Below are positions 1 to 64,000 of a stretch of 64,000 nucleotides of DNA, in pieces; the stretch's first letter is position 1, and every line of letters starts with the position of its first letter. The position numbers were made by a program, and so were the translations under genes. This stretch comes from Lentisphaerota bacterium. Lineage in GTDB: Bacteria; Verrucomicrobiota; Lentisphaeria; Victivallales; Victivallaceae. The stretch is taken from the NCBI GenBank assembly GCA_015061805.1, contig SUVV01000012.1, forward strand, positions 1 through 64,000. The letters are read 5' to 3'. The notes under the pieces are model-generated. The model did not search any database. It saw only the letters and a list, made by a program, of their open reading frames with translations, and had not been told where the DNA came from.

Positions 1-119
1 ATTTCCGGTGTCTATAGCGGAGCAGAAACACACGTTCCCTTCCCGAACACGGTAGTTAAGGGCTCCAGCGGCGATGGTACTGTAAATTTGACTATGGGAG
101 AGTAGCACGATGCCGGGAA
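1..119 (+). rRNA. rrf: 5S ribosomal RNA
   Basis: The stretch carries the hallmark 5S core: a conserved loop with CCCTTCCCGAACACGG around 37-52, the GGGAGAGTAG segment near 97-106, and ends that can pair (TCCGG-type 5' end with GCCGGGA 3' end). The length of about 118 nt fits. The 5' boundary is at or just inside the window edge, so the first one or two bases may be missing. The 23S and 16S genes presumably lie upstream, outside the window. A strong intrinsic terminator follows directly. Confidence 0.93.
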
Positions 120-128
120 TTTTTTTAG

Positions 129-166
129 AAACTCAAATCAATTCGCACTGATTTGAGTTTTTTTTT
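129..166 (+). terminator. Intrinsic terminator of the rRNA operon
   Basis: A 12-bp perfect stem (129-140 with 149-160) and an 8-nt loop are followed by a run of T's, ten bases after the 5S gene. It is the expected end of the rRNA transcript. Confidence 0.9.
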
Positions 167-216
167 GCCTTTTTTAGGGCTCCAGCGGCATTCGCATAAA
201 GGGAGATTGGCTTTGC

Positions 217-310
217 GGGGAGGGGAAAAACCTCTTTTCACGGGAAAAGAGGTTTTTCCCCTCCCCACACCCCACCCCTTTTCGAGAAAAGCGAGGTATT
301 TTTCCGCTAT
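217..310 (-). repeat. Palindromic repeat element, copy 1 (hairpin 217-266)
   Basis: A perfect 23-bp inverted repeat with a short loop (217-239 with 244-266) is followed by the family's C-rich flank and AAAAGCGAGGTAT motif up to about 310. Element orientation is hairpin on the left and flank on the right, so transcription leaving the 5S gene would meet the hairpin first. The stem bases differ from the other copies (GGGGAGGGG instead of GGGGGAAGGG), but both arms carry the change. Confidence 0.85.
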
Positions 311-443
311 GCTTGTAACGCCATGGATTGCTCTGTTTGGAGCAGTGTCTGACGGACAATTACAGACCTTTACGGACACGCGGCTGCCGGAGTCTGGATG
401 CAACGCTGTTGGCAAAAAACAAAACGCGTTGTTACAATTGTCG

Positions 444-528
444 GCGGAGGGGACACTGCATAACAACTCCCCTGTCTGACTTGTCTGACGACTCCGACAT
501 GTCCGACCACAAAGCGCCAAGTCAGCAA
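444..528. repeat. 85-bp dispersed repeat with degenerate 9-bp units (copy A)
   Basis: The block is nearly the same as 15042-15127. Its core is a row of degenerate 9-mers of the type GTCTGACTT / GTCCGACAT. No reading frame through it looks like a protein. The rest of 311-560 holds no gene that I can recognise. Confidence 0.7.
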
Positions 529-560
529 GGGGCACCATCTGCGATACGGTTGCAGATTTG

Positions 561-1257
561 ATGCAGACAGAAAAGTTCTGGGAAATCTTGACCGCCGAAG
601 ATATGACCTTGGCACAAAAACTTTTGAATCTCATCGGCAAAAAATCAAAGCCGGTGTTGCTCAAAAAGAATATTCTTGATAAAAACAAAGAACATCATCC
701 ACATCGCTCGTGATACTTTTTTGAAACTTATTGATGAATTTGGCAACAATGTGCAGTATATTATAAAAGAGGTTGCTGGCAACAAGTCAAACGATATAAC
801 CATTGAAGAACTCAAGAGCAAACCGAAATACACCAAAGAACAAATCAAGGAAGCTATCAATGCCGAAAACTACAACCGAGCAAGAGAAATTCTCGACCGA
901 TTTGAAACCGGAAACACCCAGCGGACTGACGGTCAGAGATATTCTTCTGATGGACGGAGTACCGGAGGAAGAGATCGAGCAGTATCTGCAGAACAGCAAG
1001 CAGAAGTAATTCCACAAAAAACACCCACGCTTTCTGACAAAATCCGCAAAAAACCGGACAAGTCCGAAGTGTCCAACCAGTCCAAAAATCCGGAAAAAAC
1101 TTCCAACCTCAAACTCTCCGCGCCTAGGGATAGAATAACGGATGAGCAGAGAAGAACTATTTTAGAAGCGTATGATTATGCGATGAATGGAGATCCTGTT
1201 ATTGAATTGTCTGGGAATGAATTTCAAAAAGACGGTATTCCGCTGACAAAAAAGTAA
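561..1257 (+). pseudogene. Remnant of a large polyvalent/mobile-element protein (first part)
   Basis: Two overlapping frames carry hydrophilic, lysine-rich protein-like sequence. Frame one (561-712) reads MQTEKFWEILTAEDM onward and stops. The frame from 676 reads on from similar material for 193 codons, up to 1257. The composition (SDKIRKK, KPDKSEVSNQ) resembles linker regions of the very long polyvalent proteins of phages and conjugative elements. No start with a ribosome binding site is visible, and codon use differs from the neighbouring housekeeping genes (A-rich, many AAA). I infer a decayed gene. The exact family is not certain. Confidence 0.45.
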
Positions 1258-1688
1258 CTGAATATTACAACAAACAATTTAACGGAATTGCAGTTCATCC
1301 CGAGCTCGGAGAAGTTAAATTGGATTTGGAAGGAGTTAAAGACTTTCTTGGTCATGGTATTGGAAAAATAAAAGCAGCCGCCTATGCAGCAGTCCCAAAA
1401 CTGATTGAAAAAGATGGTTTTGAAGCGGTACTGGCTCTAATTGAATATGGAAAGCAAAAAAGTTGGTTGCTGAGCGGATGGAAAACAAATATGCCGGATG
1501 CAAACGGCGAGGTTGGTACTCACTCCGCAGCTACGCAACTCGAGCCTACGTTTAGTCGTCAGGAATTGGGAGCCGGCATCAATAATATAATCCAAAATTT
1601 CCAAAATCCAAGTGTTTCTAAAAAAATCCGGAAAAAATTCCGGCTTAAAAACCTCTCTTCCCGGCGACTTTGGCGACACCAGCCTTGA
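1254..1688 (+). pseudogene. Remnant of a polyvalent protein, nuclease-like module, frameshifted
   Basis: The frame opens at an A-run (CTGACAAAAAAGTAAC, near 1244-1258), where the preceding frame ends, as expected for a slipped A-run. It reads VTEYYNKQFNGIAV, then HPELGEVKLDLEGVKDFLGHG and a helical KIKAAAYAAVPKLI. The HPELG plus GVKDxLxHG layout resembles the phage-associated Barnase/EndoU/ColicinE5/RelE-like toxin or LPD domains found in large polyvalent proteins. That is a family-level guess from pattern memory. The frame then fails in a second A-rich run near 1619-1634. Confidence 0.4.
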
Positions 1689-1872
1689 TCCGGTTGATTA
1701 CCGCCGGAGCATTGACCCGCTGTTTGACTTCTTTATGGAGTACAGCGACAACGGTATTTTGAATCCCGGCAGCGCACATATCGGCGAAGATTTCTCCGGC
1801 AGTTTCTCTTGTCAATATGGCAAAAAGGGATACCCTGTAATACTGGAAGTGTTCCGGATTAATTTTGTATAA
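1612..1872 (+). pseudogene. C-terminal remnant of the same mobile-element gene
   Basis: The frame continues where the previous one degenerates: GDFGDTSLDPVDYRRSIDPLF, then DFFMEYSDNGILNPGSAHIGE. It ends at 1872 and looks like the third piece of one broken gene spread over three frames. The function is not recognised. Confidence 0.35.
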
Positions 1873-1888
1873 AAAATATGCGTAAATC

Positions 1889-1923
1889 TTGAAAAGCCGC
1901 GTTGTAATGCTATTTTATAGCAT
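1889..1923 (+). promoter_or_regulatory. Promoter with overlapping inverted repeat before the DUF4838 gene
   Basis: A -35 box TTGAAA at 1889-1894 and a -10 box TATTTT at 1911-1916 are 16 bp apart. A perfect inverted repeat ATGCTAT-TTT-ATAGCAT (1907-1923) covers the -10 box, so it could be an operator. The Shine-Dalgarno GGAG and ATG follow at about 1948 and 1958. Confidence 0.5.
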
Positions 1924-1957
1924 GATTTTTTTATTTTAATAAATTCGGAGATTTTTT

Positions 1958-3700
1958 ATGTCAGCAGAAAATTCTGCAACCTTGAAACTGGTCAAAAGTG
2001 AACTTATTCACTATGGTATTACTGCTGAAATTGTGATTGAGGAAAATCTTTCTTCTTTTGAAATCAGAAGTGTCGATGGTCGCCCTCTAATTGCGGCACC
2101 CACTGAAGTCGAACTGCTTTACGGCGTTTATGATTGCGCGGAACGTTTCTACGGCTGGGATTTCTTTGAACCGGGCAATGATGTGTTTCATCCGGAATCG
2201 GTTCGTCCTTTCCCGCGTGAAGGTGTGGTTGTGCCTGCCGTAACTCCCCGGCTCAAGCGCTGCGGATTTATCCAGGAATTTCCGTTTGATGATAATGCTG
2301 AAACCACTTTCGACTGGATGGCGAAAAACAAACTCAATTATCTGATGGTCTGGATGAGTTACTATGATGAACTCTCTGATGAACTCAAAACCTATGCCGC
2401 CGTCCGGGGAATTATCATTGAAAGCGGTCATCATAACTTCAATTACCTTATTCCGCCGGAAAAATACCGGGAACAGCACCCCGATTTCTTCGCAGAAACC
2501 ACCGAAAACAAACGACGTCAGCTTGCCGGTATGCCGGAAATCACCCGTCAGCTTTGCACCACCAATCCAGCGTTGCGCGATGAACTGGTGAAAAATCTGC
2601 TCGAATACCGTAAGCAGCATCCGGAAGTCAAGTATATCGGACTCAATCCCAATGACGGTTTCGGCTGGTGCGAATGTAAAACGTGTTCCAGCCTTTACGA
2701 CCCGTCTGATCGCGGCGAAAGTTACAGCCGTTCCGAAAAATATTATCCAGCCAATCGTATTTTCAACTCGCTTATCAGCGATGTCGGTGAAAAATTACAT
2801 GCCGCTTCTCCGGATACGGTTCTCAACTTTTTTGCCTATGTCAATTATTCCACTCCGGCACCGGATTTCAAGTTGACTCCCGGTGTCGCGGTGCATCTGG
2901 CGCTTTACTGGCGTTGTATCAATCATGTGATCGATGATGGTGCTTGCGGCATAAATTCCGGATATTTCCGGGATATTCTCGCCTGGGAAAAGGCCAAAGC
3001 CGGCGGATGTTTCAATATTTACGAATACTACATGGGCATCAACTTCTATCTCTCGGCGCCGATGCTTCACTTTGAGCAGATGTTCCATGAATTTGAACTT
3101 TATTCCCGGCATCAGGTCGATGGTGTCACCACTCAATTCTGGCGCGAACACTGGAGCGTTTACGGTATGAACTACTATTTCATGGCGCGCGCAGCCCGCG
3201 GGGAAAGCGCAGCCGAATCGATCGAACGCTTCTACTTGACCCGATTCGGAAAAATGGCTGAAGAAGCCCGGAATTTCTATGGAAAACTGGATCTTATTCT
3301 GAAGCGTCTCGGCAAGTGCCACATCCCGCATCTGGTTTCATTTTTGAGCCGTACCACCATCGGTGAATTGGAGGCGTTGCGCGCCGATGCCGCCAGAATC
3401 AGCGAAAACTGCGAGCTGTTGCCCGGCAAGGCATTTTCGCTTTGGATAGAATATCTTATCCGTTTCAAAGATTTCTACGACCGCAGTCGCAGCGAGGTCA
3501 ACGCGGAATCCGAAGTCAGGGCATTTCTGGAATGGGTCCACGCACAGAAACCGTACAAGCTTTTTGTCGATTCAAAGTTTGACACCTTTTTTGCCCAGTG
3601 GTTCGAGGATCTCGCCAAAGGTAAGAACTGGCGTTATTTTGATGAAAATGATTGGCATGCAGAAGATGTCCGCCATCCGATAATTTCACCGGAAGTTTGA
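1958..3700 (+). CDS. DUF4838 domain protein, probable cytoplasmic glycosidase-like enzyme
   Basis: 580 aa. It carries the DUF4838 pattern: an N-terminal region like the alpha-glucuronidase N-domain (APTEVELLYGVYDCAERFYGW, residues about 47-67), then a TIM-barrel-like section with QHPDFFAET and the signature LNPNDGFGWCECKTCSS near 229-245. The same signature (SPNDGxxxCxCxxC) occurs in the partial gene at 62599. There is no signal peptide, so the protein is probably cytoplasmic. GGAG lies 8-10 nt before the ATG. A permease gene follows after 4 nt, suggesting uptake plus processing of one compound. The family's substrate is unknown. A uronic-acid or amino-sugar oligosaccharide is a guess from the alpha-glucuronidase/GH20-like fold. 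Confidence 0.8.
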   Translation: MSAENSATLKLVKSELIHYGITAEIVIEENLSSFEIRSVDGRPLIAAPTEVELLYGVYDCAERFYGWDFFEPGNDVFHPESVRPFPREGVVVPAVTPRLKRCGFIQEFPFDDNAETTFDWMAKNKLNYLMVWMSYYDELSDELKTYAAVRGIIIESGHHNFNYLIPPEKYREQHPDFFAETTENKRRQLAGMPEITRQLCTTNPALRDELVKNLLEYRKQHPEVKYIGLNPNDGFGWCECKTCSSLYDPSDRGESYSRSEKYYPANRIFNSLISDVGEKLHAASPDTVLNFFAYVNYSTPAPDFKLTPGVAVHLALYWRCINHVIDDGACGINSGYFRDILAWEKAKAGGCFNIYEYYMGINFYLSAPMLHFEQMFHEFELYSRHQVDGVTTQFWREHWSVYGMNYYFMARAARGESAAESIERFYLTRFGKMAEEARNFYGKLDLILKRLGKCHIPHLVSFLSRTTIGELEALRADAARISENCELLPGKAFSLWIEYLIRFKDFYDRSRSEVNAESEVRAFLEWVHAQKPYKLFVDSKFDTFFAQWFEDLAKGKNWRYFDENDWHAEDVRHPIISPEV

Positions 3701-3704
3701 TATT

Positions 3705-4631
3705 ATGAATTTTGATGTTTTTTTGAAAGTTGTTCTGGCTGTAATTGAAACTTTTGCTTTCTTTGCGCTCGGCGGTTTCGCGGTTGAACGTAAAATGGTC
3801 AGCGCTGAATCTCTGAAAGGTTTCAGCCGTTTTGCCATAAATGTTTTGACCCCGTTTATGGTATTTGCCAGTATCGCCGGGAAATTTACCCGTTCTGATC
3901 TGCAGACAGCGTGGATATATCCGGTGTTGGGATTTTCCATGATCCTGTTCCATGCCATGTGCGGCAGAGTCTTGCTGCCGCTGCTGCGCCACCGGACTCC
4001 GGAACGTCAGGCAACATTCATGCATATGGCGGCGGTCAACAACTTCATCTATCTGCCGATCATCATTATCGGTTATCTTTTCCCGGGAAAAACGGTGGCG
4101 GCATTGTTGTTTTGCAGTGTGGGTTCGACCTTCGGTCAATGGACGGTCGGAATTGCCGTTATGGCGGGGAATGATGTTAAAAAATTATTGAAAAATCTTA
4201 TTTCTCCCAACAGCGTGGCAGTATTGATCGCAGTTATCTATCTCCTGCTGCCGTGGAAACTGCCTGCCGGAATGATCGATTTTACTGCACGCATCGGTGA
4301 TCTGGCAATTCCGTTGTGTTTGATCCTGATCGGTGCTTCGGTGTGGATTTCCCGTTCTAAATGGACCGAACATTTACTTGATTTGTTTTACACAACCTTT
4401 ATCCGGATCGTTTTGATCCCGCTGATGACGCTGCTGCTGTTGCGGTTCATTCCGTTGCCGGAGATCGCCCGGAATGTGGCGTTGGTGCTGGCGGTCATGC
4501 CTGCCTCCAGCGGCAGCGTTCTGATCGTCCGCGAATACGGCGGTGATGTCGATTTCGCCGGACAGTTGATCCTGAGTACCACTTTGCTGGGGTTGATCAC
4601 CATGCCGCTGCTGCTGGCATGGGCACTGTAA
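3705..4631 (+). CDS. AEC family transporter (auxin efflux carrier-like permease)
   Basis: 308 aa, with about 8-10 hydrophobic segments in two halves and a hydrophilic centre. The first half reads FFALGGFAVERK and INVLTPFMVFASIAG. The second has IGASVWISRSKW and VLAVMPASSGSVLIVREYGGD, the paired proline-kink motifs of the AEC/BART fold. The family moves organic acids or similar anions across the inner membrane by secondary transport. It starts 4 nt after the DUF4838 gene, so the two are very probably one transcript. It converges on thiN with only 5 nt between stops, and no terminator hairpin is visible there. Confidence 0.85.
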   Translation: MNFDVFLKVVLAVIETFAFFALGGFAVERKMVSAESLKGFSRFAINVLTPFMVFASIAGKFTRSDLQTAWIYPVLGFSMILFHAMCGRVLLPLLRHRTPERQATFMHMAAVNNFIYLPIIIIGYLFPGKTVAALLFCSVGSTFGQWTVGIAVMAGNDVKKLLKNLISPNSVAVLIAVIYLLLPWKLPAGMIDFTARIGDLAIPLCLILIGASVWISRSKWTEHLLDLFYTTFIRIVLIPLMTLLLLRFIPLPEIARNVALVLAVMPASSGSVLIVREYGGDVDFAGQLILSTTLLGLITMPLLLAWAL

Positions 4632-4636
4632 AGATT

Positions 4637-5260
4637 TTATCTGTTGGCGAAATAGACCAGAACCGGCATTGAACCATCGCTTTTCAGCGTTACTACCGGG
4701 GAAGTTACGGTATTGAGGGTTGCTTCGTACCACCAGGCGAGGGTGCGTTCCTGCAGAGGGTATTGCACTCCGGTCGCAGTAAGTTTTGCGGTAGGTTCAA
4801 AACTGAAAAAAGATATCTGACTGCCGACTTCGAGTCCGGAGAATTCTCCTGAACCTGTGACTGCGGCAAAGTGTCCGTAATCGGTCATCAGCAATATCCC
4901 CGGGAAATCTTTGGCAAATTCCGCGAATTGAGCGAGATTTCCCAGCAGATGATCTTCCCGTTTGCCGGAACTGCCCAGCAAATGTGTTACTTTCAAATTT
5001 CTCTCTTTGGCGAAGCGGAAGCACTTGGCAAGATCATTGGTTTCCTGTTCGGAAATCCGGAAGAGCCGTTCCGGAAACCTTTCTCTGGTTTCCGTTGATA
5101 CGCTGTCCAGATCGCCGACGATGAAAGAGGGTTCCAGACCGAAGCGGCAGAGTGAATCCGCCGCTCCGTCGCAACAGATGATATTCCGGGCATTTTTCAA
5201 TATTTCCAAACTTCCGGAATTTTCCGGAAAGGCTCCGTCAGCCAATATTACCGCTGTCAT
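4637..5260 (-). CDS. thiN: Thiamine pyrophosphokinase
   Basis: 207 aa. The enzyme transfers pyrophosphate from ATP to thiamine, giving thiamine diphosphate. Family motifs are all present: ADGA (7-10), CDGAADSL (30-37), GDLDS (49-53, metal and nucleotide binding), ETNDLAKC (about 72-79) and GSSGKREDH (about 95-103). The C-terminal beta domain (AKLTATGVQYPL) is also typical. Its ATG overlaps the stop of the amidohydrolase gene by 4 nt, so the two are co-translated. No TPP riboswitch is visible upstream. Confidence 0.93.
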   Translation of the reverse strand: MTAVILADGAFPENSGSLEILKNARNIICCDGAADSLCRFGLEPSFIVGDLDSVSTETRERFPERLFRISEQETNDLAKCFRFAKERNLKVTHLLGSSGKREDHLLGNLAQFAEFAKDFPGILLMTDYGHFAAVTGSGEFSGLEVGSQISFFSFEPTAKLTATGVQYPLQERTLAWWYEATLNTVTSPVVTLKSDGSMPVLVYFANR

Positions 5261-6042
5261 TTTCCAAAGATCCTCTGTGCGTTAAGGTGAAATATCTGTT
5301 CGTTTTCAGCTGGAGTCAGTTTCATCGACAGTACGTCGGCAACCGCATCTTTGTGCCTGCTCGCCGGATAATCGCTGGCAAAGAGAATCCGGTCGGCACC
5401 GTGAGCGCGGACGATTTCCGCTGCCGCCTCGGCTCCGAGAGTGAAGATCGAACTTGAAGTATCAAAGTAAACTTTTTTGCCGATAAGATGTTTCCACACC
5501 TGATCCCATTCGCTGTAGCCACCGAAGTGGGCAGCGATAATGGTGAGTTCCGGAAATTCTGACAGCACCCGCGCCAGACGGTACGGACTGGAAAAATCAG
5601 TCCGGTAATCGCCCATGTGGATCATCAGCGGAAGCGAATTATCAAGTTTTTCATAAACACGCATCATTGCCGGTTCGTCGATATATATTTTCTGAAAGTC
5701 CGGATGCAGTTTGATTCCCTGAAGTCCTGCGGCCCGGATACGGTCGATCTCATTGATGATCCCCGGCAGATCGGGATGGATCGTGCCCATGGCAACAAAA
5801 CGGTCCGGGCAGTGTTGCTTTACCATCATCAGATAATCATTGGCCGGGATGACCTGTTCCGGTTTGGTCGCGCAGGAGAAAACGACCGCTTTTTCTACAC
5901 CCGCTTCATCCATGCTGGCAAGCAGATCTGCGACAGTACCGTCGCCGCGCCACTTGAAATTGTAATACGCTTCCAGAGTGCCGACCACTTTTGCGGCGAT
6001 CTTGTCCGGGAATATATGTGCATGGACATCAAAGCAATTCAC
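5257..6042 (-). CDS. Amidohydrolase family metal-dependent hydrolase
   Basis: 261 aa from a GTG start at 6042, chosen because AAAGGA lies 8 nt upstream. A longer frame from 6099 has no ribosome binding site. It is a TIM-barrel amidohydrolase with the HxH metal motif right at the N terminus (H7, H9 in DVHAHIFPD). Further motifs are a lysine/histidine pair in GIKLHPDFQ, then IHMGD, IAAHFGG and the late aspartate in ILFASDYPAS. This is the amidohydrolase-2 / TatD-like layout. The substrate is not known. It is co-transcribed with thiN, which need not imply a thiamine role. Confidence 0.85.
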   Translation of the reverse strand: MNCFDVHAHIFPDKIAAKVVGTLEAYYNFKWRGDGTVADLLASMDEAGVEKAVVFSCATKPEQVIPANDYLMMVKQHCPDRFVAMGTIHPDLPGIINEIDRIRAAGLQGIKLHPDFQKIYIDEPAMMRVYEKLDNSLPLMIHMGDYRTDFSSPYRLARVLSEFPELTIIAAHFGGYSEWDQVWKHLIGKKVYFDTSSSIFTLGAEAAAEIVRAHGADRILFASDYPASRHKDAVADVLSMKLTPAENEQIFHLNAQRIFGK

Positions 6043-6179
6043 AATGCGGTTCCTTTCAAACATTTTGCATAATATACCATTTATCCTGGATAAGCGCAAG
6101 CACAGAAGTGGATTTTTTGCCGATTGTATGCTATATTTATCTTATGAAATATTGCAATGATATAAGGATAGATGTTGAC

Positions 6180-7064
6180 ATGCAAAAAATTTCTTTGAAT
6201 ACGATCACCAATTATCTGATGTTCCTGACGCTTTGTCTGTTCAGCGCCGGATGCCTTTTTGTGTTTTCGGTTATGCTGATATCCCGGCTGCAGGGAGATA
6301 CCCCGTCTCCGACGATTCCCTGGACGACACTGCAGATCGGATTTGTGCTGATCATCGTGCCGTTTGTTGCCAAACGACTGTTTGCCAAGGTCATCGCCGC
6401 ACCGGAAGAGGTGGTGTTGCCTGCCGGTGCCGGAATTTTTGTCGGATTTCTGCAGGGATTGCTCTATGGCGGAGCGATATTGGTCATTGGCGGAATCGTG
6501 CTTTTCTGTTTTAATCCCCAGCGGCTTTTTTCGCATGATCTTTTTTACTATTCGATGGCGACTTTGGGCGTGACCGGTGTCGCCGGGGCATTTTTTGCTC
6601 CGGTGCGGGTCGCCCGGAAAGCGCGATTGTGGCTGCTGCTGGCGCTGATCTCCCAGTTTGTGACCTTGAGCGCCCTCCGTCAGCTGTTGGGACTTTTTCC
6701 GTTGAAATTTGATTATACTGTAGCTGAAATCAATTTTGAAAAAATGCCGCTTGCGGATAGTAATCTGGTCAACTGGCTCGTGCCGGACGGTGCGAAAAAT
6801 ATCCACATTTACGGAACGCGAGGTGAAGAGGCCCGGGTCCAGTGTCAGATCACGGCAGAACAACTCAAAGAATTCGCCAAAAAGAACAAACTTGAACTGC
6901 CGGAAACAGAGAGCCGTGAATTCGCATTCGGCAACAATGAAACGGTGGTATTCATCTACAACCGGGAGAGCGGAGTCCTGATCGGATTTTTCAGGCGTGA
7001 CGGTCTGCCCGGCCATTTGCGCCGCGAAACCAAAGCGGAAGAGAAAAAGCCCGCAGGGCAGTAA
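6180..7064 (+). CDS. Unknown integral membrane protein with soluble C-terminal domain
   Basis: 294 aa from ATG at 6180, with AAGGAT 9 nt upstream. The frame is open from 5991 but the upstream part overlaps the divergent amidohydrolase start. Five hydrophobic segments are visible at about 12-35, 48-66, 83-113, 128-147 and 155-178. A hydrophilic domain of about 110 residues follows, beginning FDYTVAEINFEKMP and ending in a charged tail. I do not recognise the family. The C-terminal part may lie on the periplasmic or cytoplasmic side. The gene is a single unit ending at a bidirectional terminator. Confidence 0.7.
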   Translation: MQKISLNTITNYLMFLTLCLFSAGCLFVFSVMLISRLQGDTPSPTIPWTTLQIGFVLIIVPFVAKRLFAKVIAAPEEVVLPAGAGIFVGFLQGLLYGGAILVIGGIVLFCFNPQRLFSHDLFYYSMATLGVTGVAGAFFAPVRVARKARLWLLLALISQFVTLSALRQLLGLFPLKFDYTVAEINFEKMPLADSNLVNWLVPDGAKNIHIYGTRGEEARVQCQITAEQLKEFAKKNKLELPETESREFAFGNNETVVFIYNRESGVLIGFFRRDGLPGHLRRETKAEEKKPAGQ

Positions 7065-7086
7065 GCCGCAATTGTCAACGGTAAAA

Positions 7087-7130
7087 AAATAAGGCAGCGT
7101 GGGAGAGTAAACCCGCTGCCTTATTTCTTT
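7087..7130. terminator. Bidirectional intrinsic terminator
   Basis: The stem AAATAAGGCAGCG / CGCTGCCTTATTT (with one bulge) has an A-run on the left and a T-run on the right. It lies between two convergent genes and can stop transcription from both sides. Confidence 0.85.
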
Positions 7131-7170
7131 AAGCTGCCGTCAGGCGGCGTAAATGACAGATTTTTCTGTG

Positions 7171-8202
7171 TCAGCAGAAGAAATTTTTCATCCTCCGGAG
7201 TTCGGCTTCGCCGTCACGCAGGATATCGTGAATGACTTCATTCACCGAAGAAACTTTGTCCATCAGACCGACGGACTGTCCAGCCATGACTGAACCGTAA
7301 TCGACATCACCTTCGACCACCGCCTTACGCAGGGAACCGACCCAGAAGCGTTCCAGTTCGGCTTGGGCATCCTGGCGGGTGATAGTACCTTCAGCGACCT
7401 TTTTGACCAGTTCCAGCTGCAGTTTGGTGAATTCCTGAGTACCGTGGTTGCGGATAACGCGCACTGACACCACCGGAAGCCGGGGATCAAACTGGGCGGT
7501 GGACATGGCATCGCGGGCGTTGGCACGGACGAAATACTCTTTGAATTTCGGATGGGCAAGGCACTCTTCGGTCATAACGAAACGGGTTCCCATCTGGATA
7601 CCGGCGGCGCCGCAGAGCAGCAGATGAGCCGCCAGTTTTCCGGTGGCGATACCGCCGGCGACGAAGATCGGCAGAGTTTCACCGAATTTGAAAAGCAGCT
7701 GCTGGACCAATACTGTCGTCGAAACATGCCCGATGTGACCGCCGGCTTCAGTACCTTCGAGGACCAGCGCATCAGCGCCGTAACGGATCATCCGTTCGGC
7801 GATGGAAATGGTGGAGGCAAAGCAGATGACTTTGGCTCCGGTCTCTTTTATCGAAGCGATCTCCTGTTCTTTGGGAATACTTCCGGCAAAGACGATGTAG
7901 GGTACCGGTTTTTCCAGGCTTTTGAGCATGGCGATATGGTCATGATAAGCCGGGGCAATGGTGATCAGGTTCACCGCGAATGAGCCGTCAGTCAGTGAAC
8001 GGAGTTCGGAAATCTGCTGTTTGAGGATTTCCGGAGGGGTGTTGCCGCCTGCCAGACAGCCGAAGCCGCCGTTGTTGCAGACAGCCGCGACCAGTTTCGG
8101 TTCGCTGACCCAGGTCATTGCTCCGCAGATGATCGGATAGCGGACATTGAGAAAACGGCTGCCCCGTTCCATCAGGCGTTCCATATAAGTATACTGTTGC
8201 AT
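7171..8202 (-). CDS. Nitronate monooxygenase / FabK-like FMN enzyme
   Basis: 343 aa from ATG at 8202, which has AAGGAT 8 nt upstream. The frame is open from 8253. The protein is an FMN-binding TIM barrel of the 2-nitropropane dioxygenase family: PIICGAMTWVSEP at the N terminus, GGFGCLAGG, EGTEAGGHIGH (the AGGH motif), FVAGGIATG and GIQMGTRFVMTEEC (phosphate loop). Members either oxidise alkyl nitronates or, as FabK, reduce enoyl-ACP. The AGGHIGH form is shared by both. With no fatty-acid genes next to it the exact reaction is open. It stands as a single gene. Confidence 0.85.
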   Translation of the reverse strand: MQQYTYMERLMERGSRFLNVRYPIICGAMTWVSEPKLVAAVCNNGGFGCLAGGNTPPEILKQQISELRSLTDGSFAVNLITIAPAYHDHIAMLKSLEKPVPYIVFAGSIPKEQEIASIKETGAKVICFASTISIAERMIRYGADALVLEGTEAGGHIGHVSTTVLVQQLLFKFGETLPIFVAGGIATGKLAAHLLLCGAAGIQMGTRFVMTEECLAHPKFKEYFVRANARDAMSTAQFDPRLPVVSVRVIRNHGTQEFTKLQLELVKKVAEGTITRQDAQAELERFWVGSLRKAVVEGDVDYGSVMAGQSVGLMDKVSSVNEVIHDILRDGEAELRRMKNFFC

Positions 8203-8333
8203 GAGAAATATCCTTTTGGTAAAAATATCTTTTAGCGAAAGATAATATAGCATAAAATGGGTGTTTTGTCAAATCCGGCAGAGGAAAAAGTCCGATTGTT
8301 CAGATAAAAATGGTTCTGAATGCGGAAACGAAG

Positions 8334-8362
8334 TTGAAAAAAAACAGTTCGGGTGGTATCTT
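8334..8362 (+). promoter_or_regulatory. Sigma-70 type promoter of pyrE
   Basis: TTGAAA (8334-8339), a 17-bp spacer and TATCTT (8357-8362). The start codon of pyrE follows about 50 bp downstream. Confidence 0.7.
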
Positions 8363-8413
8363 TTATAACGTGGCTGTCTTACAACACTTTTTAATGATAT
8401 GAAAGGAATGAAA

Positions 8414-9088
8414 ATGGAACAGTACAAGCAGGAATTTATTGAATTCATGATCGATTGCCAGGTCTTGAAATTCGGTGATTTTGTGACCAAAAGCGGCAGA
8501 AAAACTCCGTTTTTTGTGAATACCGGATTCTATCGTACCGGTGCCCAGCTGCGTAAACTCGGCGAGTACTATGCTCAGGCGATCAAAAACACCTTCGGTA
8601 CGGAGTTTGATGTGCTGTTCGGACCTGCTTACAAAGGTATTCCGCTTTCCGTTGCCGCGACCATCGCCCTTTCGGAAAAATATGATGCCGATATCAAATA
8701 CTGTTCCAACCGCAAAGAGGTCAAAGACCACGGCGACAAAGGCATCCTGCTCGGCAGTCCCATCAGTGACGGCGACAAAGTGGTAATCATCGAAGATGTC
8801 ACCACCGCCGGAACCTCCATCGGTGAAACTCTGCCCATCCTGCAGGCTCAGGGCAATGTCGATGTCCTCGGTCTGGTCGTGAGCGTCGACCGCATGGAAC
8901 GCGGTCAGGGCGAAAAAAGCGCACTTTGCGAAATCTCCGAAAAGTACGGTTTCAAAACCTGCGCCATCGTCACCATGAAAGAGGTCATTGAACACCTTTA
9001 CAACCGTCCCTACAAAGGCAAAGTCATCATCGATGATACGCTGATGGCGGCGATCAACGCTTATTACGAACAGTACGGCGCCAAGTAA
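8414..9088 (+). CDS. pyrE: Orotate phosphoribosyltransferase
   Basis: 224 aa. It makes orotidine 5'-phosphate from orotate and PRPP in pyrimidine synthesis. Present are the N-terminal KFGDFVTKSGRKTPFFVNTG (orotate loop), FGPAYKGIPL, the flexible-loop KEVKDHGDKG and the PRPP motif VVIIEDVTTAGTS. ATG at 8414 is preferred because AAAGGA lies 6 nt before it. In-frame ATGs at 8399 and 8408 sit on or before that site. It is a single gene with its own promoter and terminator. Confidence 0.95.
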   Translation: MEQYKQEFIEFMIDCQVLKFGDFVTKSGRKTPFFVNTGFYRTGAQLRKLGEYYAQAIKNTFGTEFDVLFGPAYKGIPLSVAATIALSEKYDADIKYCSNRKEVKDHGDKGILLGSPISDGDKVVIIEDVTTAGTSIGETLPILQAQGNVDVLGLVVSVDRMERGQGEKSALCEISEKYGFKTCAIVTMKEVIEHLYNRPYKGKVIIDDTLMAAINAYYEQYGAK

Positions 9089-9111
9089 GAGCGTTATTCT
9101 CAAGAAAAATC

Positions 9112-9148
9112 AAAGGGCTGTTGCAAACTGGTTTGCAACAGCCCTTTT
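9112..9148 (+). terminator. Intrinsic terminator of pyrE (GGGCTGTTGCAAA type)
   Basis: A 17-bp perfect stem AAAGGGCTGTTGCAAAC / GTTTGCAACAGCCCTTT with a 2-nt centre and a short T-run. The same GGGYTGTTGC stem follows purC and glnS. Confidence 0.85.
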
Positions 9149-9149
9149 C

Positions 9150-9305
9150 AATGTGAAGTGTTTGCCTGCGGCAAACGATAAGTTTATACTTCCTGTTTTG
9201 CGACCAACGGAAGCAAAACATACCCCGCTTTTCTTGAAAAAGGATGGGGGTTTGGGGGAAGGGAAAAACTTTTTTTCTCGTGAAAAGAAGTTTTTCCCTT
9301 CCCCC
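9150..9305 (+). repeat. Palindromic repeat element, copy 2 (hairpin 9254-9305)
   Basis: On the left are a short GTTTGCCTGCGGCAAAC hairpin and the GCAAAACATACCCCGC flank. On the right is the long hairpin, 24 bp per arm with one mismatch. The hairpin ends 8 nt before the stop codon (9314-9316) of the minus-strand glycosidase-like gene, so that gene's mRNA runs straight into it. It may serve as that gene's terminator. Confidence 0.85.
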
Positions 9306-9313
9306 AAAAATCC

Positions 9314-12229
9314 TCACAGCGGTTTGATGGAAACGAGGGAGATGGTGCCGGTGAAGCCGAAGTTATTGATGCTGTGTCCGATACTGGTTTCTGCCGGGTA
9401 AAGTGCATATCCGGAGAGCGGCACGGCGCGTCCTTTTACTCCGTTGCATTCGATCTGCGCTGTTTTCTGGTCAAAGCGCACCACGCATTTATTCAGCGTT
9501 TTGGCCGAAACTTTCGGGCCGGGGACGATCACCGGTTTTCTGCCGGCTTTGCCCATGGCGTAGAAAGAGGCGAACAAACGGCCTTTGTTGATGAAGAATG
9601 TGAACGCCTGATCGGAATTGGTGATCAAAGTCTGACGGGTATTGACATTACCGGCATTGAAGTTCAAACGCAGTTCAAATCCGCTGTATGGATAGATGGT
9701 CGCCTGCGGGAAAGAAATATTGCTTTTGCCGTTGAATTTCCAGGCGAAACCATCTTTGCCGGCAATTACCTCCGGGAAATCAGCCACGTTATCCGGGGTG
9801 GATTTGGACATGTGCCGAATGGCAAGGTTGCCGTGGCTGTAGGATTCCGCAAAATAGAAGTGGTTGATAAATGCGGAATTGCATCCGAGCATACCGGAGA
9901 GGAGATTTCCTCCGGAATTTTTGACCGCAGTACCGTGAACCGGAGAGATTTCCAGATTTTGCACCGTCAGCATATTTTCGTCACATTCGACTTTGATCGG
10001 GCGCTTGTCGAAGAAGTCAAAACTGGAGAATGCGGCTTTTTTACCTGATGCTTTGAAGAGTGTTACCGGGAAACTGCGGAACGTTTTGCGTTCTTTGTCC
10101 ACAACTTCAATAAAGTACGCAGACTGCGGCAGCGCCGGATTGACCAGAAGCGTGAACTCCGCTTCTTTGCTGTTCAGAGGCGCAGGCATGATCTGCTGGA
10201 TATCTGTGTGGCGCACGACGAAATGGGTTCCGACTTTGCCGTTGGCGGCAAAGACCCGCTTTTTGACAATATCGGCAAGCGGAATTTTTCCCTTGAATAC
10301 CGGAGTTGTGACTTTGCCGGGGATAAATCCGGACAAATCAACATCCAGATATGCTTTGTCCAGATTTTTTTTGTCGATCACCAATTGCATGAAGACAGAA
10401 TTCATAATACCGGGGATGGTACGTCTGCCGGTGAATTGCCAGCCGGATTTGCCGGTGATGCAGCCGGAGAGTTTTCCGTTGCGTTGGGTGATGCAGTTGA
10501 CACCGGAAGCATTGACCACCTTGATTTCTCCTTTCAGCCGGAGATTCTTGTAGGCGTAACCGCCGAAGATGATGGAAAAGACCGCTTTATTTTCGCTTTC
10601 CAGGGCCAAATTTGCGGGGTTGTGCTGATAGATGTGGTCGCTGCCTTCGACGACTTCCACGCTGTGGAATGGGACATTGCCGGAAACTTTACCCTGCAGT
10701 TTGATCAGACCGTCGGAGGTGATTCCGGCGATTTTCAATTCAGCGCGGCACGTTGCCAGATCGCGCAGAGGTTGTTTGACCCACTTGTTGTCGGCGTTCC
10801 AGTTGGCGCGCAGTTCGACCGGAGTGAAGCCGTTGGCGAAAACTTTACCGTCAACAGAGAGTTCCGGGATGAGCAGATGATGATCAAGCACATCGGCGAC
10901 TTTCAGATTGAAGCGAAGTTCGGAAAGTTTATTGTCTGCAAGTTTGCCGGAAAAAGTTTTGACGTTATTGCCATGATGATCTTTGACGGCAAGTTGAATA
11001 TTCCGGATTTTCCCGGTGCTTTCGGCTTCGGGAACGTTGACGATCTCGAATTCGACCGTTTCACCGGCGACGAGAACTTTGCGGTAGGAGAGGATGAGAT
11101 TCGGTACTTCGGCATCATCGCCCGGTTGCCGGGGGAACAACTTGCCTTTGGCGATACCGGAGAGCGCCCGGATGATCCGCTGGGTGGAAAATGAGTTGTA
11201 TAACGTGGGGCGGAAACTGGTATTTTCGTTCTGCTCATCCCATTCGACCAGATTGATGACATCGGCACGGGCGGCGACTGCGCTGCCGACGCTGCCCCGA
11301 AGCATGGAAGTGCCGCCGCAGTTGTAGGTGAAAGTACCTTTGGCGTAGAAGTTTTCGTGTCCGACTTTGGTTCCCCAGACGAGGAGTTTGCCTTTGAATT
11401 CATCTTCGGCAAGGATACCGGTCAGGAGCGGGAGCATGACTTCCCGGTCAAAGGCATCATCATAACGGCGGAATTCATTCAGCGGCGGATAGTTGTAGTA
11501 GTAACCGTCAACACAGCGCAGCCATGCGCGGATGATATCGGCGAGTTTGTTGACATCGGCGGCGGTCAGAGTCCGGGTACCGGTGATGATGTTGGTCGGC
11601 AGTTTGTGCATCGGGACGATCAGGATGCGGTCGCCGAATTTTTCAGTCATTTTGCGTTTGAATTCCTGCCAGTACTCCGGTTTAGTGTCACCGGGGTAGG
11701 AGGTGAGCAGTAGTTTACCGTTGATGCGGTAGGATTGTTTACTGTTGAGCGCCCGTTCGACCAGAGCAAAATTCTGCTTCCAGTTGACCTTCACTTTGTA
11801 CTTGGGAGAGACCATCTCCGGCAGAACTGACAGTTGAAAACCTTCACGAGCGGCGGCACGGTAGATATCTTCGCGGCCTTTGGTCATCGGGAAAAAGGCA
11901 AATCCGTCGATTTTATAGAGATCGGTGGTCACATGGTGCATGGTTTCCCACGCTTTGTCATGGATGAATGAACCGGTATCGCTGGCGCGCAGAGAACTGT
12001 CCTGAAAGAGCGGACGGTCGACCCAGCGGTGCAGATAATCATTGCGTTCCAGACCGTATTTAAGTTGTCCTCTGGCAAAGAAGGCGGTTCTGCCGCTTGC
12101 CGGTTGGAATTTTTTACCTTTTTCGGCAAATTTCTGAAGCAGTTTTTTGGCTTCGGCATTCGGTTTCGGGGCGGCAAAAAGCGGAAAAAGTGTAGACAAA
12201 GCGATGACGCCAATGAAGAATTTTTTCAT
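9314..12229 (-). CDS. Large secreted glycosidase-like protein with C-terminal LamG-like domain
   Basis: 971 aa from ATG at 12229 (GGAG 9 nt upstream). A signal peptide is clear: MKKFFIGVIALSTLFPLFAA. Residues about 60-330 look like a TIM barrel, with IDGFAFFPMTKGRED, LLLTSYPGDTKPEY and DGYYYNYPP. This is loosely reminiscent of GH71 (alpha-1,3-glucanase) enzymes, an uncertain assignment. The middle holds several beta-rich modules. The last 150 residues (DGFAWKFNGKSNISFPQ ... IGHSINNFGFTGTIS) have the concanavalin/LamG jelly-roll pattern. It follows a pseudopilin gene by 22 nt and is probably co-transcribed with it. It ends at a palindromic repeat. Confidence 0.7.
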   Translation of the reverse strand: MKKFFIGVIALSTLFPLFAAPKPNAEAKKLLQKFAEKGKKFQPASGRTAFFARGQLKYGLERNDYLHRWVDRPLFQDSSLRASDTGSFIHDKAWETMHHVTTDLYKIDGFAFFPMTKGREDIYRAAAREGFQLSVLPEMVSPKYKVKVNWKQNFALVERALNSKQSYRINGKLLLTSYPGDTKPEYWQEFKRKMTEKFGDRILIVPMHKLPTNIITGTRTLTAADVNKLADIIRAWLRCVDGYYYNYPPLNEFRRYDDAFDREVMLPLLTGILAEDEFKGKLLVWGTKVGHENFYAKGTFTYNCGGTSMLRGSVGSAVAARADVINLVEWDEQNENTSFRPTLYNSFSTQRIIRALSGIAKGKLFPRQPGDDAEVPNLILSYRKVLVAGETVEFEIVNVPEAESTGKIRNIQLAVKDHHGNNVKTFSGKLADNKLSELRFNLKVADVLDHHLLIPELSVDGKVFANGFTPVELRANWNADNKWVKQPLRDLATCRAELKIAGITSDGLIKLQGKVSGNVPFHSVEVVEGSDHIYQHNPANLALESENKAVFSIIFGGYAYKNLRLKGEIKVVNASGVNCITQRNGKLSGCITGKSGWQFTGRRTIPGIMNSVFMQLVIDKKNLDKAYLDVDLSGFIPGKVTTPVFKGKIPLADIVKKRVFAANGKVGTHFVVRHTDIQQIMPAPLNSKEAEFTLLVNPALPQSAYFIEVVDKERKTFRSFPVTLFKASGKKAAFSSFDFFDKRPIKVECDENMLTVQNLEISPVHGTAVKNSGGNLLSGMLGCNSAFINHFYFAESYSHGNLAIRHMSKSTPDNVADFPEVIAGKDGFAWKFNGKSNISFPQATIYPYSGFELRLNFNAGNVNTRQTLITNSDQAFTFFINKGRLFASFYAMGKAGRKPVIVPGPKVSAKTLNKCVVRFDQKTAQIECNGVKGRAVPLSGYALYPAETSIGHSINNFGFTGTISLVSIKPL

Positions 12230-12251
12230 GGTTTTTCTCCGGGATTTGCAA

Positions 12252-13022
12252 TTAGTTGTCAGGCCAGTTTTCGCCGTTTGCCTTGAGTGATACATCTATT
12301 TTGCGATAGGAAGCTTTATCGTAGATGTTGGACTTCGCGGTGTCCCACCACTCCATACGCGGGGAGTAGGATTCTACATGACCATCGCCGTGTGCAGCGT
12401 TGAAGGCATTGTTTTTCTGATGGCGGATATCGATGCGGTTGACATCTTTGCCCGCATAAATCCGGTTTTCCCAGAAACTGCTGCGGTCAATGTTGTAGGT
12501 TTCTGAATCGACGAATCCAATGTAGAAAGAGGGACGTTTAAGCCGGACTAACTTTCGTGCTTCTCCGGGCAGAAGCCCCTGAAGACGGCGGTTGATGGCG
12601 TAACTGTAGGGGTAGGGCATGTTGCCGCTGCGGCGACCGATGCCGTTATCGTGCCGGGACGGACAGCGGTTGACTGAAGAATAGCCGAACCAGTTGGCAA
12701 TGGTATCGCTCGGTTTCCCGGTGATATAGTGTTGAAGCCAGGTTGATTCATAGTTCCATGGATCATAGGCCGTCCCATTGGGGCCTTTGGTTTTCTGCGG
12801 CATCATAAAGCCATCCATTTGGTCAATGTAGGCTTGGGCGGCGACACCGATTTGTTTGAGATTGCTGGCACAACTGATGCTGCGGCCGCGTTCGCGGGCG
12901 CTCTGCAATGCGGGAAGCAGTATCGCTGCCAAGATTGCAATAATGGCAATTACCACGAGAAGTTCGATAAGAGTAAAGCACGCGTGCTTTACTCCGGTGC
13001 ACCGGAGTAAAGATGTATTCAT
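12252..13022 (-). CDS. Type II/IV pseudopilin-like protein with H-x-DG type C terminus
   Basis: 256 aa. The prepilin motif [20 protein letters not shown] begins at residue 16 and leads into the usual ALQSARERG helix. The C terminus has the HGDGHVESY segment typical of the Planctomycetes/Lentisphaerae pilin-like family. The residue before the phenylalanine is cysteine, not the glycine expected by prepilin peptidase. The leader codons are made of two overlapping perfect palindromes (12971-13012). GAGG lies before the ATG. A strong promoter is seen at 13073-13101, and the downstream gene encodes a huge secreted protein. Confidence 0.85.
12971..13012. repeat. Two overlapping perfect palindromes in a pilin leader
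   Basis: Palindrome one is 12971-12994 (24 nt, centre CACGCGTG). Palindrome two is 12987-13012 (26 nt, centre GGTGCACC). They share CTTTACTC, so the order is GAGTAAAG, centre, CTTTACTC, centre, GAGTAAAG. The whole unit lies within the first 18 codons of the minus-strand pseudopilin. Confidence 0.9.
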
Positions 13023-13072
13023 TGTCTGATTTCCTCGATTTTGAATTTGATATGATAATTATATGATTATAT

Positions 13073-13101
13073 AATATACACTGTCTGTAAAATAATTGCA
13101 A
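13073..13101 (-). promoter_or_regulatory. Promoter of the pseudopilin/glycosidase operon
   Basis: On the minus strand TTGCAA (13096-13101), a 17-bp spacer and TATATT (13073-13078) stand about 50 bp before the pilin ATG. Confidence 0.75.
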
Positions 13102-13154
13102 GTTGTTTTTGCCAAAACGGCTGCCGCCGGAAGCGAAAAAGAATTATTTTACTC

Positions 13155-13183
13155 TTGCATAAATCCGGCAGTGAATGTATATT
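13155..13183 (+). promoter_or_regulatory. Promoter of the DJ-1/tgt pair
   Basis: TTGCAT (13155-13160), a 17-bp spacer and TATATT (13178-13183), diverging from the pilin promoter about 55 bp away. Confidence 0.7.
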
Positions 13184-13221
13184 TTACAGTGTGTTTTTTT
13201 CAGTAAAAAATGGAGAGTTTT

Positions 13222-13770
13222 ATGAAACGATTGCTTGCTGTTGTCGCCGACGGTTTTGAGGAAACCGAACTTATCGCGGTAGTGGATTGTATGCGCCGCC
13301 TCGGAGTTGAAGTCACGGTCGCCGGATTGGAATCACGCGAACTCAAAGGCGCTCACAATATTACGATTTCTGCCGATGCTCTGCTGGACGAACTTGTCCC
13401 GGAAGATTTTGACGGCATCTTTCTCCCCGGCGGTCTTCCCGGAGCCACCACCCTTTATGATTCCGCGGCAGTCGGCTGCTGGCTTCAGGCGATGAATGAA
13501 AACGGTCGGGTGATCTCCGCCATCTGCGCGGCTCCCATCGTGCTTGCCAAAGCCAATCTGCTGGAAAACCGCAAGTTCACCATGTACCCCGGTTTCGACA
13601 GTTACCTCAATGGCTTGAAATACACCGCATCCCCCGCCGAATGTGACGGCAATATCGTCACCGGCAAAGGTCCAGGAGCAGTCTTTGCATTTGCCGGAAA
13701 ACTCGCCGGGGCGCTCGGTCTGGAAAAGGAATGTGTTGAATTGTTCAAAGGAATGTTTGTGGAGTTGTAA
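13222..13770 (+). CDS. DJ-1/PfpI family protein
   Basis: 182 aa from ATG at 13222, with GGAGAG 5 nt before it. An upstream in-frame ATG at 13210 overlaps the ribosome site. It shows the DJ-1 Rossmann-like fold: VVADGFEETEL with the conserved glutamate, FLPGGLPGATTL, and the nucleophile elbow SAICAAP with Cys102. DJ-1 proteins act as chaperones or deglycases/glyoxalases. The reaction here cannot be read from the sequence. The stop codon abuts the tgt start without a gap, so the two are co-translated. Confidence 0.9.
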   Translation: MKRLLAVVADGFEETELIAVVDCMRRLGVEVTVAGLESRELKGAHNITISADALLDELVPEDFDGIFLPGGLPGATTLYDSAAVGCWLQAMNENGRVISAICAAPIVLAKANLLENRKFTMYPGFDSYLNGLKYTASPAECDGNIVTGKGPGAVFAFAGKLAGALGLEKECVELFKGMFVEL

Positions 13771-14865
<1,095 letters not shown>

Positions 14866-14868
14866 GGT

Positions 14869-15012
14869 TCACGGAGCGATCTCGCTTTGCCGGGGCGCGC
14901 CTTGCTGCGTGATATCGCTCTTGATTCCCGGCGGCTGGAGCAGCGCCTGTCGCCGGGCGGTCGCCCGGCAGGCGAGTGGTAGTTAGATTGTAGCGCCGCC
15001 TGACGGCGGATT
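14869..15012 (+). repeat. Dispersed repeat shared with the region after the DUF1015 gene
   Basis: It begins four bases after the tgt stop. It contains CACGGAGCGATCTCGCTTTGCC, then ATATCGCTC, then one degenerate copy of the 71-bp unit with its GCCGGGC/GCCCGGC hairpin and CGCCTGACGGCG. The same order occurs at 55889-56100. Confidence 0.75.
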
Positions 15013-15041
15013 ATATACAAGTCGCATTGCTCCAACTGCTC

Positions 15042-15127
15042 GCGGAGGGGATACTGCAAAATAACTCTCCTGTCTGACTTGTCTGACCAGTCCGACTCGT
15101 CCGACTATCAACGCGCCAACTCAGCAA
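15042..15127. repeat. 85-bp dispersed repeat with degenerate 9-bp units (copy B)
   Basis: It is almost identical to 444-528. The core is the series of degenerate 9-mers GTCTGACTT, GTCTGACCA, GTCCGACTC, GTCCGACTA. Confidence 0.75.
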
Positions 15128-15131
15128 TCCG

Positions 15132-15385
15132 CATTGCTCCAACTGCCCGCAAAGGGCGCGTTGATTGTAATTTAGCGCTCTCCCAAATCCTCTCACAATC
15201 TCCCAAAACTCCCACCCCCTCCCATACCGGGGCGCCAGTCAGCAAGGTACGCTGTTTGTACCCCATCAAGTTGCCTTGCTCCAACTGCCCGCAAAGGGTA
15301 CGTTGCACGTAATTTAACGCTCTCCCAAATCCTCTCAAAATCTCCCACTGTTTCCCAATACTCCCACCCCGAGGTGCCAAGCCGG
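15132..15385. repeat. Imperfect 142-bp tandem repeat rich in CTCCCA tracts
   Basis: Two units start at about 15134 and 15276 with TTGCTCCAACTGCCCGCAAAGG, each running into CTCTCCCAAATCCTCTC and further CTCCCA tracts. A third partial copy of the start lies at 15027. The minus strand has evenly spaced GGGAG tracts. No protein-coding signal is seen in 14866-15510. Confidence 0.75.
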
Positions 15386-15433
15386 CAATCCATGCTGTTT
15401 TAATCAAAAAAACGTTTTTTTCTCCAAGTACTA

Positions 15434-15462
15434 TTGCTTTTTGCGATCATTGTGATTATATT
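15434..15462 (+). promoter_or_regulatory. Promoter of the second pseudopilin operon
   Basis: TTGCTT (15434-15439), a 17-bp spacer and TATATT (15457-15462). The -35 box equals that of the third pilin operon at 61576. Confidence 0.75.
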
Positions 15463-15510
15463 ATATACGTTGAAGTACAAAAACAATCAACTTAAAATGG
15501 GAGTATGCTT

Positions 15511-16458
15511 ATGAGTTGTAAAACGTGTGAGGTCAAGCGTAAACGCTTTACTTTGATTGAACTTCTGGTGAATACTTCTATCTCACCAATGCGTTTTTTC
15601 AAGTGCGGCGACAAACTGGAGCCGCAAAATAGTTCGCTTTTTTTGAAAGAGAAAGGGGGGGCGGGGGAAAGAGGAAACTTTTTTTCCCGTGAAAAAAAGT
15701 TTCCTTTGTCCCCCGCACACGCCCGTTTCACTTTAATAGAACTTCTGGTGGTGATCGCCATTATTGCGATATTGGCGGCGATTCTGCTCCCTGCATTGCA
15801 GAGCGCACGCCGCCGGGGACAGGGGATCGGTTGTCTCAATAACTTGAAGCAACTTTATTCAGGAGTGCTTGCTTACGGAGAAGCCAATGATGATGCCCTG
15901 CTTTCCTCCTGTTATCAGGGCGGTAAGGGCGGTTACGGTTGGTGGCAGGAACTTTACTGTTTGCAGAAATATATTTCCTACAAGCGACCTGCGCACACCT
16001 ACTTCGATCCGGATGTATTGAACTGTCCGGGGAATACTCATCGAACTGAATTTCAGGGTACTTACACGGTATATGTAAGTTATGGATATAATGCGCACGC
16101 CGGATTTTTCAACAGTGACGGCAATCCCAGCAGCAATACCGGAGCCCGCGCGCCCTGGCGCAAGTGGTCTTCCAAGAATCCATATGTTTCCAAAACTACG
16201 CTTTTTACCGAAAAGTGGACAACTTTTGCTCCGGTCAGGCTGTATGCAACCTATAAGCGCAGTATGCTTCAGTATTCCAGTAACAACAGTCTTTCCATCG
16301 GAGCAGACAAGGCTCACCCCGGCGGGGCGAACCATCTGCTTGCCGACGGACACGCGGATATATTCAACTATGCGCTGGTTTACGGCAGTTCCAATTACAC
16401 CTCGATCTGGAACGCACCTACGCAAGCAAGTTTCAAACAGATCACGGCTAACCATTGA
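15511..16458 (+). CDS. Pseudopilin-like protein with repeat-invaded leader
   Basis: 315 aa from ATG at 15511 (GGGAG 7 nt upstream). A first, truncated FTLIELLV copy lies at residues 13-20. Then come 52 residues encoded by the palindromic element ([10 protein letters not shown] ... [12 protein letters not shown]). A second, complete [20 protein letters not shown] begins at residue 73 (15727). The insertion is 180 bp, exactly 60 codons. The mature part is a normal pseudopilin ending with the H-x9-DG motif ([12 protein letters not shown]). The gene starts a promoter-driven operon with two giant secreted proteins, 12 nt before the first. Whether the 72-residue leader is still processed is unknown. 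Confidence 0.85.
15586..15716 (+). repeat. Palindromic repeat element, copy 3, in frame inside a pilin gene (hairpin 15661-15716)
   Basis: The arms GCGGGGGAAAGAGGAAAC and their complement pair with about two mismatches across some 25 bp. The flank CGCTTTTTTTGAAAG precedes the hairpin. The flank-first order relative to transcription is opposite to the intergenic copies. Reading through it gives the peptide [17 protein letters not shown] without a stop. Confidence 0.85.
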
Positions 16459-16470
16459 TGGTGTTTTAAG

Positions 16471-19233
16471 ATGAAGAAGTTCCTTTGGTTTGCTTTGCTG
16501 CTGTGCGGAATTGCGCTTTTTGCCGAAGCTCCGGCGGATGCGGTCATCTTTGAGGCAGAATCTTTCAAAGTTACCGGTTCCTGGGTGGTGAAACCTCACT
16601 TTCCGAATTGGTATTCCGACTGTCCCTCCGGCGGAAAGTTCCTTTCCGGTCACACCAAAAAAAGCGGCATCGCAAGGAAAAGTGTGAAAATTGCCGCACG
16701 AGGTAAATACAAACTGCACTGGCGCTATCTGGATGTCCTGAACTATCCGGCACCCTACAAAGTCACCATCAGTATGAATGGTTCCACGCTGGCGGAAGCA
16801 ATTTACAATGCCAAATCCCAGCGTGCTTCCGCCGCCGCCCAGAAAAAATACGGCAAAGGGTTTGCCAAATTCATGTGGGAAAAACTCGAATTTGAAGCCC
16901 CGAATGCAGGCGTTATCGAAATCACCCTCACCAAACTTCCCGGCAAGACTCTGACCGCTCAAGGTACCCGTCACCTTGATCTTTTTCTGCTCACTTCCGA
17001 TCTGGCGTACCAGCCGACGATCCTCGATCTCAATCCGCTTTATGTGCAGATCCGGATGCTTCCCGGACAGCCCCGTCCGGTGGGGATCCACATTTTCGGA
17101 CGGCTCTCCCGCGCTCCGCATTATCCGCCGCACATGAATATCAACAAAAAGGGCCTCTTTGTCGGTGCTTACAAGGGGCTTGACGGCAAACAGAAAGATT
17201 GGCTCGGTTCCGGAGATGCCTCCCCGTGGGTGAAATTGTCAACTCATCTGACCTTTCAGGGGACTGACCGAATCTCTTTCGATGCCCGTACCGGATACCG
17301 GAAAGCAGAAAAAAATGCCGACTTTGAAGTTATCTTTTCCCGCACCCCCGATGAACGCAATATAATCAAGCGTTTCAAGCGTTCCGGCAAAGGCAGCGGG
17401 ATTCTGATCAATATCAATCTTTGCAAAGGGACTGTCTCTTCTGACATCGAAGAGAGTGCCAGGACACTCGCCTATGCCCGGAAAACCGTTGACGTGCCCG
17501 GCGGCAAACGCCCCGGAACGTTCCCGTTTATCACCGGACTCCGGATCAGTCCCGGGCAGGTCGATTCGAAGATCGTTGCCAATGAAAGTGAAGTGATGAA
17601 AACTCTCGGTATCAACGGTGTCAACGGAAGTATGATTTATGCCGCCAATGCCGCAGCGGATTTTCCGGAATATTCGCTTACAGCATTTTTCTTTCACCTT
17701 AAAGACAGTAAATGCTTCGCCCGTCCCAAACTCAAGCAGATATCGGCATTGATGAAAGAACAGGCCGATACCGTTGCCAAACTCAAACGTCAGCCGCTGT
17801 TTGTCAATCTTATGGATGAACCGGATTTTCCGGCAGAGCATGTCACAAAATGCGCTCATTGCCAGAAGGCGTTTGAAGCATATCTTGCCGAAAACAATGC
17901 CGGAGTTTCCGGTAAACTCACCTTGAATAAAAAGGATGGCGCTCTTTATTACTGGACTGTGCGTTTCCGCAACAATCTGATGACGGAATTTTTCAAGACG
18001 GCGACCGATGCTCTGGCAAAATTCGATCCGGATATCCGTACCACCGCCAACTTTGCTCCGGATGTTACCGGAGGCACCAGTATCGGCCGGGGATGCGACT
18101 GGTTTGAGATATTCAACTCCGGAGCGCTGACCTACGGCTGGCACGAAGACTGGGCGAACCTTTCCGGAACTTACCAGTGTGTCGGATTCCAGAATGCGGT
18201 AATGCGCGCCGCCTGCCGGGAAAAAGGCTTGACCTACGGGATCTACAATATCCTCTGCCGCCATCCGTGGGAGGTCGAAGCCAAAGGATTTTCAGCGATC
18301 GGTTACGGCAATTCTGCAATGCACTTTTTCAATTACGGTCCGCATTATGCGAATGCTACCGACACCAACAGTCAGCGGCCGGAAATCTATCAGGCGATCA
18401 AAAATGTGACTTTCGCTTCCGGACGGGTCGAGAATACTCTCACTGCCGCCCGGCCGGTGCGCGGAGATGCCGCGATGCTGATGTCCAATACTTCCGATAT
18501 CTGGAACCGGGCGACCGACAATATGTTCGGTAAAGAACGGGTTTTTCTGCATTTGCTTCTGCGCCACTGCAATTACAGTACCGATGTGTTGAGTGAAAAC
18601 GATCTTGCCGCTCAACTTGAAAATTACAAACTTCTCTTTGTCGTTGACAGCCACATCCGCCGCAGTCAGTTGAAATATATTCTGGACTGGGTGAAAAAGG
18701 GCAACACCCTCTATCTGGGTGCCGGAGCGCTGATGTATGATGAAAATAATCAGCCGTTGAATAGCGGTATCGCCCGTCCGGATTTCCGTAAACTGCACAA
18801 AGTCAGCCGCGGACATGACGGTTTTGTCAAATTCTCAAAGAAAAATAAAAAATTTCAGGGCATGACCGTCATCGGCGGCGAAGAACTCCCGCAAAACAGC
18901 ATAAAAACTCTGGGCAAAGGCAGAATCATTTGCAGCGGATTTTTCCCCGGCTTGAGTTATATGCATGATTCCAAACGGAGCAATCCTGAAATCTACAGCA
19001 TCCGCAACTATCCGGCAGCACACCGGAAATATATCGCTTCGCTCAAACTGCCGCTTCCCAAAGTTGAATGCAGCGATCACCTCGTCGAAGCGCATTTGCT
19101 GGAAAGTCCGGATAAATACCTTATCGTACTTGCCAACTGGGCAGGCGAAAAACGTACGGTGAATGTCAAGTTCAATGGAAAAATTTACACCCGCACCATC
19201 GGCGGCGGTGATTTTATTGAAATCAATAAATAA
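16471..19233 (+). CDS. Secreted GH42-like glycosidase with N-terminal CBM-like domain
   Basis: 920 aa. A signal peptide (residues 1-18) is followed by a beta domain beginning VIFEAESFKVTGSW, the usual opening of CBM6/35-like modules (about 25-180). Residues about 360-680 look like a TIM barrel, with LMDEPDFP (Asp449, Glu450) as candidate acid. Then comes a Rossmann-like segment (LLLRHCNYSTDVLSEND, YKLLFVVDSHIRRSQ, KKGNTLYLGAGA) matching the trimerisation domain of GH42 beta-galactosidases, and a small beta tail. The exact substrate is unknown. It sits 12 nt after the pseudopilin and 17 nt before another secreted giant. Confidence 0.7.
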   Translation: MKKFLWFALLLCGIALFAEAPADAVIFEAESFKVTGSWVVKPHFPNWYSDCPSGGKFLSGHTKKSGIARKSVKIAARGKYKLHWRYLDVLNYPAPYKVTISMNGSTLAEAIYNAKSQRASAAAQKKYGKGFAKFMWEKLEFEAPNAGVIEITLTKLPGKTLTAQGTRHLDLFLLTSDLAYQPTILDLNPLYVQIRMLPGQPRPVGIHIFGRLSRAPHYPPHMNINKKGLFVGAYKGLDGKQKDWLGSGDASPWVKLSTHLTFQGTDRISFDARTGYRKAEKNADFEVIFSRTPDERNIIKRFKRSGKGSGILININLCKGTVSSDIEESARTLAYARKTVDVPGGKRPGTFPFITGLRISPGQVDSKIVANESEVMKTLGINGVNGSMIYAANAAADFPEYSLTAFFFHLKDSKCFARPKLKQISALMKEQADTVAKLKRQPLFVNLMDEPDFPAEHVTKCAHCQKAFEAYLAENNAGVSGKLTLNKKDGALYYWTVRFRNNLMTEFFKTATDALAKFDPDIRTTANFAPDVTGGTSIGRGCDWFEIFNSGALTYGWHEDWANLSGTYQCVGFQNAVMRAACREKGLTYGIYNILCRHPWEVEAKGFSAIGYGNSAMHFFNYGPHYANATDTNSQRPEIYQAIKNVTFASGRVENTLTAARPVRGDAAMLMSNTSDIWNRATDNMFGKERVFLHLLLRHCNYSTDVLSENDLAAQLENYKLLFVVDSHIRRSQLKYILDWVKKGNTLYLGAGALMYDENNQPLNSGIARPDFRKLHKVSRGHDGFVKFSKKNKKFQGMTVIGGEELPQNSIKTLGKGRIICSGFFPGLSYMHDSKRSNPEIYSIRNYPAAHRKYIASLKLPLPKVECSDHLVEAHLLESPDKYLIVLANWAGEKRTVNVKFNGKIYTRTIGGGDFIEINK

Positions 19234-19250
19234 TTAAAATAGAGAGAAAT

Positions 19251-22200
19251 ATGAAAAAAATCACAACATTGGGGGCATGTATGGCTCTGGGAATTACGGT
19301 GAGCGGTTGTTTTTCGGCAAGTGAACCGGCGACAGCGCAGCCGTGGTTCGGAAAAAGCCGCGCGCTGAAAGAAGATCAGGGTATCGTTAAAAATACCGGA
19401 CGGGCTCCGCAGCGTATCAAATTGCCCTATGCGATTCAGGATAACTGGCGCCTCACTCTGCCGGTGCGGATGGCGAAAAACAGCGAAATGTCGATCTCTA
19501 CCGGGCGCGGAAAAGAGAAACTCCGGCTGGTCAACAAAGGTGGTGAATTTGTTTGGCAGCATTGGTCAGTCACCGGAGATGAACCGCATATCCGCAGTTA
19601 TCCCAATGACCCGTTTCCGGTCAAAATGCGCTATTGGTGGGAACGCACTTCTTACATGCCCAACGGCCGTTATTCGCAGAATTTCAGTCTGGCGCCCATC
19701 ATGCTGGACTGGAACGCCTTTTTCCTCGGCAAATTTTTCCGTGACACCGAAAAGAGTTTCTTCCCGGTGACCATCGAAGTCGAAAACGGCAGGATCCGCT
19801 GGTATTTCGACAATATACTGCTGCAGGAACAGCCGGTGAGCGCAGACATTCTCGGCCGTCAGCTGACCCTCGCCATCAGCCGGAATATTGAAATGAAAAC
19901 TCCGGTTGTCAGCAAACTCAAAAATCCCGGAAAATTTTTCCACACCGTCAACCTTGCCAATAAATACAACACCAAGGCCGTCCACAAGATCGCCCGCAAC
20001 CGCCGTTTCACCTTTGAAGGAATCCCCTTTGAAGCAATGGGCGCCAATGAATTCGGCAATGACTGCATCGATCTGGGCGCGTCCTGGTTCCGTGAAGGCA
20101 ACTCCACCGGATATGAAGAACCTCAAACCGGTACTTTCGGCGGCCGCTGGGGCGGAGCATTGAGCGGAAATCATACCCGTTTGCAGTTCCGTATCCCCAA
20201 CCGTCCGTTCAATGCGATCTACATTCTGGCGGCGTGTCCGGCCCGTCCTGACCGGGTCAACCGTCTGACTGCCCAGTTCTACCGTCCCGGTTCCGGTTTC
20301 CCGGTCAGTTTCACTCCGGCTGAAACCATCAAGACCGACGGAGAACTCCAACTGATCAAGATCCCGTTCAGTCCCGATAAAATGGGTTCATTCATGGATC
20401 GTGAAGTGATCGAACTGGAACTCACCGGTGATATCCATCTTTTCCGGGCTTATCCCGACCCCAATTACTACAGTTTCCACGGTGCGGGTGTTCCCTCCGG
20501 AGTACAGGTTTATGCGGTCACTCTCGGCATTACCGACCTTGAGGTGAAATTCATGCCGGAATCTCTCTTCAACCTCTGGGTCGACGGCGCGCCTTCCTAC
20601 TCCGTCACCCTTACCAATCATCAGAATAAAGCGGTAAATGCCGAGTTGAAACTCAATACTGAAAGTTACGACAAAGAGGAAACTCACAAGCGTTCTGCCG
20701 CCGTCAGGGTCCCCGCGCTCAGTTCCACGGTTTACCGTTTCGATCTGCCGCTGAAAAAATATGGCTGGCACAAAGTTGATCTCACGGTCAACGGCGAACT
20801 TTATACTCACACTCTGACCCGTATCCGGAAACGTGAACACAAAGCGCGTAAATTTGATGCCAAAGGCTTCATGTTCGGCTCCTGGCCCGCCCGCAGCGGG
20901 ATGCACTTCAGCCCGTCGCCGCGCACTTCGATCGAACACACCGCCAAACTCGGTATCGAAACATTCTCCTTTGCCACCGATATCCTTACGACCACCTATC
21001 ATTCGGATCTGATGAAAAAGTACGGGATGAAAAACTTCATGTCCAGTAATATCAACTGCCGTTCCTGGACATTGGATACTCCGGATATCGAGAAAAAACT
21101 TCTGGAAACCCGGATGCCGGAAAATCAGTACAGTGAACCCAAGTTTATGTATGTTTTCGCTGAACCCGGCGGTATCGGCGGTCAGGGCTCCATGCCGGAA
21201 TTTTACGGCGAACCCCGTTATAAACGTACCCCTGCTGAAGAGGAACGCTATAAACACTTCAAGCGTATCATCCTCAATTTCGGTAAAGCCTACCGTAAAC
21301 TTTTCCCGAATCAGAAGATCCTGATGCCCTGGGGACAGCCGACCTTTGCCATCCCCTACCTCGAAGATCCCGAAACCCGTGATTATGTCGACGGTTACGG
21401 CTTGGATATCGGTTTCTTTGACCGTATGCCGGAAATGCAGTTCCACGGCGGTACTCTCCACGGTGTCTGGCAGTTCATGCACTACTGGAAAAAGTACAAA
21501 AAGGAAAAACCGCTGATCGTCACCGTCGAAGGTCCCTGCATCGGCGGCGTTAAAGAGGGCGCACTTACTGCGGAACAGCATGCGTCTCACAGTATCCGTA
21601 TAATGCTTATCCTCTCCACTTACGGGATCAACCGTTTCTTCAGCACCATCGGTGCCGGTCCGGAAAACTCCTCTTACTGGGGCGAACAGCACTATGCCGG
21701 CGGCGGCAGTTCCCGTCACAAAGCCGATCCCTATTACATCGTCGGTGCTCAAGCGACATTGATCCGCCACATGCGCCACATGGAATTCGTGAAATGGATT
21801 CCGACCGGAAGCCTTTCCACCTATTGCATCCAGTACAAAGATTCCCGCAACGGCGATATCATGTACGCCATCTGGACGGTGCGCGGCAAACGCGATGTGA
21901 AAATGAAATTCACCCGCGCTTTCGATATCATGGATAACCCGATCAGGAAACTGGTCGCTTCCCAGATGCCGATTTTCGTCTACAGCAGGAGCGAAGATAT
22001 TAAATTCGGCTCCCCGGACAACAGCGATCTCCAACTCGGCAAAAATCTGCTCAAACTCGGTAATGTCAAAGATATCTTCACCAAACAGATTCTGGATAAC
22101 GATATCGAATACACTATGTCTTCCCCCGGAAGTGTCCGCCGTTTCCCGGCGACGATGGAACTCGAAAAAACTGCTGAAGGTTTGAAAATGATTCTGCCGC

Positions 22201-23066
22201 CGCAGAAAATCGATCGCGGTATCATGCCTTACTATACCACTCTGGTTCCGGAAAAACCGATCGTTATCCCCGGTAAGGGCCGCTATGTCACCATGGAAGT
22301 CACCGCAGCTTCCGACTGGGGACGTGTTGTCTACGTCCTGCGGGATGCCAAGGGTGAAAAATGGGTCAGTGTCGGACAGCGCAAGTCTTACAACTGCGAC
22401 GATACTCCCAATGACAGTTTCTTCAACTTCGACGGCAAACGTCTGGTCCGTTTTGAACTGCCCTCTCACCTTTACTGGGATAAATTCCGTGAACGCGGTA
22501 CCACCTGGTGGGGTTCCAGCGAAGGCGACGGTTTTGTCGATCTGCCGCTCTCCATCGAAAAGGTCTTCATTGAACGCCGCAGTAAAGCCATGTATCTCAA
22601 CGATCTGGTCAAAGTTGATGACCCGGCGGTGACTCTGGGCGACCTCTACATCGAATACGCCAGCGAAAACGATATGACAAATGTCGATACCCGCGTCATG
22701 CCCAAAGCCCCTACTGTTGCCAAGGCATTCAATCCGATCGCCCAGATGGCGAACAATCCGTTGCCGCCTTCGGCTGTCGAAAAGGTCATGGAACCAATTT
22801 ACCACTACGACGGTACCCGCGGCAATTTCTACTTCAAAGAGATGCCCGGCGCGGTCACCTATGATATCTGGCTCAGCCGCACTCCCGATGGTGCCAACGC
22901 GCTGCAGCTCGGTAAGAATATCAAGAAATCCGGCGCTCTGGTCAAAGGGTTTATTGCCAACACCGACTTCTATGCTTTCGTGGTTTACCGCGACAAGAAT
23001 GGAAACTGGTCGAAGCCCTCGGCTCCTTTCAAACTCAACTTGCAGGATAAGTTCGCCGAAAAGTGA
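19251..23066 (+). CDS. Giant putative lipoprotein with TIM-barrel-like core
   Basis: 1271 aa. The N terminus has a lipobox (VSGC, Cys20), so it is probably lipid-anchored. The first 550 residues are beta-rich, with WVDGAPSYSVTLTNHQNKAV resembling an Ig-like module near 445-465. Residues about 560-880 look like a catalytic barrel, with acidic residues after beta strands in MYVFAEPGG (Glu638) and IVTVEGPC (Glu760). The C terminus (YHYDGTRGNFYFKEMPGAV ... FYAFVVYRDKNGNWS) looks like a fibronectin III-type domain. No family is recognised. It is last in the pilin operon and ends at a terminator. Confidence 0.65.
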   Translation: MKKITTLGACMALGITVSGCFSASEPATAQPWFGKSRALKEDQGIVKNTGRAPQRIKLPYAIQDNWRLTLPVRMAKNSEMSISTGRGKEKLRLVNKGGEFVWQHWSVTGDEPHIRSYPNDPFPVKMRYWWERTSYMPNGRYSQNFSLAPIMLDWNAFFLGKFFRDTEKSFFPVTIEVENGRIRWYFDNILLQEQPVSADILGRQLTLAISRNIEMKTPVVSKLKNPGKFFHTVNLANKYNTKAVHKIARNRRFTFEGIPFEAMGANEFGNDCIDLGASWFREGNSTGYEEPQTGTFGGRWGGALSGNHTRLQFRIPNRPFNAIYILAACPARPDRVNRLTAQFYRPGSGFPVSFTPAETIKTDGELQLIKIPFSPDKMGSFMDREVIELELTGDIHLFRAYPDPNYYSFHGAGVPSGVQVYAVTLGITDLEVKFMPESLFNLWVDGAPSYSVTLTNHQNKAVNAELKLNTESYDKEETHKRSAAVRVPALSSTVYRFDLPLKKYGWHKVDLTVNGELYTHTLTRIRKREHKARKFDAKGFMFGSWPARSGMHFSPSPRTSIEHTAKLGIETFSFATDILTTTYHSDLMKKYGMKNFMSSNINCRSWTLDTPDIEKKLLETRMPENQYSEPKFMYVFAEPGGIGGQGSMPEFYGEPRYKRTPAEEERYKHFKRIILNFGKAYRKLFPNQKILMPWGQPTFAIPYLEDPETRDYVDGYGLDIGFFDRMPEMQFHGGTLHGVWQFMHYWKKYKKEKPLIVTVEGPCIGGVKEGALTAEQHASHSIRIMLILSTYGINRFFSTIGAGPENSSYWGEQHYAGGGSSRHKADPYYIVGAQATLIRHMRHMEFVKWIPTGSLSTYCIQYKDSRNGDIMYAIWTVRGKRDVKMKFTRAFDIMDNPIRKLVASQMPIFVYSRSEDIKFGSPDNSDLQLGKNLLKLGNVKDIFTKQILDNDIEYTMSSPGSVRRFPATMELEKTAEGLKMILPPQKIDRGIMPYYTTLVPEKPIVIPGKGRYVTMEVTAASDWGRVVYVLRDAKGEKWVSVGQRKSYNCDDTPNDSFFNFDGKRLVRFELPSHLYWDKFRERGTTWWGSSEGDGFVDLPLSIEKVFIERRSKAMYLNDLVKVDDPAVTLGDLYIEYASENDMTNVDTRVMPKAPTVAKAFNPIAQMANNPLPPSAVEKVMEPIYHYDGTRGNFYFKEMPGAVTYDIWLSRTPDGANALQLGKNIKKSGALVKGFIANTDFYAFVVYRDKNGNWSKPSAPFKLNLQDKFAEK

Positions 23067-23101
23067 TACACTGCGCTGATTCCGGGCATTTTTGCACCAA
23101 C

Positions 23102-23129
23102 TGCCGGGCTCTGCCCGGCAAATTTTTTT
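23102..23129 (+). terminator. Intrinsic terminator of the second pseudopilin operon
   Basis: The stem TGCCGGGC / GCCCGGCA with a 3-nt loop is followed by AA and seven T's. Confidence 0.88.
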
Positions 23130-23152
23130 GTTAAATTATTGCATTCCCCAAT

Positions 23153-23180
23153 TTGCATAACCTGATATCGGAGTTATATT
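23153..23180 (+). promoter_or_regulatory. Probable promoter of the MFS gene
   Basis: TTGCAT (23153-23158), a 16-bp spacer and TATATT (23175-23180). Confidence 0.6.
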
Positions 23181-23208
23181 ATCCGGATTGAACAAAAAGG
23201 GGTTCTGT

Positions 23209-24450
23209 ATGAATATATTGATTCGTTTTTTCAAATATCTCTGGTTTGACAAGGGAATATCTCTGGCAGCAGCGTGGAGTTTTAACCAGCTTGCCTACGC
23301 CATCGTCTATCCTTTCGTGCCGATCTATCTTCATAAAGTGCGGGGAATGGACTATTCTCTGGTCAGCATCATTTTCCCCCTGCTCGGTATTGCGAATATC
23401 GTTGCCCCGGTGCCCTGCGGCTGGCTCACCGACCGTTTCGGTCATCAGGTGATGATGCTGGCAGGACAATTTATCCGCGGCATTATATTTTTCGGTCTGG
23501 CAGTCTGTGTCTATCTGGAAGCTCCGTTCTGGCTCTTTGCCGTCGCTCTGATGCTCAATACCGCGATCGGAGTCGCATTTCAGGTCGGCAGTGATGCCTA
23601 TCTCACCGATATCACTCAGCCGGAACAGCGCCCCGGGTATTACAGCAAGATCCGTATCGGCTACAATGTCGGATGGGCGTTGGGGCCGATGATGGGAGCA
23701 TTTTTTGCCGACACCCCGTTCTGGGCATTTTTCATTGTAACCGGTCTGCTCTGCATGGCGGGAACTTTTCAGACCTGGTTCTGCTGCTGCCGGAACACTG
23801 TTTCTGTATCTGGACGGAGCGAAACAACGCAGTTTTCCGGAGAATCTTCCGGCTTGATGAAAGAGATCTTCGGTAACCGGCGCTTTGTTTTCCTCATGCT
23901 CGGAAATCTTTTCCTGATGCTCCTGGTGTCGCAACTTTATTCGACCCTGTCGGTCTTTTCAACTTCCAGCGTCGGAATCAGCAGCAAGGCAATGGGATCG
24001 ATCTATTCGATGAATGGAACCATGGTTCTGGCATTGCAGATCCCGTTGATCGCCCTGCTTAAAAAGGTCAGAATGCCGATATTCATGCAGTTGATCGCCG
24101 GAACTCTGCTCTATGTCGCCGGATATTTCCAGCTCGGATTTGCCGGAGGGGCCCTGGCAATCGCAATCGCAGTCGCGGTGGTGACGATCGGTGAGATCAT
24201 CGTCCAACCGGCATTTTATACTCTGGTTTCCAACGAAACCCGCAAGGGCAATACCGGCAGAATGATGTCTATCAGTTCTCTGACCCGCGGTATCGGTTAT
24301 TCTGCCGGACCCTGGATCGGGGCGCAACTCTATCTCCGGAGCAACGGGATCGTGTTGTGGAGCGTGTTGAGCAGTTTTGCCGTGTGCGCTGCTGCAATGT
24401 TTCTGATTTCCGCCCTTTTCCGCAGTTCCAACCCGGAAACCTCTGCGTGA
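23209..24450 (+). CDS. Major facilitator superfamily transporter
   Basis: 413 aa from ATG at 23209, with AAGGGG 6 nt upstream. There are about twelve hydrophobic segments with the MFS loop motif between segments 2 and 3 (GWLTDRFGHQ). The second half repeats the pattern after a hydrophilic loop near 200-215. The LGPMMGAFFADTP region matches segment 5 of sugar/drug exporters. The cargo cannot be told. It is a single gene with its own promoter that ends 8 nt before a palindromic repeat. Confidence 0.88.
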   Translation: MNILIRFFKYLWFDKGISLAAAWSFNQLAYAIVYPFVPIYLHKVRGMDYSLVSIIFPLLGIANIVAPVPCGWLTDRFGHQVMMLAGQFIRGIIFFGLAVCVYLEAPFWLFAVALMLNTAIGVAFQVGSDAYLTDITQPEQRPGYYSKIRIGYNVGWALGPMMGAFFADTPFWAFFIVTGLLCMAGTFQTWFCCCRNTVSVSGRSETTQFSGESSGLMKEIFGNRRFVFLMLGNLFLMLLVSQLYSTLSVFSTSSVGISSKAMGSIYSMNGTMVLALQIPLIALLKKVRMPIFMQLIAGTLLYVAGYFQLGFAGGALAIAIAVAVVTIGEIIVQPAFYTLVSNETRKGNTGRMMSISSLTRGIGYSAGPWIGAQLYLRSNGIVLWSVLSSFAVCAAAMFLISALFRSSNPETSA

Positions 24451-24458
24451 AAAATTTT

Positions 24459-24735
24459 GGGGGAAGGGAAAAACTTTTTTTCACGAGAAAAAAAGTTTTT
24501 CCCTTCCCCCAAACCCCCATCCCTTTTCAAAAAAAGCGTGGTATGTTTTGCTCACGTTGTTCGCAAAACGGGAAATATAAACTTATCATATCCTTACTCA
24601 CGAAGTGAGCGCTTCACGTTTGCCGCAGGCAAACGCTTCACATTGCGAAGCAATGCTTCACGCAGGATTTATTCTGCTCTTCACGTTGGTTTGCATACGC
24701 AAACCAACACAATCATATCCTTACTCACGAAGTGA
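24459..24735 (-). repeat. Palindromic repeat element, copy 4, with a string of short hairpins
   Basis: The long hairpin (24459-24510, perfect 23-bp stem) lies 8 nt after the MFS stop. Then come the CCCCCATCCCTTTTC flank and a row of short palindromes: CTCACGAAGTGAG, GTTTGCCGCAGGCAAAC, ATTGCGAAGCAAT, GTTGGTTTGCATACGCAAACCAAC and CTCACGAAGTGAG again. Most are joined by GCTTCAC-type linkers. The 24451-24785 gap contains nothing else except the htpG hairpin. Confidence 0.85.
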
Positions 24736-24737
24736 GT

Positions 24738-24772
24738 GGAGAAGATACCTTTAGGAAAGGTATCTTCTCCGC
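24738..24772 (-). terminator. Hairpin after htpG
   Basis: A perfect stem GGAGAAGATACCTT / AAGGTATCTTCTCC with a 5-nt loop stands just after the htpG stop. No T-run follows on the minus strand, so the terminator role is probable, not certain. Confidence 0.55.
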
Positions 24773-24785
24773 AAGGCTGTTTGAT

Positions 24786-26663
24786 TTATTTCAACGCGGC
24801 ACCGAGCAAGGCGGTGATGGTGGAAGCAAATTCCACGGGGTTATCCAACGGACTTCCTTCGAGGAGCAGCGCCTGATTGTAAAGGGCGTTGGCAAATTTT
24901 TCCATCTGTTCCGAAGTTTCTCCGGCGGCGATCTTGGCGTTGAATGCTTCGATCAGCGGATGATCGGCATTGAGTTCAAAGATGCGCTTGCTGACCGGAA
25001 TCTCCTGATGCATGGCGCGGAAGAGACGTTCCATGTGCGGCGGAAGCGCGCTGTTGTCGACGATCAGACAGCAGGGGCTTTCAGTCAGACGGGCGCTGAA
25101 ACGGACTTCGCTCACCTTGTCGGCAAGTTTTTCCTTGAGGAAGTCGACCAGTTTGGCATATTTTTCAGCAGCGGCCTTGATTTTTTCTTCGGAATCTTTT
25201 TCTTCAAATTCGCCTTTGGTGACCGGCTTGAAACTCTTTTTGAGGTACTGGAACATGGACTGCATCACCCATTCGTCGATGGGGTCGGTCATGAACAGCA
25301 CATCGTAGCCTTTGGCGCGGAAGTATTCCAGCACCGGGGAGGAGGCGACCGAGGAACGCTTATCGCCGGTGATGTAGTAGATATCCTGCTGACTTTCGGG
25401 CATGGCATCGACATACTCTTTGAGGGTGATGTATTTGCCTTCCGGGGTGTTCATGGATTCGTAAAGGACGATATCCTTGATCTTTTCGCAGTTGACGCGG
25501 TCGGTGTGAAGACCTTCCTTGACGATTTTGCCGAATTCAGAGAAGAACTTCTCATAATTTTCGCGGCTGTTTTCCAGCAGTTTTTTCATTTCGGAAATAA
25601 CTTTGCCGGTGACCGCGGTCTGGATTTTGCCCAGAAGCGGATTCTGCTGGAGGATCTCGCGGGAAACATTCAGCGGCAGATCGCTGGAATCGACCACACC
25701 GCAGACGAAACGCAGATAATCCGGCAGCAGTTCTTTGCATTCATCGGTGATGAACATCCGTTTGATGTAGAGCTGCAGACCTTTTTTCTGGATGTCCGGC
25801 ATCAGCAGATTGAACGGTGCCTGCTTGGGCAGAAAGAGCAACGCTTTGAATTCGCTGGAACCTTCCGCTGTCATATGGATCGCCTTGAGGTATTCGGTAC
25901 CGCCGTAGTTGGAGAGGTGAGAGTAGAAACTTTTGTATTCATCATCGGTGATTTCCGACGGTTTGCGCAGCCAGATCGCTTTCTGGGAGTTGAGGACGCG
26001 GTCTTCGACAGTTTCGCTTTTATCTTCATTGACCTTGACCTGCGGCAGGATCACCGGATAGGCGATGAAGTCGGAGTACTTGCGGACGATTTCCGAAAGT
26101 TTCCAGTTTTCAAGGTAGATATCCGCATCATCTTTGAGAAAGAGTTTGATTTCGGTACCGGCTTCGGTGCGGGGCGAATCGTCCAGTTCGTAACTGCCCT
26201 CACCGGTACTGCGCCAGCAGACTGCCGGGGCATCGGAACCTGATTTTTTGGTGTGGAGTTCGACTTTGGATGCGACCATGAATGCCGAATAGAAACCTAC
26301 ACCGAACTGTCCGATAAGTTCCGGCATGTCGGTATTGTCGCCTTTTTCCGCGAGTGCGTTGATAAATTCTTTGGTTCCGCTCTTGGCGATAGTACCGATA
26401 TTGGCGGCGACTTCATCGGCGGTCATGCCGATACCGTTATCGGTGATGGTGAGGGTTTTGGCTTCTTTATCAACGGCGAGGCGGATCTGCCACTCTCTGG
26501 CAAGTTCGGTGCGGGTGAGGCTTTCAAAGCGCGCTTTGTCGATGGCGTCGGCAGCGTTGGCGACCAGTTCCCGCAAAAAGATATCGCGGTTGGAATAAAG
26601 GGAGTGGATCATCAGCTGCAGCAGCTGTTGAACTTCTGTTTTGAATTCACGTACTTCTGACAT
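24786..26663 (-). CDS. htpG: Chaperone protein HtpG (bacterial Hsp90)
   Basis: 625 aa from ATG at 26663, preferred over 26678 because GGAG lies 9 nt before it. It is an ATP-dependent cytosolic chaperone. All N-domain GHKL motifs are present: LRELVANAADAIDK (30s, Ala where most have Ser), DNGIGM, GTIAKSGTKEF and IGQFGVGFYSAF. The middle domain has GVVDSSDLPLNVSREILQQ. The C-terminal dimerisation part ends ITALLGAALK. It is a single gene, divergent from the DUF349 gene. Confidence 0.96.
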   Translation of the reverse strand: MSEVREFKTEVQQLLQLMIHSLYSNRDIFLRELVANAADAIDKARFESLTRTELAREWQIRLAVDKEAKTLTITDNGIGMTADEVAANIGTIAKSGTKEFINALAEKGDNTDMPELIGQFGVGFYSAFMVASKVELHTKKSGSDAPAVCWRSTGEGSYELDDSPRTEAGTEIKLFLKDDADIYLENWKLSEIVRKYSDFIAYPVILPQVKVNEDKSETVEDRVLNSQKAIWLRKPSEITDDEYKSFYSHLSNYGGTEYLKAIHMTAEGSSEFKALLFLPKQAPFNLLMPDIQKKGLQLYIKRMFITDECKELLPDYLRFVCGVVDSSDLPLNVSREILQQNPLLGKIQTAVTGKVISEMKKLLENSRENYEKFFSEFGKIVKEGLHTDRVNCEKIKDIVLYESMNTPEGKYITLKEYVDAMPESQQDIYYITGDKRSSVASSPVLEYFRAKGYDVLFMTDPIDEWVMQSMFQYLKKSFKPVTKGEFEEKDSEEKIKAAAEKYAKLVDFLKEKLADKVSEVRFSARLTESPCCLIVDNSALPPHMERLFRAMHQEIPVSKRIFELNADHPLIEAFNAKIAAGETSEQMEKFANALYNQALLLEGSPLDNPVEFASTITALLGAALK

Positions 26664-26777
26664 TTTGTGTTTCTCCATTGATGCATGACGGGAATATTCC
26701 CGTCGGTTGTTTTACTGATAATTCTATAAAATATAGCGCCTTTCATAAAAAAATCAAGTTCACAGCGGTTTCAGAAT

Positions 26778-26806
26778 TTGAATTTTCAACGTTGTCGGGG
26801 TATAGT
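26778..26806 (+). promoter_or_regulatory. Promoter of the DUF349 gene
   Basis: TTGAAT (26778-26783), a 17-bp spacer and TATAGT (26801-26806). Transcription would begin near 26813, which argues against the upstream start codons. Confidence 0.65.
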
Positions 26807-26860
26807 AAAACGATGTTTGAAATTTTTACAGAAAAATCCTTTTTGGAGAAAGATGAAACT

Positions 26861-28828
26861 ATGAGTGATGTTTGCGAAGCGTTGCGTGCAAATCTGCATG
26901 CCAGAGAGAAGTTGTGTGAAGATCTTGCCGCATTGCCGGAACGTGCCGGTGTCGAAGATTATGCCGGTGCCATTGCCGCGATCTGTGCCGAATATGCCGC
27001 AAGTCCGGTGATTCCGCCGGAATATACTGAAGTGCTGGATAAAAAGTTTTCCGAAGCGTTGGAAATCGCCAAAAAAGGCGCGGAACGCTTTGAATCCCGC
27101 CGCAATGAGTTGAATGAACTTGCCAGTGCCGTTGATGCGTTGTTTGCCGCCGGAGATCTCGTCACTCTGAAAGAGGTCTGCGAACTGGAAAAAAAGATCA
27201 TCGATCTGCAGGGCGATGCCGCGCTTATCGCTGCGATCGCTCCGCTCAAAGAACGTTTGCAATCTGAAGCCGATGCCGAAAAGGCGGCAGGTGATGCCGT
27301 TCTCAAACTTGCCGGAGAGTTGGCCTCCCTCACCGCTCTGGAGGAGGTCGCTCCGCTGCATGACCGCAAGCCGGAAATCGAAAAAGAGTTTGCCGCTATT
27401 GTCAAGCCTCCCCGTTCTGCGGTCGCCCGCTATCAGGAAGCGCTCCGCAAAGCCGCAGTGCGCCTCGCCCAGCATTATGAAACCCTTGATCTTGCACGCT
27501 GGGAAAGTTACACCCTCAAACTCGATATCTGTCAGGAGTTGGAAAAACTTATGGAAGTTCCTGCCAACGAATTGGGCAACGCTTCCAAAAAACTCAACGA
27601 ACTCCGGGAAAAATGGAAAAATCTGGGCAGTGTCCCCAAAGAGAAAAATGAAGAGATCAATCCACGCTATCTGGATTTGACCCGCAAACTCCAACACCGT
27701 ATCGATGAACACTTCGCTCACAAACGGCAGCTTCAGAAAATTGCCGTCACCGAAAAGCAGAAAATCTGCGAAGAGTGCGAAGCCATGGCCGATTCCACCG
27801 ATTGGAACAGCGTCGCCGCCCGTTTCCGCGCTCTTCAGGAGCAGTGGAAGACTCTGGAACGTGCCGGAGCACAGGAGTCTGCCCTCTTTGCCCGTTTCCG
27901 TGCCAGTGCCGACAAATTCTTCGGTGCCAGAAAAGCCGCCTTTGACGAACGTGACCGGATCACCAAAGCCGCCGTCGCCCGTAAAAAAGAGTTGATCGCC
28001 GAAGCACAGACTTTGACCGATGTCCGCCGCGCCAAACAGCTGCGCGAAGAGTACCGCAACAGCGGTTCCGCCGGTCGCAAGGAATCGGAACTCTATAAAG
28101 AATTCAATGCCGCAATGGATAAATTCTTCTCCGGCCGCCGGGAAGAGATCAGCGCCAAAGAAAACCGGGCCAGAGAGTTGATCGCCGAAGTGGAAAAACT
28201 CTGCGCCAATCCGCAGGATGCTCTCGTGCGCAGTCGGGAAATCAAAGAAGAACTCCGTTCCATCAGCTGCCGGGAAACCCGCTTCGATGAACAGAAGGCA
28301 TGGCAGAAGTTTGAAGCCGCTCTCGCCAAAGTCAGAGAAGAGGAACGCCGCCGCCGGATCGCCGCTTCCGGTGATGCCGCCGTCGAACTTGCCTCGTTGT
28401 ACAGCAAATTCCTCGCCGGTGAAGCGGTCGTCATGCCGGAGGAAAACTCTTATGCCGGATTTGCCAAACTGCAGAACTTTGCTTCTCTGCTTGCCAATGC
28501 CGTTTCCGGAGATGCCAAAGCCGCTGAAAAGTTGGCAAAACAGTCCGCCGCCGCCCTGTCGGAACGGGAAAGTATTTGTGCCAAACTGGAAAAACTTGCC
28601 GGAAATAATCCGGATAAAGCCGAAGATGAGGCGATTTCTCTGGCGATGGAACTGCAGAATGCCATGATGGGCAACTTCGGTAAATCCGCGCCCGCTTCCG
28701 CTCCGGTGGAAGATCCCGGTACTCTGTTGGCTGATTTCGCCGGATGCGGTATTGTCCCGATCGAAAAACTGACTGCTCTTCAGGCGCGGGTCGATGCTGC
28801 GGCAAAAGTTATTTTCCCTGAAAAGTAA
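26861..28828 (+). CDS. DUF349 domain coiled-coil protein
   Basis: 655 aa from ATG at 26861, chosen because the promoter at 26778-26806 makes an ATG at 26813 nearly leaderless and GGAG stands at 26845. The start remains somewhat open. At least three DUF349 helical repeats are visible around 270-470 (LREKWKNLGSVPKEKNEEI, FRALQEQWKTLERAG, LREEYRNSGSAGRKESELY, each with downstream LxxKFFxxR-like helices). The whole protein is helical, charged and coiled-coil-like. The family has no firmly known enzymatic role. The alkaline phosphatase gene starts 8 nt downstream. Confidence 0.85.
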   Translation: MSDVCEALRANLHAREKLCEDLAALPERAGVEDYAGAIAAICAEYAASPVIPPEYTEVLDKKFSEALEIAKKGAERFESRRNELNELASAVDALFAAGDLVTLKEVCELEKKIIDLQGDAALIAAIAPLKERLQSEADAEKAAGDAVLKLAGELASLTALEEVAPLHDRKPEIEKEFAAIVKPPRSAVARYQEALRKAAVRLAQHYETLDLARWESYTLKLDICQELEKLMEVPANELGNASKKLNELREKWKNLGSVPKEKNEEINPRYLDLTRKLQHRIDEHFAHKRQLQKIAVTEKQKICEECEAMADSTDWNSVAARFRALQEQWKTLERAGAQESALFARFRASADKFFGARKAAFDERDRITKAAVARKKELIAEAQTLTDVRRAKQLREEYRNSGSAGRKESELYKEFNAAMDKFFSGRREEISAKENRARELIAEVEKLCANPQDALVRSREIKEELRSISCRETRFDEQKAWQKFEAALAKVREEERRRRIAASGDAAVELASLYSKFLAGEAVVMPEENSYAGFAKLQNFASLLANAVSGDAKAAEKLAKQSAAALSERESICAKLEKLAGNNPDKAEDEAISLAMELQNAMMGNFGKSAPASAPVEDPGTLLADFAGCGIVPIEKLTALQARVDAAAKVIFPEK

Positions 28829-28836
28829 GGCGAATC

Positions 28837-30234
28837 ATGAAAAAATTATTTGCACTTTTTATCACGGTATTTGCGCTGTTCATCGGCTTCAGTGTTGAAG
28901 CAAAAGTACCGAAATATGTGTTTTTATTCATCGGTGACGGACTTTCTTTCCCTCAGCGTATGGCGGCGCAGGAATATTTCCGTCTGACTGCCAAACGGGA
29001 ACTCCTGATCAATAAACTGCCGGTCCAGTCCGCGACCACCACCCGCGCTGCCGATCAGTTTATCACCGACTCTGCCGCCAGCGGTACTGCAATCGCCTGC
29101 GGTGAAAAAACTGCTGTCGGCCGGATCGGATTGGATGTTTCCGGCAAGCGCCGTTTGGAATCGGTCGCCGAAGTTGCCAAAAAGAATGGCAGAAAAGTTG
29201 CGATCATCACTTCCGTTACGCTCAACCATGCGACTCCTGCGTCCTTTTACGGTCATCAGCTCAAACGTAATATGGGGTATGAACTGGGGCTTGATCTGAT
29301 TGCTTCCGGATTTGATTACTTCGGTGGCGGCGGCATCTCCCAGAATACCGGACGCAACAAAAAACAGCCCGATGTCTACGCGCTTGCCGCCAGAGCCGGG
29401 TATAAAGTGTGTCGGAATCCCGATGAAGTGCGGGCATTCACCCCGGGCAAAGGCAAAGTTATCGCCATCGGCGCCCCCGGCGCACTGCCCTATGCGCTGG
29501 ATAAGCAGAAAAACGATCTGCGTCTTGCTGATTTTGTCCGTCAGGCGATAAGCCATTGTGACAACCCCAATGGCTTCTTTATGATGTGTGAAGGCGGCGC
29601 GATCGACTGGCTCTGCCACGCCAACGATGCCGCCGGTACATTCAACGAGGTTCTGGAATTCGATGATGCGGTGCAAGTTGCCTGTGATTTCTATCAGAAG
29701 CATCCGGATGATACCCTGATTGTCATCACCGGCGACCACGAAACCGGCGGTCTCACCCTCGGTTTTGCCGGGACTAAGTACAAATCCTACTATGAAGTCC
29801 TCGCCGGTCAGAAGTATTCGGTGGTCAAACTTAACGAAGTTATGCCGAAAACTTGCACCTCATGGCTGAAAATGCGTGAATTTATCACCTCCGTATCCGG
29901 TCTGATCTTCAATGACGGTACACCGGGGGCCAAAGATCCCCGGCGGCTCTCGGTCAAAGAGGAAAGGGCGTTGGAAAAAGAGTGGCGCAAAGCCTACCCC
30001 AAAGGCAAACTCAATGCGAAAGCCGGAGCGGCTTTTGTCCGTTCCATTGTCCGGTTGATCAACAATAAGGCCGGTCTTGCCTGGTCTACCGGCGCTCATA
30101 CCGCGCTCCCGGTGAATACCTCTGCCATCGGTGTCGGAGCCGATAAATTCAGCGGTGTCATCGACAATACTGATATCGCCAAAAAACTTAAACATGCTGT
30201 GGTTCCTGTCAGTAAAAACTGGTGGCAATGGTAA
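28837..30234 (+). CDS. Secreted alkaline phosphatase
   Basis: 465 aa with a clean signal peptide (to about VEA, residue 22), so periplasmic or exported. It shows the metal and nucleophile sites of PhoA-type enzymes: IGDG near 32, the nucleophile Ser79 in TDSAASGTA, HATPASFYGH, CEGGAIDWLCHANDAAG and TGDHETGG (Asp300, His301). The late histidine is in STGAHTALPV. It hydrolyses phosphomonoesters. A 9-nt gap separates it from the DUF349 gene, and it overlaps the YibE/F gene, forming a three-gene unit. Confidence 0.93.
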   Translation: MKKLFALFITVFALFIGFSVEAKVPKYVFLFIGDGLSFPQRMAAQEYFRLTAKRELLINKLPVQSATTTRAADQFITDSAASGTAIACGEKTAVGRIGLDVSGKRRLESVAEVAKKNGRKVAIITSVTLNHATPASFYGHQLKRNMGYELGLDLIASGFDYFGGGGISQNTGRNKKQPDVYALAARAGYKVCRNPDEVRAFTPGKGKVIAIGAPGALPYALDKQKNDLRLADFVRQAISHCDNPNGFFMMCEGGAIDWLCHANDAAGTFNEVLEFDDAVQVACDFYQKHPDDTLIVITGDHETGGLTLGFAGTKYKSYYEVLAGQKYSVVKLNEVMPKTCTSWLKMREFITSVSGLIFNDGTPGAKDPRRLSVKEERALEKEWRKAYPKGKLNAKAGAAFVRSIVRLINNKAGLAWSTGAHTALPVNTSAIGVGADKFSGVIDNTDIAKKLKHAVVPVSKNWWQW

Positions 30235-31373
30235 GATTTCTGTTGCGAATATCGCGCCGCGATGCGGTGATGATGTGCCTGATGCTGTTGGGATGTGCCG
30301 TATTGGGTATGTTCCGTCTGCTTCCGGAGATGGACAAAGAGCCGGGGAGCAAGGAAAAAGCGGTCGTGCTGTCGGTCGACAACAGTAATTTGCAAAGTTT
30401 CGGTCTGGTTCAGCGGGGAACTCAGCTGCTTCGGGTCAAGGTGCTTTCCGGGCGTTTCCGGGGCAGGGAGTTTGATGCCGCCAACGAATTGCGTTCCCAG
30501 ATGGATCTGGACAAACTCTTTGTGCCGGGGGACAAGGTGCTGGTCGGGATATTGAATGATGCCGAACCGGAAGTTTCTCTGATCACTGCACAGGATTTTT
30601 ACCGTTTGCAGCCGGCGCTCTGGCTGTTCGGCATATTTGCGGTGCTGCTGTTGATCTTTGGCGGTATTACCGGATTCAATGCGCTGCTTTCGTTTGTATT
30701 CAGCTGCATGGTCATCTGGCAGTTGGTGATACCGCTTGCGCTGCGTAATTACAATGCGATCGGAATTTCACTCGCGGCGGTGGCACTGCTTACCTTTGTT
30801 ATCATCTTTCTTGTTGCCGGATTGAATCGCAAGGGCATCGTTGCATTTTCCGGTTCCATGCTCGGAATCTTGTGCTGTGCCCTGACCGGCTGGCTTTTTA
30901 CAGCATGGCTCCGGATAAACGGGGCGGTGATGCCGTACGCGCAAGCCTTGCTGAATTCCGGATACGAAGCGCTGAATTTATCCGATATCTATGTCGGAGC
31001 GGTCTTTCTGTCATCTTCCGGAGCGGTGATGGATCTGGCGATGGATATCGCCTCCGGGATGGAGGAACTGGTGCTGAAACGCCCGGAATTGCCCCGGAAA
31101 GAGTTGTTCCGGTCCGGTATCCGTATCGGCAGAAGCGTGGTCGGTACCATGACCACCACATTGCTGTTGGCATATTCCGGGGGGTATCTTACATTGCTGA
31201 TGATGTTTGCCGCACAGGGAACCGGTTTCGTTGATATTGTGACCAATCCTCATGTTGCATCAGAGTTGGCGAAAACTCTGGTCGGCAGTTTCAGTCTGGT
31301 GCTGGTTGCTCCGTTTACAGCATTGCTCGGAGCGCTTCTGTTGAAGCGTCCGGCATCCGGGCTCAGGAATTGA
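30228..31373 (+). CDS. YibE/F family membrane protein
   Basis: 381 aa from ATG at 30228, overlapping the phosphatase stop by 7 nt. A GTG six bases upstream is possible. One N-terminal membrane segment is followed by a periplasmic domain of about 100 residues, then seven or so segments. The characteristic YibE/F run includes LSDIYVGAVFLSSSGAVMD, DIASGMEELV and IGRSVVGTMTTTLLLAYSGGYL. The function is unknown in the family. The last 11 bp overlap the 3' end of murD on the other strand. Confidence 0.85.
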   Translation: MVRFLLRISRRDAVMMCLMLLGCAVLGMFRLLPEMDKEPGSKEKAVVLSVDNSNLQSFGLVQRGTQLLRVKVLSGRFRGREFDAANELRSQMDLDKLFVPGDKVLVGILNDAEPEVSLITAQDFYRLQPALWLFGIFAVLLLIFGGITGFNALLSFVFSCMVIWQLVIPLALRNYNAIGISLAAVALLTFVIIFLVAGLNRKGIVAFSGSMLGILCCALTGWLFTAWLRINGAVMPYAQALLNSGYEALNLSDIYVGAVFLSSSGAVMDLAMDIASGMEELVLKRPELPRKELFRSGIRIGRSVVGTMTTTLLLAYSGGYLTLLMMFAAQGTGFVDIVTNPHVASELAKTLVGSFSLVLVAPFTALLGALLLKRPASGLRN

Positions 31374-32583
31374 TGAATTCCGTTGCAAGTTCCCGGAATC
31401 TCTCTCCGCGTTCCTTGTAGTTTTTGAACATATCCATACTGGCACAGCCGGGAGAGAGCAGTACGGTATCTCCCGGGTGCGCCGCCCGGATCGCGCAGTT
31501 GAATGCCGCTTCAAAATCCATTCCGGTATCGCTCATCGGGAATACTCCGTCAAGAGCTTGAGCGATCTCTGCCCGGTCTTGACCGAAAAGCACCCCGTGC
31601 CGTACCTTCTGACACTTTTCACGGAGGATGGAAAAGTCCATCCCTTTGGCAAGACCGCCGAGCATCAATATTACCGGAGTGGTCATAGCATCCAGCGCCG
31701 CCGCGACTGCCGCCGGATTGGTTCCTTTGGAATCGTTGACAAAGGTGATACCTTTACCGGAACCGGCATTTTCGATGCGGTGCGCCGCCCGTTTGAAACT
31801 CTTGACCGCATTGCAGAAGCGTTCAAGGTCATCCAGTATCAACTTCTCATCATAGCGGAGCATCAATTCAACTGCGGCGGCAAGATTTTCGGCATTGGGA
31901 ATACCGGGGAGATCGGTGTCGCGCTGATTCAGAACCGGTTTGCCGTCGATAAAAAGCGTTTCCGCTTCAACGGTGACACGGCGATGCGGATCAAATTCAG
32001 CGAAATTCAGCCCCCGGATGCAATTTCCCGGTGTGACATTTTTGAAAATGCTCTCTTTGATCCGGCAGTAACCGGCGAATCCATCGGGGTAACGGTCAAT
32101 ATGATCGGATTGTATATTCAGCAGTACCGCTGCCAGCGGAGCAAAATCCGGAGCCAGTTCCAATTGGAAATTGCTCACTTCAACCACTGCGATTTCAGCA
32201 TCGGAATCAACCGCAAGATCAGAGAGCGGAAGCCCGATATTTCCGGCACTTTCAGCACGAATTCCGCATTGCTGAAGTAAATGGGTCAGCAGTGCGGTGG
32301 TAGTGGTCTTGCCGTTGGTTCCGGTGATCGCCAGTACCGGTCGTTTCCAGAAGCGGAACCCGAATTCCAGTTCACCGATAAATTCCACACCGGATGCCAA
32401 CGCCTGCTGATACAGTTTGGAAACCAATGGCGGTACTCCGGGGCTGGCGATGATCAAATCGGCATCCGGCAAAACGGAATGGGTGTCATCGCAGATTATC
32501 TCTGCGGAAAATCCCTGCTTTTCCGCTAATTTCTTTGCCGCAAGACCGGAAACTCCGCCGCCGATAATGATCGCTTTTTTCAT
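31363..32583 (-). CDS. murD: UDP-N-acetylmuramoylalanine-D-glutamate ligase
   Basis: 406 aa, shorter than the usual 440-450. It adds D-glutamate to UDP-MurNAc-L-Ala in the cytoplasm. The N-terminal Rossmann part starts IIIGGGVSGLAA. The ATP loop is GTNGKTTTT (88-96). Later motifs are NIQSDHIDRY, NDSKGTNPAA and the C-terminal LSPGCASMDMF. It starts 2 nt after the preceding thioredoxin-fold gene, with no ribosome site of its own, so translation is probably coupled. It is last in the hisI-murB/ddl-trx-murD operon. Confidence 0.95.
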   Translation of the reverse strand: MKKAIIIGGGVSGLAAKKLAEKQGFSAEIICDDTHSVLPDADLIIASPGVPPLVSKLYQQALASGVEFIGELEFGFRFWKRPVLAITGTNGKTTTTALLTHLLQQCGIRAESAGNIGLPLSDLAVDSDAEIAVVEVSNFQLELAPDFAPLAAVLLNIQSDHIDRYPDGFAGYCRIKESIFKNVTPGNCIRGLNFAEFDPHRRVTVEAETLFIDGKPVLNQRDTDLPGIPNAENLAAAVELMLRYDEKLILDDLERFCNAVKSFKRAAHRIENAGSGKGITFVNDSKGTNPAAVAAALDAMTTPVILMLGGLAKGMDFSILREKCQKVRHGVLFGQDRAEIAQALDGVFPMSDTGMDFEAAFNCAIRAAHPGDTVLLSPGCASMDMFKNYKERGERFRELATEFINS

Positions 32584-32585
32584 TT

Positions 32586-33707
32586 TTACAACGCCAGTTT
32601 TGAAGATTCTGCAATTATTTTCTTGTAGTAGGTCACCGCTTCTGCAGCAGAGGCCTTGGCTTTGCCGTTGAGTTTCTGTTCAGCGAAGATCGCCAGTTTG
32701 CAGGCGATATCAGTTCTGCCGAAAGAGTGCATCAGTTTGGCATAGTTGATGGCATAGTTGGCTTTTTCAGCATCATTTTTGAATTTGCCGTTGCGCCATC
32801 CGGCACTCAAAAAGGCGTTGATCTGTCTGGGCTGCAGCTCTTTTGCCGGAAGTTTTATGAACAATGAAGCAAATTTGGTCATGGTGTCGGGATTGCTTCC
32901 GTGGACAGCGATCATCCGCTTGCTGAATTCATCCAGACGGTTGAATAAACCGGCACTGCAGATGTGCTGAAATTCCAGAACCCCGACCTCCGGGTTGCCC
33001 GGAAGTTTTTTGCCGGCTTCGGCGATCACTTTGAAACCGTCATCAAAACGTTTGAGGTGACGTCCGGAGATCAGCAGGTACATCGAAAGCAGTTCGAGAT
33101 TGGCGGGGAATCTTTCCCACTCGGCATAGATGAGTTTATTGGCCTTGTCAAATTGCTTGTTTTTTATGGCATTGCTCACATCGAGAGTGAATTTTTCCGT
33201 GCGGATGCGTTCCGGCAGATCGAATTTGTTTTCCCGGATCAGCTTGAGTACCGCCGGAACCTGACGGATACTGCCGCGCCAGTAGATCCTGCCCTCTTTG
33301 CCGATGACCACCGCCAGCGGCAGGCGGTCGAAACTGCGCATGTAAAGTTTGGCAGTCGCCCGGTTGTGATCGGCGCAAACCGGGAATGTTAATTTGGCGG
33401 CTCCGGGGAATTTTTTCAGAGTTTCCAGATCACAGTTGGCGACACTCAGAAATGCGGTGTCGGCATTGGCAGGCATCCTGGCGATCCGGTTCATCTGCTG
33501 GAATTCTGCCAACGCCCGCTGATCGGGAGCCCAGAGGAAAACTACCACAAATTTTTTACCCTTGTATTCGGCGATGCGGTAAACTTTTCCGTCCATCCAG
33601 ATCGGCGAGGGAATGTTGGGCGCCATATCTCCGGTCGTTGCGACTGCCGCCGCAAGTTTTGAAACGATAATCGTGGAAATCACCAGTAAAGTCAATATTT
33701 TTTTCAT
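32586..33707 (-). CDS. Exported thioredoxin-fold protein without CxxC
   Basis: 373 aa from ATG at 33707 (GGAG 8 nt before). The ATG overlaps the TGA of the murB-ddl gene. A signal peptide (MKKILTLLVISTIIVSKLAAA) is followed by a TlpA/redoxin-like domain: GDMAPNIPSPIWMDGKVYRIAEYKG, VVFLWAPDQRAL, GRIYWRGSIRQVP. The place where TlpA has WCxxC reads WAPDQRA, so it cannot do thiol exchange there. The remaining 200 residues are helical and TPR-like. Its job between two peptidoglycan genes is unknown. Confidence 0.75.
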   Translation of the reverse strand: MKKILTLLVISTIIVSKLAAAVATTGDMAPNIPSPIWMDGKVYRIAEYKGKKFVVVFLWAPDQRALAEFQQMNRIARMPANADTAFLSVANCDLETLKKFPGAAKLTFPVCADHNRATAKLYMRSFDRLPLAVVIGKEGRIYWRGSIRQVPAVLKLIRENKFDLPERIRTEKFTLDVSNAIKNKQFDKANKLIYAEWERFPANLELLSMYLLISGRHLKRFDDGFKVIAEAGKKLPGNPEVGVLEFQHICSAGLFNRLDEFSKRMIAVHGSNPDTMTKFASLFIKLPAKELQPRQINAFLSAGWRNGKFKNDAEKANYAINYAKLMHSFGRTDIACKLAIFAEQKLNGKAKASAAEAVTYYKKIIAESSKLAL

Positions 33708-35779
33708 TTTTTCTCCAGATGTTTGAACCATACAAAGATGACTTCCGCAATGATCAGAAACGTTCCGCCGGTGAGCAGCGGCCAACTTACCGGATTGCTC
33801 ACTCCGGAGGCAACACCGCCTTTGAACAACAGCAATGCACTCATAAACAACGCAAAGCGGAAAAGCCAGCGGGCAAGGTTGATCATGATCTTGTTGAACA
33901 TCTCTCCGGAATTTCCGGTTCCGCCGCCGGATTCCGGTTCGCCGGAGCGTTTCATCGCAGCATAAACCAGCGTGGAGGTCATCTTTTCAAGCGAAATACC
34001 TGACTCCTTTGCCGCCATCGGAACCAGACTGTGTTCGGTGTTTCCGGGAAGATTGTTGCCTTCGAGGATGTAGGGCGTGCCATCCGGGGCCACGATGAAA
34101 TCCACGCGCAAGATGTCCCGGCACCGGGCGGCATGATAATATTTCAATGCGTATTCCTGTGCGGTCTTGATCACCTCCTGCGAAAGTGACTTCGGCGGGC
34201 AGAGATACTGGGTCTGACCGTTGGCGTAGACATATTTGGCATCCCAGTCGTAGAAGCCGCTGGGAGAGATGATTTCGATCGGTGAAAGGACGGTCGCATT
34301 GAGAATGGGGATGGAGATCTCCACGCCGGAGATGAACTCTTCGACCAGAAGTTCATCGGAATATTTGAAGATCATATCCAGCGCATCATCCCATTCGGCA
34401 ATGGAACTGACTTTGACGATACCTACCGTCGAACCTTCGCAGGGGGCTTTAACCATCACCGGGAAGTGCAGTTTTTCCGGGAAATCACGGTTGTTTCTGG
34501 AAATTACCGCCCAGGGAGCCGTCGGCAGTTGGATATCATCCAGCAGCCGTTTTGAGGCGACTTTATCCATGACCAGAGCGCTGGCAACCGAACCGGAACC
34601 GACAAAACGGATTTTGGCTTTTTCCAGTTCATTCTGCAGTTTGCCATCTTCGCCGAAACCGCCGTGAAGCACCGGATAGACCACATCGCTGTTGATCATG
34701 GTCGGGGTCACGGCACATTTGCGGATGTCGGTCAATTCCACCTTGAATCCGGCATTGCGGAGCGCCCGCGCTACACAGGCGCCGCTTTGCAGAGAGATGT
34801 CGCGTTCACTGCTGACGCCTCCGTAGAGGACGTTGACGACCGGGGTGGGGGTGTCATGTTCGATCGCTTCTTTGGTGCTGCTGTTGACCGGGACGATCTC
34901 ATTGGTGAGGTAGAAACCGTATTTTTCGCTGACGGCTCTCCGGAGAATACGGATGAGTGAAATGTAATCTGCTTCCGTGGAGTTGCCGTGGTTGAGCAGA
35001 TAATTGGCATGTTTGCTGCTGACTTCCAGATTGCCGATACGCAAACCGCGCAGACCGCAGCGGTCGATCAGCATACCGGCGGGTTCAAGCGGAGAGATGT
35101 TGCGGAAAGCACATCCGGCAGAACGTCCTGCCGGTTCTCTCAAATGGCGTTTTTCCCGTTCTTCGGCGATGGCTTTTTCCTCTGCGGCGCTGTCGCCGGG
35201 GGTGAATTCAAAGACCGCTTCGGTGATGAAAACGTCGGCAGGGATGGAGGTCGTGCGGTAAAACCATTCGATCTCACTGGCCTCGGCGTTCCACTGCGAA
35301 CCATCCTGACGGAAACCGTAGATTTTGCGGATGAACTTTGAGATTTCAACGCCGTTGGCTCCGGCATTCATCCGGATCGCGCCGCCGATACTGCCGGGAA
35401 TTCCGGAAAGCGGCGCCATGCCGCAGAGTCCGGCTTTCGCTGCCGCCGAACAGAGCATCGGCAACTTGGTGTAAGCACCGCAATTGATCTGATTGCCATC
35501 GGTGGAAATGTGGGCAAAGTAACTTCCGGTGGCGCGGATCATCACGCCGGGGAAGGGGGTGTCGGAACCGACGATATTGGTTCCGGCGCCCAGGAAGAAA
35601 GTTTTGATCTTTTTTTTGTGAAGAAAGGCGAGAAGTTCACTCAATTCTCCGGGAGTTTCCGGTTCGGCAAGCAGGGGTACCGGCGCGCTTCCAACCCCGA
35701 AACTGGTGAGTTCGGAGTAGGTGCGGTCAGTGTATATGCGCAAATCGGGAAACTGTTTTTTCAGAATTTGTTCAAGCAT
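33704..35779 (-). CDS. murB-ddl: Fusion of MurB and D-Ala-D-Ala ligase with C-terminal membrane anchor
   Basis: 691 aa. Residues 1-295 are MurB (UDP-N-acetylenolpyruvoylglucosamine reductase): LGAGTNIVGSD (63-73), SGIPGSIGGAIRMNAGANG (125-143), YRTTS (174-178), SAGCAFRN with Cys223 in the serine position, and SSKHANYLLN (254-263). Residues 313-610 are Ddl: LYGGVSSERDISL, LHGGFGEDG, the ATP-grasp VMVKAPCEGSTVG, and EGNNLPGNTEHSLVP near 573. After a glycine-rich linker the tail has two hydrophobic segments (about 636-652, 667-686). So two cytoplasmic steps of peptidoglycan precursor synthesis are tied together and probably held at the membrane. It starts 8 nt after hisI. Confidence 0.93.
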   Translation of the reverse strand: MLEQILKKQFPDLRIYTDRTYSELTSFGVGSAPVPLLAEPETPGELSELLAFLHKKKIKTFFLGAGTNIVGSDTPFPGVMIRATGSYFAHISTDGNQINCGAYTKLPMLCSAAAKAGLCGMAPLSGIPGSIGGAIRMNAGANGVEISKFIRKIYGFRQDGSQWNAEASEIEWFYRTTSIPADVFITEAVFEFTPGDSAAEEKAIAEEREKRHLREPAGRSAGCAFRNISPLEPAGMLIDRCGLRGLRIGNLEVSSKHANYLLNHGNSTEADYISLIRILRRAVSEKYGFYLTNEIVPVNSSTKEAIEHDTPTPVVNVLYGGVSSERDISLQSGACVARALRNAGFKVELTDIRKCAVTPTMINSDVVYPVLHGGFGEDGKLQNELEKAKIRFVGSGSVASALVMDKVASKRLLDDIQLPTAPWAVISRNNRDFPEKLHFPVMVKAPCEGSTVGIVKVSSIAEWDDALDMIFKYSDELLVEEFISGVEISIPILNATVLSPIEIISPSGFYDWDAKYVYANGQTQYLCPPKSLSQEVIKTAQEYALKYYHAARCRDILRVDFIVAPDGTPYILEGNNLPGNTEHSLVPMAAKESGISLEKMTSTLVYAAMKRSGEPESGGGTGNSGEMFNKIMINLARWLFRFALFMSALLLFKGGVASGVSNPVSWPLLTGGTFLIIAEVIFVWFKHLEKK

Positions 35780-35787
35780 GATGAAAT

Positions 35788-36165
35788 TTATCCTTTGTAA
35801 ACTTTATCCGGGTCAAACAGAGGAGCGGAGAGTTCTTTTGAAGATTTTCCGTCCGTTTCGGTGTAAAAGCAGCTGCGGTGTCCGGTATGACAGGCAGCGC
35901 CGCCGATCTGTTCGATTTTGAAAATGACCGTATCCCGGTCACAGTCAACCAGTATCTGATGAACCTTTTGCAGATTGCCGCTGCTTTCGCCCTTTTTCCA
36001 GAGTTTCCGGCGGCTCCGGGAGAAGTAGGTGGCATAACCGCTTTTCAGAGTTTCCTCCCACGACTCTTTGGTGATGTAGGCGAGCATCAGCACCTCGTTG
36101 GTCTGCCAGTCCTGCGCGATTGCCGGGAGCAGTCCGTCGCCTTTGCTGAAATCAAGTTCAAACAT
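35788..36165 (-). CDS. hisI: Phosphoribosyl-AMP cyclohydrolase
   Basis: 125 aa from ATG at 36165 (AAAGGA 6 nt before). It opens the purine ring of PR-AMP in histidine synthesis. Motifs are LPAIAQDWQTNEVLMLAY, SRSRRKLWKKGESSGN, VDCDRDTVIFKIEQIGGAACHTG and RSCFY, with the metal-binding cysteines and aspartates. There is no HisE domain, so it is a stand-alone HisI. Oddly, it leads an operon of peptidoglycan genes and has no other his gene nearby. Confidence 0.95.
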   Translation of the reverse strand: MFELDFSKGDGLLPAIAQDWQTNEVLMLAYITKESWEETLKSGYATYFSRSRRKLWKKGESSGNLQKVHQILVDCDRDTVIFKIEQIGGAACHTGHRSCFYTETDGKSSKELSAPLFDPDKVYKG

Positions 36166-36333
36166 AGAAAATCCTTTCGGTAATACAATATCATAAATAT
36201 ACGCAAATAACATACATCACCAATATGGTTAAAGCAAGGTTTGCTTTGAAAATATTTACAGTTTTTTCTTTGATTTCAGTTGTTGCAATGTTATATTATA
36301 GTTGCGTACTTCAACAGGAAAGGTCGGTTACAG

Positions 36334-37497
36334 ATGAAAATTTTGATTTCACTGCTGTTTGTTTTGCCGCTGATGATTTTTGCCGGGTATAACACTCCGG
36401 ATGTTCAGATCACTTACCGCCGGATGGTCAATGCCGGAGAATATGTAAAGTTTTCACTCGTCAATGTGTCGGGTAATGCAGAAAAATTCGATGCCCGGTT
36501 CATTTTGAAAGATGCCGCGGGAGAAACGGTGTTCACTTCCCCCTGGAGCAGTTTTTTCGGGAAAGAACAGCATGGAGCTTATTTCTGGTGCGATACACTG
36601 CCGTGGGCGTACACCGACCATTTGAACTGTGAGCTGGAAATCCGGCAAAATGGCAGAATTACCCGGTATGACGGACTTTTGCCGATTCAAGTTGAGGTCG
36701 CCGTAAATTATAATCCGGGCATGTTCAGGCAGGCAACCAGTCTGATCGGCAAAGCGACTTTGAAACGCAATTTTGATGAAAACGGCAAAATGAACATTTC
36801 GGTTGCCGCGCAATCTCCCATACTCAAAGTGGAGGGGGTGTGTAACGGTCAGGCTGTGCTGACCATGCCGGGAAACGGGCGCAAACAGTTTTCATTTGAA
36901 GTTCCGCCGGAATTAACCTTTCCGGTACGCAATTTCAAAGTTACCCTTGCTGACGGTAAAACCTGGTGCAGCCGCATGTTTCCGTTTCCCATGACCCGGG
37001 ATATCCGCCGGGTGCGGGTCTGGCATGAAAAGACAGGACGTCCGGTATGGGTGATGTGTTCCGGGAGCCGTTTGAGAACTTTGCCGTTCAAACGGCAAGC
37101 GGCTTTCGGAAGTTTGGATTTTGCAAAAAATACGGTCTCCGGATTGACGGCGTTCACTTTTCAGGCGGATGTGCTTCAACGCAACTCTGCCGGCGTGCAG
37201 AAGATCGCAGAGTGCAAAGGCGTGTTTCTGATTTTGAGCGATAATGGCAAAATCGTGTTGATCGTCAGGAAGCCGGGGAATAAACACTTTTGGCGCTGTG
37301 ACAGCGGTTTGACATTGACTCCGGGAAAGAAGATGAGACTGGAGTGGTATTATGATTTTAATGACCAGACGCTGGGAATTGACGGGAAAGAGGTCGAATG
37401 TAAATTTGTTCAACTGGATAAAAAGAATCACTTCCCGGCAAAGATCAATGATTTTGACGGAACAGTTTCCGGTTATTCCATACGGTATGGCCGATGA
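36334..37497 (+). CDS. Secreted protein of unknown function
   Basis: 387 aa from ATG at 36334. A signal peptide (MKILISLLFVLPLMIFA) is followed by beta-rich sequence with no family I recognise. The end (GTVSGYSIRYGR, after SGLTLTPGKKMRLEWYYDFNDQTL) looks like a concanavalin-type jelly roll, similar in flavour to the end of the 971-aa protein at 9314. A possible promoter TTGATT-16-TATATT lies at 36271-36298. The downstream 500 bp are all repeats. Confidence 0.6.
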   Translation: MKILISLLFVLPLMIFAGYNTPDVQITYRRMVNAGEYVKFSLVNVSGNAEKFDARFILKDAAGETVFTSPWSSFFGKEQHGAYFWCDTLPWAYTDHLNCELEIRQNGRITRYDGLLPIQVEVAVNYNPGMFRQATSLIGKATLKRNFDENGKMNISVAAQSPILKVEGVCNGQAVLTMPGNGRKQFSFEVPPELTFPVRNFKVTLADGKTWCSRMFPFPMTRDIRRVRVWHEKTGRPVWVMCSGSRLRTLPFKRQAAFGSLDFAKNTVSGLTAFTFQADVLQRNSAGVQKIAECKGVFLILSDNGKIVLIVRKPGNKHFWRCDSGLTLTPGKKMRLEWYYDFNDQTLGIDGKEVECKFVQLDKKNHFPAKINDFDGTVSGYSIRYGR

Positions 37498-37501
37498 CTG
37501 T

Positions 37502-37700
37502 GTGCGGCGGTGCATCGCGGGCAATCTCGCGCCTTGCTCCTGCGCCGATGCAGTCGAGGACGCAAGTCCACTCCTGCATTGTACTCGTCGCAAAACCCGA
37601 CCTTGCCGCACCCTGCATCCGCCGATTACAGCAACGTTATTGGATCCCCGGCGTGCGGCGGTGCATCGCGGGCAATCTCGCGCCTTGCTCCTGCGCCGAT
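37502..37700. repeat. 48-bp perfect direct repeat pair
   Basis: 37502-37549 and 37653-37700 are identical over 48 bases (GTGCGGCGGTGCATCGCGGG ... TGCGCCGAT), 151 bp apart. They start 5 bp after the stop of the secreted protein. The sequence resembles the GATCTCGCTTTGCCGGGGCGCGCC repeat after tgt. Confidence 0.85.
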
Positions 37701-37739
37701 TAGCAGCGTTCTTGAATCACAACTGCCGCGACAACGGAG

Positions 37740-37999
37740 TGGCATTTGTGTTGGTTTGCGCAGCAAACCAACGTGAAGCGCAGGATAAATCCTGCGTGAA
37801 GCATTGCTTCGCAATGTGAAGCGTTTGCCTGTGGCAAACATGAAGCGCTCGCTTACGCGAGTAAGGATATGATGATTTTATATCTCCTGTTTGCGACCAA
37901 CGGGAGCAAACATATCCCGCTTTTTTTGAAAAGGGATGGGGGCGCGGGGGAAGGGAAAAACTTTTTTTCACGAGAAAAAAAGTTTTTCCCTTCCCCCGC
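37740..37999 (+). repeat. Palindromic repeat element, copy 5, with a string of short hairpins
   Basis: From the left: GTTGGTTTGCGCAGCAAACCAAC, GCAGGATAAATCCTGC, ATTGCTTCGCAAT, GTTTGCCTGTGGCAAAC and CTCGCTTACGCGAG, mostly joined by GTGAAGC linkers. Then come the ACCAACGGGAGCAAACATA flank and the long hairpin (37944-37999, perfect 25-bp stem). The hairpin ends 7 nt before the speE stop codon on the minus strand. Confidence 0.87.
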
Positions 38000-38006
38000 A
38001 AGCCAA

Positions 38007-38855
38007 TCACTTCTGCAGCAGACGCTGCACGAAGTTGGGGTGGGCGAACGCGGCGCGGTGGATGGCGCTGTTGTAGTAGCGCAATTGTGAGGCGATTTCC
38101 GGTTCGACTTCGCGTGCCGGGGTGCGGACATCTTTAGTGTCGGAAGCGATACAGACGCCGATCATTCCGGTGGGGTAGGTCGGGACACTGATAGCGCCGT
38201 AATCGGCGAAGTTGAAGTTGCTTCGGGAGGCGTCAAGCAGTTGTTTTACGACATCGGGCAGGAGCCATGGGGATTCGGCCTGAGTTGCGGCGACGCCGCC
38301 GGGGCGCAGGGCGCGCTTCAAATTTGCGTAGAAATCGGCGGTAAAGAGGGGAGCGCCGGGGCCGCCGGGGTCAGTGGAATCGACGATGATGAGGTCGTAG
38401 TATTCCGGTTTTTTTTGAATGAAGCAACTGCCGTCGGCGATATTTATATTGACTCTGGGGTCATTGTAACCGCAGGAGAGTTCCGGCAGGAATTTTTTTG
38501 CGGCATCGATGACATCGGCATCGATTTCGCAGATATCGAGAGTTTTTATTCCGGGGTGGCGGGCGAGTTCGCGCAGTACGCCGCCGTCGCCGCCGCCGAT
38601 GACCAGGACTTTTTCCGGATTGCCGTGGGCGTAGTAGGGCAGGTGTGCCATCATTTCCTGATAGGCGAATTCGTCGTAACTGGTCAGCTGGATGATGCCG
38701 TCGAGCATCAGCAGTTTTCCGAGTTCGCAGGTTTCAAAGATCTCTATTTTCTGAAAAGGGGTTTGCTTTTCAAAGAGTTTTTCTTTGAATTTGATACATT
38801 GACCGTAGCCGGTTCCGGCTTCGATCGCCCAGTTTCCTTGCAGCAGATGTGTCAT
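38007..38855 (-). CDS. speE: Spermidine synthase
   Basis: 282 aa. It transfers aminopropyl from decarboxylated SAM to putrescine. Motifs are QTPFQKIEIFET, LMLDGIIQLTSYDEFAYQEM, VLVIGGGDGGVLRE (SAM-site glycines), VEIDADV-like CEIDADVID, IIVDSTDPGGPG (catalytic aspartate) and FYANLKRALRPGG. No SpeD/SpeA lies in the window. Its ATG is 2 nt after the purF-like stop, so the two are one transcript, and its end runs into palindromic element copy 5. Confidence 0.95.
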   Translation of the reverse strand: MTHLLQGNWAIEAGTGYGQCIKFKEKLFEKQTPFQKIEIFETCELGKLLMLDGIIQLTSYDEFAYQEMMAHLPYYAHGNPEKVLVIGGGDGGVLRELARHPGIKTLDICEIDADVIDAAKKFLPELSCGYNDPRVNINIADGSCFIQKKPEYYDLIIVDSTDPGGPGAPLFTADFYANLKRALRPGGVAATQAESPWLLPDVVKQLLDASRSNFNFADYGAISVPTYPTGMIGVCIASDTKDVRTPAREVEPEIASQLRYYNSAIHRAAFAHPNFVQRLLQK

Positions 38856-38857
38856 GA

Positions 38858-40303
38858 TCAGTCAAAGTCCGGAATTTCATCGTTGACGTCGCGGCCGTTC
38901 CAGCAGTAGGTGCAGACCTTGTCCGGCTGCAGTCCCATGGAACTGATCAGGGATTCCAGTTTCTGGAATTTGAGGCTGGTGAGGTTGAGTTCCTTGCGGA
39001 TCTCATCGACCATGGCGTTGTATTTTGGTGAACCGTGTTCGAGATACTGCTTGATGACTTCGTCGGAAGTGTTGCCGTTTTCCAGGCGGGCGATGGCGCG
39101 GCGGGCGGCGAGATCGAGTTCGCTACGGGAACGGGAGAAGTTCAAAAAGCGGCATCCGAAAAGCAGCGGAGGGCAGCTGGAACGCATATGGATCTCCTTG
39201 GCGCCCCGGCGGTAGAGCCGTCCAACCGTATCGCGCAACTGAGTACCGCGCACGATGGAGTCGTCGCAGAACAGCAGGCGTTTGCCCTGGATCTGTTCCA
39301 GAACCGGGATGAGTTTCATCCGGGCGACCTGTTCGCGGAGTTTCTGGTTGGGCGGAGTGAAACTGCGCGGCCAGGTGGGAGTGTACTTGACAAAGGCGCG
39401 GCGGTAGGGCTTGCCGGCGGCATGAGCGTAGCCGACGGCGTGGGCGATACCGGAATCCGGAATGCCGCTTACCGTATCGATATCGGGCAGGATATCCTTG
39501 TCCTGTTCCGCCATGTTTTCGCCGTTGCGATAGCGGGCGCTTTCGGTGTTTACTCCTTCGTAGCAGCTGGAGGGATAACCGTAGTAGACCCAGAAGAAAC
39601 TGCACATTTTCATCGTCCGTCCCGGAGTCCGGAGCTGGGAAACGCCGTCGGCGGTGATCTCAACGACTTCGCCGGGGCCGAGTTCGCGGAACATTTCATA
39701 ATCGAGGGTCGGGAAGGCGGTGGTTTCCATGGTGACCGCATAAGAACCGGGCTTTCTGCCGAGGATGACCGGGGTTCTGCCATAGCGGTCGCGGGCGGCA
39801 TATAGTTTGTTGCCGCTGAGGATCAAAATGGAACAGGAGCCATCGATCACCCGCTGGGCATATTCGATGCCGGCGACCATGGAGTTGCTGCGGGAGATGA
39901 GCATTGCCACGACTTCGGTGGGGTTGGGTTCGCCGTCGGCGGATTCGGCAAGGTGAGAGCAGCCGGAGGCGAATGCCAGATCAAGGATCTCATCAACGTT
40001 GTTGATTTTGCCGACGGTGATGATGGCAAAGGTTCCGAGCTGACTGGAGATGATCAGCGGCTGATCTTCGGTATCGCTGATGACCCCCATGCCGGTGTTT
40101 CCGGAGAATGAACCGATTTCGGAATCGAATTTGGAACGGAACTGGGCGTTGCTGATATCGTGGATGCGGCGATCGATCTTGCCGGCAGGATTGGTTACGG
40201 CGATGCCGCCGCGTTTTGTACCGAGGTGAGAATGATAATCAGTACCGAAATAAATGTCACTTACGCAATCCGATTTGGATGCAACTCCGAAAAAACCGCC
40301 CAT
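38858..40303 (-). CDS. Amidophosphoribosyltransferase-like protein lacking the N-terminal cysteine
   Basis: 481 aa. The overall plan is PurF: an Ntn-glutaminase-like half with HSHLGTKRGGIAV and TGMGVISDTEDQP, then a phosphoribosyltransferase half with the PRPP loop LLFCDDSIVRGTQLRD and PPLLFGCRF. But it begins MGGFFGVAS where active PurF has Cys as first mature residue (CGxxGI). The only nearby cysteine is internal (Cys13), so glutaminase activity is doubtful. I remember related proteins with the same GGFFG start in other gut bacteria, annotated as PurF. GAGG lies 6 nt before the ATG. The partner gene is speE. Confidence 0.8.
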   Translation of the reverse strand: MGGFFGVASKSDCVSDIYFGTDYHSHLGTKRGGIAVTNPAGKIDRRIHDISNAQFRSKFDSEIGSFSGNTGMGVISDTEDQPLIISSQLGTFAIITVGKINNVDEILDLAFASGCSHLAESADGEPNPTEVVAMLISRSNSMVAGIEYAQRVIDGSCSILILSGNKLYAARDRYGRTPVILGRKPGSYAVTMETTAFPTLDYEMFRELGPGEVVEITADGVSQLRTPGRTMKMCSFFWVYYGYPSSCYEGVNTESARYRNGENMAEQDKDILPDIDTVSGIPDSGIAHAVGYAHAAGKPYRRAFVKYTPTWPRSFTPPNQKLREQVARMKLIPVLEQIQGKRLLFCDDSIVRGTQLRDTVGRLYRRGAKEIHMRSSCPPLLFGCRFLNFSRSRSELDLAARRAIARLENGNTSDEVIKQYLEHGSPKYNAMVDEIRKELNLTSLKFQKLESLISSMGLQPDKVCTYCWNGRDVNDEIPDFD

Positions 40304-40413
40304 AAAAAACCTCTTTTGTAGTTGAAAAACCTTTTGTCAGCGCTTAAATTAATATGCAAAAGCGTTTTTTTCAAGGGCGCAGAAATATTTTTGATAAAAA
40401 AAGCATTTCCGGC

Positions 40414-40442
40414 TTGAAAAAAGCGGCAAATGGAGTTATCTT
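40414..40442 (+). promoter_or_regulatory. Promoter of the rpmJ-rplQ cluster
   Basis: TTGAAA (40414-40419), a 17-bp spacer and TATCTT (40437-40442). Together with the spacer (CGGCAAATGGAGT) it closely resembles the promoter before rpmH. Confidence 0.75.
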
Positions 40443-40447
40443 ATATG

Positions 40448-40757
40448 GAAAGCATCAGGAAATGCTTTGGCAGTTGCGGTCAAATAATTCCACCGCCCGC
40501 GCTGTCGGGGTCTTTCCGGTGGGCGCTGCGTGAACCCGAAAAATCGCGCAGGGCAGTGTAGAGCATCAAGCTTAGTTTGGATGGCGTCACACATCGCTTC
40601 CGGTGATGAAAATTTCCGGAAAGGGATAGGTGTACGTTTCTTGTGTCGTTTTCAGAAACGGTGCCGGTGAAAAATGAACCGGTCCGCAACTGGCGCGGTA
40701 CAGGTGATGGATGAATGAAACTTAACAAAACAAGTAAAATTTTACGGGAGTTTGAAA
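40448..40757 (+). other. About 310-nt leader before rpmJ, possibly structured
   Basis: This stretch lies between the promoter and the L36 ribosome site, and no convincing protein is encoded. It starts with an AAGCAT...ATGCTT hairpin and contains several GC-rich inverted repeats (CACCGCCCGCGC / GCGCTGCGTG area, TTTCCGGAAA, CCGGTG...AACCGG). It does not match 4.5S, 6S, tmRNA or RNase P signatures that I know. It could be an autoregulatory ribosomal-protein leader or an unrelated small RNA. Confidence 0.4.
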
Positions 40758-40874
40758 ATGAAAGTTAGAGCGTCGGTGAAGCGCAGATGTGAATTCTGTC
40801 AGATCATCAAACGTCACGGCAAGATCCGGGTCATCTGTTCGCGTGATGCACGTCACAAACAGTGCCAGGGCTGA
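40758..40874 (+). CDS. rpmJ: 50S ribosomal protein L36
   Basis: 38 aa ([20 protein letters not shown] ...). It has the zinc-binding pattern C11, C14, C27 and H32, so it is the C+ form of L36. GGGAG lies 7 nt before the ATG. The protein is too short for most ORF finders. It heads the cluster, followed by S13 after 68 nt. Confidence 0.95.
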
Positions 40875-40942
40875 TGGCAGTACAGTAAATCGTAAACAAG
40901 TTTTTTCTAAACAATAACCATAAAAACAGGACAAATTAAATC

Positions 40943-41338
40943 ATGCCTCGAATCATCGGTGTTGACATTCCTGGAAACAAGCGCATTGAATACTCCTTGC
41001 GCTATCTCTACGGTATCGGACCTGCCAAGGCGCTGGAAATCATCGCCAAAGTCGGTATCGACCGCAACCTCATGGCCCGCGATCTTTCTCCGGAGCAGAT
41101 CGCCCAGATCACCAAGATCCTGCAGGACGACCTGCTCGTCGAAGGTGACCTCCGCCGTACCGTCGCCGCTGACATCCGCCGTCTGCAGCAGATCAACTGC
41201 TATCGCGGTATCCGTCACCGCCGCAATCTGCCGGTTCGCGGACAGCGCACCAAAACCAATGCCCGTACCCGCAAGGGTAAGAAAGTTACGATCGGTGCTA
41301 TCCGTGACAAAACTCAGCGCCGCTTGGCCAGCAAGTAA
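40943..41338 (+). CDS. rpsM: 30S ribosomal protein S13
   Basis: 131 aa. It starts MPRIIGVDIPGNKRIEYSL with YGIGPAKA, the helix-turn-helix GIDRNLMARDLS, and the C-terminal RGIRHRRNLPVRGQRTKTNARTRKG tail that contacts 16S rRNA and the tRNA site. The tail is slightly longer than in E. coli. Second gene of the cluster. Confidence 0.97.
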   Translation: MPRIIGVDIPGNKRIEYSLRYLYGIGPAKALEIIAKVGIDRNLMARDLSPEQIAQITKILQDDLLVEGDLRRTVAADIRRLQQINCYRGIRHRRNLPVRGQRTKTNARTRKGKKVTIGAIRDKTQRRLASK

Positions 41339-41393
41339 TGCTGCGTGAAAAAGTTTGATTGAGAAATAACCATTTACAGAAAGAGATTTCAAT

Positions 41394-41825
41394 ATGGCTG
41401 ATGAAGAATTGAAAATCGCGGATACCGCGGCTGAAGCGGCTGCTCCCGCGGTCAAACAGCGCGGCAAAAGCGGTCGCTATATCCCCAGCGGTATCGCTTA
41501 TGTGCTTGCCACTTTTAACAACACCAAGGTCACCATTACCGACCTTCACGGAAATGTGATCAGCTGGTCCACCGGCGGTAAGAACGGTTTCAAAGGATCC
41601 CGTAAGAGCACCGCTTATGCTGCTCAGCTGATTGCCGGCGACGCCGCCAAAAAAGCTCAACTCCTCGGCATGAAAGAGGTCGAAGTCCGGATCAAAGGAC
41701 CCGGCGCCGGTCGTGAATCCGCCGTTCGCGGAATCGCTGCCGCCGGTATGGAAATCAGCGTGATCAAAGATATCACTCCGGTTCCCCATAACGGTTGCCG
41801 CCCCCCGAAACGCCGCCGCGTCTGA
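41394..41825 (+). CDS. rpsK: 30S ribosomal protein S11
   Basis: 143 aa. The core [50 protein letters not shown] and the end [12 protein letters not shown] are all canonical. The first 25 residues form an alanine-rich acidic extension. In most bacteria rpsD follows. Here rpoA comes next. Confidence 0.97.
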
Positions 41826-41935
41826 CGCAGTACGGATGTTTCCTGCCGCAGTCAAGGGTGACTGCGGCAGTTGGATGCCAATGAGTTGAAAACGTGTTCA
41901 ATTTTATGAACACAGCAAGTTTGGAGGAAAGAATT

Positions 41936-42952
41936 ATGAATTCATCAATCGGTTTCCCGATGCCCAAGTCGATCGTTGTCGATGAAGCTACCGAGACCCC
42001 GACTTATGCGAAGTTTACCGCACAGCCGTTTCAGCGCGGTTTCGGGCATACTTTGGGAAATGCCCTTCGCCGGGTGCTGCTGTCAAGTCTTGATGGAACT
42101 GCTATCTGCTCCGTCCGGATCGATGACGCGAAACATGAATTCGATTCACTTGAGAACGTGGTTGAGGATGTCACCGAGATCGTGCTTAATTTGAAGTGCG
42201 TCAAGTTGAATCTTTACTCTGCCGGTCCCAAGACTCTGGAAATCACCAAGGACAAAGCCGGTCCGGTGACCGCTGGAGATATTGTCTGCGACAGCACCGT
42301 CGAAGTGCTGAATCCGGAACAGATCATCTGCACTCTGGATAAGGATAAAAAATTCCACGCGGTTATCGAAGTTATCACCGGCCGCGGTTACCTGCCCGCC
42401 GAAGAGAGCAATGCTCCGCGCACGATCGGAACCATCCCGGTCGACTGCATCTTCAGCCCGGTGACCCATGTCAATTATCAGGTCGGAGCCGCCCGTGTCG
42501 GTGAAGAAACTGAAATGGACAGCCTTGAACTGGAGATCTGGACCGACGGCCGCATCACTCCGCGCAACGCGCTGGAAGAGGCCGCCCGTATTCTCCGTGA
42601 CCACCTGCAGCCCTTTATGGATTCCCAGGTGCCGGAAAAGAATGTCGTGCTCAATGACGAAGAAGAAAAACTGTTCAAACTTCTCGCCCAGGATGTCGAG
42701 GTCCTTGACCTTTCCGTCCGCGCTATGAACTGCTTGAACAGCGCCAATATCAAGTTGGTTTTCGAATTGTGCAATAAAACCGAGAGCCGGATGCTCAAAT
42801 ACCGGAACTTTGGTAAAAAATCACTGGATGAAATCAAAGAAAAAATCGAAAAGCTCGGTCTGGAATTGGGTATGACCCTCAGCGACCGCCTGCTCTCCGC
42901 CCTTGAGGCGGAAGCCGTCCGCGTCCGTGCCGATGCAGAGGAGAGTAATTAA
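41936..42952 (+). CDS. rpoA: RNA polymerase subunit alpha
   Basis: 338 aa from ATG at 41936, which has GGAGG 7 nt upstream. An earlier ATG at 41894 has none. N-terminal domain: [23 protein letters not shown] (dimerisation). The C-terminal domain has [19 protein letters not shown] and [17 protein letters not shown] (the UP-element and activator contact surface). The end is acidic. It lies directly before rplQ, with 2 nt between. Confidence 0.97.
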
Positions 42953-42954
42953 TC

Positions 42955-43308
42955 ATGCGTCATAAAGTTGCTACTTTCAAGATCGGTCGTTCCGGTGCTC
43001 ACCGCCGGGCGATGCTGGCCAACATGGTCAACAGTCTTCTGATCAACGGTGAGATCGAAACCACTCTGGTCAAAGCAAAAGAAGCGCGCCGTTTTGCCGA
43101 ACGTATGATCACTGTCGGTAAAAAAGGTGATGTGCACAACCGTCGTCTGGCTTTCTCCAGACTCCGCAACAAAGAAGCTGTCAAGCACCTCTTTGATGTG
43201 GTTGCTCCGGCCTATGCCGAACGCAATGGCGGTTACACCCGCATCTACAAACTCGGCTTCCGCCGCGGTGACGCTGCCGAGATGTGCCTGCTCCAGCTGG
43301 TCAAGTAA
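42955..43308 (+). CDS. rplQ: 50S ribosomal protein L17
   Basis: 117 aa. [20 protein letters not shown] and [21 protein letters not shown] are the L17 signature. The end [19 protein letters not shown] is typical. Last gene of the cluster, followed by a terminator. Confidence 0.97.
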
Positions 43309-43338
43309 TTGACTGTCGGAGTATAGTGCATGAGATTT

Positions 43339-43375
43339 GCGCTGATTGGAGATTTCCAGTCAGCGCTTTCTTTGT
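43339..43375 (+). terminator. Intrinsic terminator after rplQ
   Basis: The stem GCGCTGATTGGA / TCCAGTCAGCGC with a 4-nt loop is followed by TTTCTTTGT. Confidence 0.8.
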
Positions 43376-43434
43376 AAAAGAAGTTTTGCAAAGGATATAT
43401 TTGCGGTTTTACTGAAAATTTTTCGGTATGCTGC

Positions 43435-43463
43435 TTGCAAAAAGAGAATGCAGGGTATATATT
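43435..43463 (+). promoter_or_regulatory. Promoter of rplU-purC
   Basis: TTGCAA (43435-43440), a 17-bp spacer and TATATT (43458-43463), about 58 bp before the rplU start. Confidence 0.75.
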
Positions 43464-43520
43464 ATAAAAATTATTGATTGTAATAGACTTTGCATAACGT
43501 GAATAACAGGAGAAAAAGAA

Positions 43521-43832
43521 ATGTACGCGATCATTCAGACTGGTGGCAAACAGTACAAAGTTCAGGTCGGTGACATCATCGAGGTCGAAAAAGTCGGTGT
43601 TGAACCGGGTAACGAAGTCGTTTTTGATCAGGTTCTCGCTGTCGCCGGCGATGACGGCAAACTCAATGTCGGAACTCCCGTCGTCGAAGGTGCCAAGGTC
43701 ACCGGTACCGTCAAGGATCTCTTCCGCGCCAAGAAAATCGTCGTTTTCAAGATGAAACGCCGCAAGAGCTATCGCCGCACCCACGGTCATCGTCAGGATC
43801 TCAACCGCATCGAGATCACCGCTATTGCCTGA
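43521..43832 (+). CDS. rplU: 50S ribosomal protein L21
   Basis: 103 aa. MYAIIQTGGKQYKVQVGD, VEGAKVTGTV and KMKRRKSYRRTHGHRQ are the L21 signature. AGGAG lies 9 nt before the ATG. Its usual partners rpmA and obg are 13 kb away at 56676 and 57047. purC follows after 13 nt. Confidence 0.97.
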   Translation: MYAIIQTGGKQYKVQVGDIIEVEKVGVEPGNEVVFDQVLAVAGDDGKLNVGTPVVEGAKVTGTVKDLFRAKKIVVFKMKRRKSYRRTHGHRQDLNRIEITAIA

Positions 43833-43845
43833 GGAGATGTGATAA

Positions 43846-44742
43846 ATGCAGTATGGTGCCAACGGAGCGTTGCTCGGAACTGAACTTCCGGGTATTAAAC
43901 TGGTGAACCGCGGTAAAGTCCGCGATGTCTACGATTTGGGCGATGCCCTGCTTTTTGTCGCTACCGACCGCCTGAGTGCGTTCGATGTGGTGATGACCAC
44001 CGGTATTCCGCGTAAAGGCGAAGTTCTTACTCAGATCTCGCTTTTCTGGTTCGATCTGCTTAAAGATGTTCCCAACCACCTGCTTTCGGCGGATGTTACC
44101 ACCCGTCCGGAACTGGCTCCCTATGCCAAGGATCTGCAGGGACGTGCTTTGATCGTCCGCAAAGCGAAAGTGCTTCCCATTGAATGCATCGTCCGCGGTT
44201 ATCTCGTTGGAAGCGGTTGGAAAGATTACTGCAAAACCGGCATGGTTTCCGGTATCAAATTGCGCGAAGGTTACAAACAGGCTTCCAAGCTGGATGAGCC
44301 GCTGTTCACCCCCTCCACCAAAGCAGAGCAGGGCGAACATGACGAAGCGATCAGTTTTGAAGGCGTTGCCGAACGCATCGGTCTTGAAAAGGCTAATGCG
44401 ATCAAAGAACTTTCGCTCAAGATCTATACCGCCGCCCGCGATTATGCCGCTGAAAAGGGTATCATCGTTGCGGATACCAAATTCGAGTTCGGCGAGATCG
44501 ACGGTAAGATCATTCTGGTCGACGAAGTGCTGACTCCTGATTCAAGCCGCTTCTGGCCGATGGATCAGTACGTTGAAGGTACCAGCCCGGTGAGTTTGGA
44601 CAAGCAGTTTGTCCGGGACTATCTTGAATCCCTCGATTGGGACAAAAATCCGCCCGCTCCGGAACTCCCGGCAAGCGTGGTTGATAAGACCGCCGGCAAA
44701 TATCTGGATGCGTACCGGATGTTGACCGGCAAAGATCTCTGA
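43846..44742 (+). CDS. purC: Phosphoribosylaminoimidazole-succinocarboxamide synthase
   Basis: 298 aa, the long form found in yeast and some bacteria. It joins aspartate to CAIR with ATP. Motifs are NRGKVRDVYDLGD, VATDRLSAFDVVM, CIVRGYLVGSGWKDY, TKAEQGEHDEAIS, ADTKFEFG and LTPDSSRFWP. GAGGAG lies before the ATG. It ends at a strong terminator. The coupling to rplU puts a purine gene under a ribosomal promoter. Confidence 0.96.
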   Translation: MQYGANGALLGTELPGIKLVNRGKVRDVYDLGDALLFVATDRLSAFDVVMTTGIPRKGEVLTQISLFWFDLLKDVPNHLLSADVTTRPELAPYAKDLQGRALIVRKAKVLPIECIVRGYLVGSGWKDYCKTGMVSGIKLREGYKQASKLDEPLFTPSTKAEQGEHDEAISFEGVAERIGLEKANAIKELSLKIYTAARDYAAEKGIIVADTKFEFGEIDGKIILVDEVLTPDSSRFWPMDQYVEGTSPVSLDKQFVRDYLESLDWDKNPPAPELPASVVDKTAGKYLDAYRMLTGKDL

Positions 44743-44760
44743 TCTTTGAAATAGTTTCTG

Positions 44761-44805
44761 AAAGGCTGTTGCAAAACCTCAAAAAAGGAAAGCAACAGCC
44801 TTTTT
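44761..44805 (+). terminator. Intrinsic terminator of purC (GGCTGTTGC type)
   Basis: AAAGGCTGTTGC / GCAACAGCCTTT pair over 12 bp with a 19-nt loop, then five T's. It is related to the terminators of pyrE and glnS. Confidence 0.85.
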
Positions 44806-45057
44806 CTATTGTGCGGGCAATAAGTCATGATCGGAAAATTGTGCTTGTTGTGCAGGTTTTCAAGGCTCGTTGCCTCGTTGTTCAAACATTGCGTTTGAAT
44901 AAAGTCGGAAAAAGTGAAATTTCTTTTGTCGGCAACGATAAAAGAAATTACACAGAAAGTTTTTGGCAGAGGGGCGCGGGTAAGATGCCTTTTTTCAAAA
45001 AGAAATCTTACCTGCAAAGTAATTTTTCAACAAAACCTTTGGTTTCAGGAGCAGTTC

Positions 45058-45813
45058 ATGTTTGATATATTTATGGCGTTGGAACCGCTGCAGATGACGG
45101 CGCTGATAATCGGTGCGGTTCTCATCGGTATCAATAAAACCGCGATCCCCGGACTCGGCGTACTGCCGGTGGTGATGTTGGCGATGACTTTTGAAACTCA
45201 GATGTCCACCGGATTGCAATTGGGTATGCTGGCTATGGCAGATATCATTGCTGTCAGTTATTACCGCCGCCATGCGGATTGGAAGATCGTTCTGCGTCTG
45301 CTGCCCTGGGCGCTGGCGGGTTTGGTCATCGGTTCGCTGTTGTTGAATTTTGTCATTCCGCCGGGGGGCAATGTGATGCGCCGGGTGATCGGTTCCATTG
45401 TGCTGGCGCTGGTGGTGATAAGTTTTGTTCACAAAAGATTGAAGCCTGACCAGATACCGTCCGGCAAGGGATTTGCCGCATTTTTCGGTATTCTCATGGG
45501 CAGTACCACGCAGCTTGCCAATGCGGCAGGGCCGGTTTCATCGATCTACCTGCTGGCGATGAAACTTCCGAAAGATAAATATTTGGGTTGTTGTGCATGG
45601 TTTTTTCTGATTTTGAACTGGATAAAACTGCCGATTTTTATTGCCGAGGGACGTATTACCTGGAGTTCGTTTCAGCTTGATCTGCTGATGATACCGTTCC
45701 TGATCGCCGGCGGTGCGCTTGGAATACTGCTCTTGCGTAAATTGCCGCAGAAAATATTTGAAGCGGTCATTCAGCTCCTGGTTGTCGTTGCCGCTGTGCG
45801 ATTGTTGTGGTGA
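45058..45813 (+). CDS. TauE/SafE family permease (DUF81)
   Basis: 251 aa from ATG at 45058, with AGGAG 6 nt upstream. Eight hydrophobic segments lie in two repeats, with the repeated loop motifs INKTAIPGLGVLPVVML and GSTTQLANAAGPVSSIYLLAM. Family members export sulfite or sulfoacetate-like organosulfur anions. The cargo here is unknown. The gene is followed by an overlapping pseudouridine synthase gene. The region 44810-45057 contains no recognisable gene. Confidence 0.87.
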   Translation: MFDIFMALEPLQMTALIIGAVLIGINKTAIPGLGVLPVVMLAMTFETQMSTGLQLGMLAMADIIAVSYYRRHADWKIVLRLLPWALAGLVIGSLLLNFVIPPGGNVMRRVIGSIVLALVVISFVHKRLKPDQIPSGKGFAAFFGILMGSTTQLANAAGPVSSIYLLAMKLPKDKYLGCCAWFFLILNWIKLPIFIAEGRITWSSFQLDLLMIPFLIAGGALGILLLRKLPQKIFEAVIQLLVVVAAVRLLW

Positions 45814-45818
45814 CGTTG

Positions 45819-46550
45819 ATGCGGTTGGATAAATATCTTTCGGATGCAACCGCATTCAGCCGCCGCGAATTGAAGTCGCTTATCCGCAGCGGGCAGGTGC
45901 ACGTCGGCGGCAAGGTGATCAAATCTCCGGAATATCAGGTCGAAAGTGATTCGCAAGTCACCTTGAAAGGCGAGGCGGTCTGCTATCGCAAGTTCGTCTA
46001 TCTTATGATGAATAAGCCTGCCGGGTTCATCAGCGCCACCGAGGACGGCAATGCTCCGGTGGTGACGGAACTGCTCCCTGAAGAATATCGTCATTTCGGC
46101 GTTTTTCCCGCCGGCCGTCTGGACAAAGATACCGAAGGTCTGCTGATTTTGACCAATGACGGGCAGTTCGCGCATCAGATAACTTCGCCGCGCAAACAGG
46201 TGTGGAAGCGTTATTTCGCCCGATTGGATGCATCGGCATCGGCAGGAGATGCGGAAATTTTCACTCATGGAATGGATCTGGGGGATTTTATTGCCGCACC
46301 GGGGCATTTGATCGTAACCGGAATTCCGGAAGAGGTCTTTGTGGAGATAACAGAAGGAAAATTCCACCAGGTGAAGCGAATGTGTGCCAAAGTCGGCAAA
46401 AATGTGATTTATCTCAAGCGTTGTGCCATCGGCGGGCTGACCCTGGACGGAAAACTGCAACCCGGTCAGTGCCGCGAACTTACTGCAGATGAGTTGGAAA
46501 TGTTGAAAGATGCTCCACTGCCGCCGCTTGAAGAAACCGCACTCCGGTGA
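45819..46550 (+). CDS. rsuA: RsuA-family rRNA pseudouridine synthase
   Basis: 243 aa from ATG at 45819, 5 nt past the stop of the permease gene. A GTG at 45807 is possible. An S4 RNA-binding domain (MRLDKYLSDATAFSRRELKSLI) is followed by the catalytic GRLDKDTEGLLILTNDG (active aspartate) and the C-terminal KFHQVKRMCAKVG. It makes pseudouridine in 16S or 23S rRNA. The short form matches RsuA/RluE better than RluB. The symbol is by similarity only. Confidence 0.88.
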   Translation: MRLDKYLSDATAFSRRELKSLIRSGQVHVGGKVIKSPEYQVESDSQVTLKGEAVCYRKFVYLMMNKPAGFISATEDGNAPVVTELLPEEYRHFGVFPAGRLDKDTEGLLILTNDGQFAHQITSPRKQVWKRYFARLDASASAGDAEIFTHGMDLGDFIAAPGHLIVTGIPEEVFVEITEGKFHQVKRMCAKVGKNVIYLKRCAIGGLTLDGKLQPGQCRELTADELEMLKDAPLPPLEETALR

Positions 46551-46585
46551 TATATTAACCGCATAAACTGCGAAAGGTGAAAAAT

Positions 46586-47434
46586 ATGAAAAGTTTGATC
46601 GTTATTCCTGCCCGTTACGGTTCCAGCCGTTTCCCCGGCAAGCCGCTGGCTGAACTTGCCGGTAAAAAGATCCTTCAGCGCGTGTGGGAGATCGCTTCCA
46701 GCGTGGCGGCATCCCGTCCGGATTGTTCCGCGATCGTTGCGACCGAAACTCCGTCTGCTCCCGGCGAAGGCAGTGCCAGAATAATTGATTTCTGTGAAAA
46801 AAAGGGGATCCCGGTCGCCATTACTCCGGACAGCTGCCGCAGCGGCAGTGACCGGGTCTGGGCGGTCGCGTCGGCGCTCCCGGAAAATGAACGCCCGGAC
46901 GTATTGCTCAATTTACAGGGCGATAACCCGCTGTGTCCGCCGCAGTTTATTTCCGCGTTGCTCGATGCTTTTGAAGAACATCCCGAAACGCAGGTCGCCA
47001 CCCCTTGTGTCCGTTTGAGCTGGCAGGCTCTGGATGAATTGCGCGAAGCCAAAAAGAGTTCGCCGTTTTCCGGGACGACGGTGATCACCGGCAGTAACGG
47101 CAACGCGTTGTGGTTCTCGAAAAACATTATTCCCGGCATCCGCAAAGAGAAAGATCTCCGGGAAAAGATGGCTTTCAGTCCGGTCAAACGTCACGTCGGA
47201 CTTTATGCGTACAAATTTGCCGCGCTGGCATTTTTCTCTCACGCTCCGCTCGGATATTATGAGGGATTTGAACAGCTTGAGCAGTTGCGTTTTATTGAAA
47301 ACGGTATTCCGGTGCGGATGGTCGATGTTGAATATCCCGCCGGCTATGATGCTTCCACCAGCGGCGTTGACAGTCCGGAAGATCTGGCGCGTGCCGAAAA
47401 ATTGATTGCTTCAGCAGGAGAATTGTTGAAATGA
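46586..47434 (+). CDS. kdsB: CMP-KDO synthetase
   Basis: 282 aa from ATG at 46586 (AAAGGTG 6 nt before). It activates KDO with CTP for lipid A core synthesis, showing the bacterium makes LPS. Motifs are IPARYGSSRFPGKPL, SGSDRVWAVA (Ser/Asp-Arg loop), LLNLQGDNPL (Asn where most have Glu) and KRHVGLYAYK, EQLEQLRFIENG. The next gene starts inside its stop codon (ATGA), so the two are coupled. Confidence 0.93.
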   Translation: MKSLIVIPARYGSSRFPGKPLAELAGKKILQRVWEIASSVAASRPDCSAIVATETPSAPGEGSARIIDFCEKKGIPVAITPDSCRSGSDRVWAVASALPENERPDVLLNLQGDNPLCPPQFISALLDAFEEHPETQVATPCVRLSWQALDELREAKKSSPFSGTTVITGSNGNALWFSKNIIPGIRKEKDLREKMAFSPVKRHVGLYAYKFAALAFFSHAPLGYYEGFEQLEQLRFIENGIPVRMVDVEYPAGYDASTSGVDSPEDLARAEKLIASAGELLK

Positions 47435-48129
47435 GTGAAGTTACCCGTTTGATTGTTGTCCGTCACGGTAATACTTTTAATTCCGGAGATGTCATTCTGC
47501 GGGTCGGCAGTGCCACGGATATTCCGCTTACAGAAAAGGGCGTGATGCAGGGCAATGCAGTCGGGCGCGACCTTGCCGCCGCCGGAATTCCGGTGGATGT
47601 GATTTTTTCCGCGCCGCTTTTGCGGACGGTTCGCAGTGCGCAGGAGATTGCCTCTCATTATGGAAATCTGCCGGTGCAGACGGCGGAGTTTCTGACCGAA
47701 TTGAACTACGGTATGGATGACGGCCAGCCGGAAGATGATATCGTTCTCCGGCTGGGGATCGTGGAATCCAATGGCAGGATCACTCCGGAAACCTCTTTGG
47801 ATGAACTGCGCGCCGCCGGAAAAGCCGCATTGAAAAAGTGGGACAGCGAAGCGGTCTTGCCTCTGGCATGGGGTCATCTCGCTGCACGGGCTTCCCAGTT
47901 GGAGAAAGATTGGGCGGTGTTCGGAGAAAAAGTCAAGTCCGAATTTGCCGGGAAAACGGTGGTTGCTGTTACCAGCAACGGTATCGCCCGCTTCTCCAAA
48001 GTGCTGCTCGAAGACGGCGGTGCTTCGCTGGGCGGCAATTTGAAACTTGCCACCGGAGCCTACGGTGTTTATGTTTTTGAAAATGGTAAATGGCGCTGTG
48101 ACAGTTGGAACATGCGCCCGGAATTATAA
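47431..48129 (+). CDS. Histidine phosphatase family protein
   Basis: 232 aa. The RHG motif VVRHGNT (catalytic His) starts the protein and is followed by LTEKGVMQG, SAPLLRTVRSAQEIA and the second histidine region, replaced by VAVTSNGIARF. The usual late GH pair (HG/SH) reads SNG, so one phosphate-binding histidine seems missing. It may be a phosphoglycerate mutase-like phosphatase of KDO or sugar phosphates, judging only from the coupling to kdsB. Confidence 0.8.
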   Translation: MSEVTRLIVVRHGNTFNSGDVILRVGSATDIPLTEKGVMQGNAVGRDLAAAGIPVDVIFSAPLLRTVRSAQEIASHYGNLPVQTAEFLTELNYGMDDGQPEDDIVLRLGIVESNGRITPETSLDELRAAGKAALKKWDSEAVLPLAWGHLAARASQLEKDWAVFGEKVKSEFAGKTVVAVTSNGIARFSKVLLEDGGASLGGNLKLATGAYGVYVFENGKWRCDSWNMRPEL

Positions 48130-48150
48130 GTTTTTCAAGGAGATCCTGAA

Positions 48151-49128
48151 ATGAAACGTTTGTTTTTTGCTGCAATGTTTTCGGTGCTGTCTCTGGGCGC
48201 CGCTGAGGTGTCCACTCCGTGGAACAAGGTCTTTGAAAGCGGAAATCTGAATGACTCCGTAAAATGGCGCACCCGGATTTCACTCGGCGAAAAAGATGGT
48301 CAGAAATTTATTCAAATGGGCAAGACTCCCAAGACTGCCGGAGCGGATTTCGGTTTCAATCTCCAGCAGGTTCCAGTTGAGCCGAATACTCTGTATAAAC
48401 TGGTGATCACCGCTGAAGTCGAAGGCCCGGATACCATTGAAAATGATCCGGCGGTCATCGATGTCCTGCGGGTAAGCAATAAGAAAAAAGCCGGTAAACC
48501 GCTCCCCGGCTGGATCATTATGTATATCAATGATAAAGACCGTCATTATGCTTCGCTGATGCCGACATGGAGCAGTTTCTGCCGCAAAGGTAAATTTGAT
48601 TATGTGCATTTATTCTACACTCCGGAAGCGGCAAAGGCGATCATTGTCAAGTGTCACAACTATGGTAATTTGACCAATCTGGTGAAGTTTTACAAGTTCA
48701 CTCTGGAAAAAATAGACGGAAATATCCGTAACGTGAATCCGGATTTTGCGCCGGGTGCGTATAATTGTTCCGGCTACACCTACGGCGGTCAGCTGTGGCG
48801 CATCGTCGAGGAAAACGGTTCAGTGCTTTTGAAGTGCAATGGATCCTGGGTGATGGGTGATCCGGTGCCGGTCGTTCCCGGAGAAAAGTTCACTTTGACA
48901 GTGACCGGATCCCGCTCTGCCAAAAGTCACGGTTCGGCGCGGATACTTTTTCTTGATCCCAAAAGCAAGTTCAAAGGCAAAGCTTCCAAGGAGGCATTGG
49001 CATTCAAGAGTGCTGAATTTGAAACCAAAAGTTTTCAGTTTACCGTTCCGGAAGGTGTGCGTCTGCTCCGCACCAGTTTGAGCCGTGGAAATTTCAAATC
49101 GGTAAAACTGATCCGGGAAAGCAACTGA
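48151..49128 (+). CDS. Secreted protein with two beta-sandwich-like domains
   Basis: 325 aa. A signal peptide (to about GAAE, residue 19) is followed by two similar modules of about 150 residues (WNKVFESGNLNDSVKWRTRIS..., then FAPGAYNCSGYTYGGQLWRI...). Both resemble carbohydrate-binding CBM4/9 sandwiches, with PNTLYKLVITAEVEG and PGEKFTLTVTGSR as matching strands. No catalytic domain is visible. It probably binds glycans at the surface or in the periplasm. It follows the phosphatase by 21 nt. Confidence 0.6.
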   Translation: MKRLFFAAMFSVLSLGAAEVSTPWNKVFESGNLNDSVKWRTRISLGEKDGQKFIQMGKTPKTAGADFGFNLQQVPVEPNTLYKLVITAEVEGPDTIENDPAVIDVLRVSNKKKAGKPLPGWIIMYINDKDRHYASLMPTWSSFCRKGKFDYVHLFYTPEAAKAIIVKCHNYGNLTNLVKFYKFTLEKIDGNIRNVNPDFAPGAYNCSGYTYGGQLWRIVEENGSVLLKCNGSWVMGDPVPVVPGEKFTLTVTGSRSAKSHGSARILFLDPKSKFKGKASKEALAFKSAEFETKSFQFTVPEGVRLLRTSLSRGNFKSVKLIRESN

Positions 49129-49206
49129 TTTTCCGGATCATCCGTTTCAAAAGAGGAGCAATTTGCTGAAAACGGTTATTTTATGACAATATTGTTGCAA
49201 AGTTGC

Positions 49207-49235
49207 TTGAAAAATCAGCAAAGTGGAGTTATTTT
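49207..49235 (+). promoter_or_regulatory. Promoter of the rpmH operon
   Basis: TTGAAA (49207-49212), a 17-bp spacer and TATTTT (49230-49235). The spacer ends CAAAGTGGAGT, like CAAATGGAGT before rpmJ. Confidence 0.75.
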
Positions 49236-49336
49236 AAGAAATCGGCACATATAATGTCGCAAAATGTCTGCCGCCGGGATGGCGGTAAGACGTAAAAATA
49301 CAGTGTAAAACAAGAAAAAACAGGACGAACAGAAAA

Positions 49337-49471
49337 ATGAAGAGAACTTTCCAGCCCTCCAACCGCCGCCGTAAACGCCGGCTCGGATTTTTTGCCCGCA
49401 TGGCCACCGCCGCCGGACGCAACATCATCAAGCGCCGCCGTCAGAAGGGACGCGCCCGTCTTACCGCCTGA
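49337..49471 (+). CDS. rpmH: 50S ribosomal protein L34
   Basis: 44 aa: [20 protein letters not shown] and a basic end, a textbook L34. It is too short for most ORF finders. It heads the rpmH-rnpA-yidD-yidC-jag operon. dnaA, often divergent from rpmH, is not seen. Confidence 0.97.
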
Positions 49472-49491
49472 TCTTTTCAGGAGGTTTTGCT

Positions 49492-49902
49492 TTGACCACG
49501 TTGCCGCCTTCAGGGGAGTCTGCGGTTCGCTTGCGCTTGCGTAAGCAGGATAAGATCCACTTGAAAAGCCAGTTCGATCAGATTCGTCAGGATGGAACCA
49601 AGTACCTCTCTCCGGGAGTGGTGGCAGTGGTCGCTCCGTCGCCCTCCGGGCGTTTGGAGTGCGGGGTTATATGCAGCAGGAAATACAGCGTATTGTCGGT
49701 TGTAAGAAACCGGGCTCGCCGGTTGCTCTGGGAGAGTTTCCGGATGCTGAAACCCGATCTTCCGGTTTGCCGGATTCTGCTGATACCCCGCAAAAGAATG
49801 AAAAAATACAACCGGATTCAGACAACAAGGGAACTCGCGGGACTGTTGGCGCAAGCCGGTGTCCTGTCGCCGGAAGCAGCGGCATCGCCGCGTGGTTGTT
49901 GA
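49492..49902 (+). CDS. rnpA: RNase P protein component
   Basis: 136 aa from a TTG start at 49492: a perfect AGGAGG lies 7 nt before it and no ATG or GTG is near. Motifs are the N-terminal [17 protein letters not shown], the conserved [13 protein letters not shown] (RNA-binding RNR motif) and a hydrophobic strand [10 protein letters not shown]. It cleaves 5' leaders from pre-tRNA with the RNase P RNA. Its stop overlaps the probable TTG start of yidD. Confidence 0.93.
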
Positions 49903-50153
49903 TCCAGCCGATACGGTTCTATCAAAAATTCATATCACCATGTTTTCCGCCGTGTTGCCGGTTTACTCCGAGTTGTTCTGCTTATGCCATCGAGGCGTTA
50001 CGAAAACGGGGATTCTGGATGGGAAGCGTGCTGACCGTCTGGCGGCTGTTGCGCTGTAATCCATTTTGCCGGGGAGGTTATGATCCGGTACCGGAAAAAG
50101 GCAGTGCTGTTTCCTCCTCCGGATCCGCAACCAATGTGAACGAGGAAAAATGA
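49899..50153 (+). CDS. yidD: Membrane protein insertion efficiency factor
   Basis: About 84 aa from a proposed TTG at 49899, which overlaps the rnpA stop (TTGATC). The reading frame is open far upstream, but that part lies in the rnpA gene and looks non-coding. Motifs are [30 protein letters not shown] and [13 protein letters not shown], with the paired cysteines. It helps YidC-dependent insertion at the inner membrane. Its last bases overlap the yidC start (ATGA), so translation is coupled. Confidence 0.88.
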
Positions 50154-51823
50154 AATTTGATAAGGAAACTCTGATCGCTTTGATCGTGTGCGTGGTCATC
50201 CTGATCGCGTGGCCCTTTGTCGCCAGGTTGTTCAACAAGAGCGATGCTAAAAGCGGGAGTGTAGAAACTGTCCGGCAGGAAGCCCCCGCTGCCGTCCCGA
50301 CTGAAACTGCTGTCGAATCTGCCAAAGCCCCCGCTGCTGCGGCAACTCCGGTCAAAACGATTCGATTGGCGAACGCCGATCTGGCTCTGGAAATCAATCC
50401 AGATTCCGCCGCGATCGTCAAAGTTACCTATCTCAATCACTATTACGCCAATGGCAAAAGCAAGGTCGAAACCGTCTACGGCGACCGCGGTGAATTCCAG
50501 CTGCTCGCCAACAACTGGAGCCTCAACGGTGAGCCGGTGGTCAAAACTGACGGGCTCAGCTGTACCATCACCCGGGCCATCAATGCTCCGCAGGGTGTGT
50601 TGAAGATCGTCCAGACCTTCTCTCTCAAAGAAAAAGGCTGCGAAGTCAACTGCAGTTACCTCGTCTCCGTTCCCGGAGCCAAAAATGAGGTGGTGCTGAC
50701 CGATCTGGTGGTCTACGGTCCTGAAATCGCTCCGTGGCACACCGTTTCCGGAGATAAGAAGCGTGCTGTTTCCCATCGCATGGATTACCGCACCAACTAC
50801 GGTGAAAACGATGACATCAGCAGCAGCGAAGATGATGAAGACTTCTACTTCGCCCGCCCGCCGGCTGTCCTCTGGGCGGCTGTGAGCAACAAATATTTCT
50901 GTTCTGTTTTCAAGCAGCTGGATAACCGCCACGGTTTCCAGATCTGGCAGGATCGCCGCTTTATCACCAAAGATGAACCGATCATCGCGGTCGGTGCAGT
51001 TCTGCCCCCGGTGAAAATCGCTCCGGGTAAAGAAGCAAAATTCGATTTTGCTGTTTATGACGGACCCAAAAATATTGACGCTCTCGGCGATTTTGCCGAA
51101 GGCGGTGCCGGTGTCATGCACTTGGCGTGGGGACCGTTGAATTACCTCGCCCGTCTGCTGCTGTGGATTCTGGGGTTGTTCCACTCGCTGTGCAACAGTT
51201 GGGGGGTCAGCATTATCCTGTTGACGATCCTGGTGCGTGCGGTATTCTACCCCATTACTGCCAAAGGTAATGAGTCAATGAAAAAAATGCAGCGGGTTCA
51301 GCCGATGTTCAAAGAACTCCGGGAAAAATACAAAGACAACCCCCAGCTGCTCAATCAGAAGATGACCGAACTTTATCGTGCGGAAGGCATCAATCCCTTT
51401 GCCGGATGTTTGCCGATCCTGCTTCAGATTCCGATTTTCTTTGCGCTGTACGCCATGTTGGACAATGCGATCGACCTGCGCCATGTTTCTTTCCTCTGGT
51501 GCAAAAACCTGGCGGCTGCGGATACCATTTTCACCATTCCGCTTTTCATTAAAAACTGGAGCATCCCGGTCAATCCGCTGGTGTTGGCGATGACTGCGCT
51601 GATGGTCATCCAGCAGCGGATGACTCCGATGAGTATGGATCCGGCGCAGAAAAAAATGATGGCTCTTATGCCGGTTGTCATGTTGTTCTTCCTCTACGAT
51701 CTGCCGTCGGGGTTGACGCTCTATTGGACGATCAGCAATCTTTTCAGTATCTTACAACTGTGGCTCCAGAAGCGGCGCGGTCAGCAGACCGGTTCTGCCA
51801 AGCCCCAAAATCAAGGAAATTAA
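50150..51823 (+). CDS. yidC: Membrane protein insertase YidC
   Basis: 557 aa, Gram-negative type. One N-terminal membrane segment ([17 protein letters not shown]) and an alanine/proline-rich linker lead to the large periplasmic beta domain (about 65-300). Five further segments follow, with the conserved [60 protein letters not shown] and [17 protein letters not shown]. It inserts inner-membrane proteins alone or with Sec. Confidence 0.96.
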
Positions 51824-51826
51824 AAA

Positions 51827-52411
51827 ATGTCCGAAAATCCCAAATTCAACGAGTATAAGGAACAGATCAGCCGGATCCTTAATACCATGTTTGACTTCCT
51901 CTCTCTGGAAGGAACCTTGACTATTGAAGAACGCGGTCAGAAAATCGGCGTTAAAATCGCCAGCGAAGATGCCGGACGCATCATCGGCAGAAAAGGTCAG
52001 ACTCTGGACAGTCTGCAGCTGATTCTCAACCGTATCTTGTTCAAACAGGATGAAAACTGCCCCCACGTCATGCTCGATATCGACGGCTATGCCAACGGCG
52101 AACGTGAACACCGTCCTGCCGGAGAAGATGGCGGACGCCGGGAATTCAACCGCCGTCCCCGCCGCGAACATGGCGGTGCTTCCCATGTGAGCAACGAGCA
52201 GCTTGAACAGCAGGCGCGGGATGCCGCGATCGAAGTCAAGCGCTGGGGCGAACCGGTCAAACTTCCGGAAATGAATGCCCATGACCGCCGCATCATCCAT
52301 GTCACTTTGAAAGATGATCCGGAAGTTACCACTGAATCCATCGGTGAAGGCGCCATGAAAAAGGTGGTCATTTCTCTTGCGGAAAAGCAGAGTGCCGCTG
52401 ATGCTCAGTGA
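51827..52411 (+). CDS. jag: KH/R3H RNA-binding protein (Jag/KhpB)
   Basis: 194 aa. An N-terminal KH domain (GRIIGRKGQTLDSLQLILNRI) is joined by an arginine- and glycine-rich linker to a C-terminal R3H domain (LPEMNAHDRRIIHVTL, ESIGEGAMKKVVISL). The N-terminal Jag helix domain of Firmicutes is absent. It binds RNA and is commonly encoded after yidC, as here. The linker (ANGEREHRPAGEDGGRRE...) is of low complexity. A terminator follows. Confidence 0.9.
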   Translation: MSENPKFNEYKEQISRILNTMFDFLSLEGTLTIEERGQKIGVKIASEDAGRIIGRKGQTLDSLQLILNRILFKQDENCPHVMLDIDGYANGEREHRPAGEDGGRREFNRRPRREHGGASHVSNEQLEQQARDAAIEVKRWGEPVKLPEMNAHDRRIIHVTLKDDPEVTTESIGEGAMKKVVISLAEKQSAADAQ

Positions 52412-52435
52412 TTTGAATTGCCGATAAAAATTTTT

Positions 52436-52463
52436 CGCCCGGTTGTGTCCGGGCGTTTTTTTT
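52436..52463 (+). terminator. Intrinsic terminator after jag
   Basis: The stem CGCCCGG / CCGGGCG with a 6-nt loop is followed by eight T's. Confidence 0.88.
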
Positions 52464-52476
52464 CTGACAAAACATT

Positions 52477-53709
52477 ATGAAATTCAACTGCGATACCATT
52501 GTTATCGGCTCCGGCCCTGCCGGACTTGCCGCCGCAGTCGCTGCTGCTGAAGCGGGCGAACGGGTCATCGTGCTTGAACAGTTGAGTTCCCCGGGGCGCA
52601 AACTGCTTGCATCCGGCGGCGGCAGGTGCAATGTCACCAATATTCTTTCTCCCCGCGATATGGCAAATTCTTTTGGTAATGCCTGCCGTTTTGTCCGCCA
52701 TGCGTTGTACTTTTATCCCAATGAAAAATTGTGCCGGTTTCTGGAATCGCGCGGGGTGGAAATGGAATTGACCGACGGTTTTCACTGGTTCCCCCGTTCC
52801 GGAAAAGCCAAAGATATTCTGGATGCGCTGTGGGAATATGCCGGCAGCATGGGCGCTGAAATGGCACCCGGTTGCCGTGCCGGAGAACTTGTGATCTCTG
52901 ACGGCCGTATTTCCGGAGTCCGGGCAGGGGATTCGATCTTCCAATGCCGCAGGGTTATCATCGCTTGCGGCGGCAGATCTTATCCGGTTCTGGGGGGTAC
53001 CGGAGGGGGGTATTGCCTGGCTCGGCAAGCCGGGCACAAGATCACTGAAACATTTCCGGCGATGGTCGGATTGCAATGCGCCGAGGCGTGGGTGCATGAG
53101 TGTTCCGGGATCGCGCTGCCGGATGCAGAAAGCCGGATCGCGCTTCCCGGAGAGAAATTCCGCTGCCGCGGAGAATTGCTCTTTACCCATACCGGAGTTT
53201 CGGCATTTGCGATTCTGGATATTTCCGGCAGAGTGAGTGAACTTCTTGCTCAAATGCCTGCAGTCCCTCTTGAAATAAATCTTTTTGCCGGACGCAATTT
53301 TGAAGATTGGATGGCGGTTTTTGCCCGGTGGCAGAAGGATTCTGCCGCGAAAACGGTGGTGAAACTGCTTTCGCAGGAGATGCCGAAAAAACTCGCCGCC
53401 TTTCTGGTTGGTGACCCGGAGTTGAAAGTTGCCGGTTTTTCCACCGTTGCCCGGAGAAAACTTGCAGAAAAATTAACTGCGTTGAAACTCAATATAACTT
53501 CTACTGACGGCTGGCAGAAAGCGATGGTGACCCGGGGCGGCGTTGCTTTGGATGATATCGACAGCCGCACGATGGAAAGCCGCATCGTCAAAGGATTGTT
53601 TTTCGCAGGCGAGGTGCTGGATGTGGATGGCCCCTGCGGCGGATATAATATTTCGTGGGCGCTGGCATCCGGTTTTCTTGCCGGTAAAATGGCAGGGAAA
53701 AATGCTTGA
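52477..53709 (+). CDS. BaiN/HI0933-type FAD flavoprotein
   Basis: 410 aa. The FAD Rossmann motif IVIGSGPAGLAAAVAAAEAG is at the start. It is followed by the family signature GRKLLASGGGRCNVTN, IIACGGRSYPVLGGTGGGY, GELLFTHTGVSAFAIL and the end GLFFAGEVLDVDGPCGGYN. The family has flavoproteins of unclear function (including BaiN-like reductases). It begins 14 nt after the jag terminator. Its last codons contain the -35 box of the next gene's promoter. Confidence 0.9.
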   Translation: MKFNCDTIVIGSGPAGLAAAVAAAEAGERVIVLEQLSSPGRKLLASGGGRCNVTNILSPRDMANSFGNACRFVRHALYFYPNEKLCRFLESRGVEMELTDGFHWFPRSGKAKDILDALWEYAGSMGAEMAPGCRAGELVISDGRISGVRAGDSIFQCRRVIIACGGRSYPVLGGTGGGYCLARQAGHKITETFPAMVGLQCAEAWVHECSGIALPDAESRIALPGEKFRCRGELLFTHTGVSAFAILDISGRVSELLAQMPAVPLEINLFAGRNFEDWMAVFARWQKDSAAKTVVKLLSQEMPKKLAAFLVGDPELKVAGFSTVARRKLAEKLTALKLNITSTDGWQKAMVTRGGVALDDIDSRTMESRIVKGLFFAGEVLDVDGPCGGYNISWALASGFLAGKMAGKNA

Positions 53710-53734
53710 AAAAAGCGCTTTTATCTGCTATATT
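53706..53734 (+). promoter_or_regulatory. Promoter inside the end of the flavoprotein gene
   Basis: TTGAAA (53706-53711, overlapping the stop codon), a 17-bp spacer and TATATT (53729-53734). Confidence 0.75.
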
Positions 53735-53771
53735 ATGGGAATTGAAATAATTTTGCAGGAGTGATGGTGGC

Positions 53772-54629
53772 ATGTTGGAAAAACTTATATTCAGTTTTGT
53801 TTGTGTCATGGCATTTTTGTCTGCATCAGGAGCAGACGCTGTATTTAATTATCCTGATTCGGTTTCCCGTGCGCCGGGCAGCAATCTGCGGGTGGTTTCA
53901 TACAATATCCTGGCAAAAAAATGGGAACATCAGAATGGTGCGCGCAAAATCGGAGAGCGGGCACCGGATGTTGCAAAGATCATTCATCAACTGGCCCCGG
54001 ATTTTGCCGGACTGCAGGAACTTGATCCCATATGGTATAAACTTCTTGCCGATGCGATAAAACCGTGGAAATTCGCCGAAAATCCTTATGATAAAAATAT
54101 GTGCGCTGTAATTTATGACAGCCGCAAATATCGTCAACTTGACGGCGATATATTCCCGTATGTCACCAAAAATCGTGCTATCCGCTGTTTGCGCTGGGGG
54201 TTGTTTGAAGATATCAAAAACGGTAAAAAATTCGTCATCACCAATACCCATTGGGAACTCAAACCGGTGCGCCGGTTGAAAGATGCCGAAATAATGGCGG
54301 CATCTTTGAAGAAATTGCAGAAACGTTTCCCCGGGATACCATTTTTCTGTACCGGAGATTACAACAGTACCCGCGATTCGGAGGAGTTCACGAAACTGTT
54401 GAAATTGTCCGGATTCAAAGATGCTGTGCAAAATGCTGAAATTACTGAAAATGCAAAACTTTCCAGCACTATCCACCCGGTTGAACGGAAACCGCGGTTC
54501 AATAAAACCCATATCGACCATATTGTTTTTTATGGCGATGTCAAGCCGGTGAGTGCCAAACTCGGCATCGGTGGTTTACTGATGCAGGCTTCAGACCACC
54601 TGCCGATCATAGCAGATTTTGAAATTTGA
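53772..54629 (+). CDS. Secreted endonuclease/exonuclease/phosphatase-fold protein
   Basis: 285 aa. A signal peptide (to about SGADA, residue 23) is followed by the EEP fold: RVVSYNILAKKW, GLQELDPIWY (metal glutamate), NTHWELK, FCTGDYNST (catalytic Asp/Asn) and the final ASDHLPIIADFEI (Asp/His pair). Such proteins cleave phosphodiesters of nucleic acids, lipids or sugars. The substrate is unknown. It has its own promoter and is followed by the DUF1015 gene after 24 nt. Confidence 0.88.
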   Translation: MLEKLIFSFVCVMAFLSASGADAVFNYPDSVSRAPGSNLRVVSYNILAKKWEHQNGARKIGERAPDVAKIIHQLAPDFAGLQELDPIWYKLLADAIKPWKFAENPYDKNMCAVIYDSRKYRQLDGDIFPYVTKNRAIRCLRWGLFEDIKNGKKFVITNTHWELKPVRRLKDAEIMAASLKKLQKRFPGIPFFCTGDYNSTRDSEEFTKLLKLSGFKDAVQNAEITENAKLSSTIHPVERKPRFNKTHIDHIVFYGDVKPVSAKLGIGGLLMQASDHLPIIADFEI

Positions 54630-54653
54630 TTCTATAAAAAAGGAGAATTTATT

Positions 54654-55886
54654 ATGGCAAAATTGACCCCGTTTCATGGCTTGCTTCCGCTTCCGGAGCG
54701 TGCAGCCGAAGTTTCTGCAGTCCCCTACGATGTGGTGAATTCCGAGGAAGCCGCTGTGCTTGCCGAAGGCAATCCGCTTTCCTTCCTCCACGTTTCCCGC
54801 CCTGAAATCGATATGGAGCCGGGAATCGACCTTCACGATGATCGTGTTTACGCCCAGGCAAAAGCCGCTTTCGACCGCCTCTGTGCCGAAGCCCCGCTCA
54901 CTCTCGATGCCGGTGAACATCTCTACATCTACCGTCTGATCATGAACGGCCGCGCCCAGACCGGCATCATCGGTGCCGCCAGCGCCGATGAATACAATTC
55001 CGGTATTATCAAAAAGCATGAGAAAACCCGTAAAGATAAAGAAGATGACCGTACCCGTCACGTTATGACTCTGCGTTCTCATACCGGTCCTGCCTTCTTT
55101 ACCTACCGCGACGTTGCGGAAATCAGCGAACTCATCGCCGCTGAAATGAAAGCCGCTCCGCTTTTTGACTTCGTCAGCTGTGACGGTATCCAGCACACCT
55201 TGTGGCGCATCGATGAAGCGCAGAGCAAGACCCTTGCCGCTCTCTTTGAAGCCAAGGTTCCCGTTTTCTACATCGCCGATGGTCACCACCGCAGCGCCGC
55301 CGCAGCCCGTACTCAGGCCGAATGCGCTCCCGCCAACCCCAATCACACCGGCAACGAAGATTACAACTATTTCCTCGCCGTCGCATTCCCCGACAGCCAG
55401 CTGGCGATCATGCCCTACAACCGCGCCGTTAAAACTCTCAACGGTTTGGATGAAGCCGCTTTCCTCGCTGCTCTGGAAAAAGAATTCATCATCACAGAAT
55501 GTGCCGACGGTGTCGTTGCCGCCAATGGCGAATTCAAATTCTATATGAACAAAGTCTGGCGCCATGCCAAACCGAAATTCGATATCTCCAAGTTTGATGT
55601 CATCGGACAGCTCGATGCCAGCTGGCTCCAGGAAAAAATCCTCGCTCCCATCCTCGGTATCGATGATCCCCGCACCAGTACCGGTATCGACTTTATCGGC
55701 GGTATCCGCGGTACTGCCGAACTGGAAAAACTGGTCAATCAGGGCTCTCATGCGGTGACCTTCTCTCTTCACGCGGTGACTCTCGACCAGTTGATGGCGA
55801 TCGCTGATGCCGGAGAGATCATGCCGCCCAAATCAACCTGGTTCGAACCCAAACTCCGCGACGGTCTTGTCTCCCACAACTTCTGA
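54654..55886 (+). CDS. DUF1015 family protein
   Basis: 410 aa, full length for the family. Motifs are AVPYDVVNSEEA near the start, KHEKTRKDKEDDRTRHV, YIADGHHRSAAAART and the end GEIMPPKSTWFEPKLRDGLV. The family has no settled biochemical role. It is often called HTH-containing or serine-kinase-like, but this cannot be decided here. AAGGAG lies before the ATG. A seven-copy 71-bp repeat array follows. Confidence 0.92.
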   Translation: MAKLTPFHGLLPLPERAAEVSAVPYDVVNSEEAAVLAEGNPLSFLHVSRPEIDMEPGIDLHDDRVYAQAKAAFDRLCAEAPLTLDAGEHLYIYRLIMNGRAQTGIIGAASADEYNSGIIKKHEKTRKDKEDDRTRHVMTLRSHTGPAFFTYRDVAEISELIAAEMKAAPLFDFVSCDGIQHTLWRIDEAQSKTLAALFEAKVPVFYIADGHHRSAAAARTQAECAPANPNHTGNEDYNYFLAVAFPDSQLAIMPYNRAVKTLNGLDEAAFLAALEKEFIITECADGVVAANGEFKFYMNKVWRHAKPKFDISKFDVIGQLDASWLQEKILAPILGIDDPRTSTGIDFIGGIRGTAELEKLVNQGSHAVTFSLHAVTLDQLMAIADAGEIMPPKSTWFEPKLRDGLVSHNF

Positions 55887-55888
55887 TC

Positions 55889-56100
55889 ACGGAGCGATCT
55901 CGCTTTGCCGGAGCGCGCCTTGCGGCGCTCGATCCTCCAGTCACGTACGCCAGTACGCTCCTGTCGGCTCTTTCTTGCAAAACGCGCCCGGCTGTGCGAT
56001 ATCGCTCCTGATTCCGGGCGGCTTGGTTTGCGCCAATCGCCGGGCTGTTCGCCCGGCAGGCGTGAGGTAGTGTTTTTTTCGCCTGACGGCGATGATTATG
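55889..56100 (+). repeat. Dispersed repeat shared with the region after tgt
   Basis: It begins 3 nt after the DUF1015 stop with TCACGGAGCGATCTCGCTTTG and repeats the module order seen at 14869-15012, with an extra 75-bp segment in the middle. It leads into the tandem array. Confidence 0.75.
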
Positions 56101-56535
56101 GCGCCAATCGCCGGGCTGTTCGCCCGGCAGGCGGGATGAAGTGTTTGTTTCGCCTGACGGCGATGATTATGGCGCCAATCGCCGGGCTGTTCGCCCGGCA
56201 GGCGGGATGAAGTGTTTGTTTCGCCTGACGGCGATGTTGGGAGCGCCAATCGCCGGGCTGTTCGCCCGGCAGGCGTGAGGTAGCGTTTTTTTCGCCTGAC
56301 GGCGATGTTGGGAGCGCCAATCGCCGGGCTGTTCGCCCGGCAGGCGTGAGGTAGTGTTTGTTTCGCCTGACGGGGCGATGTCAGGAGCGCCAATCGCCGG
56401 GCTGTTCGCCCGGCAGGCGGGATGGTGTGTTTGTTTCGCCTGACGGCGATGTCAGGAGCGCCAATCGCCGGAGTGTTCGCCCGGCAGGCGGGATGGTGTG
56501 TTTGTTTCGCCTGACGGTATTCCGGAGGAGCATAC
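56031..56535 (+). repeat. 71-bp tandem repeat array, seven copies
   Basis: Units start at 56031, 56102, 56173, 56244, 56315, 56388 and 56459 (steps 71, 71, 71, 71, 73, 71). Each holds the hairpin GCCGGGCTGTTCGCCCGGC, then CAGGCG, a variable T/G-rich spacer and CGCCTGACGGCG. 71 is not a multiple of 3, so open frames across it change register in each unit and are not genes. The remaining 56536-56675 is the rpmA leader. Confidence 0.92.
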
Positions 56536-56675
56536 GGCAGGCGTTTTGTAAGATATCTGCAAATATTTTCAGGAAAAATCAAGTTGAGGACTTGTATTTT
56601 TGAAAAATTGGGGTATTTTATACAAATGACAGTTTGATAATTATTTGAATATTTGAAATACAGGAGAATTTAATC

Positions 56676-56927
56676 ATGGCACATAAAAAAGGACAGTCCA
56701 GCAGTCGTAACGGTCGTGACAGCCAGCCGAAGTTCCTCGGTATCAAGGCTTACAGCAGCGAATTTGTTTCCGCCGGTTCCATCATCGTCCGTCAGCGCGG
56801 TACCCGTTTCCGTCCGGGCAAAAACGTCGGTTGCGGACGTGACTTCACCCTCTTCGCTCTTTGCGACGGCACCGTTCAGTTCATCAAGACCCAACGTAAG
56901 GTCAACGTGATTCCGGCCGCCGAGTAA
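56676..56927 (+). CDS. rpmA: 50S ribosomal protein L27
   Basis: 83 aa. It starts [19 protein letters not shown], followed by [20 protein letters not shown], the L27 signature with the N-terminal arm that reaches the peptidyl-transferase centre. No leader peptide as in Firmicutes is present. AGGAG lies 9 nt before the ATG. A possible promoter is TTGTAT-16-TATTTT near 56593-56620. Confidence 0.97.
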
Positions 56928-56953
56928 TCTGCACGAGAGACGCGTGATTTGTT

Positions 56954-56991
56954 AAACCCTGGCGGGGCGGAAAGCCCGGTCAGGGTTTTTC
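56954..56991 (+). terminator. Terminator or attenuator between rpmA and obg
   Basis: AAACCCTG...GGGC / GCCC...CAGGGTTT form an interrupted stem followed by TTTTCTTT, 27 nt after the rpmA stop. obg starts 56 nt downstream. Confidence 0.75.
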
Positions 56992-57046
56992 TTTGGAAAA
57001 GTACTGTTTGTCACGGTACAAAATCTCATTTTACCGGAGAAATACA

Positions 57047-58147
57047 ATGTTTGTAGATAAAACCAGAATCAATGTCCGTGCCGGTGACGGCGGCAGTGGT
57101 TCATGCAGTTTCCGCCGGGAAAAATATATCCCCAAAGGCGGCCCCGATGGCGGCGATGGCGGTGCCGGTGGTAATGTCATCCTCGAGGCTTCCACCAGCG
57201 AATCCAGTCTGGTTTCTCTTGTTTACAAGCGCAGTTACCGCGCCAAAAACGGAACCAACGGCGCCGGAAAAGGTCTCTATGGCCGCAAGGGCGATGATAT
57301 CATCCTCAAAGTTCCGGTCGGCACAGTAGTCCGGGATATCGATTCCGGAGAACTTATCGCCGATCTGGATGCCAACGGTTCACAGGCGGTCGTTGCCCGC
57401 GGCGGCAGAGGCGGCAGAGGAAATATCCACTTCGCCACCAGCACCAACCGCGCTCCCCGCAAGTTTGAAACCGGACGCGAAGGCGAAGAACGCCACCTTG
57501 AACTCGAACTTAAAATGATCGCCGATGCCGGTCTGGTCGGATATCCCAATGCCGGAAAGTCCACTCTGATTTCCAATTTGAGCGATGCCCGCCCCAAAGT
57601 CGCCCCCTATCCCTTTACCACTTTGCACCCGGTGGTCGGCGTGGTGGAGTATCCCGACTATCAGCGTTTAACTCTCGCGGATATTCCCGGATTGATCGAT
57701 GGAGCTCACCGCAACGTCGGACTCGGACACGCCTTTTTGCGCCACATTGAACGCACCAGCGTACTGCTTTATGTGTTGGATATGGGCGGTGTGGACGGAC
57801 GTACTCCGTGGGATGACCTCGCCAGTCTGGAACAGGAACTGGAACTCTATCTTGAAGGTCTCTCCAAGCGTCCTTCGCTGATCGTTGCCAACAAGATGGA
57901 TCTGCCGGATGCAGAGGCCAATCTCGCTGAATTGCAGAAACGCCTTGCCGGAGATCCCCGCAAGATCATTCCGGTTTCCGTCGGGATCGGTGAAACCGGC
58001 GATCTCGCCGCAGAAATTCGCGAACTGGTCTATGCCAGACGCAAAGAGCTGGAATTGGAAAAACTTCAGAAGCAATCCGCGTCCGCCGAAACGGAACTCC
58101 TGCCGCCGGCCGGAGATACTGACGAAGAAACTATCATTTTGGAATAA
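57047..58147 (+). CDS. obg: GTPase Obg
   Basis: 366 aa from ATG at 57047 (GGAG 7 nt before). An upstream frame from 56993 overlaps the terminator hairpin. The glycine-rich Obg domain is present (VRAGDGGSGSCSFRREKYIPKGGPDGGDGG). G motifs are GYPNAGKST (G1), the PFTT switch, DIPG (G3) and NKMD (G4). The end is short, without a C-terminal OCT domain. It acts in 50S maturation and stress control. Confidence 0.95.
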   Translation: MFVDKTRINVRAGDGGSGSCSFRREKYIPKGGPDGGDGGAGGNVILEASTSESSLVSLVYKRSYRAKNGTNGAGKGLYGRKGDDIILKVPVGTVVRDIDSGELIADLDANGSQAVVARGGRGGRGNIHFATSTNRAPRKFETGREGEERHLELELKMIADAGLVGYPNAGKSTLISNLSDARPKVAPYPFTTLHPVVGVVEYPDYQRLTLADIPGLIDGAHRNVGLGHAFLRHIERTSVLLYVLDMGGVDGRTPWDDLASLEQELELYLEGLSKRPSLIVANKMDLPDAEANLAELQKRLAGDPRKIIPVSVGIGETGDLAAEIRELVYARRKELELEKLQKQSASAETELLPPAGDTDEETIILE

Positions 58148-58183
58148 ATCTTTACAAGAATAAAATTTTCAAGGAAGACCATC

Positions 58184-59857
58184 ATGGCTACTGATGTCGA
58201 TGTCAAAAACGAACCGCTGGATTTTATCCGCGAAATCGTTACCGAAGATTTGCGTAATAACAAGAATGACGGCAAGATCGTCACCCGCTTCCCGCCCGAA
58301 CCCAACGGCTATCTCCATATCGGTCACGCCAAGGCGATCTGTCTGGACTTCGGGGTTGCCGCTGAATACGGCGGTATCTGCAATCTTCGCATGGATGATA
58401 CCAACCCCACCAAAGAGGATACCGAATATGTCGATTCCATCGTCAACGATGTCCGCTGGTTGGGATTTGAACCGGCGGCGCTCTACTACGCCAGCGACTA
58501 CTTCGATAAGATGTACGATTGCGCGGTCGAACTTATCAAGCGCGGCAAAGCCTATATCTGTACGCTTTCCAACGAAGAGTGGGATGAATACCGCGGCGAT
58601 TTGAGCAAGCCCGGCAAGGAATCCCCCGGCCGTCAGCGCTCCATCGAAGAGAACCTCGACCTCTTTACCCGGATGAAAGCCGGTGAGTTTGAAGACGGTG
58701 CCATGGTTCTCCGTGCCAAGATCGATATGGCAAGTCCCAATATCAATATGCGCGACCCGGTCATCTACCGTATCCGCCGGATCGAACACTTCCGTCACGG
58801 CAACAAGTACTGCATCTATCCGATGTATGACTTCGCCCACCCGCTGGAAGATGCTTTTGAAGGTGTTACCCACAGTTTCTGTACCCTTGAATTTGAAATC
58901 CACCGGCCGCTGTATGATTGGGTTCTGGAAGCGCTGGATTATCCCCATCGCCCCCGCCAGATCGAATTCTCCCGCCTCAACCTCACCAATACTGTGATGA
59001 GCAAGCGCAAACTGCTGCAGCTGGTCAAGGAAAATCATGTTTCCGGCTGGGATGACCCCCGGATGCCCACGATTTGCGGTATGCGCCGCCGCGGCGTGCC
59101 TGCCGCCGCCATCCGCAAGATGTGCAAGGCGGTCGGTGTCACCAAGTTTGACGGTATCACCTCTGCTGCGCTGCTGGAACACTGCATCCGCGAAGAGTTG
59201 AACTCCTCCGCTTCCCGCTATATGGCGGTACTGGACCCGCTCAAAGTTACCATCATCAACTATCCGGAAGCCGGTGTCGAACCGCTGGATGCGGTCAACA
59301 ATCCGGAAGATCCCGAAGCCGGAAGCCGCAAGATCTCCTTCGGCAAAACTCTCTGGATCGACAAGGCTGACTTCATGCTGGAGCCGCCCAAAGGATATTT
59401 CCGTCTGGCTCCCGGCGCCGAAGTCCGGTTGCGCTACGGTTACTTTATCCGTTGTGTCGATGTGGTCAAGGATGGCAACGGTGAGGTCATCGAAGTCAAA
59501 TGTACCTTCGATCCCGAAACCCGGGGCGGCAATGCTCCCGACGGGCGCAAGGTCAAAGGAACCATTCACTGGGTCAGCGCCGAAGACTGCATCGAAGCCG
59601 AAGTCCGGCTTTACGACCGTCTTTTCACTGTCGAGCAGCCCGGTACTGACGGAATCGACTTCCTTACCCAGCTCAATCCTGATTCGATCAAGGTGGTCAA
59701 TGCGGTGATGGAACGTTCTCTGGAAAATATCAACGTTGGCGATGTCGTTCAGTTTGAACGTGTCGGTTACTTCGCCTGCGATCAGGATTCCACTGCTGAA
59801 CGCAAGGTTTTCAACCGCACTGTCACGTTGAAAGATTCCTGGGCAAAGAAAAAATAA
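58184..59857 (+). CDS. glnS: Glutaminyl-tRNA synthetase
   Basis: 557 aa. Class I synthetase: [15 protein letters not shown] (HIGH motif), [21 protein letters not shown] (KMSKS-like) and the beta-barrel anticodon domain with [13 protein letters not shown] and [12 protein letters not shown]. Having GlnRS means Gln-tRNA is made directly, though a GatCAB route may also exist elsewhere. GGAAG lies before the ATG. It is 36 nt after obg. Confidence 0.97.
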
Positions 59858-59888
59858 TGCTTTGAATTAAAAAGCAAACAAAATAGAA

Positions 59889-59923
59889 AAGGGTTGTTGC
59901 AAATCGCAACAACCCTTGATTTT
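59889..59923 (+). terminator. Intrinsic terminator of glnS (GGGTTGTTGC type)
   Basis: AAGGGTTGTTGC / GCAACAACCCTT pair over 12 bp with a 5-nt loop, then GATTTTT. It is the third terminator of the pyrE/purC type. Confidence 0.85.
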
Positions 59924-59999
59924 TGGAACAGAATCTGTTATAGTTTTGCGACCATCCGCCGTCGCCAAAGGCTATGCCGCGACAGCGGAGCGGCAACAT

Positions 60000-60195
60000 A
60001 CCCCGCTTGAAGTGTTGGTTCGCGATGCAAACCAACGTGAAGCACTCACTTCGTGAGTAAGGACATGATAATTTTATATTTTCCGTTTTGCGAGCAACGC
60101 GAGCAAAACATACCCCGCTTTTTTTGAAAAGAGATGGGGGTGTGGGGGAAGGGAAAAACTTTTTTTCACGAGAAAAAAAGTTTTTCCCTTCCCCC
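60000..60195 (+). repeat. Palindromic repeat element, copy 6, with short hairpins (long hairpin 60144-60195)
   Basis: GTTGGTTCGCGATGCAAACCAAC and CTCACTTCGTGAG precede the GCAAAACATACCCCGC flank and the perfect 23-bp hairpin. It ends 19 nt before the stop codon of the minus-strand oxidoreductase. The 59858-60214 interval holds only this and the glnS terminator. Confidence 0.86.
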
Positions 60196-60214
60196 ACAAT
60201 GCATCTCACTTTTT

Positions 60215-61429
60215 TCAGAGCAGTTCCTGAACTTTACATTTCTTGCCGGTTTTCATGCTTTCGACGACGGCGCATCCGGTCAGGACGGCTTGGACACCAT
60301 CCATCAGAGTCGGGGCTTTAGGGGAGGGCGGATTGCTGAAAATGTCGCTGAATACCGCTGAATCCGCGCCGCCGTGACCGCCTTTACCTTCGGCGAATTC
60401 GATCTCTTCAAATCCGGGTTGACGGAAGCGGAAAAGACGCAGCGTGGAGGTGTAAACCAGATTGTCATCGTGTACATCATTATCATTGACGATCACTTCC
60501 CGGACATAGGTGTGGCGGGATTCCAGGCGACCTTTTTCGCCTTCGACGATGATGATTTCACCTTCGTACTGGGCATGGGCGCACAGCGAATAACTGCACA
60601 TGATGCCGTTGGCAAACTTTATGGAGGCGGTATAATTATCTTCGATATCGATTTCCGGAGAGTAGATGCACAAATCCGGAGTGTAGATTTCAGACTGGAA
60701 AATCTTGCGGTTGTAGTCGCTGTAATCGGGACAGACTTTGGCGTGTTCGCAGGTGCGGCAGTTGACACCTTCGTATTGGTGCGGTGCTTTGCTGCCGTAA
60801 GCGGTCAGACAGCCGTCCGCCATGACTTCGACGGCGTGAGAATTCAAAAGATAGTTCATCTTGTCGAAGTGGTGACAACTTTTGTGAAGCTGCAGACCGT
60901 TGGAATTTTTGCGGCGGGAGTTCCAGCGGCGGAAATAACTGGTTCCGTGTTTACGGTCGAGCATTTCGGCATATTCCATACGCATGACTCTGCCGATGAC
61001 ACCCTGCTCGATCAATTCTTTCATCTTGACGGTCATAGGCAGATAACGGGCGTTGTGGCTGGTCACGGCGTAGACTTCCGGGTTGCGCGCCTGGGCAGCG
61101 AGGATATCGCGGCACTGTTCAGGGGAGATGCAAAGCGGTTTTTCGGAAACGCAGGCGATCTTGCGGTCAAGCGCCTTGACGATATATTCCCGGTGAGTGG
61201 CATCGACGGTGGTCACGATCACCATATCGGGAGCAAGTTCATCACACATCCTGTCGAAATCGGTGTAGTGGGGGACATCCAGTTTGTATACTTCTGAAAA
61301 GCCTTTCATTTTTCCGGGATCGCAGTCCATGAGGCCGATGATGGTGTATTCATCAGCATATTTGTTGCGCAACGTGTTGAGAAACGCGGTTGCCCGCATA
61401 CTGGCTCCGACCAATACGACTTTTTTCAT
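60215..61429 (-). CDS. Gfo/Idh/MocA family oxidoreductase
   Basis: 404 aa from ATG at 61429. An upstream ATG at 61474 lacks a ribosome site. The N-terminal dinucleotide fold starts KKVVLVGASMRATAFLNTL. The family signature is VSEKPLCISPEQC, with the catalytic lysine. The C-terminal alpha/beta domain contains CRTCEHAKVCPDYS, four closely spaced cysteines that look like a metal site. It oxidises or reduces sugars or inositols with NAD(P). The substrate is unknown. It is a single gene. Confidence 0.9.
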   Translation of the reverse strand: MKKVVLVGASMRATAFLNTLRNKYADEYTIIGLMDCDPGKMKGFSEVYKLDVPHYTDFDRMCDELAPDMVIVTTVDATHREYIVKALDRKIACVSEKPLCISPEQCRDILAAQARNPEVYAVTSHNARYLPMTVKMKELIEQGVIGRVMRMEYAEMLDRKHGTSYFRRWNSRRKNSNGLQLHKSCHHFDKMNYLLNSHAVEVMADGCLTAYGSKAPHQYEGVNCRTCEHAKVCPDYSDYNRKIFQSEIYTPDLCIYSPEIDIEDNYTASIKFANGIMCSYSLCAHAQYEGEIIIVEGEKGRLESRHTYVREVIVNDNDVHDDNLVYTSTLRLFRFRQPGFEEIEFAEGKGGHGGADSAVFSDIFSNPPSPKAPTLMDGVQAVLTGCAVVESMKTGKKCKVQELL

Positions 61430-61575
61430 AGCAAATTTACTCCACTTTGTAAAGTTATTTTCCAATTCTGTCAAATAATATACATTCTGGTTTGTTACAA
61501 ATCAAGGCGGTGCATGAAAAAATGTGCGATTCAAAGTTCATGGGGATAAAAAATGGAAAAAAGTTAAAACGGGTA

Positions 61576-61604
61576 TTGCTTTTTGAAGAGTTTGTCGGTA
61601 TACT
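61576..61604 (+). promoter_or_regulatory. Promoter of the third pseudopilin operon
   Basis: TTGCTT (61576-61581), a 17-bp spacer and TATACT (61599-61604), 50 bp before the ATG. Confidence 0.8.
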
Positions 61605-61653
61605 GTAATATAACACGATATCAATGATATTTTTCAAGAAAGGAGAAATCATT

Positions 61654-62586
61654 ATGAGGGGTGATCGTTTTCAGCACAGGTGTTTCCGCTTCACACTTAT
61701 CGAACTTCTGGTGGATACTGTTATCTCATCTCTGCGTTTTTTCAAGCGCGGCGACAAACTGGAGGTGCAAAATACTCCGCTTTTTTTGAGCGGCAAACGT
61801 GCCGCTTCGGAGGTGTCGCGCCCATCCCGTTGGTCGGGCTTGATCGAATCTCTTAAAAATACCCCGCTTTTCTTGAAAAGGGGTGAGGGGTTGGGAGAGG
61901 GGAAAAACCTCTTTTCCCGTGAAAAGAAGTTTTTCCCCTCTCCCATAAAGCCTTTCACTTTAATAGAATTGCTGGTTGTGATTGCCATCATCGCGATCCT
62001 TGCGGCAATGCTGCTGCCGGCTCTGCAGAGTGCCCGGGAACGGGGAAAGACTGCCAACTGTATTTCCATGCGTAAGCAGGTCGGCATGTGGGTATTCAAC
62101 TATACCGATGTTTTTGACGGCAGGATGATGCCTGTAACGTGGGGCGGCGGCGGAGCTACTGAACGCTGGTACAGTGCCATGTATCAGGGTAAGATCACCA
62201 AGTGGAACCGTCTTGACCAGTACTACGGCTGTCCCAACGCTATCTCTGACAGCATGCCGGCATTCGGTGAAGCGACGCGAACCGCCGGAGCATCGATCCA
62301 GTACAACTACCGTTTGAGCCGCATTAAAATCGATCAGGCGCGCAATCCGTCCATAAAATTTGTCATCACCGACAGTATCAACGGAGTATATTTTCATGGA
62401 GATTTGGATAACCGTATTTCCAAAGATATAAATCCCGCCTCCGGTTCCAGACGGGGATTTTATCCGTGGCACAACAATAAAAAAGCCGGAACCATGCTTT
62501 ATCTTGACGGACATGCGGATTTGCTTAAGATGGTGAATAATGACATTCCGTCCGGTTCCAGATACTATTATCATGACAAACCCTGA
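61654..62586 (+). CDS. Pseudopilin-like protein with doubly repeat-invaded leader
   Basis: 310 aa from ATG at 61654 (AAGGAG 8 nt before). A truncated FTLIELLV copy is at residues 13-20. After it come [10 protein letters not shown], two NTPLFL segments and [12 protein letters not shown] encoded by repeat DNA. The complete [20 protein letters not shown] starts at residue 101 (61954). The insertion is 264 bp, exactly 88 codons. The mature part is a normal pseudopilin with a C-terminal [14 protein letters not shown] motif. It leads an operon with a secreted DUF4838 protein, 12 nt downstream. Confidence 0.85.
61739..61944 (+). repeat. Palindromic repeat element, copy 7, in frame inside a pilin gene (hairpin 61893-61944)
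   Basis: Two TACTCCGC/TACCCCGC flank copies (61769-61790 and 61859-61880) precede a hairpin with arms GGGAGAGGGGAAAAACCTC and its complement (one mismatch in about 24 bp). The stem bases differ from the other copies on both sides. Confidence 0.85.
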
Positions 62587-62598
62587 TGTGGAGAAAAT

Positions 62599-64000
62599 AT
62601 GAAACCGACTGTCGTTGCGTTTTTTGTTGTCCTGTCGGTGGTTTTGAATGCCGCTGAATATAAATTGAGTAATATCAGGATCCATGCCGGCAAAAAGTTT
62701 CAGTTCGCTTCAGAGGAGTTGAAAAAACATCTGGAACTTGCCGGAGGTAAACTTGCCCCCGGCAGCGGAGCATTGGAAATTTTTATCGGCAGAAATCCCG
62801 GGGTGACAGATAAATTTCAACCCGGTGAGGCCCGCTGGCTCTACAAGGAGGGCAAACTCTATTTCTGGGGCAATGAAAAGAAAGATTTTTCCGGAACCCT
62901 TGCTGCCGTGTACGGCTTCCTCGAAGAAAAACTGGGTGTCCGCTGGATATTCCCCGGCGACGACGGAATTTTTGTCCCCGGACACCGGAGTGTGAAATTT
63001 GAAGAAAACGAATCATACAAGAGAATCCCCCCGTATCTCTGGGCGTATGTCCGCCACGGACTTTGGCACGGATATGGACCGGTAAAGAGTTCCATCCCGA
63101 CCGAGTGGAGAATTCCGGAAAAACAGCAAAAGCAGCTCATCGCTGACAACGAGCTTTTCCGGTTGCGCCACCGCAACGGCAGGATATTGGTCATCCGTTA
63201 TGCCCATGCATTCACCAAGTGGCCCGACCGGTTTGAAAAGAGCCATCCGGACTATTTCGGCATCGGCCCTTACGGCAAACCGCAGATCCCTCCCTTGCGC
63301 AAGTCTGCAAAACTTTGTTTGTCCAATCCGGCGGTGATCGATCAAATCATTGCTGACTGGAAATCTTCCGGTACCCGGCAGTACCTTAATATCTCCCCCA
63401 ATGACGGAACTGCCGGATATTGTCTTTGTTCAAAGTGCATGGCGCTGGATACCCGCAAACCGGGAGAATCCTTTTATTCGCATCTGACTGACCGCTATCT
63501 CAACTTCTGGAACCGGGTGGTGAAACGGGCAAAAGCCATCCGTCCGGATGTGATCGTGACGACCTATGTCTACAGTTATTACCGCTTCCCGCCCCGCCGG
63601 GAAAAGATCGAATATCCGGACAATATGCTCTGCGGTCTGGTTCCGGCTGTAAATGAGGATTCCGGAGCGCTTTTTGAAGCGTGGAAAGCTGTCGGTATGA
63701 AAAACTGCTTCCTCCGTCCCAACGATACCCATCCGGCATCCGCCCAGATAAGAGGTTTGGAAGAACACATTTTTGATAAATATCAGTCTGCCCGGAAAAG
63801 TTTCCAACTTTATGGCATCGATTATGACAGTACGCTCGGCGTGAAGTCCCGCGATTTGGAACACTATATCGTTGAACGCATGGTCTGCGCTCCGGAGAAA
63901 AGTTTCGATGAATTGGCTGAAGAATTCTACTCTGCCTACGGAGAAGCCGCCGGAGCGGTGAAAGAGTTCTACTCCGTTTTGCGCCCCGCCGGAAAGGCGA
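62599..64000 (+). CDS. Secreted DUF4838 domain protein (partial, runs off the right edge)
   Basis: At least 467 aa; the 3' end is outside the window. A signal peptide (MKPTVVAFFVVLSVVLNAAE) is followed by an alpha-glucuronidase-type N-domain (FASEELKKHLELAGG, about 33-47; AAVYGFLEEKLGVRW). The DUF4838 core has SHPDYFGIGPYG and the signature ISPNDGTAGYCLCSKC (about 264-279). GGAG lies 6 nt before the ATG. It is co-transcribed with the pseudopilin. It is an exported relative of the cytoplasmic protein at 1958. Confidence 0.85.
   Translation, partial: MKPTVVAFFVVLSVVLNAAEYKLSNIRIHAGKKFQFASEELKKHLELAGGKLAPGSGALEIFIGRNPGVTDKFQPGEARWLYKEGKLYFWGNEKKDFSGTLAAVYGFLEEKLGVRWIFPGDDGIFVPGHRSVKFEENESYKRIPPYLWAYVRHGLWHGYGPVKSSIPTEWRIPEKQQKQLIADNELFRLRHRNGRILVIRYAHAFTKWPDRFEKSHPDYFGIGPYGKPQIPPLRKSAKLCLSNPAVIDQIIADWKSSGTRQYLNISPNDGTAGYCLCSKCMALDTRKPGESFYSHLTDRYLNFWNRVVKRAKAIRPDVIVTTYVYSYYRFPPRREKIEYPDNMLCGLVPAVNEDSGALFEAWKAVGMKNCFLRPNDTHPASAQIRGLEEHIFDKYQSARKSFQLYGIDYDSTLGVKSRDLEHYIVERMVCAPEKSFDELAEEFYSAYGEAAGAVKEFYSVLRPAGKA

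Follow-up and report, generated by a model that had tools for sequence, protein, structure and literature searches.

The window, by which we mean the whole 64,000-nucleotide stretch of DNA that was analyzed, is contig C8 of a 2.29 Mb Lentisphaeria MAG (G000) that is assembled in 34 contigs. A repeat in which short hairpins are strung on one fixed seven-letter linker lies in it at several places, one of which (copy 1) is immediately downstream of htpG. The copies and their parts are as follows.

24464-24736, minus strand: copy 1
24456-24513, plus strand: copy 1, long hairpin H, with a stem of 27 bp and the loop ACGA; it begins 5 nt past the TGA stop codon (24448-24450) of the upstream gene
24514-24596, minus strand: copy 1, hairpin modules G and F and the AT-rich spacer s
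24597-24609, minus strand: copy 1, module E, CTCACgaaGTGAG
24611-24617, minus strand: copy 1, linker GTGAAGC (GCTTCAC on the plus strand), E/D side
24618-24634, minus strand: copy 1, module D, GTTTGCCgcaGGCAAAC
24635-24641, minus strand: copy 1, linker GTGAAGC, D/C side
24642-24654, minus strand: copy 1, module C, ATTGCgaaGCAAT
24655-24661, minus strand: copy 1, linker GTGAAGC, C/B side
24662-24677, minus strand: copy 1, module B, GCAGGAT..ATTCTGC with one mismatch
24678-24684, minus strand: copy 1, linker GTGAAGA, B/A side
24685-24708, minus strand: copy 1, module A, GTTGGTTTGC..GCAAACCAAC
24712-24736, minus strand: copy 1, remnant (s and E) of a second tandem unit
37745-37997, plus strand: copy 2
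37750-37861, plus strand: copy 2, complete A-B-C-D-E unit with linkers at 37773-37779, 37796-37802, 37816-37822, and 37840-37846
37862-37945, plus strand: copy 2, spacer s and modules F and G
37946-37997, plus strand: copy 2, long hairpin H, with the minus-strand gene 38007-38855 ending at a stop codon about 10 nt away
60012-60195, plus strand: copy 3
60014-60058, plus strand: copy 3, A-linker-E without B, C, and D, the junction being exactly at linker 60037-60043
60059-60195, plus strand: copy 3, s-F-G-H, with H adjoining the stop codon of the minus-strand gene 60215-61474
9149-9305, plus strand: copy 4, shortened, with a C remnant and linker, D (9160-9176), F, G, and H (9254-9305), the last adjoining the stop codon of the minus-strand gene 9314-12295
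216-303, minus strand: copy consisting only of G-H, adjoining a 5S rRNA gene
15547-15750, plus strand: in-frame F-G-H cassette in the prepilin-like gene 15505-16458, between two FTLIELLV codings
61690-61977, plus strand: in-frame cassette (F-type hairpins, G, and H) in the prepilin-like gene 61624-62586, between two FTLIELLV codings

It is confirmed that these copies constitute a palindromic-repeat family and are not random DNA. The long hairpin H is present 62 times in G000, and its reversed-pattern control gave none; the triple-linker pattern GTGAAGN{10,25}GTGAAGN{10,25}GTGAAG is present 66 times genome-wide (0 in the control), and the short-hairpin string gave about 97 BLAST pieces in G000. 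Within the window GTTTGCCnnnGGCAAAC occurs four times where 0.4 is expected, and GTGAAGC 17 times where 8.3 is expected, the latter excess being modest because a 7-mer is short. Exact matches to the string in named genomes are limited to Lentisphaerae/Lentisphaeria MAGs (SIG92, SIG93, SIG96, RGIG4094 from roe deer caecum, and RGIG5537 from sheep colon), and the open-access literature on Lentisphaerae repeats contains no description of the element. Several contigs of the assembly end inside repeat copies (G000:C4:40, C6:78136, C12:90, C15:57132, C17:55754, and C21:46), and the number of copies in the MAG is therefore probably underestimated. A 48-nt perfect direct repeat (37502-37549 and 37653-37700, 151 bp apart) lies beside copy 2.

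Listing of the modules at about 60 loci gave one strictly kept order, [A-B-C-D-E-s]n-F-G-H with n = 0-5. Module A is GTTGGTTTGC..GCAAACCAAC; B is GCAGGAT..ATCCTGC or GACGGAT..ATCCGTC; C is ATTGC..GCAAT, with GCGAAGC within it; D is GTTTGCC..GGCAAAC; and E is CTCAC..GTGAG or CTCGC..GCGAG. The spacer s, TAAGGATATGAT, is followed by F, a GC-rich hairpin of which there are two or three variants, some with a nested hairpin, then by G, a weak hairpin (CCGCTTTTTTTGAAAAGG), and finally by H (GGGGGAAGGGAAAAACTTTTTTTC..GAAAAAAAGTTTTTCCCTTCCCCC). The left ends of the arrays differ (A, C, D, E, s, F, or G may be the start), whereas on the right nearly every copy finishes with G-H. A preliminary description of this DNA had listed palindromes and linkers that all lie where it put them, had seen that the order is kept while some modules are missing, and had placed a shortened version at 9150, which is copy 4. 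The three intervals that it gave (24590-24735, 37740-37870, and 60000-60062) are the short-hairpin parts beside the long hairpins. Its GTGAAGC-like linker is present in variable form (GTGAAG[ACT] or ATGAAGC among A to E), and the full unit also takes in the spacer, the two further hairpins F and G, and H. Some copies (L051 and L052 in G000) carry an extra segment of about 100-130 nt, TTCCCATT..GGGGAGA..TTTTTTCAATAAC.., between the spacer and F, and our own module list is therefore incomplete as well.

The linker is more lasting than the hairpins that it joins. When 241 genomes of the phylum were searched for three GTGAAG at hairpin spacing, GTGAAG/CTTCAC chains were found in the genus of G000, in three other genera of its family (G035, G207, and G232), and in two genera of another family (G038 and G249), a count from which the many matches in more distant genomes that were plain tandem or coding repeats were left out. 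The hairpins in the chains of these relatives are quite different (AAAAGGCTGCGCCTTTT, TTGTGCTTCGCACA, GCGGCTTCGCCGC, GCTTGACTGTGTCAAGC, and others). What lies between linkers is mostly palindromic, far beyond chance: among 151 distinct inter-linker spacers 74% contain a perfect stem of no fewer than 5 bp, vs. 2.6% after shuffling and 3.7% for segments drawn at random from the window, and such a stem is terminal in 110 of the 151, with 44 different arms. Stem changes are compensated in module B (GCAGGAT/ATCCTGC, GACGGAT/ATCCGTC, and GCCGGGAA/TTCCCGGC), module D (GTTTGCC/GGCAAAC, GTTTACC/GGTAAAC, and GTTTGTC/GACAAAC), and module E (CTCAC/GTGAG and CTCGC/GCGAG); for this comparison stems were aligned from their outer ends, MAFFT gaps having shifted the module B stems out of register. 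Persistence across genera in spite of differing hairpins gives indirect support, at the level of sequence, to the idea that the linker is a putative recognition site.

The element has a fixed place and direction with respect to genes, a feature not noted in the preliminary description. In G000 57 copies of H were parsed, of which six are in frame inside prepilin genes. Among intergenic copies with a scored neighbor, a gene 3′ end faces H in 45 of 49 (p = 4e-10, a nominal value, as repeat copies are not independent), and in 42 of those 45 H is within 60 nt of that end (median 21 nt), although the ORF calls are mechanical and a few neighbor assignments may be wrong. A gene 3′ end also faces H in 18 of 22 cases in relatives. 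In the sense direction of that gene, the stop codon is followed by H, then by G, F, the spacer, and E, after which come CTTCAC, D, CTTCAC, C, and the rest of the string.

A different kind of 3′ end is occupied in relatives, where a chain ending in GAAGnCTTnCGnCTTCG abuts the 3′ ends of tRNA genes at 28 places (ARAGORN found the tRNA at 27), in a sample biased by a search pattern that demanded a tRNA-like TCGAAC. In 22 of these 28 chains the final hairpin has an outer arm that is complementary, over at least 5 nt, to the end of the adjoining tRNA itself, the matched ends being CGCCA (Ser), CACCA (Val), GACCA (Pro), and TGCCA (Arg); when arms were swapped among tRNA classes, 0 of 282 were complementary. 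The non-matching chains include another Pro copy with a single mismatch, and His, Asn, and one Arg copy in which the arm lacks a match. The outer base pairs of H also vary with their complement (2.29 of 3 vs. 1.59 shuffled), but this is weaker evidence and a poorer sign of templating than the tRNA arms because part of the flank belongs to the element. The placement and strand rule and the complementarity between arm and target are thus established.

The confirmed in-frame copies, also absent from the preliminary description, are all in prepilin genes, where chains lie in frame between two copies of FTLIELLV; 17 of the 38 prepilin ORFs recovered from G000 have an H-type cassette. In the prepilin gene L226 a linker chain joined by GCTTCAT has compensated hairpins of its own, and the FTLI codons themselves take part in the last of these hairpins; the FTLI hairpins track the synonymous Ile codon, ATC or ATT. 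TTCAC (Phe-Thr) is present at the last FTLIELL in 16 of 18 cassette-bearing ORFs vs. 8 of 20 plain ones, and since cassette copies are related to one another this is only suggestive of a tie between TTCAC and the cassette. One repeat family has here repeatedly extended the leader region of one protein class, and we found no description of Victivallis prepilin cassettes in the open-access literature. The prepilin-like family is large in G000 (50 PF07963 matches), and in many of its members (L221-L259 and window genes 15505-16458 and 61624-62586) FTLIELLV is duplicated and the leader region contains a repeat cassette in frame.

The hairpins are tied to one strand, which the preliminary description likewise did not report. 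Single-strand folding of the 24590-24712 string gives a z of about -6.5 to -6.8 on either strand. GNA and GNNA loops are the rule for very stable DNA mini-hairpins (PMC4686876); they are found on the CTTCAC strand in 57 of 100 spacers having 3-4 nt loops, and 24 of 35 distinct arms have a majority of such loops on that strand, vs. none on the opposite strand. Most tetraloops (GTCA, GACA, and GCCA) fall outside the RNA GNRA rule, so RNA stability accounts for them less well. From this loop bias it is probably the sense strand that folds, and it would do so as DNA.

The main rival explanation is that the chains are functional RNA, that is, 3′ UTR elements selected for transcript protection or termination, in which an unpaired CUUCAC would be bound by a putative RNA-binding protein and the gain and loss of modules would be neutral. 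Compensated stem changes and the RNA fold of the whole 3′ region (z = -10.7) agree with it, as do the sense orientation and the location 10-50 nt past stop codons or directly after tRNA 3′ ends; post-stop placement and sense orientation also fit selection for an RNA function, and in this respect count against the single-stranded DNA mechanism favored below. Against the RNA explanation, sites are not kept among species, copies are in frame within prepilin genes, the loops obey the DNA rule rather than the RNA GNRA rule, and arms that copy the tRNA end would be needless for a terminator. At window 24300-24900, the sole copy scanned, there is neither an intrinsic-terminator pattern nor a T tract after the stem, and a known RNA family was rejected, as no Rfam family matched the element (at the gathering score, 5S rRNA alone was matched in the window). 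We regard the RNA explanation as unlikely, although an RNA role at 3′ ends could coexist with a DNA mechanism.

The way in which copies change bears on the remaining alternatives. Losses within a unit join linker to linker, giving A-E junctions at 60014-60058, L085, and L055 and an A-D junction in L078; the exception is a deletion in L059 that ends inside E. Whole units recur in tandem, one to five per locus; they are 94.4% alike within a locus and 92.8% between loci, a difference above that in all 2000 permutations. At loci shared with the sister genome G018, G-H is kept and the number of units is different, so G-H is the more stable part: L059 of G000 has one unit and remnants vs. four units at L126 of G018, and window 37745 has one unit where L105 of G018 has none, only a nested F-type hairpin and G-H. 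The gene-proximal G-H is the steadier part and the hairpin string is the part that expands and contracts. Module order, linker-precise loss, tandem units, and differences between species are established by these observations, and they bear out the earlier proposal of a modular element that gains and loses whole hairpins. Downstream of htpG (window 24464) the copy is absent in 10 of 10 relatives inspected. No terminal inverted repeat of the element was seen by eye, and no target-site duplication or new insertion was demonstrable among near-identical strains, the relatives and empty orthologous sites being too diverged.

Linker-precise deletions, tandem arrays, and slightly higher unit identity within a locus would also be produced if an old, immobile palindromic repeat changed in size passively, by replication slippage and unequal exchange at linkers or units. 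Local slippage is insufficient, however, because dozens of dispersed copies lie at non-orthologous sites, their uniform end adjoins stop codons, and the arms are fitted to each tRNA class; we consider this explanation quite improbable. Still less probable, and already weakened, is mobilization of a non-autonomous REP/BIME in trans by a RAYT (Y1 HUH transposase) with the linker in the role of the GTAG tag, as although the REP-like unpaired short motif beside variable hairpins, the intergenic 3′ placement, and the intragenic copies fit it (PMC3733652), and Y1 relatives occur in the order, the tag is GTGAAG and neither GTAG nor CGTC, the chains run head-to-tail with differing hairpins vs. the head-head dimers typical of REPs, and PF01797 (RAYT/IS200-type Y1) is absent from the chain-rich genomes G015, G018, G031, and G003 (incomplete MAGs) and degenerate in G000, where an IS200/RAYT-type Y1 transposase is broken by three stop codons (G000:C29:20906-21220; L017, L094).

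A RAYT partner was accordingly rejected as a current requirement, no intact one being present in the chain-richest of these incomplete MAGs. A reverse transcriptase was rejected as a requirement as well (no match in G000, G031, G003, G008, G011, or G038), and so was a phage origin, since neither the chain nor the terminal module of the tRNA type matched anything in viral contigs. A search for an IS91-type Y2 transposase gave no match, and the control genomes likewise gave none.

The reading that we prefer, with a probability of roughly 0.55, is that these are BOX/REP-like modular palindromic repeats that move and rearrange as single-stranded DNA hairpins, with the linker as a putative exchange or recognition site. 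Each basic brick would consist of a single hairpin and the linker, which reads CTTCAC in the sense direction of the preceding gene, and bricks would be chained behind the long anchoring hairpin directly past gene 3′ ends. When the CTTCAC strand becomes single-stranded in replication or transcription, it could fold into successive, very stable DNA mini-hairpins between which the linkers stay unpaired, and a putative single-stranded DNA-processing or recombination activity acting at the unpaired linkers might then cause whole hairpins or units to be lost, duplicated, or moved elsewhere. The hairpin adjoining the target would take its outer arm from the target itself (the tRNA end or the prepilin FTLI codons); the fit of this arm suggests either that the target was copied by folding back or that base pairing guided the joining. 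The transcribed chain would be a structured 3′ UTR, probably a by-product that the cell tolerates or that serves it by protecting the 3′ end. The single-stranded intermediate, the linker as an enzyme site, the templated arm, and any benefit are what we infer. A more specific version, which we hold to be doubtful, is that the element is a distinct Lentisphaeria mobile DNA, in which chains of single-stranded mini-hairpins integrate at gene and tRNA 3′ ends and at prepilin FTLIELLV codons, the terminal palindrome is copied from the target or selected by pairing with it, and whole hairpins recombine at a CTTCAC core that prepilin genes carry as Phe-Thr codons.

The element is an unusually modular, new addition to the bacterial palindromic repeats. 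It resembles the Neisserial intergenic mosaic elements (NIME), which are intergenic mosaics of a conserved short repeat (dRS3) and variable segments, in being such a mosaic, but its linker is 6-7 nt long and a direct rather than an inverted repeat; identity with NIME was rejected, as dRS3 (ATTCCCN8GGGAAT) is absent from the window with up to one mismatch allowed. By analogy it would seem to work most like BOX in its modularity and like REP in its tag, hairpin, and 3′ placement, with in-frame copies like those of the Rickettsia palindromic elements (RPE). BOX of Streptococcus pneumoniae is a modular, hairpin-rich interspersed repeat with a variable number of internal modules and about 100 or more copies, intergenic and in some cases read as ORFs (PMC3049150). 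The likeness seen is one of architecture (ordered modules in variable internal number, here n = 0-5); unlike BOX, the present element has five different hairpin modules on one linker, a linker common to many genera, and an anchor past stop codons. REP/BIME repeats with RAYTs (GTAG and CGTC super-families) have short stems beside an unpaired tag and lie mostly downstream of genes and sometimes within them (PMC3733652), as here, but the tag here is GTGAAG/CTTCAC, with no GTAG or CGTC at the foot of the stem, the hairpins differ along one chain, and chain-rich genomes (incomplete MAGs) have no intact RAYT. RPEs are palindromic repeats found both between genes and in frame within protein genes (PMC10969869); our in-frame copies are like them in the latter respect, yet occupy one site (FTLIELLV) in one gene class, prepilins, rather than unrelated genes. 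The pneumococcal SPRITE, a terminator-like long-stem repeat near the 3′ ends of convergent genes (PMC3049150), is matched by H in its long stem and location, but at the copy scanned the stem of H is not followed by a T tract.

It is an old open question how small palindromic repeats that lack a transposase originate, spread, and change, and for CGTC-type REPs one survey leaves it open (PMC3733652). In the present element the parts are cleanly separate: the linker is constant, the hairpins are interchangeable, the strand follows a rule, and the terminal arm matches each target. Direct tests are thereby possible both of where exchange takes place and of how the palindromes arise.

Two other repeats were seen in the window. 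Between genes at 15122-15347 there are 142-bp spaced direct repeats with CTCCCA-rich stretches, and at 56017-56517 there is another tandem hairpin array, not linked by GTGAAG, in which a unit of 71 bp, containing GCCAATCGCCGGGCTGTTCGCCCGGCAGGCG and as a second hairpin TCGCCTGACGGCGA, recurs about seven times.
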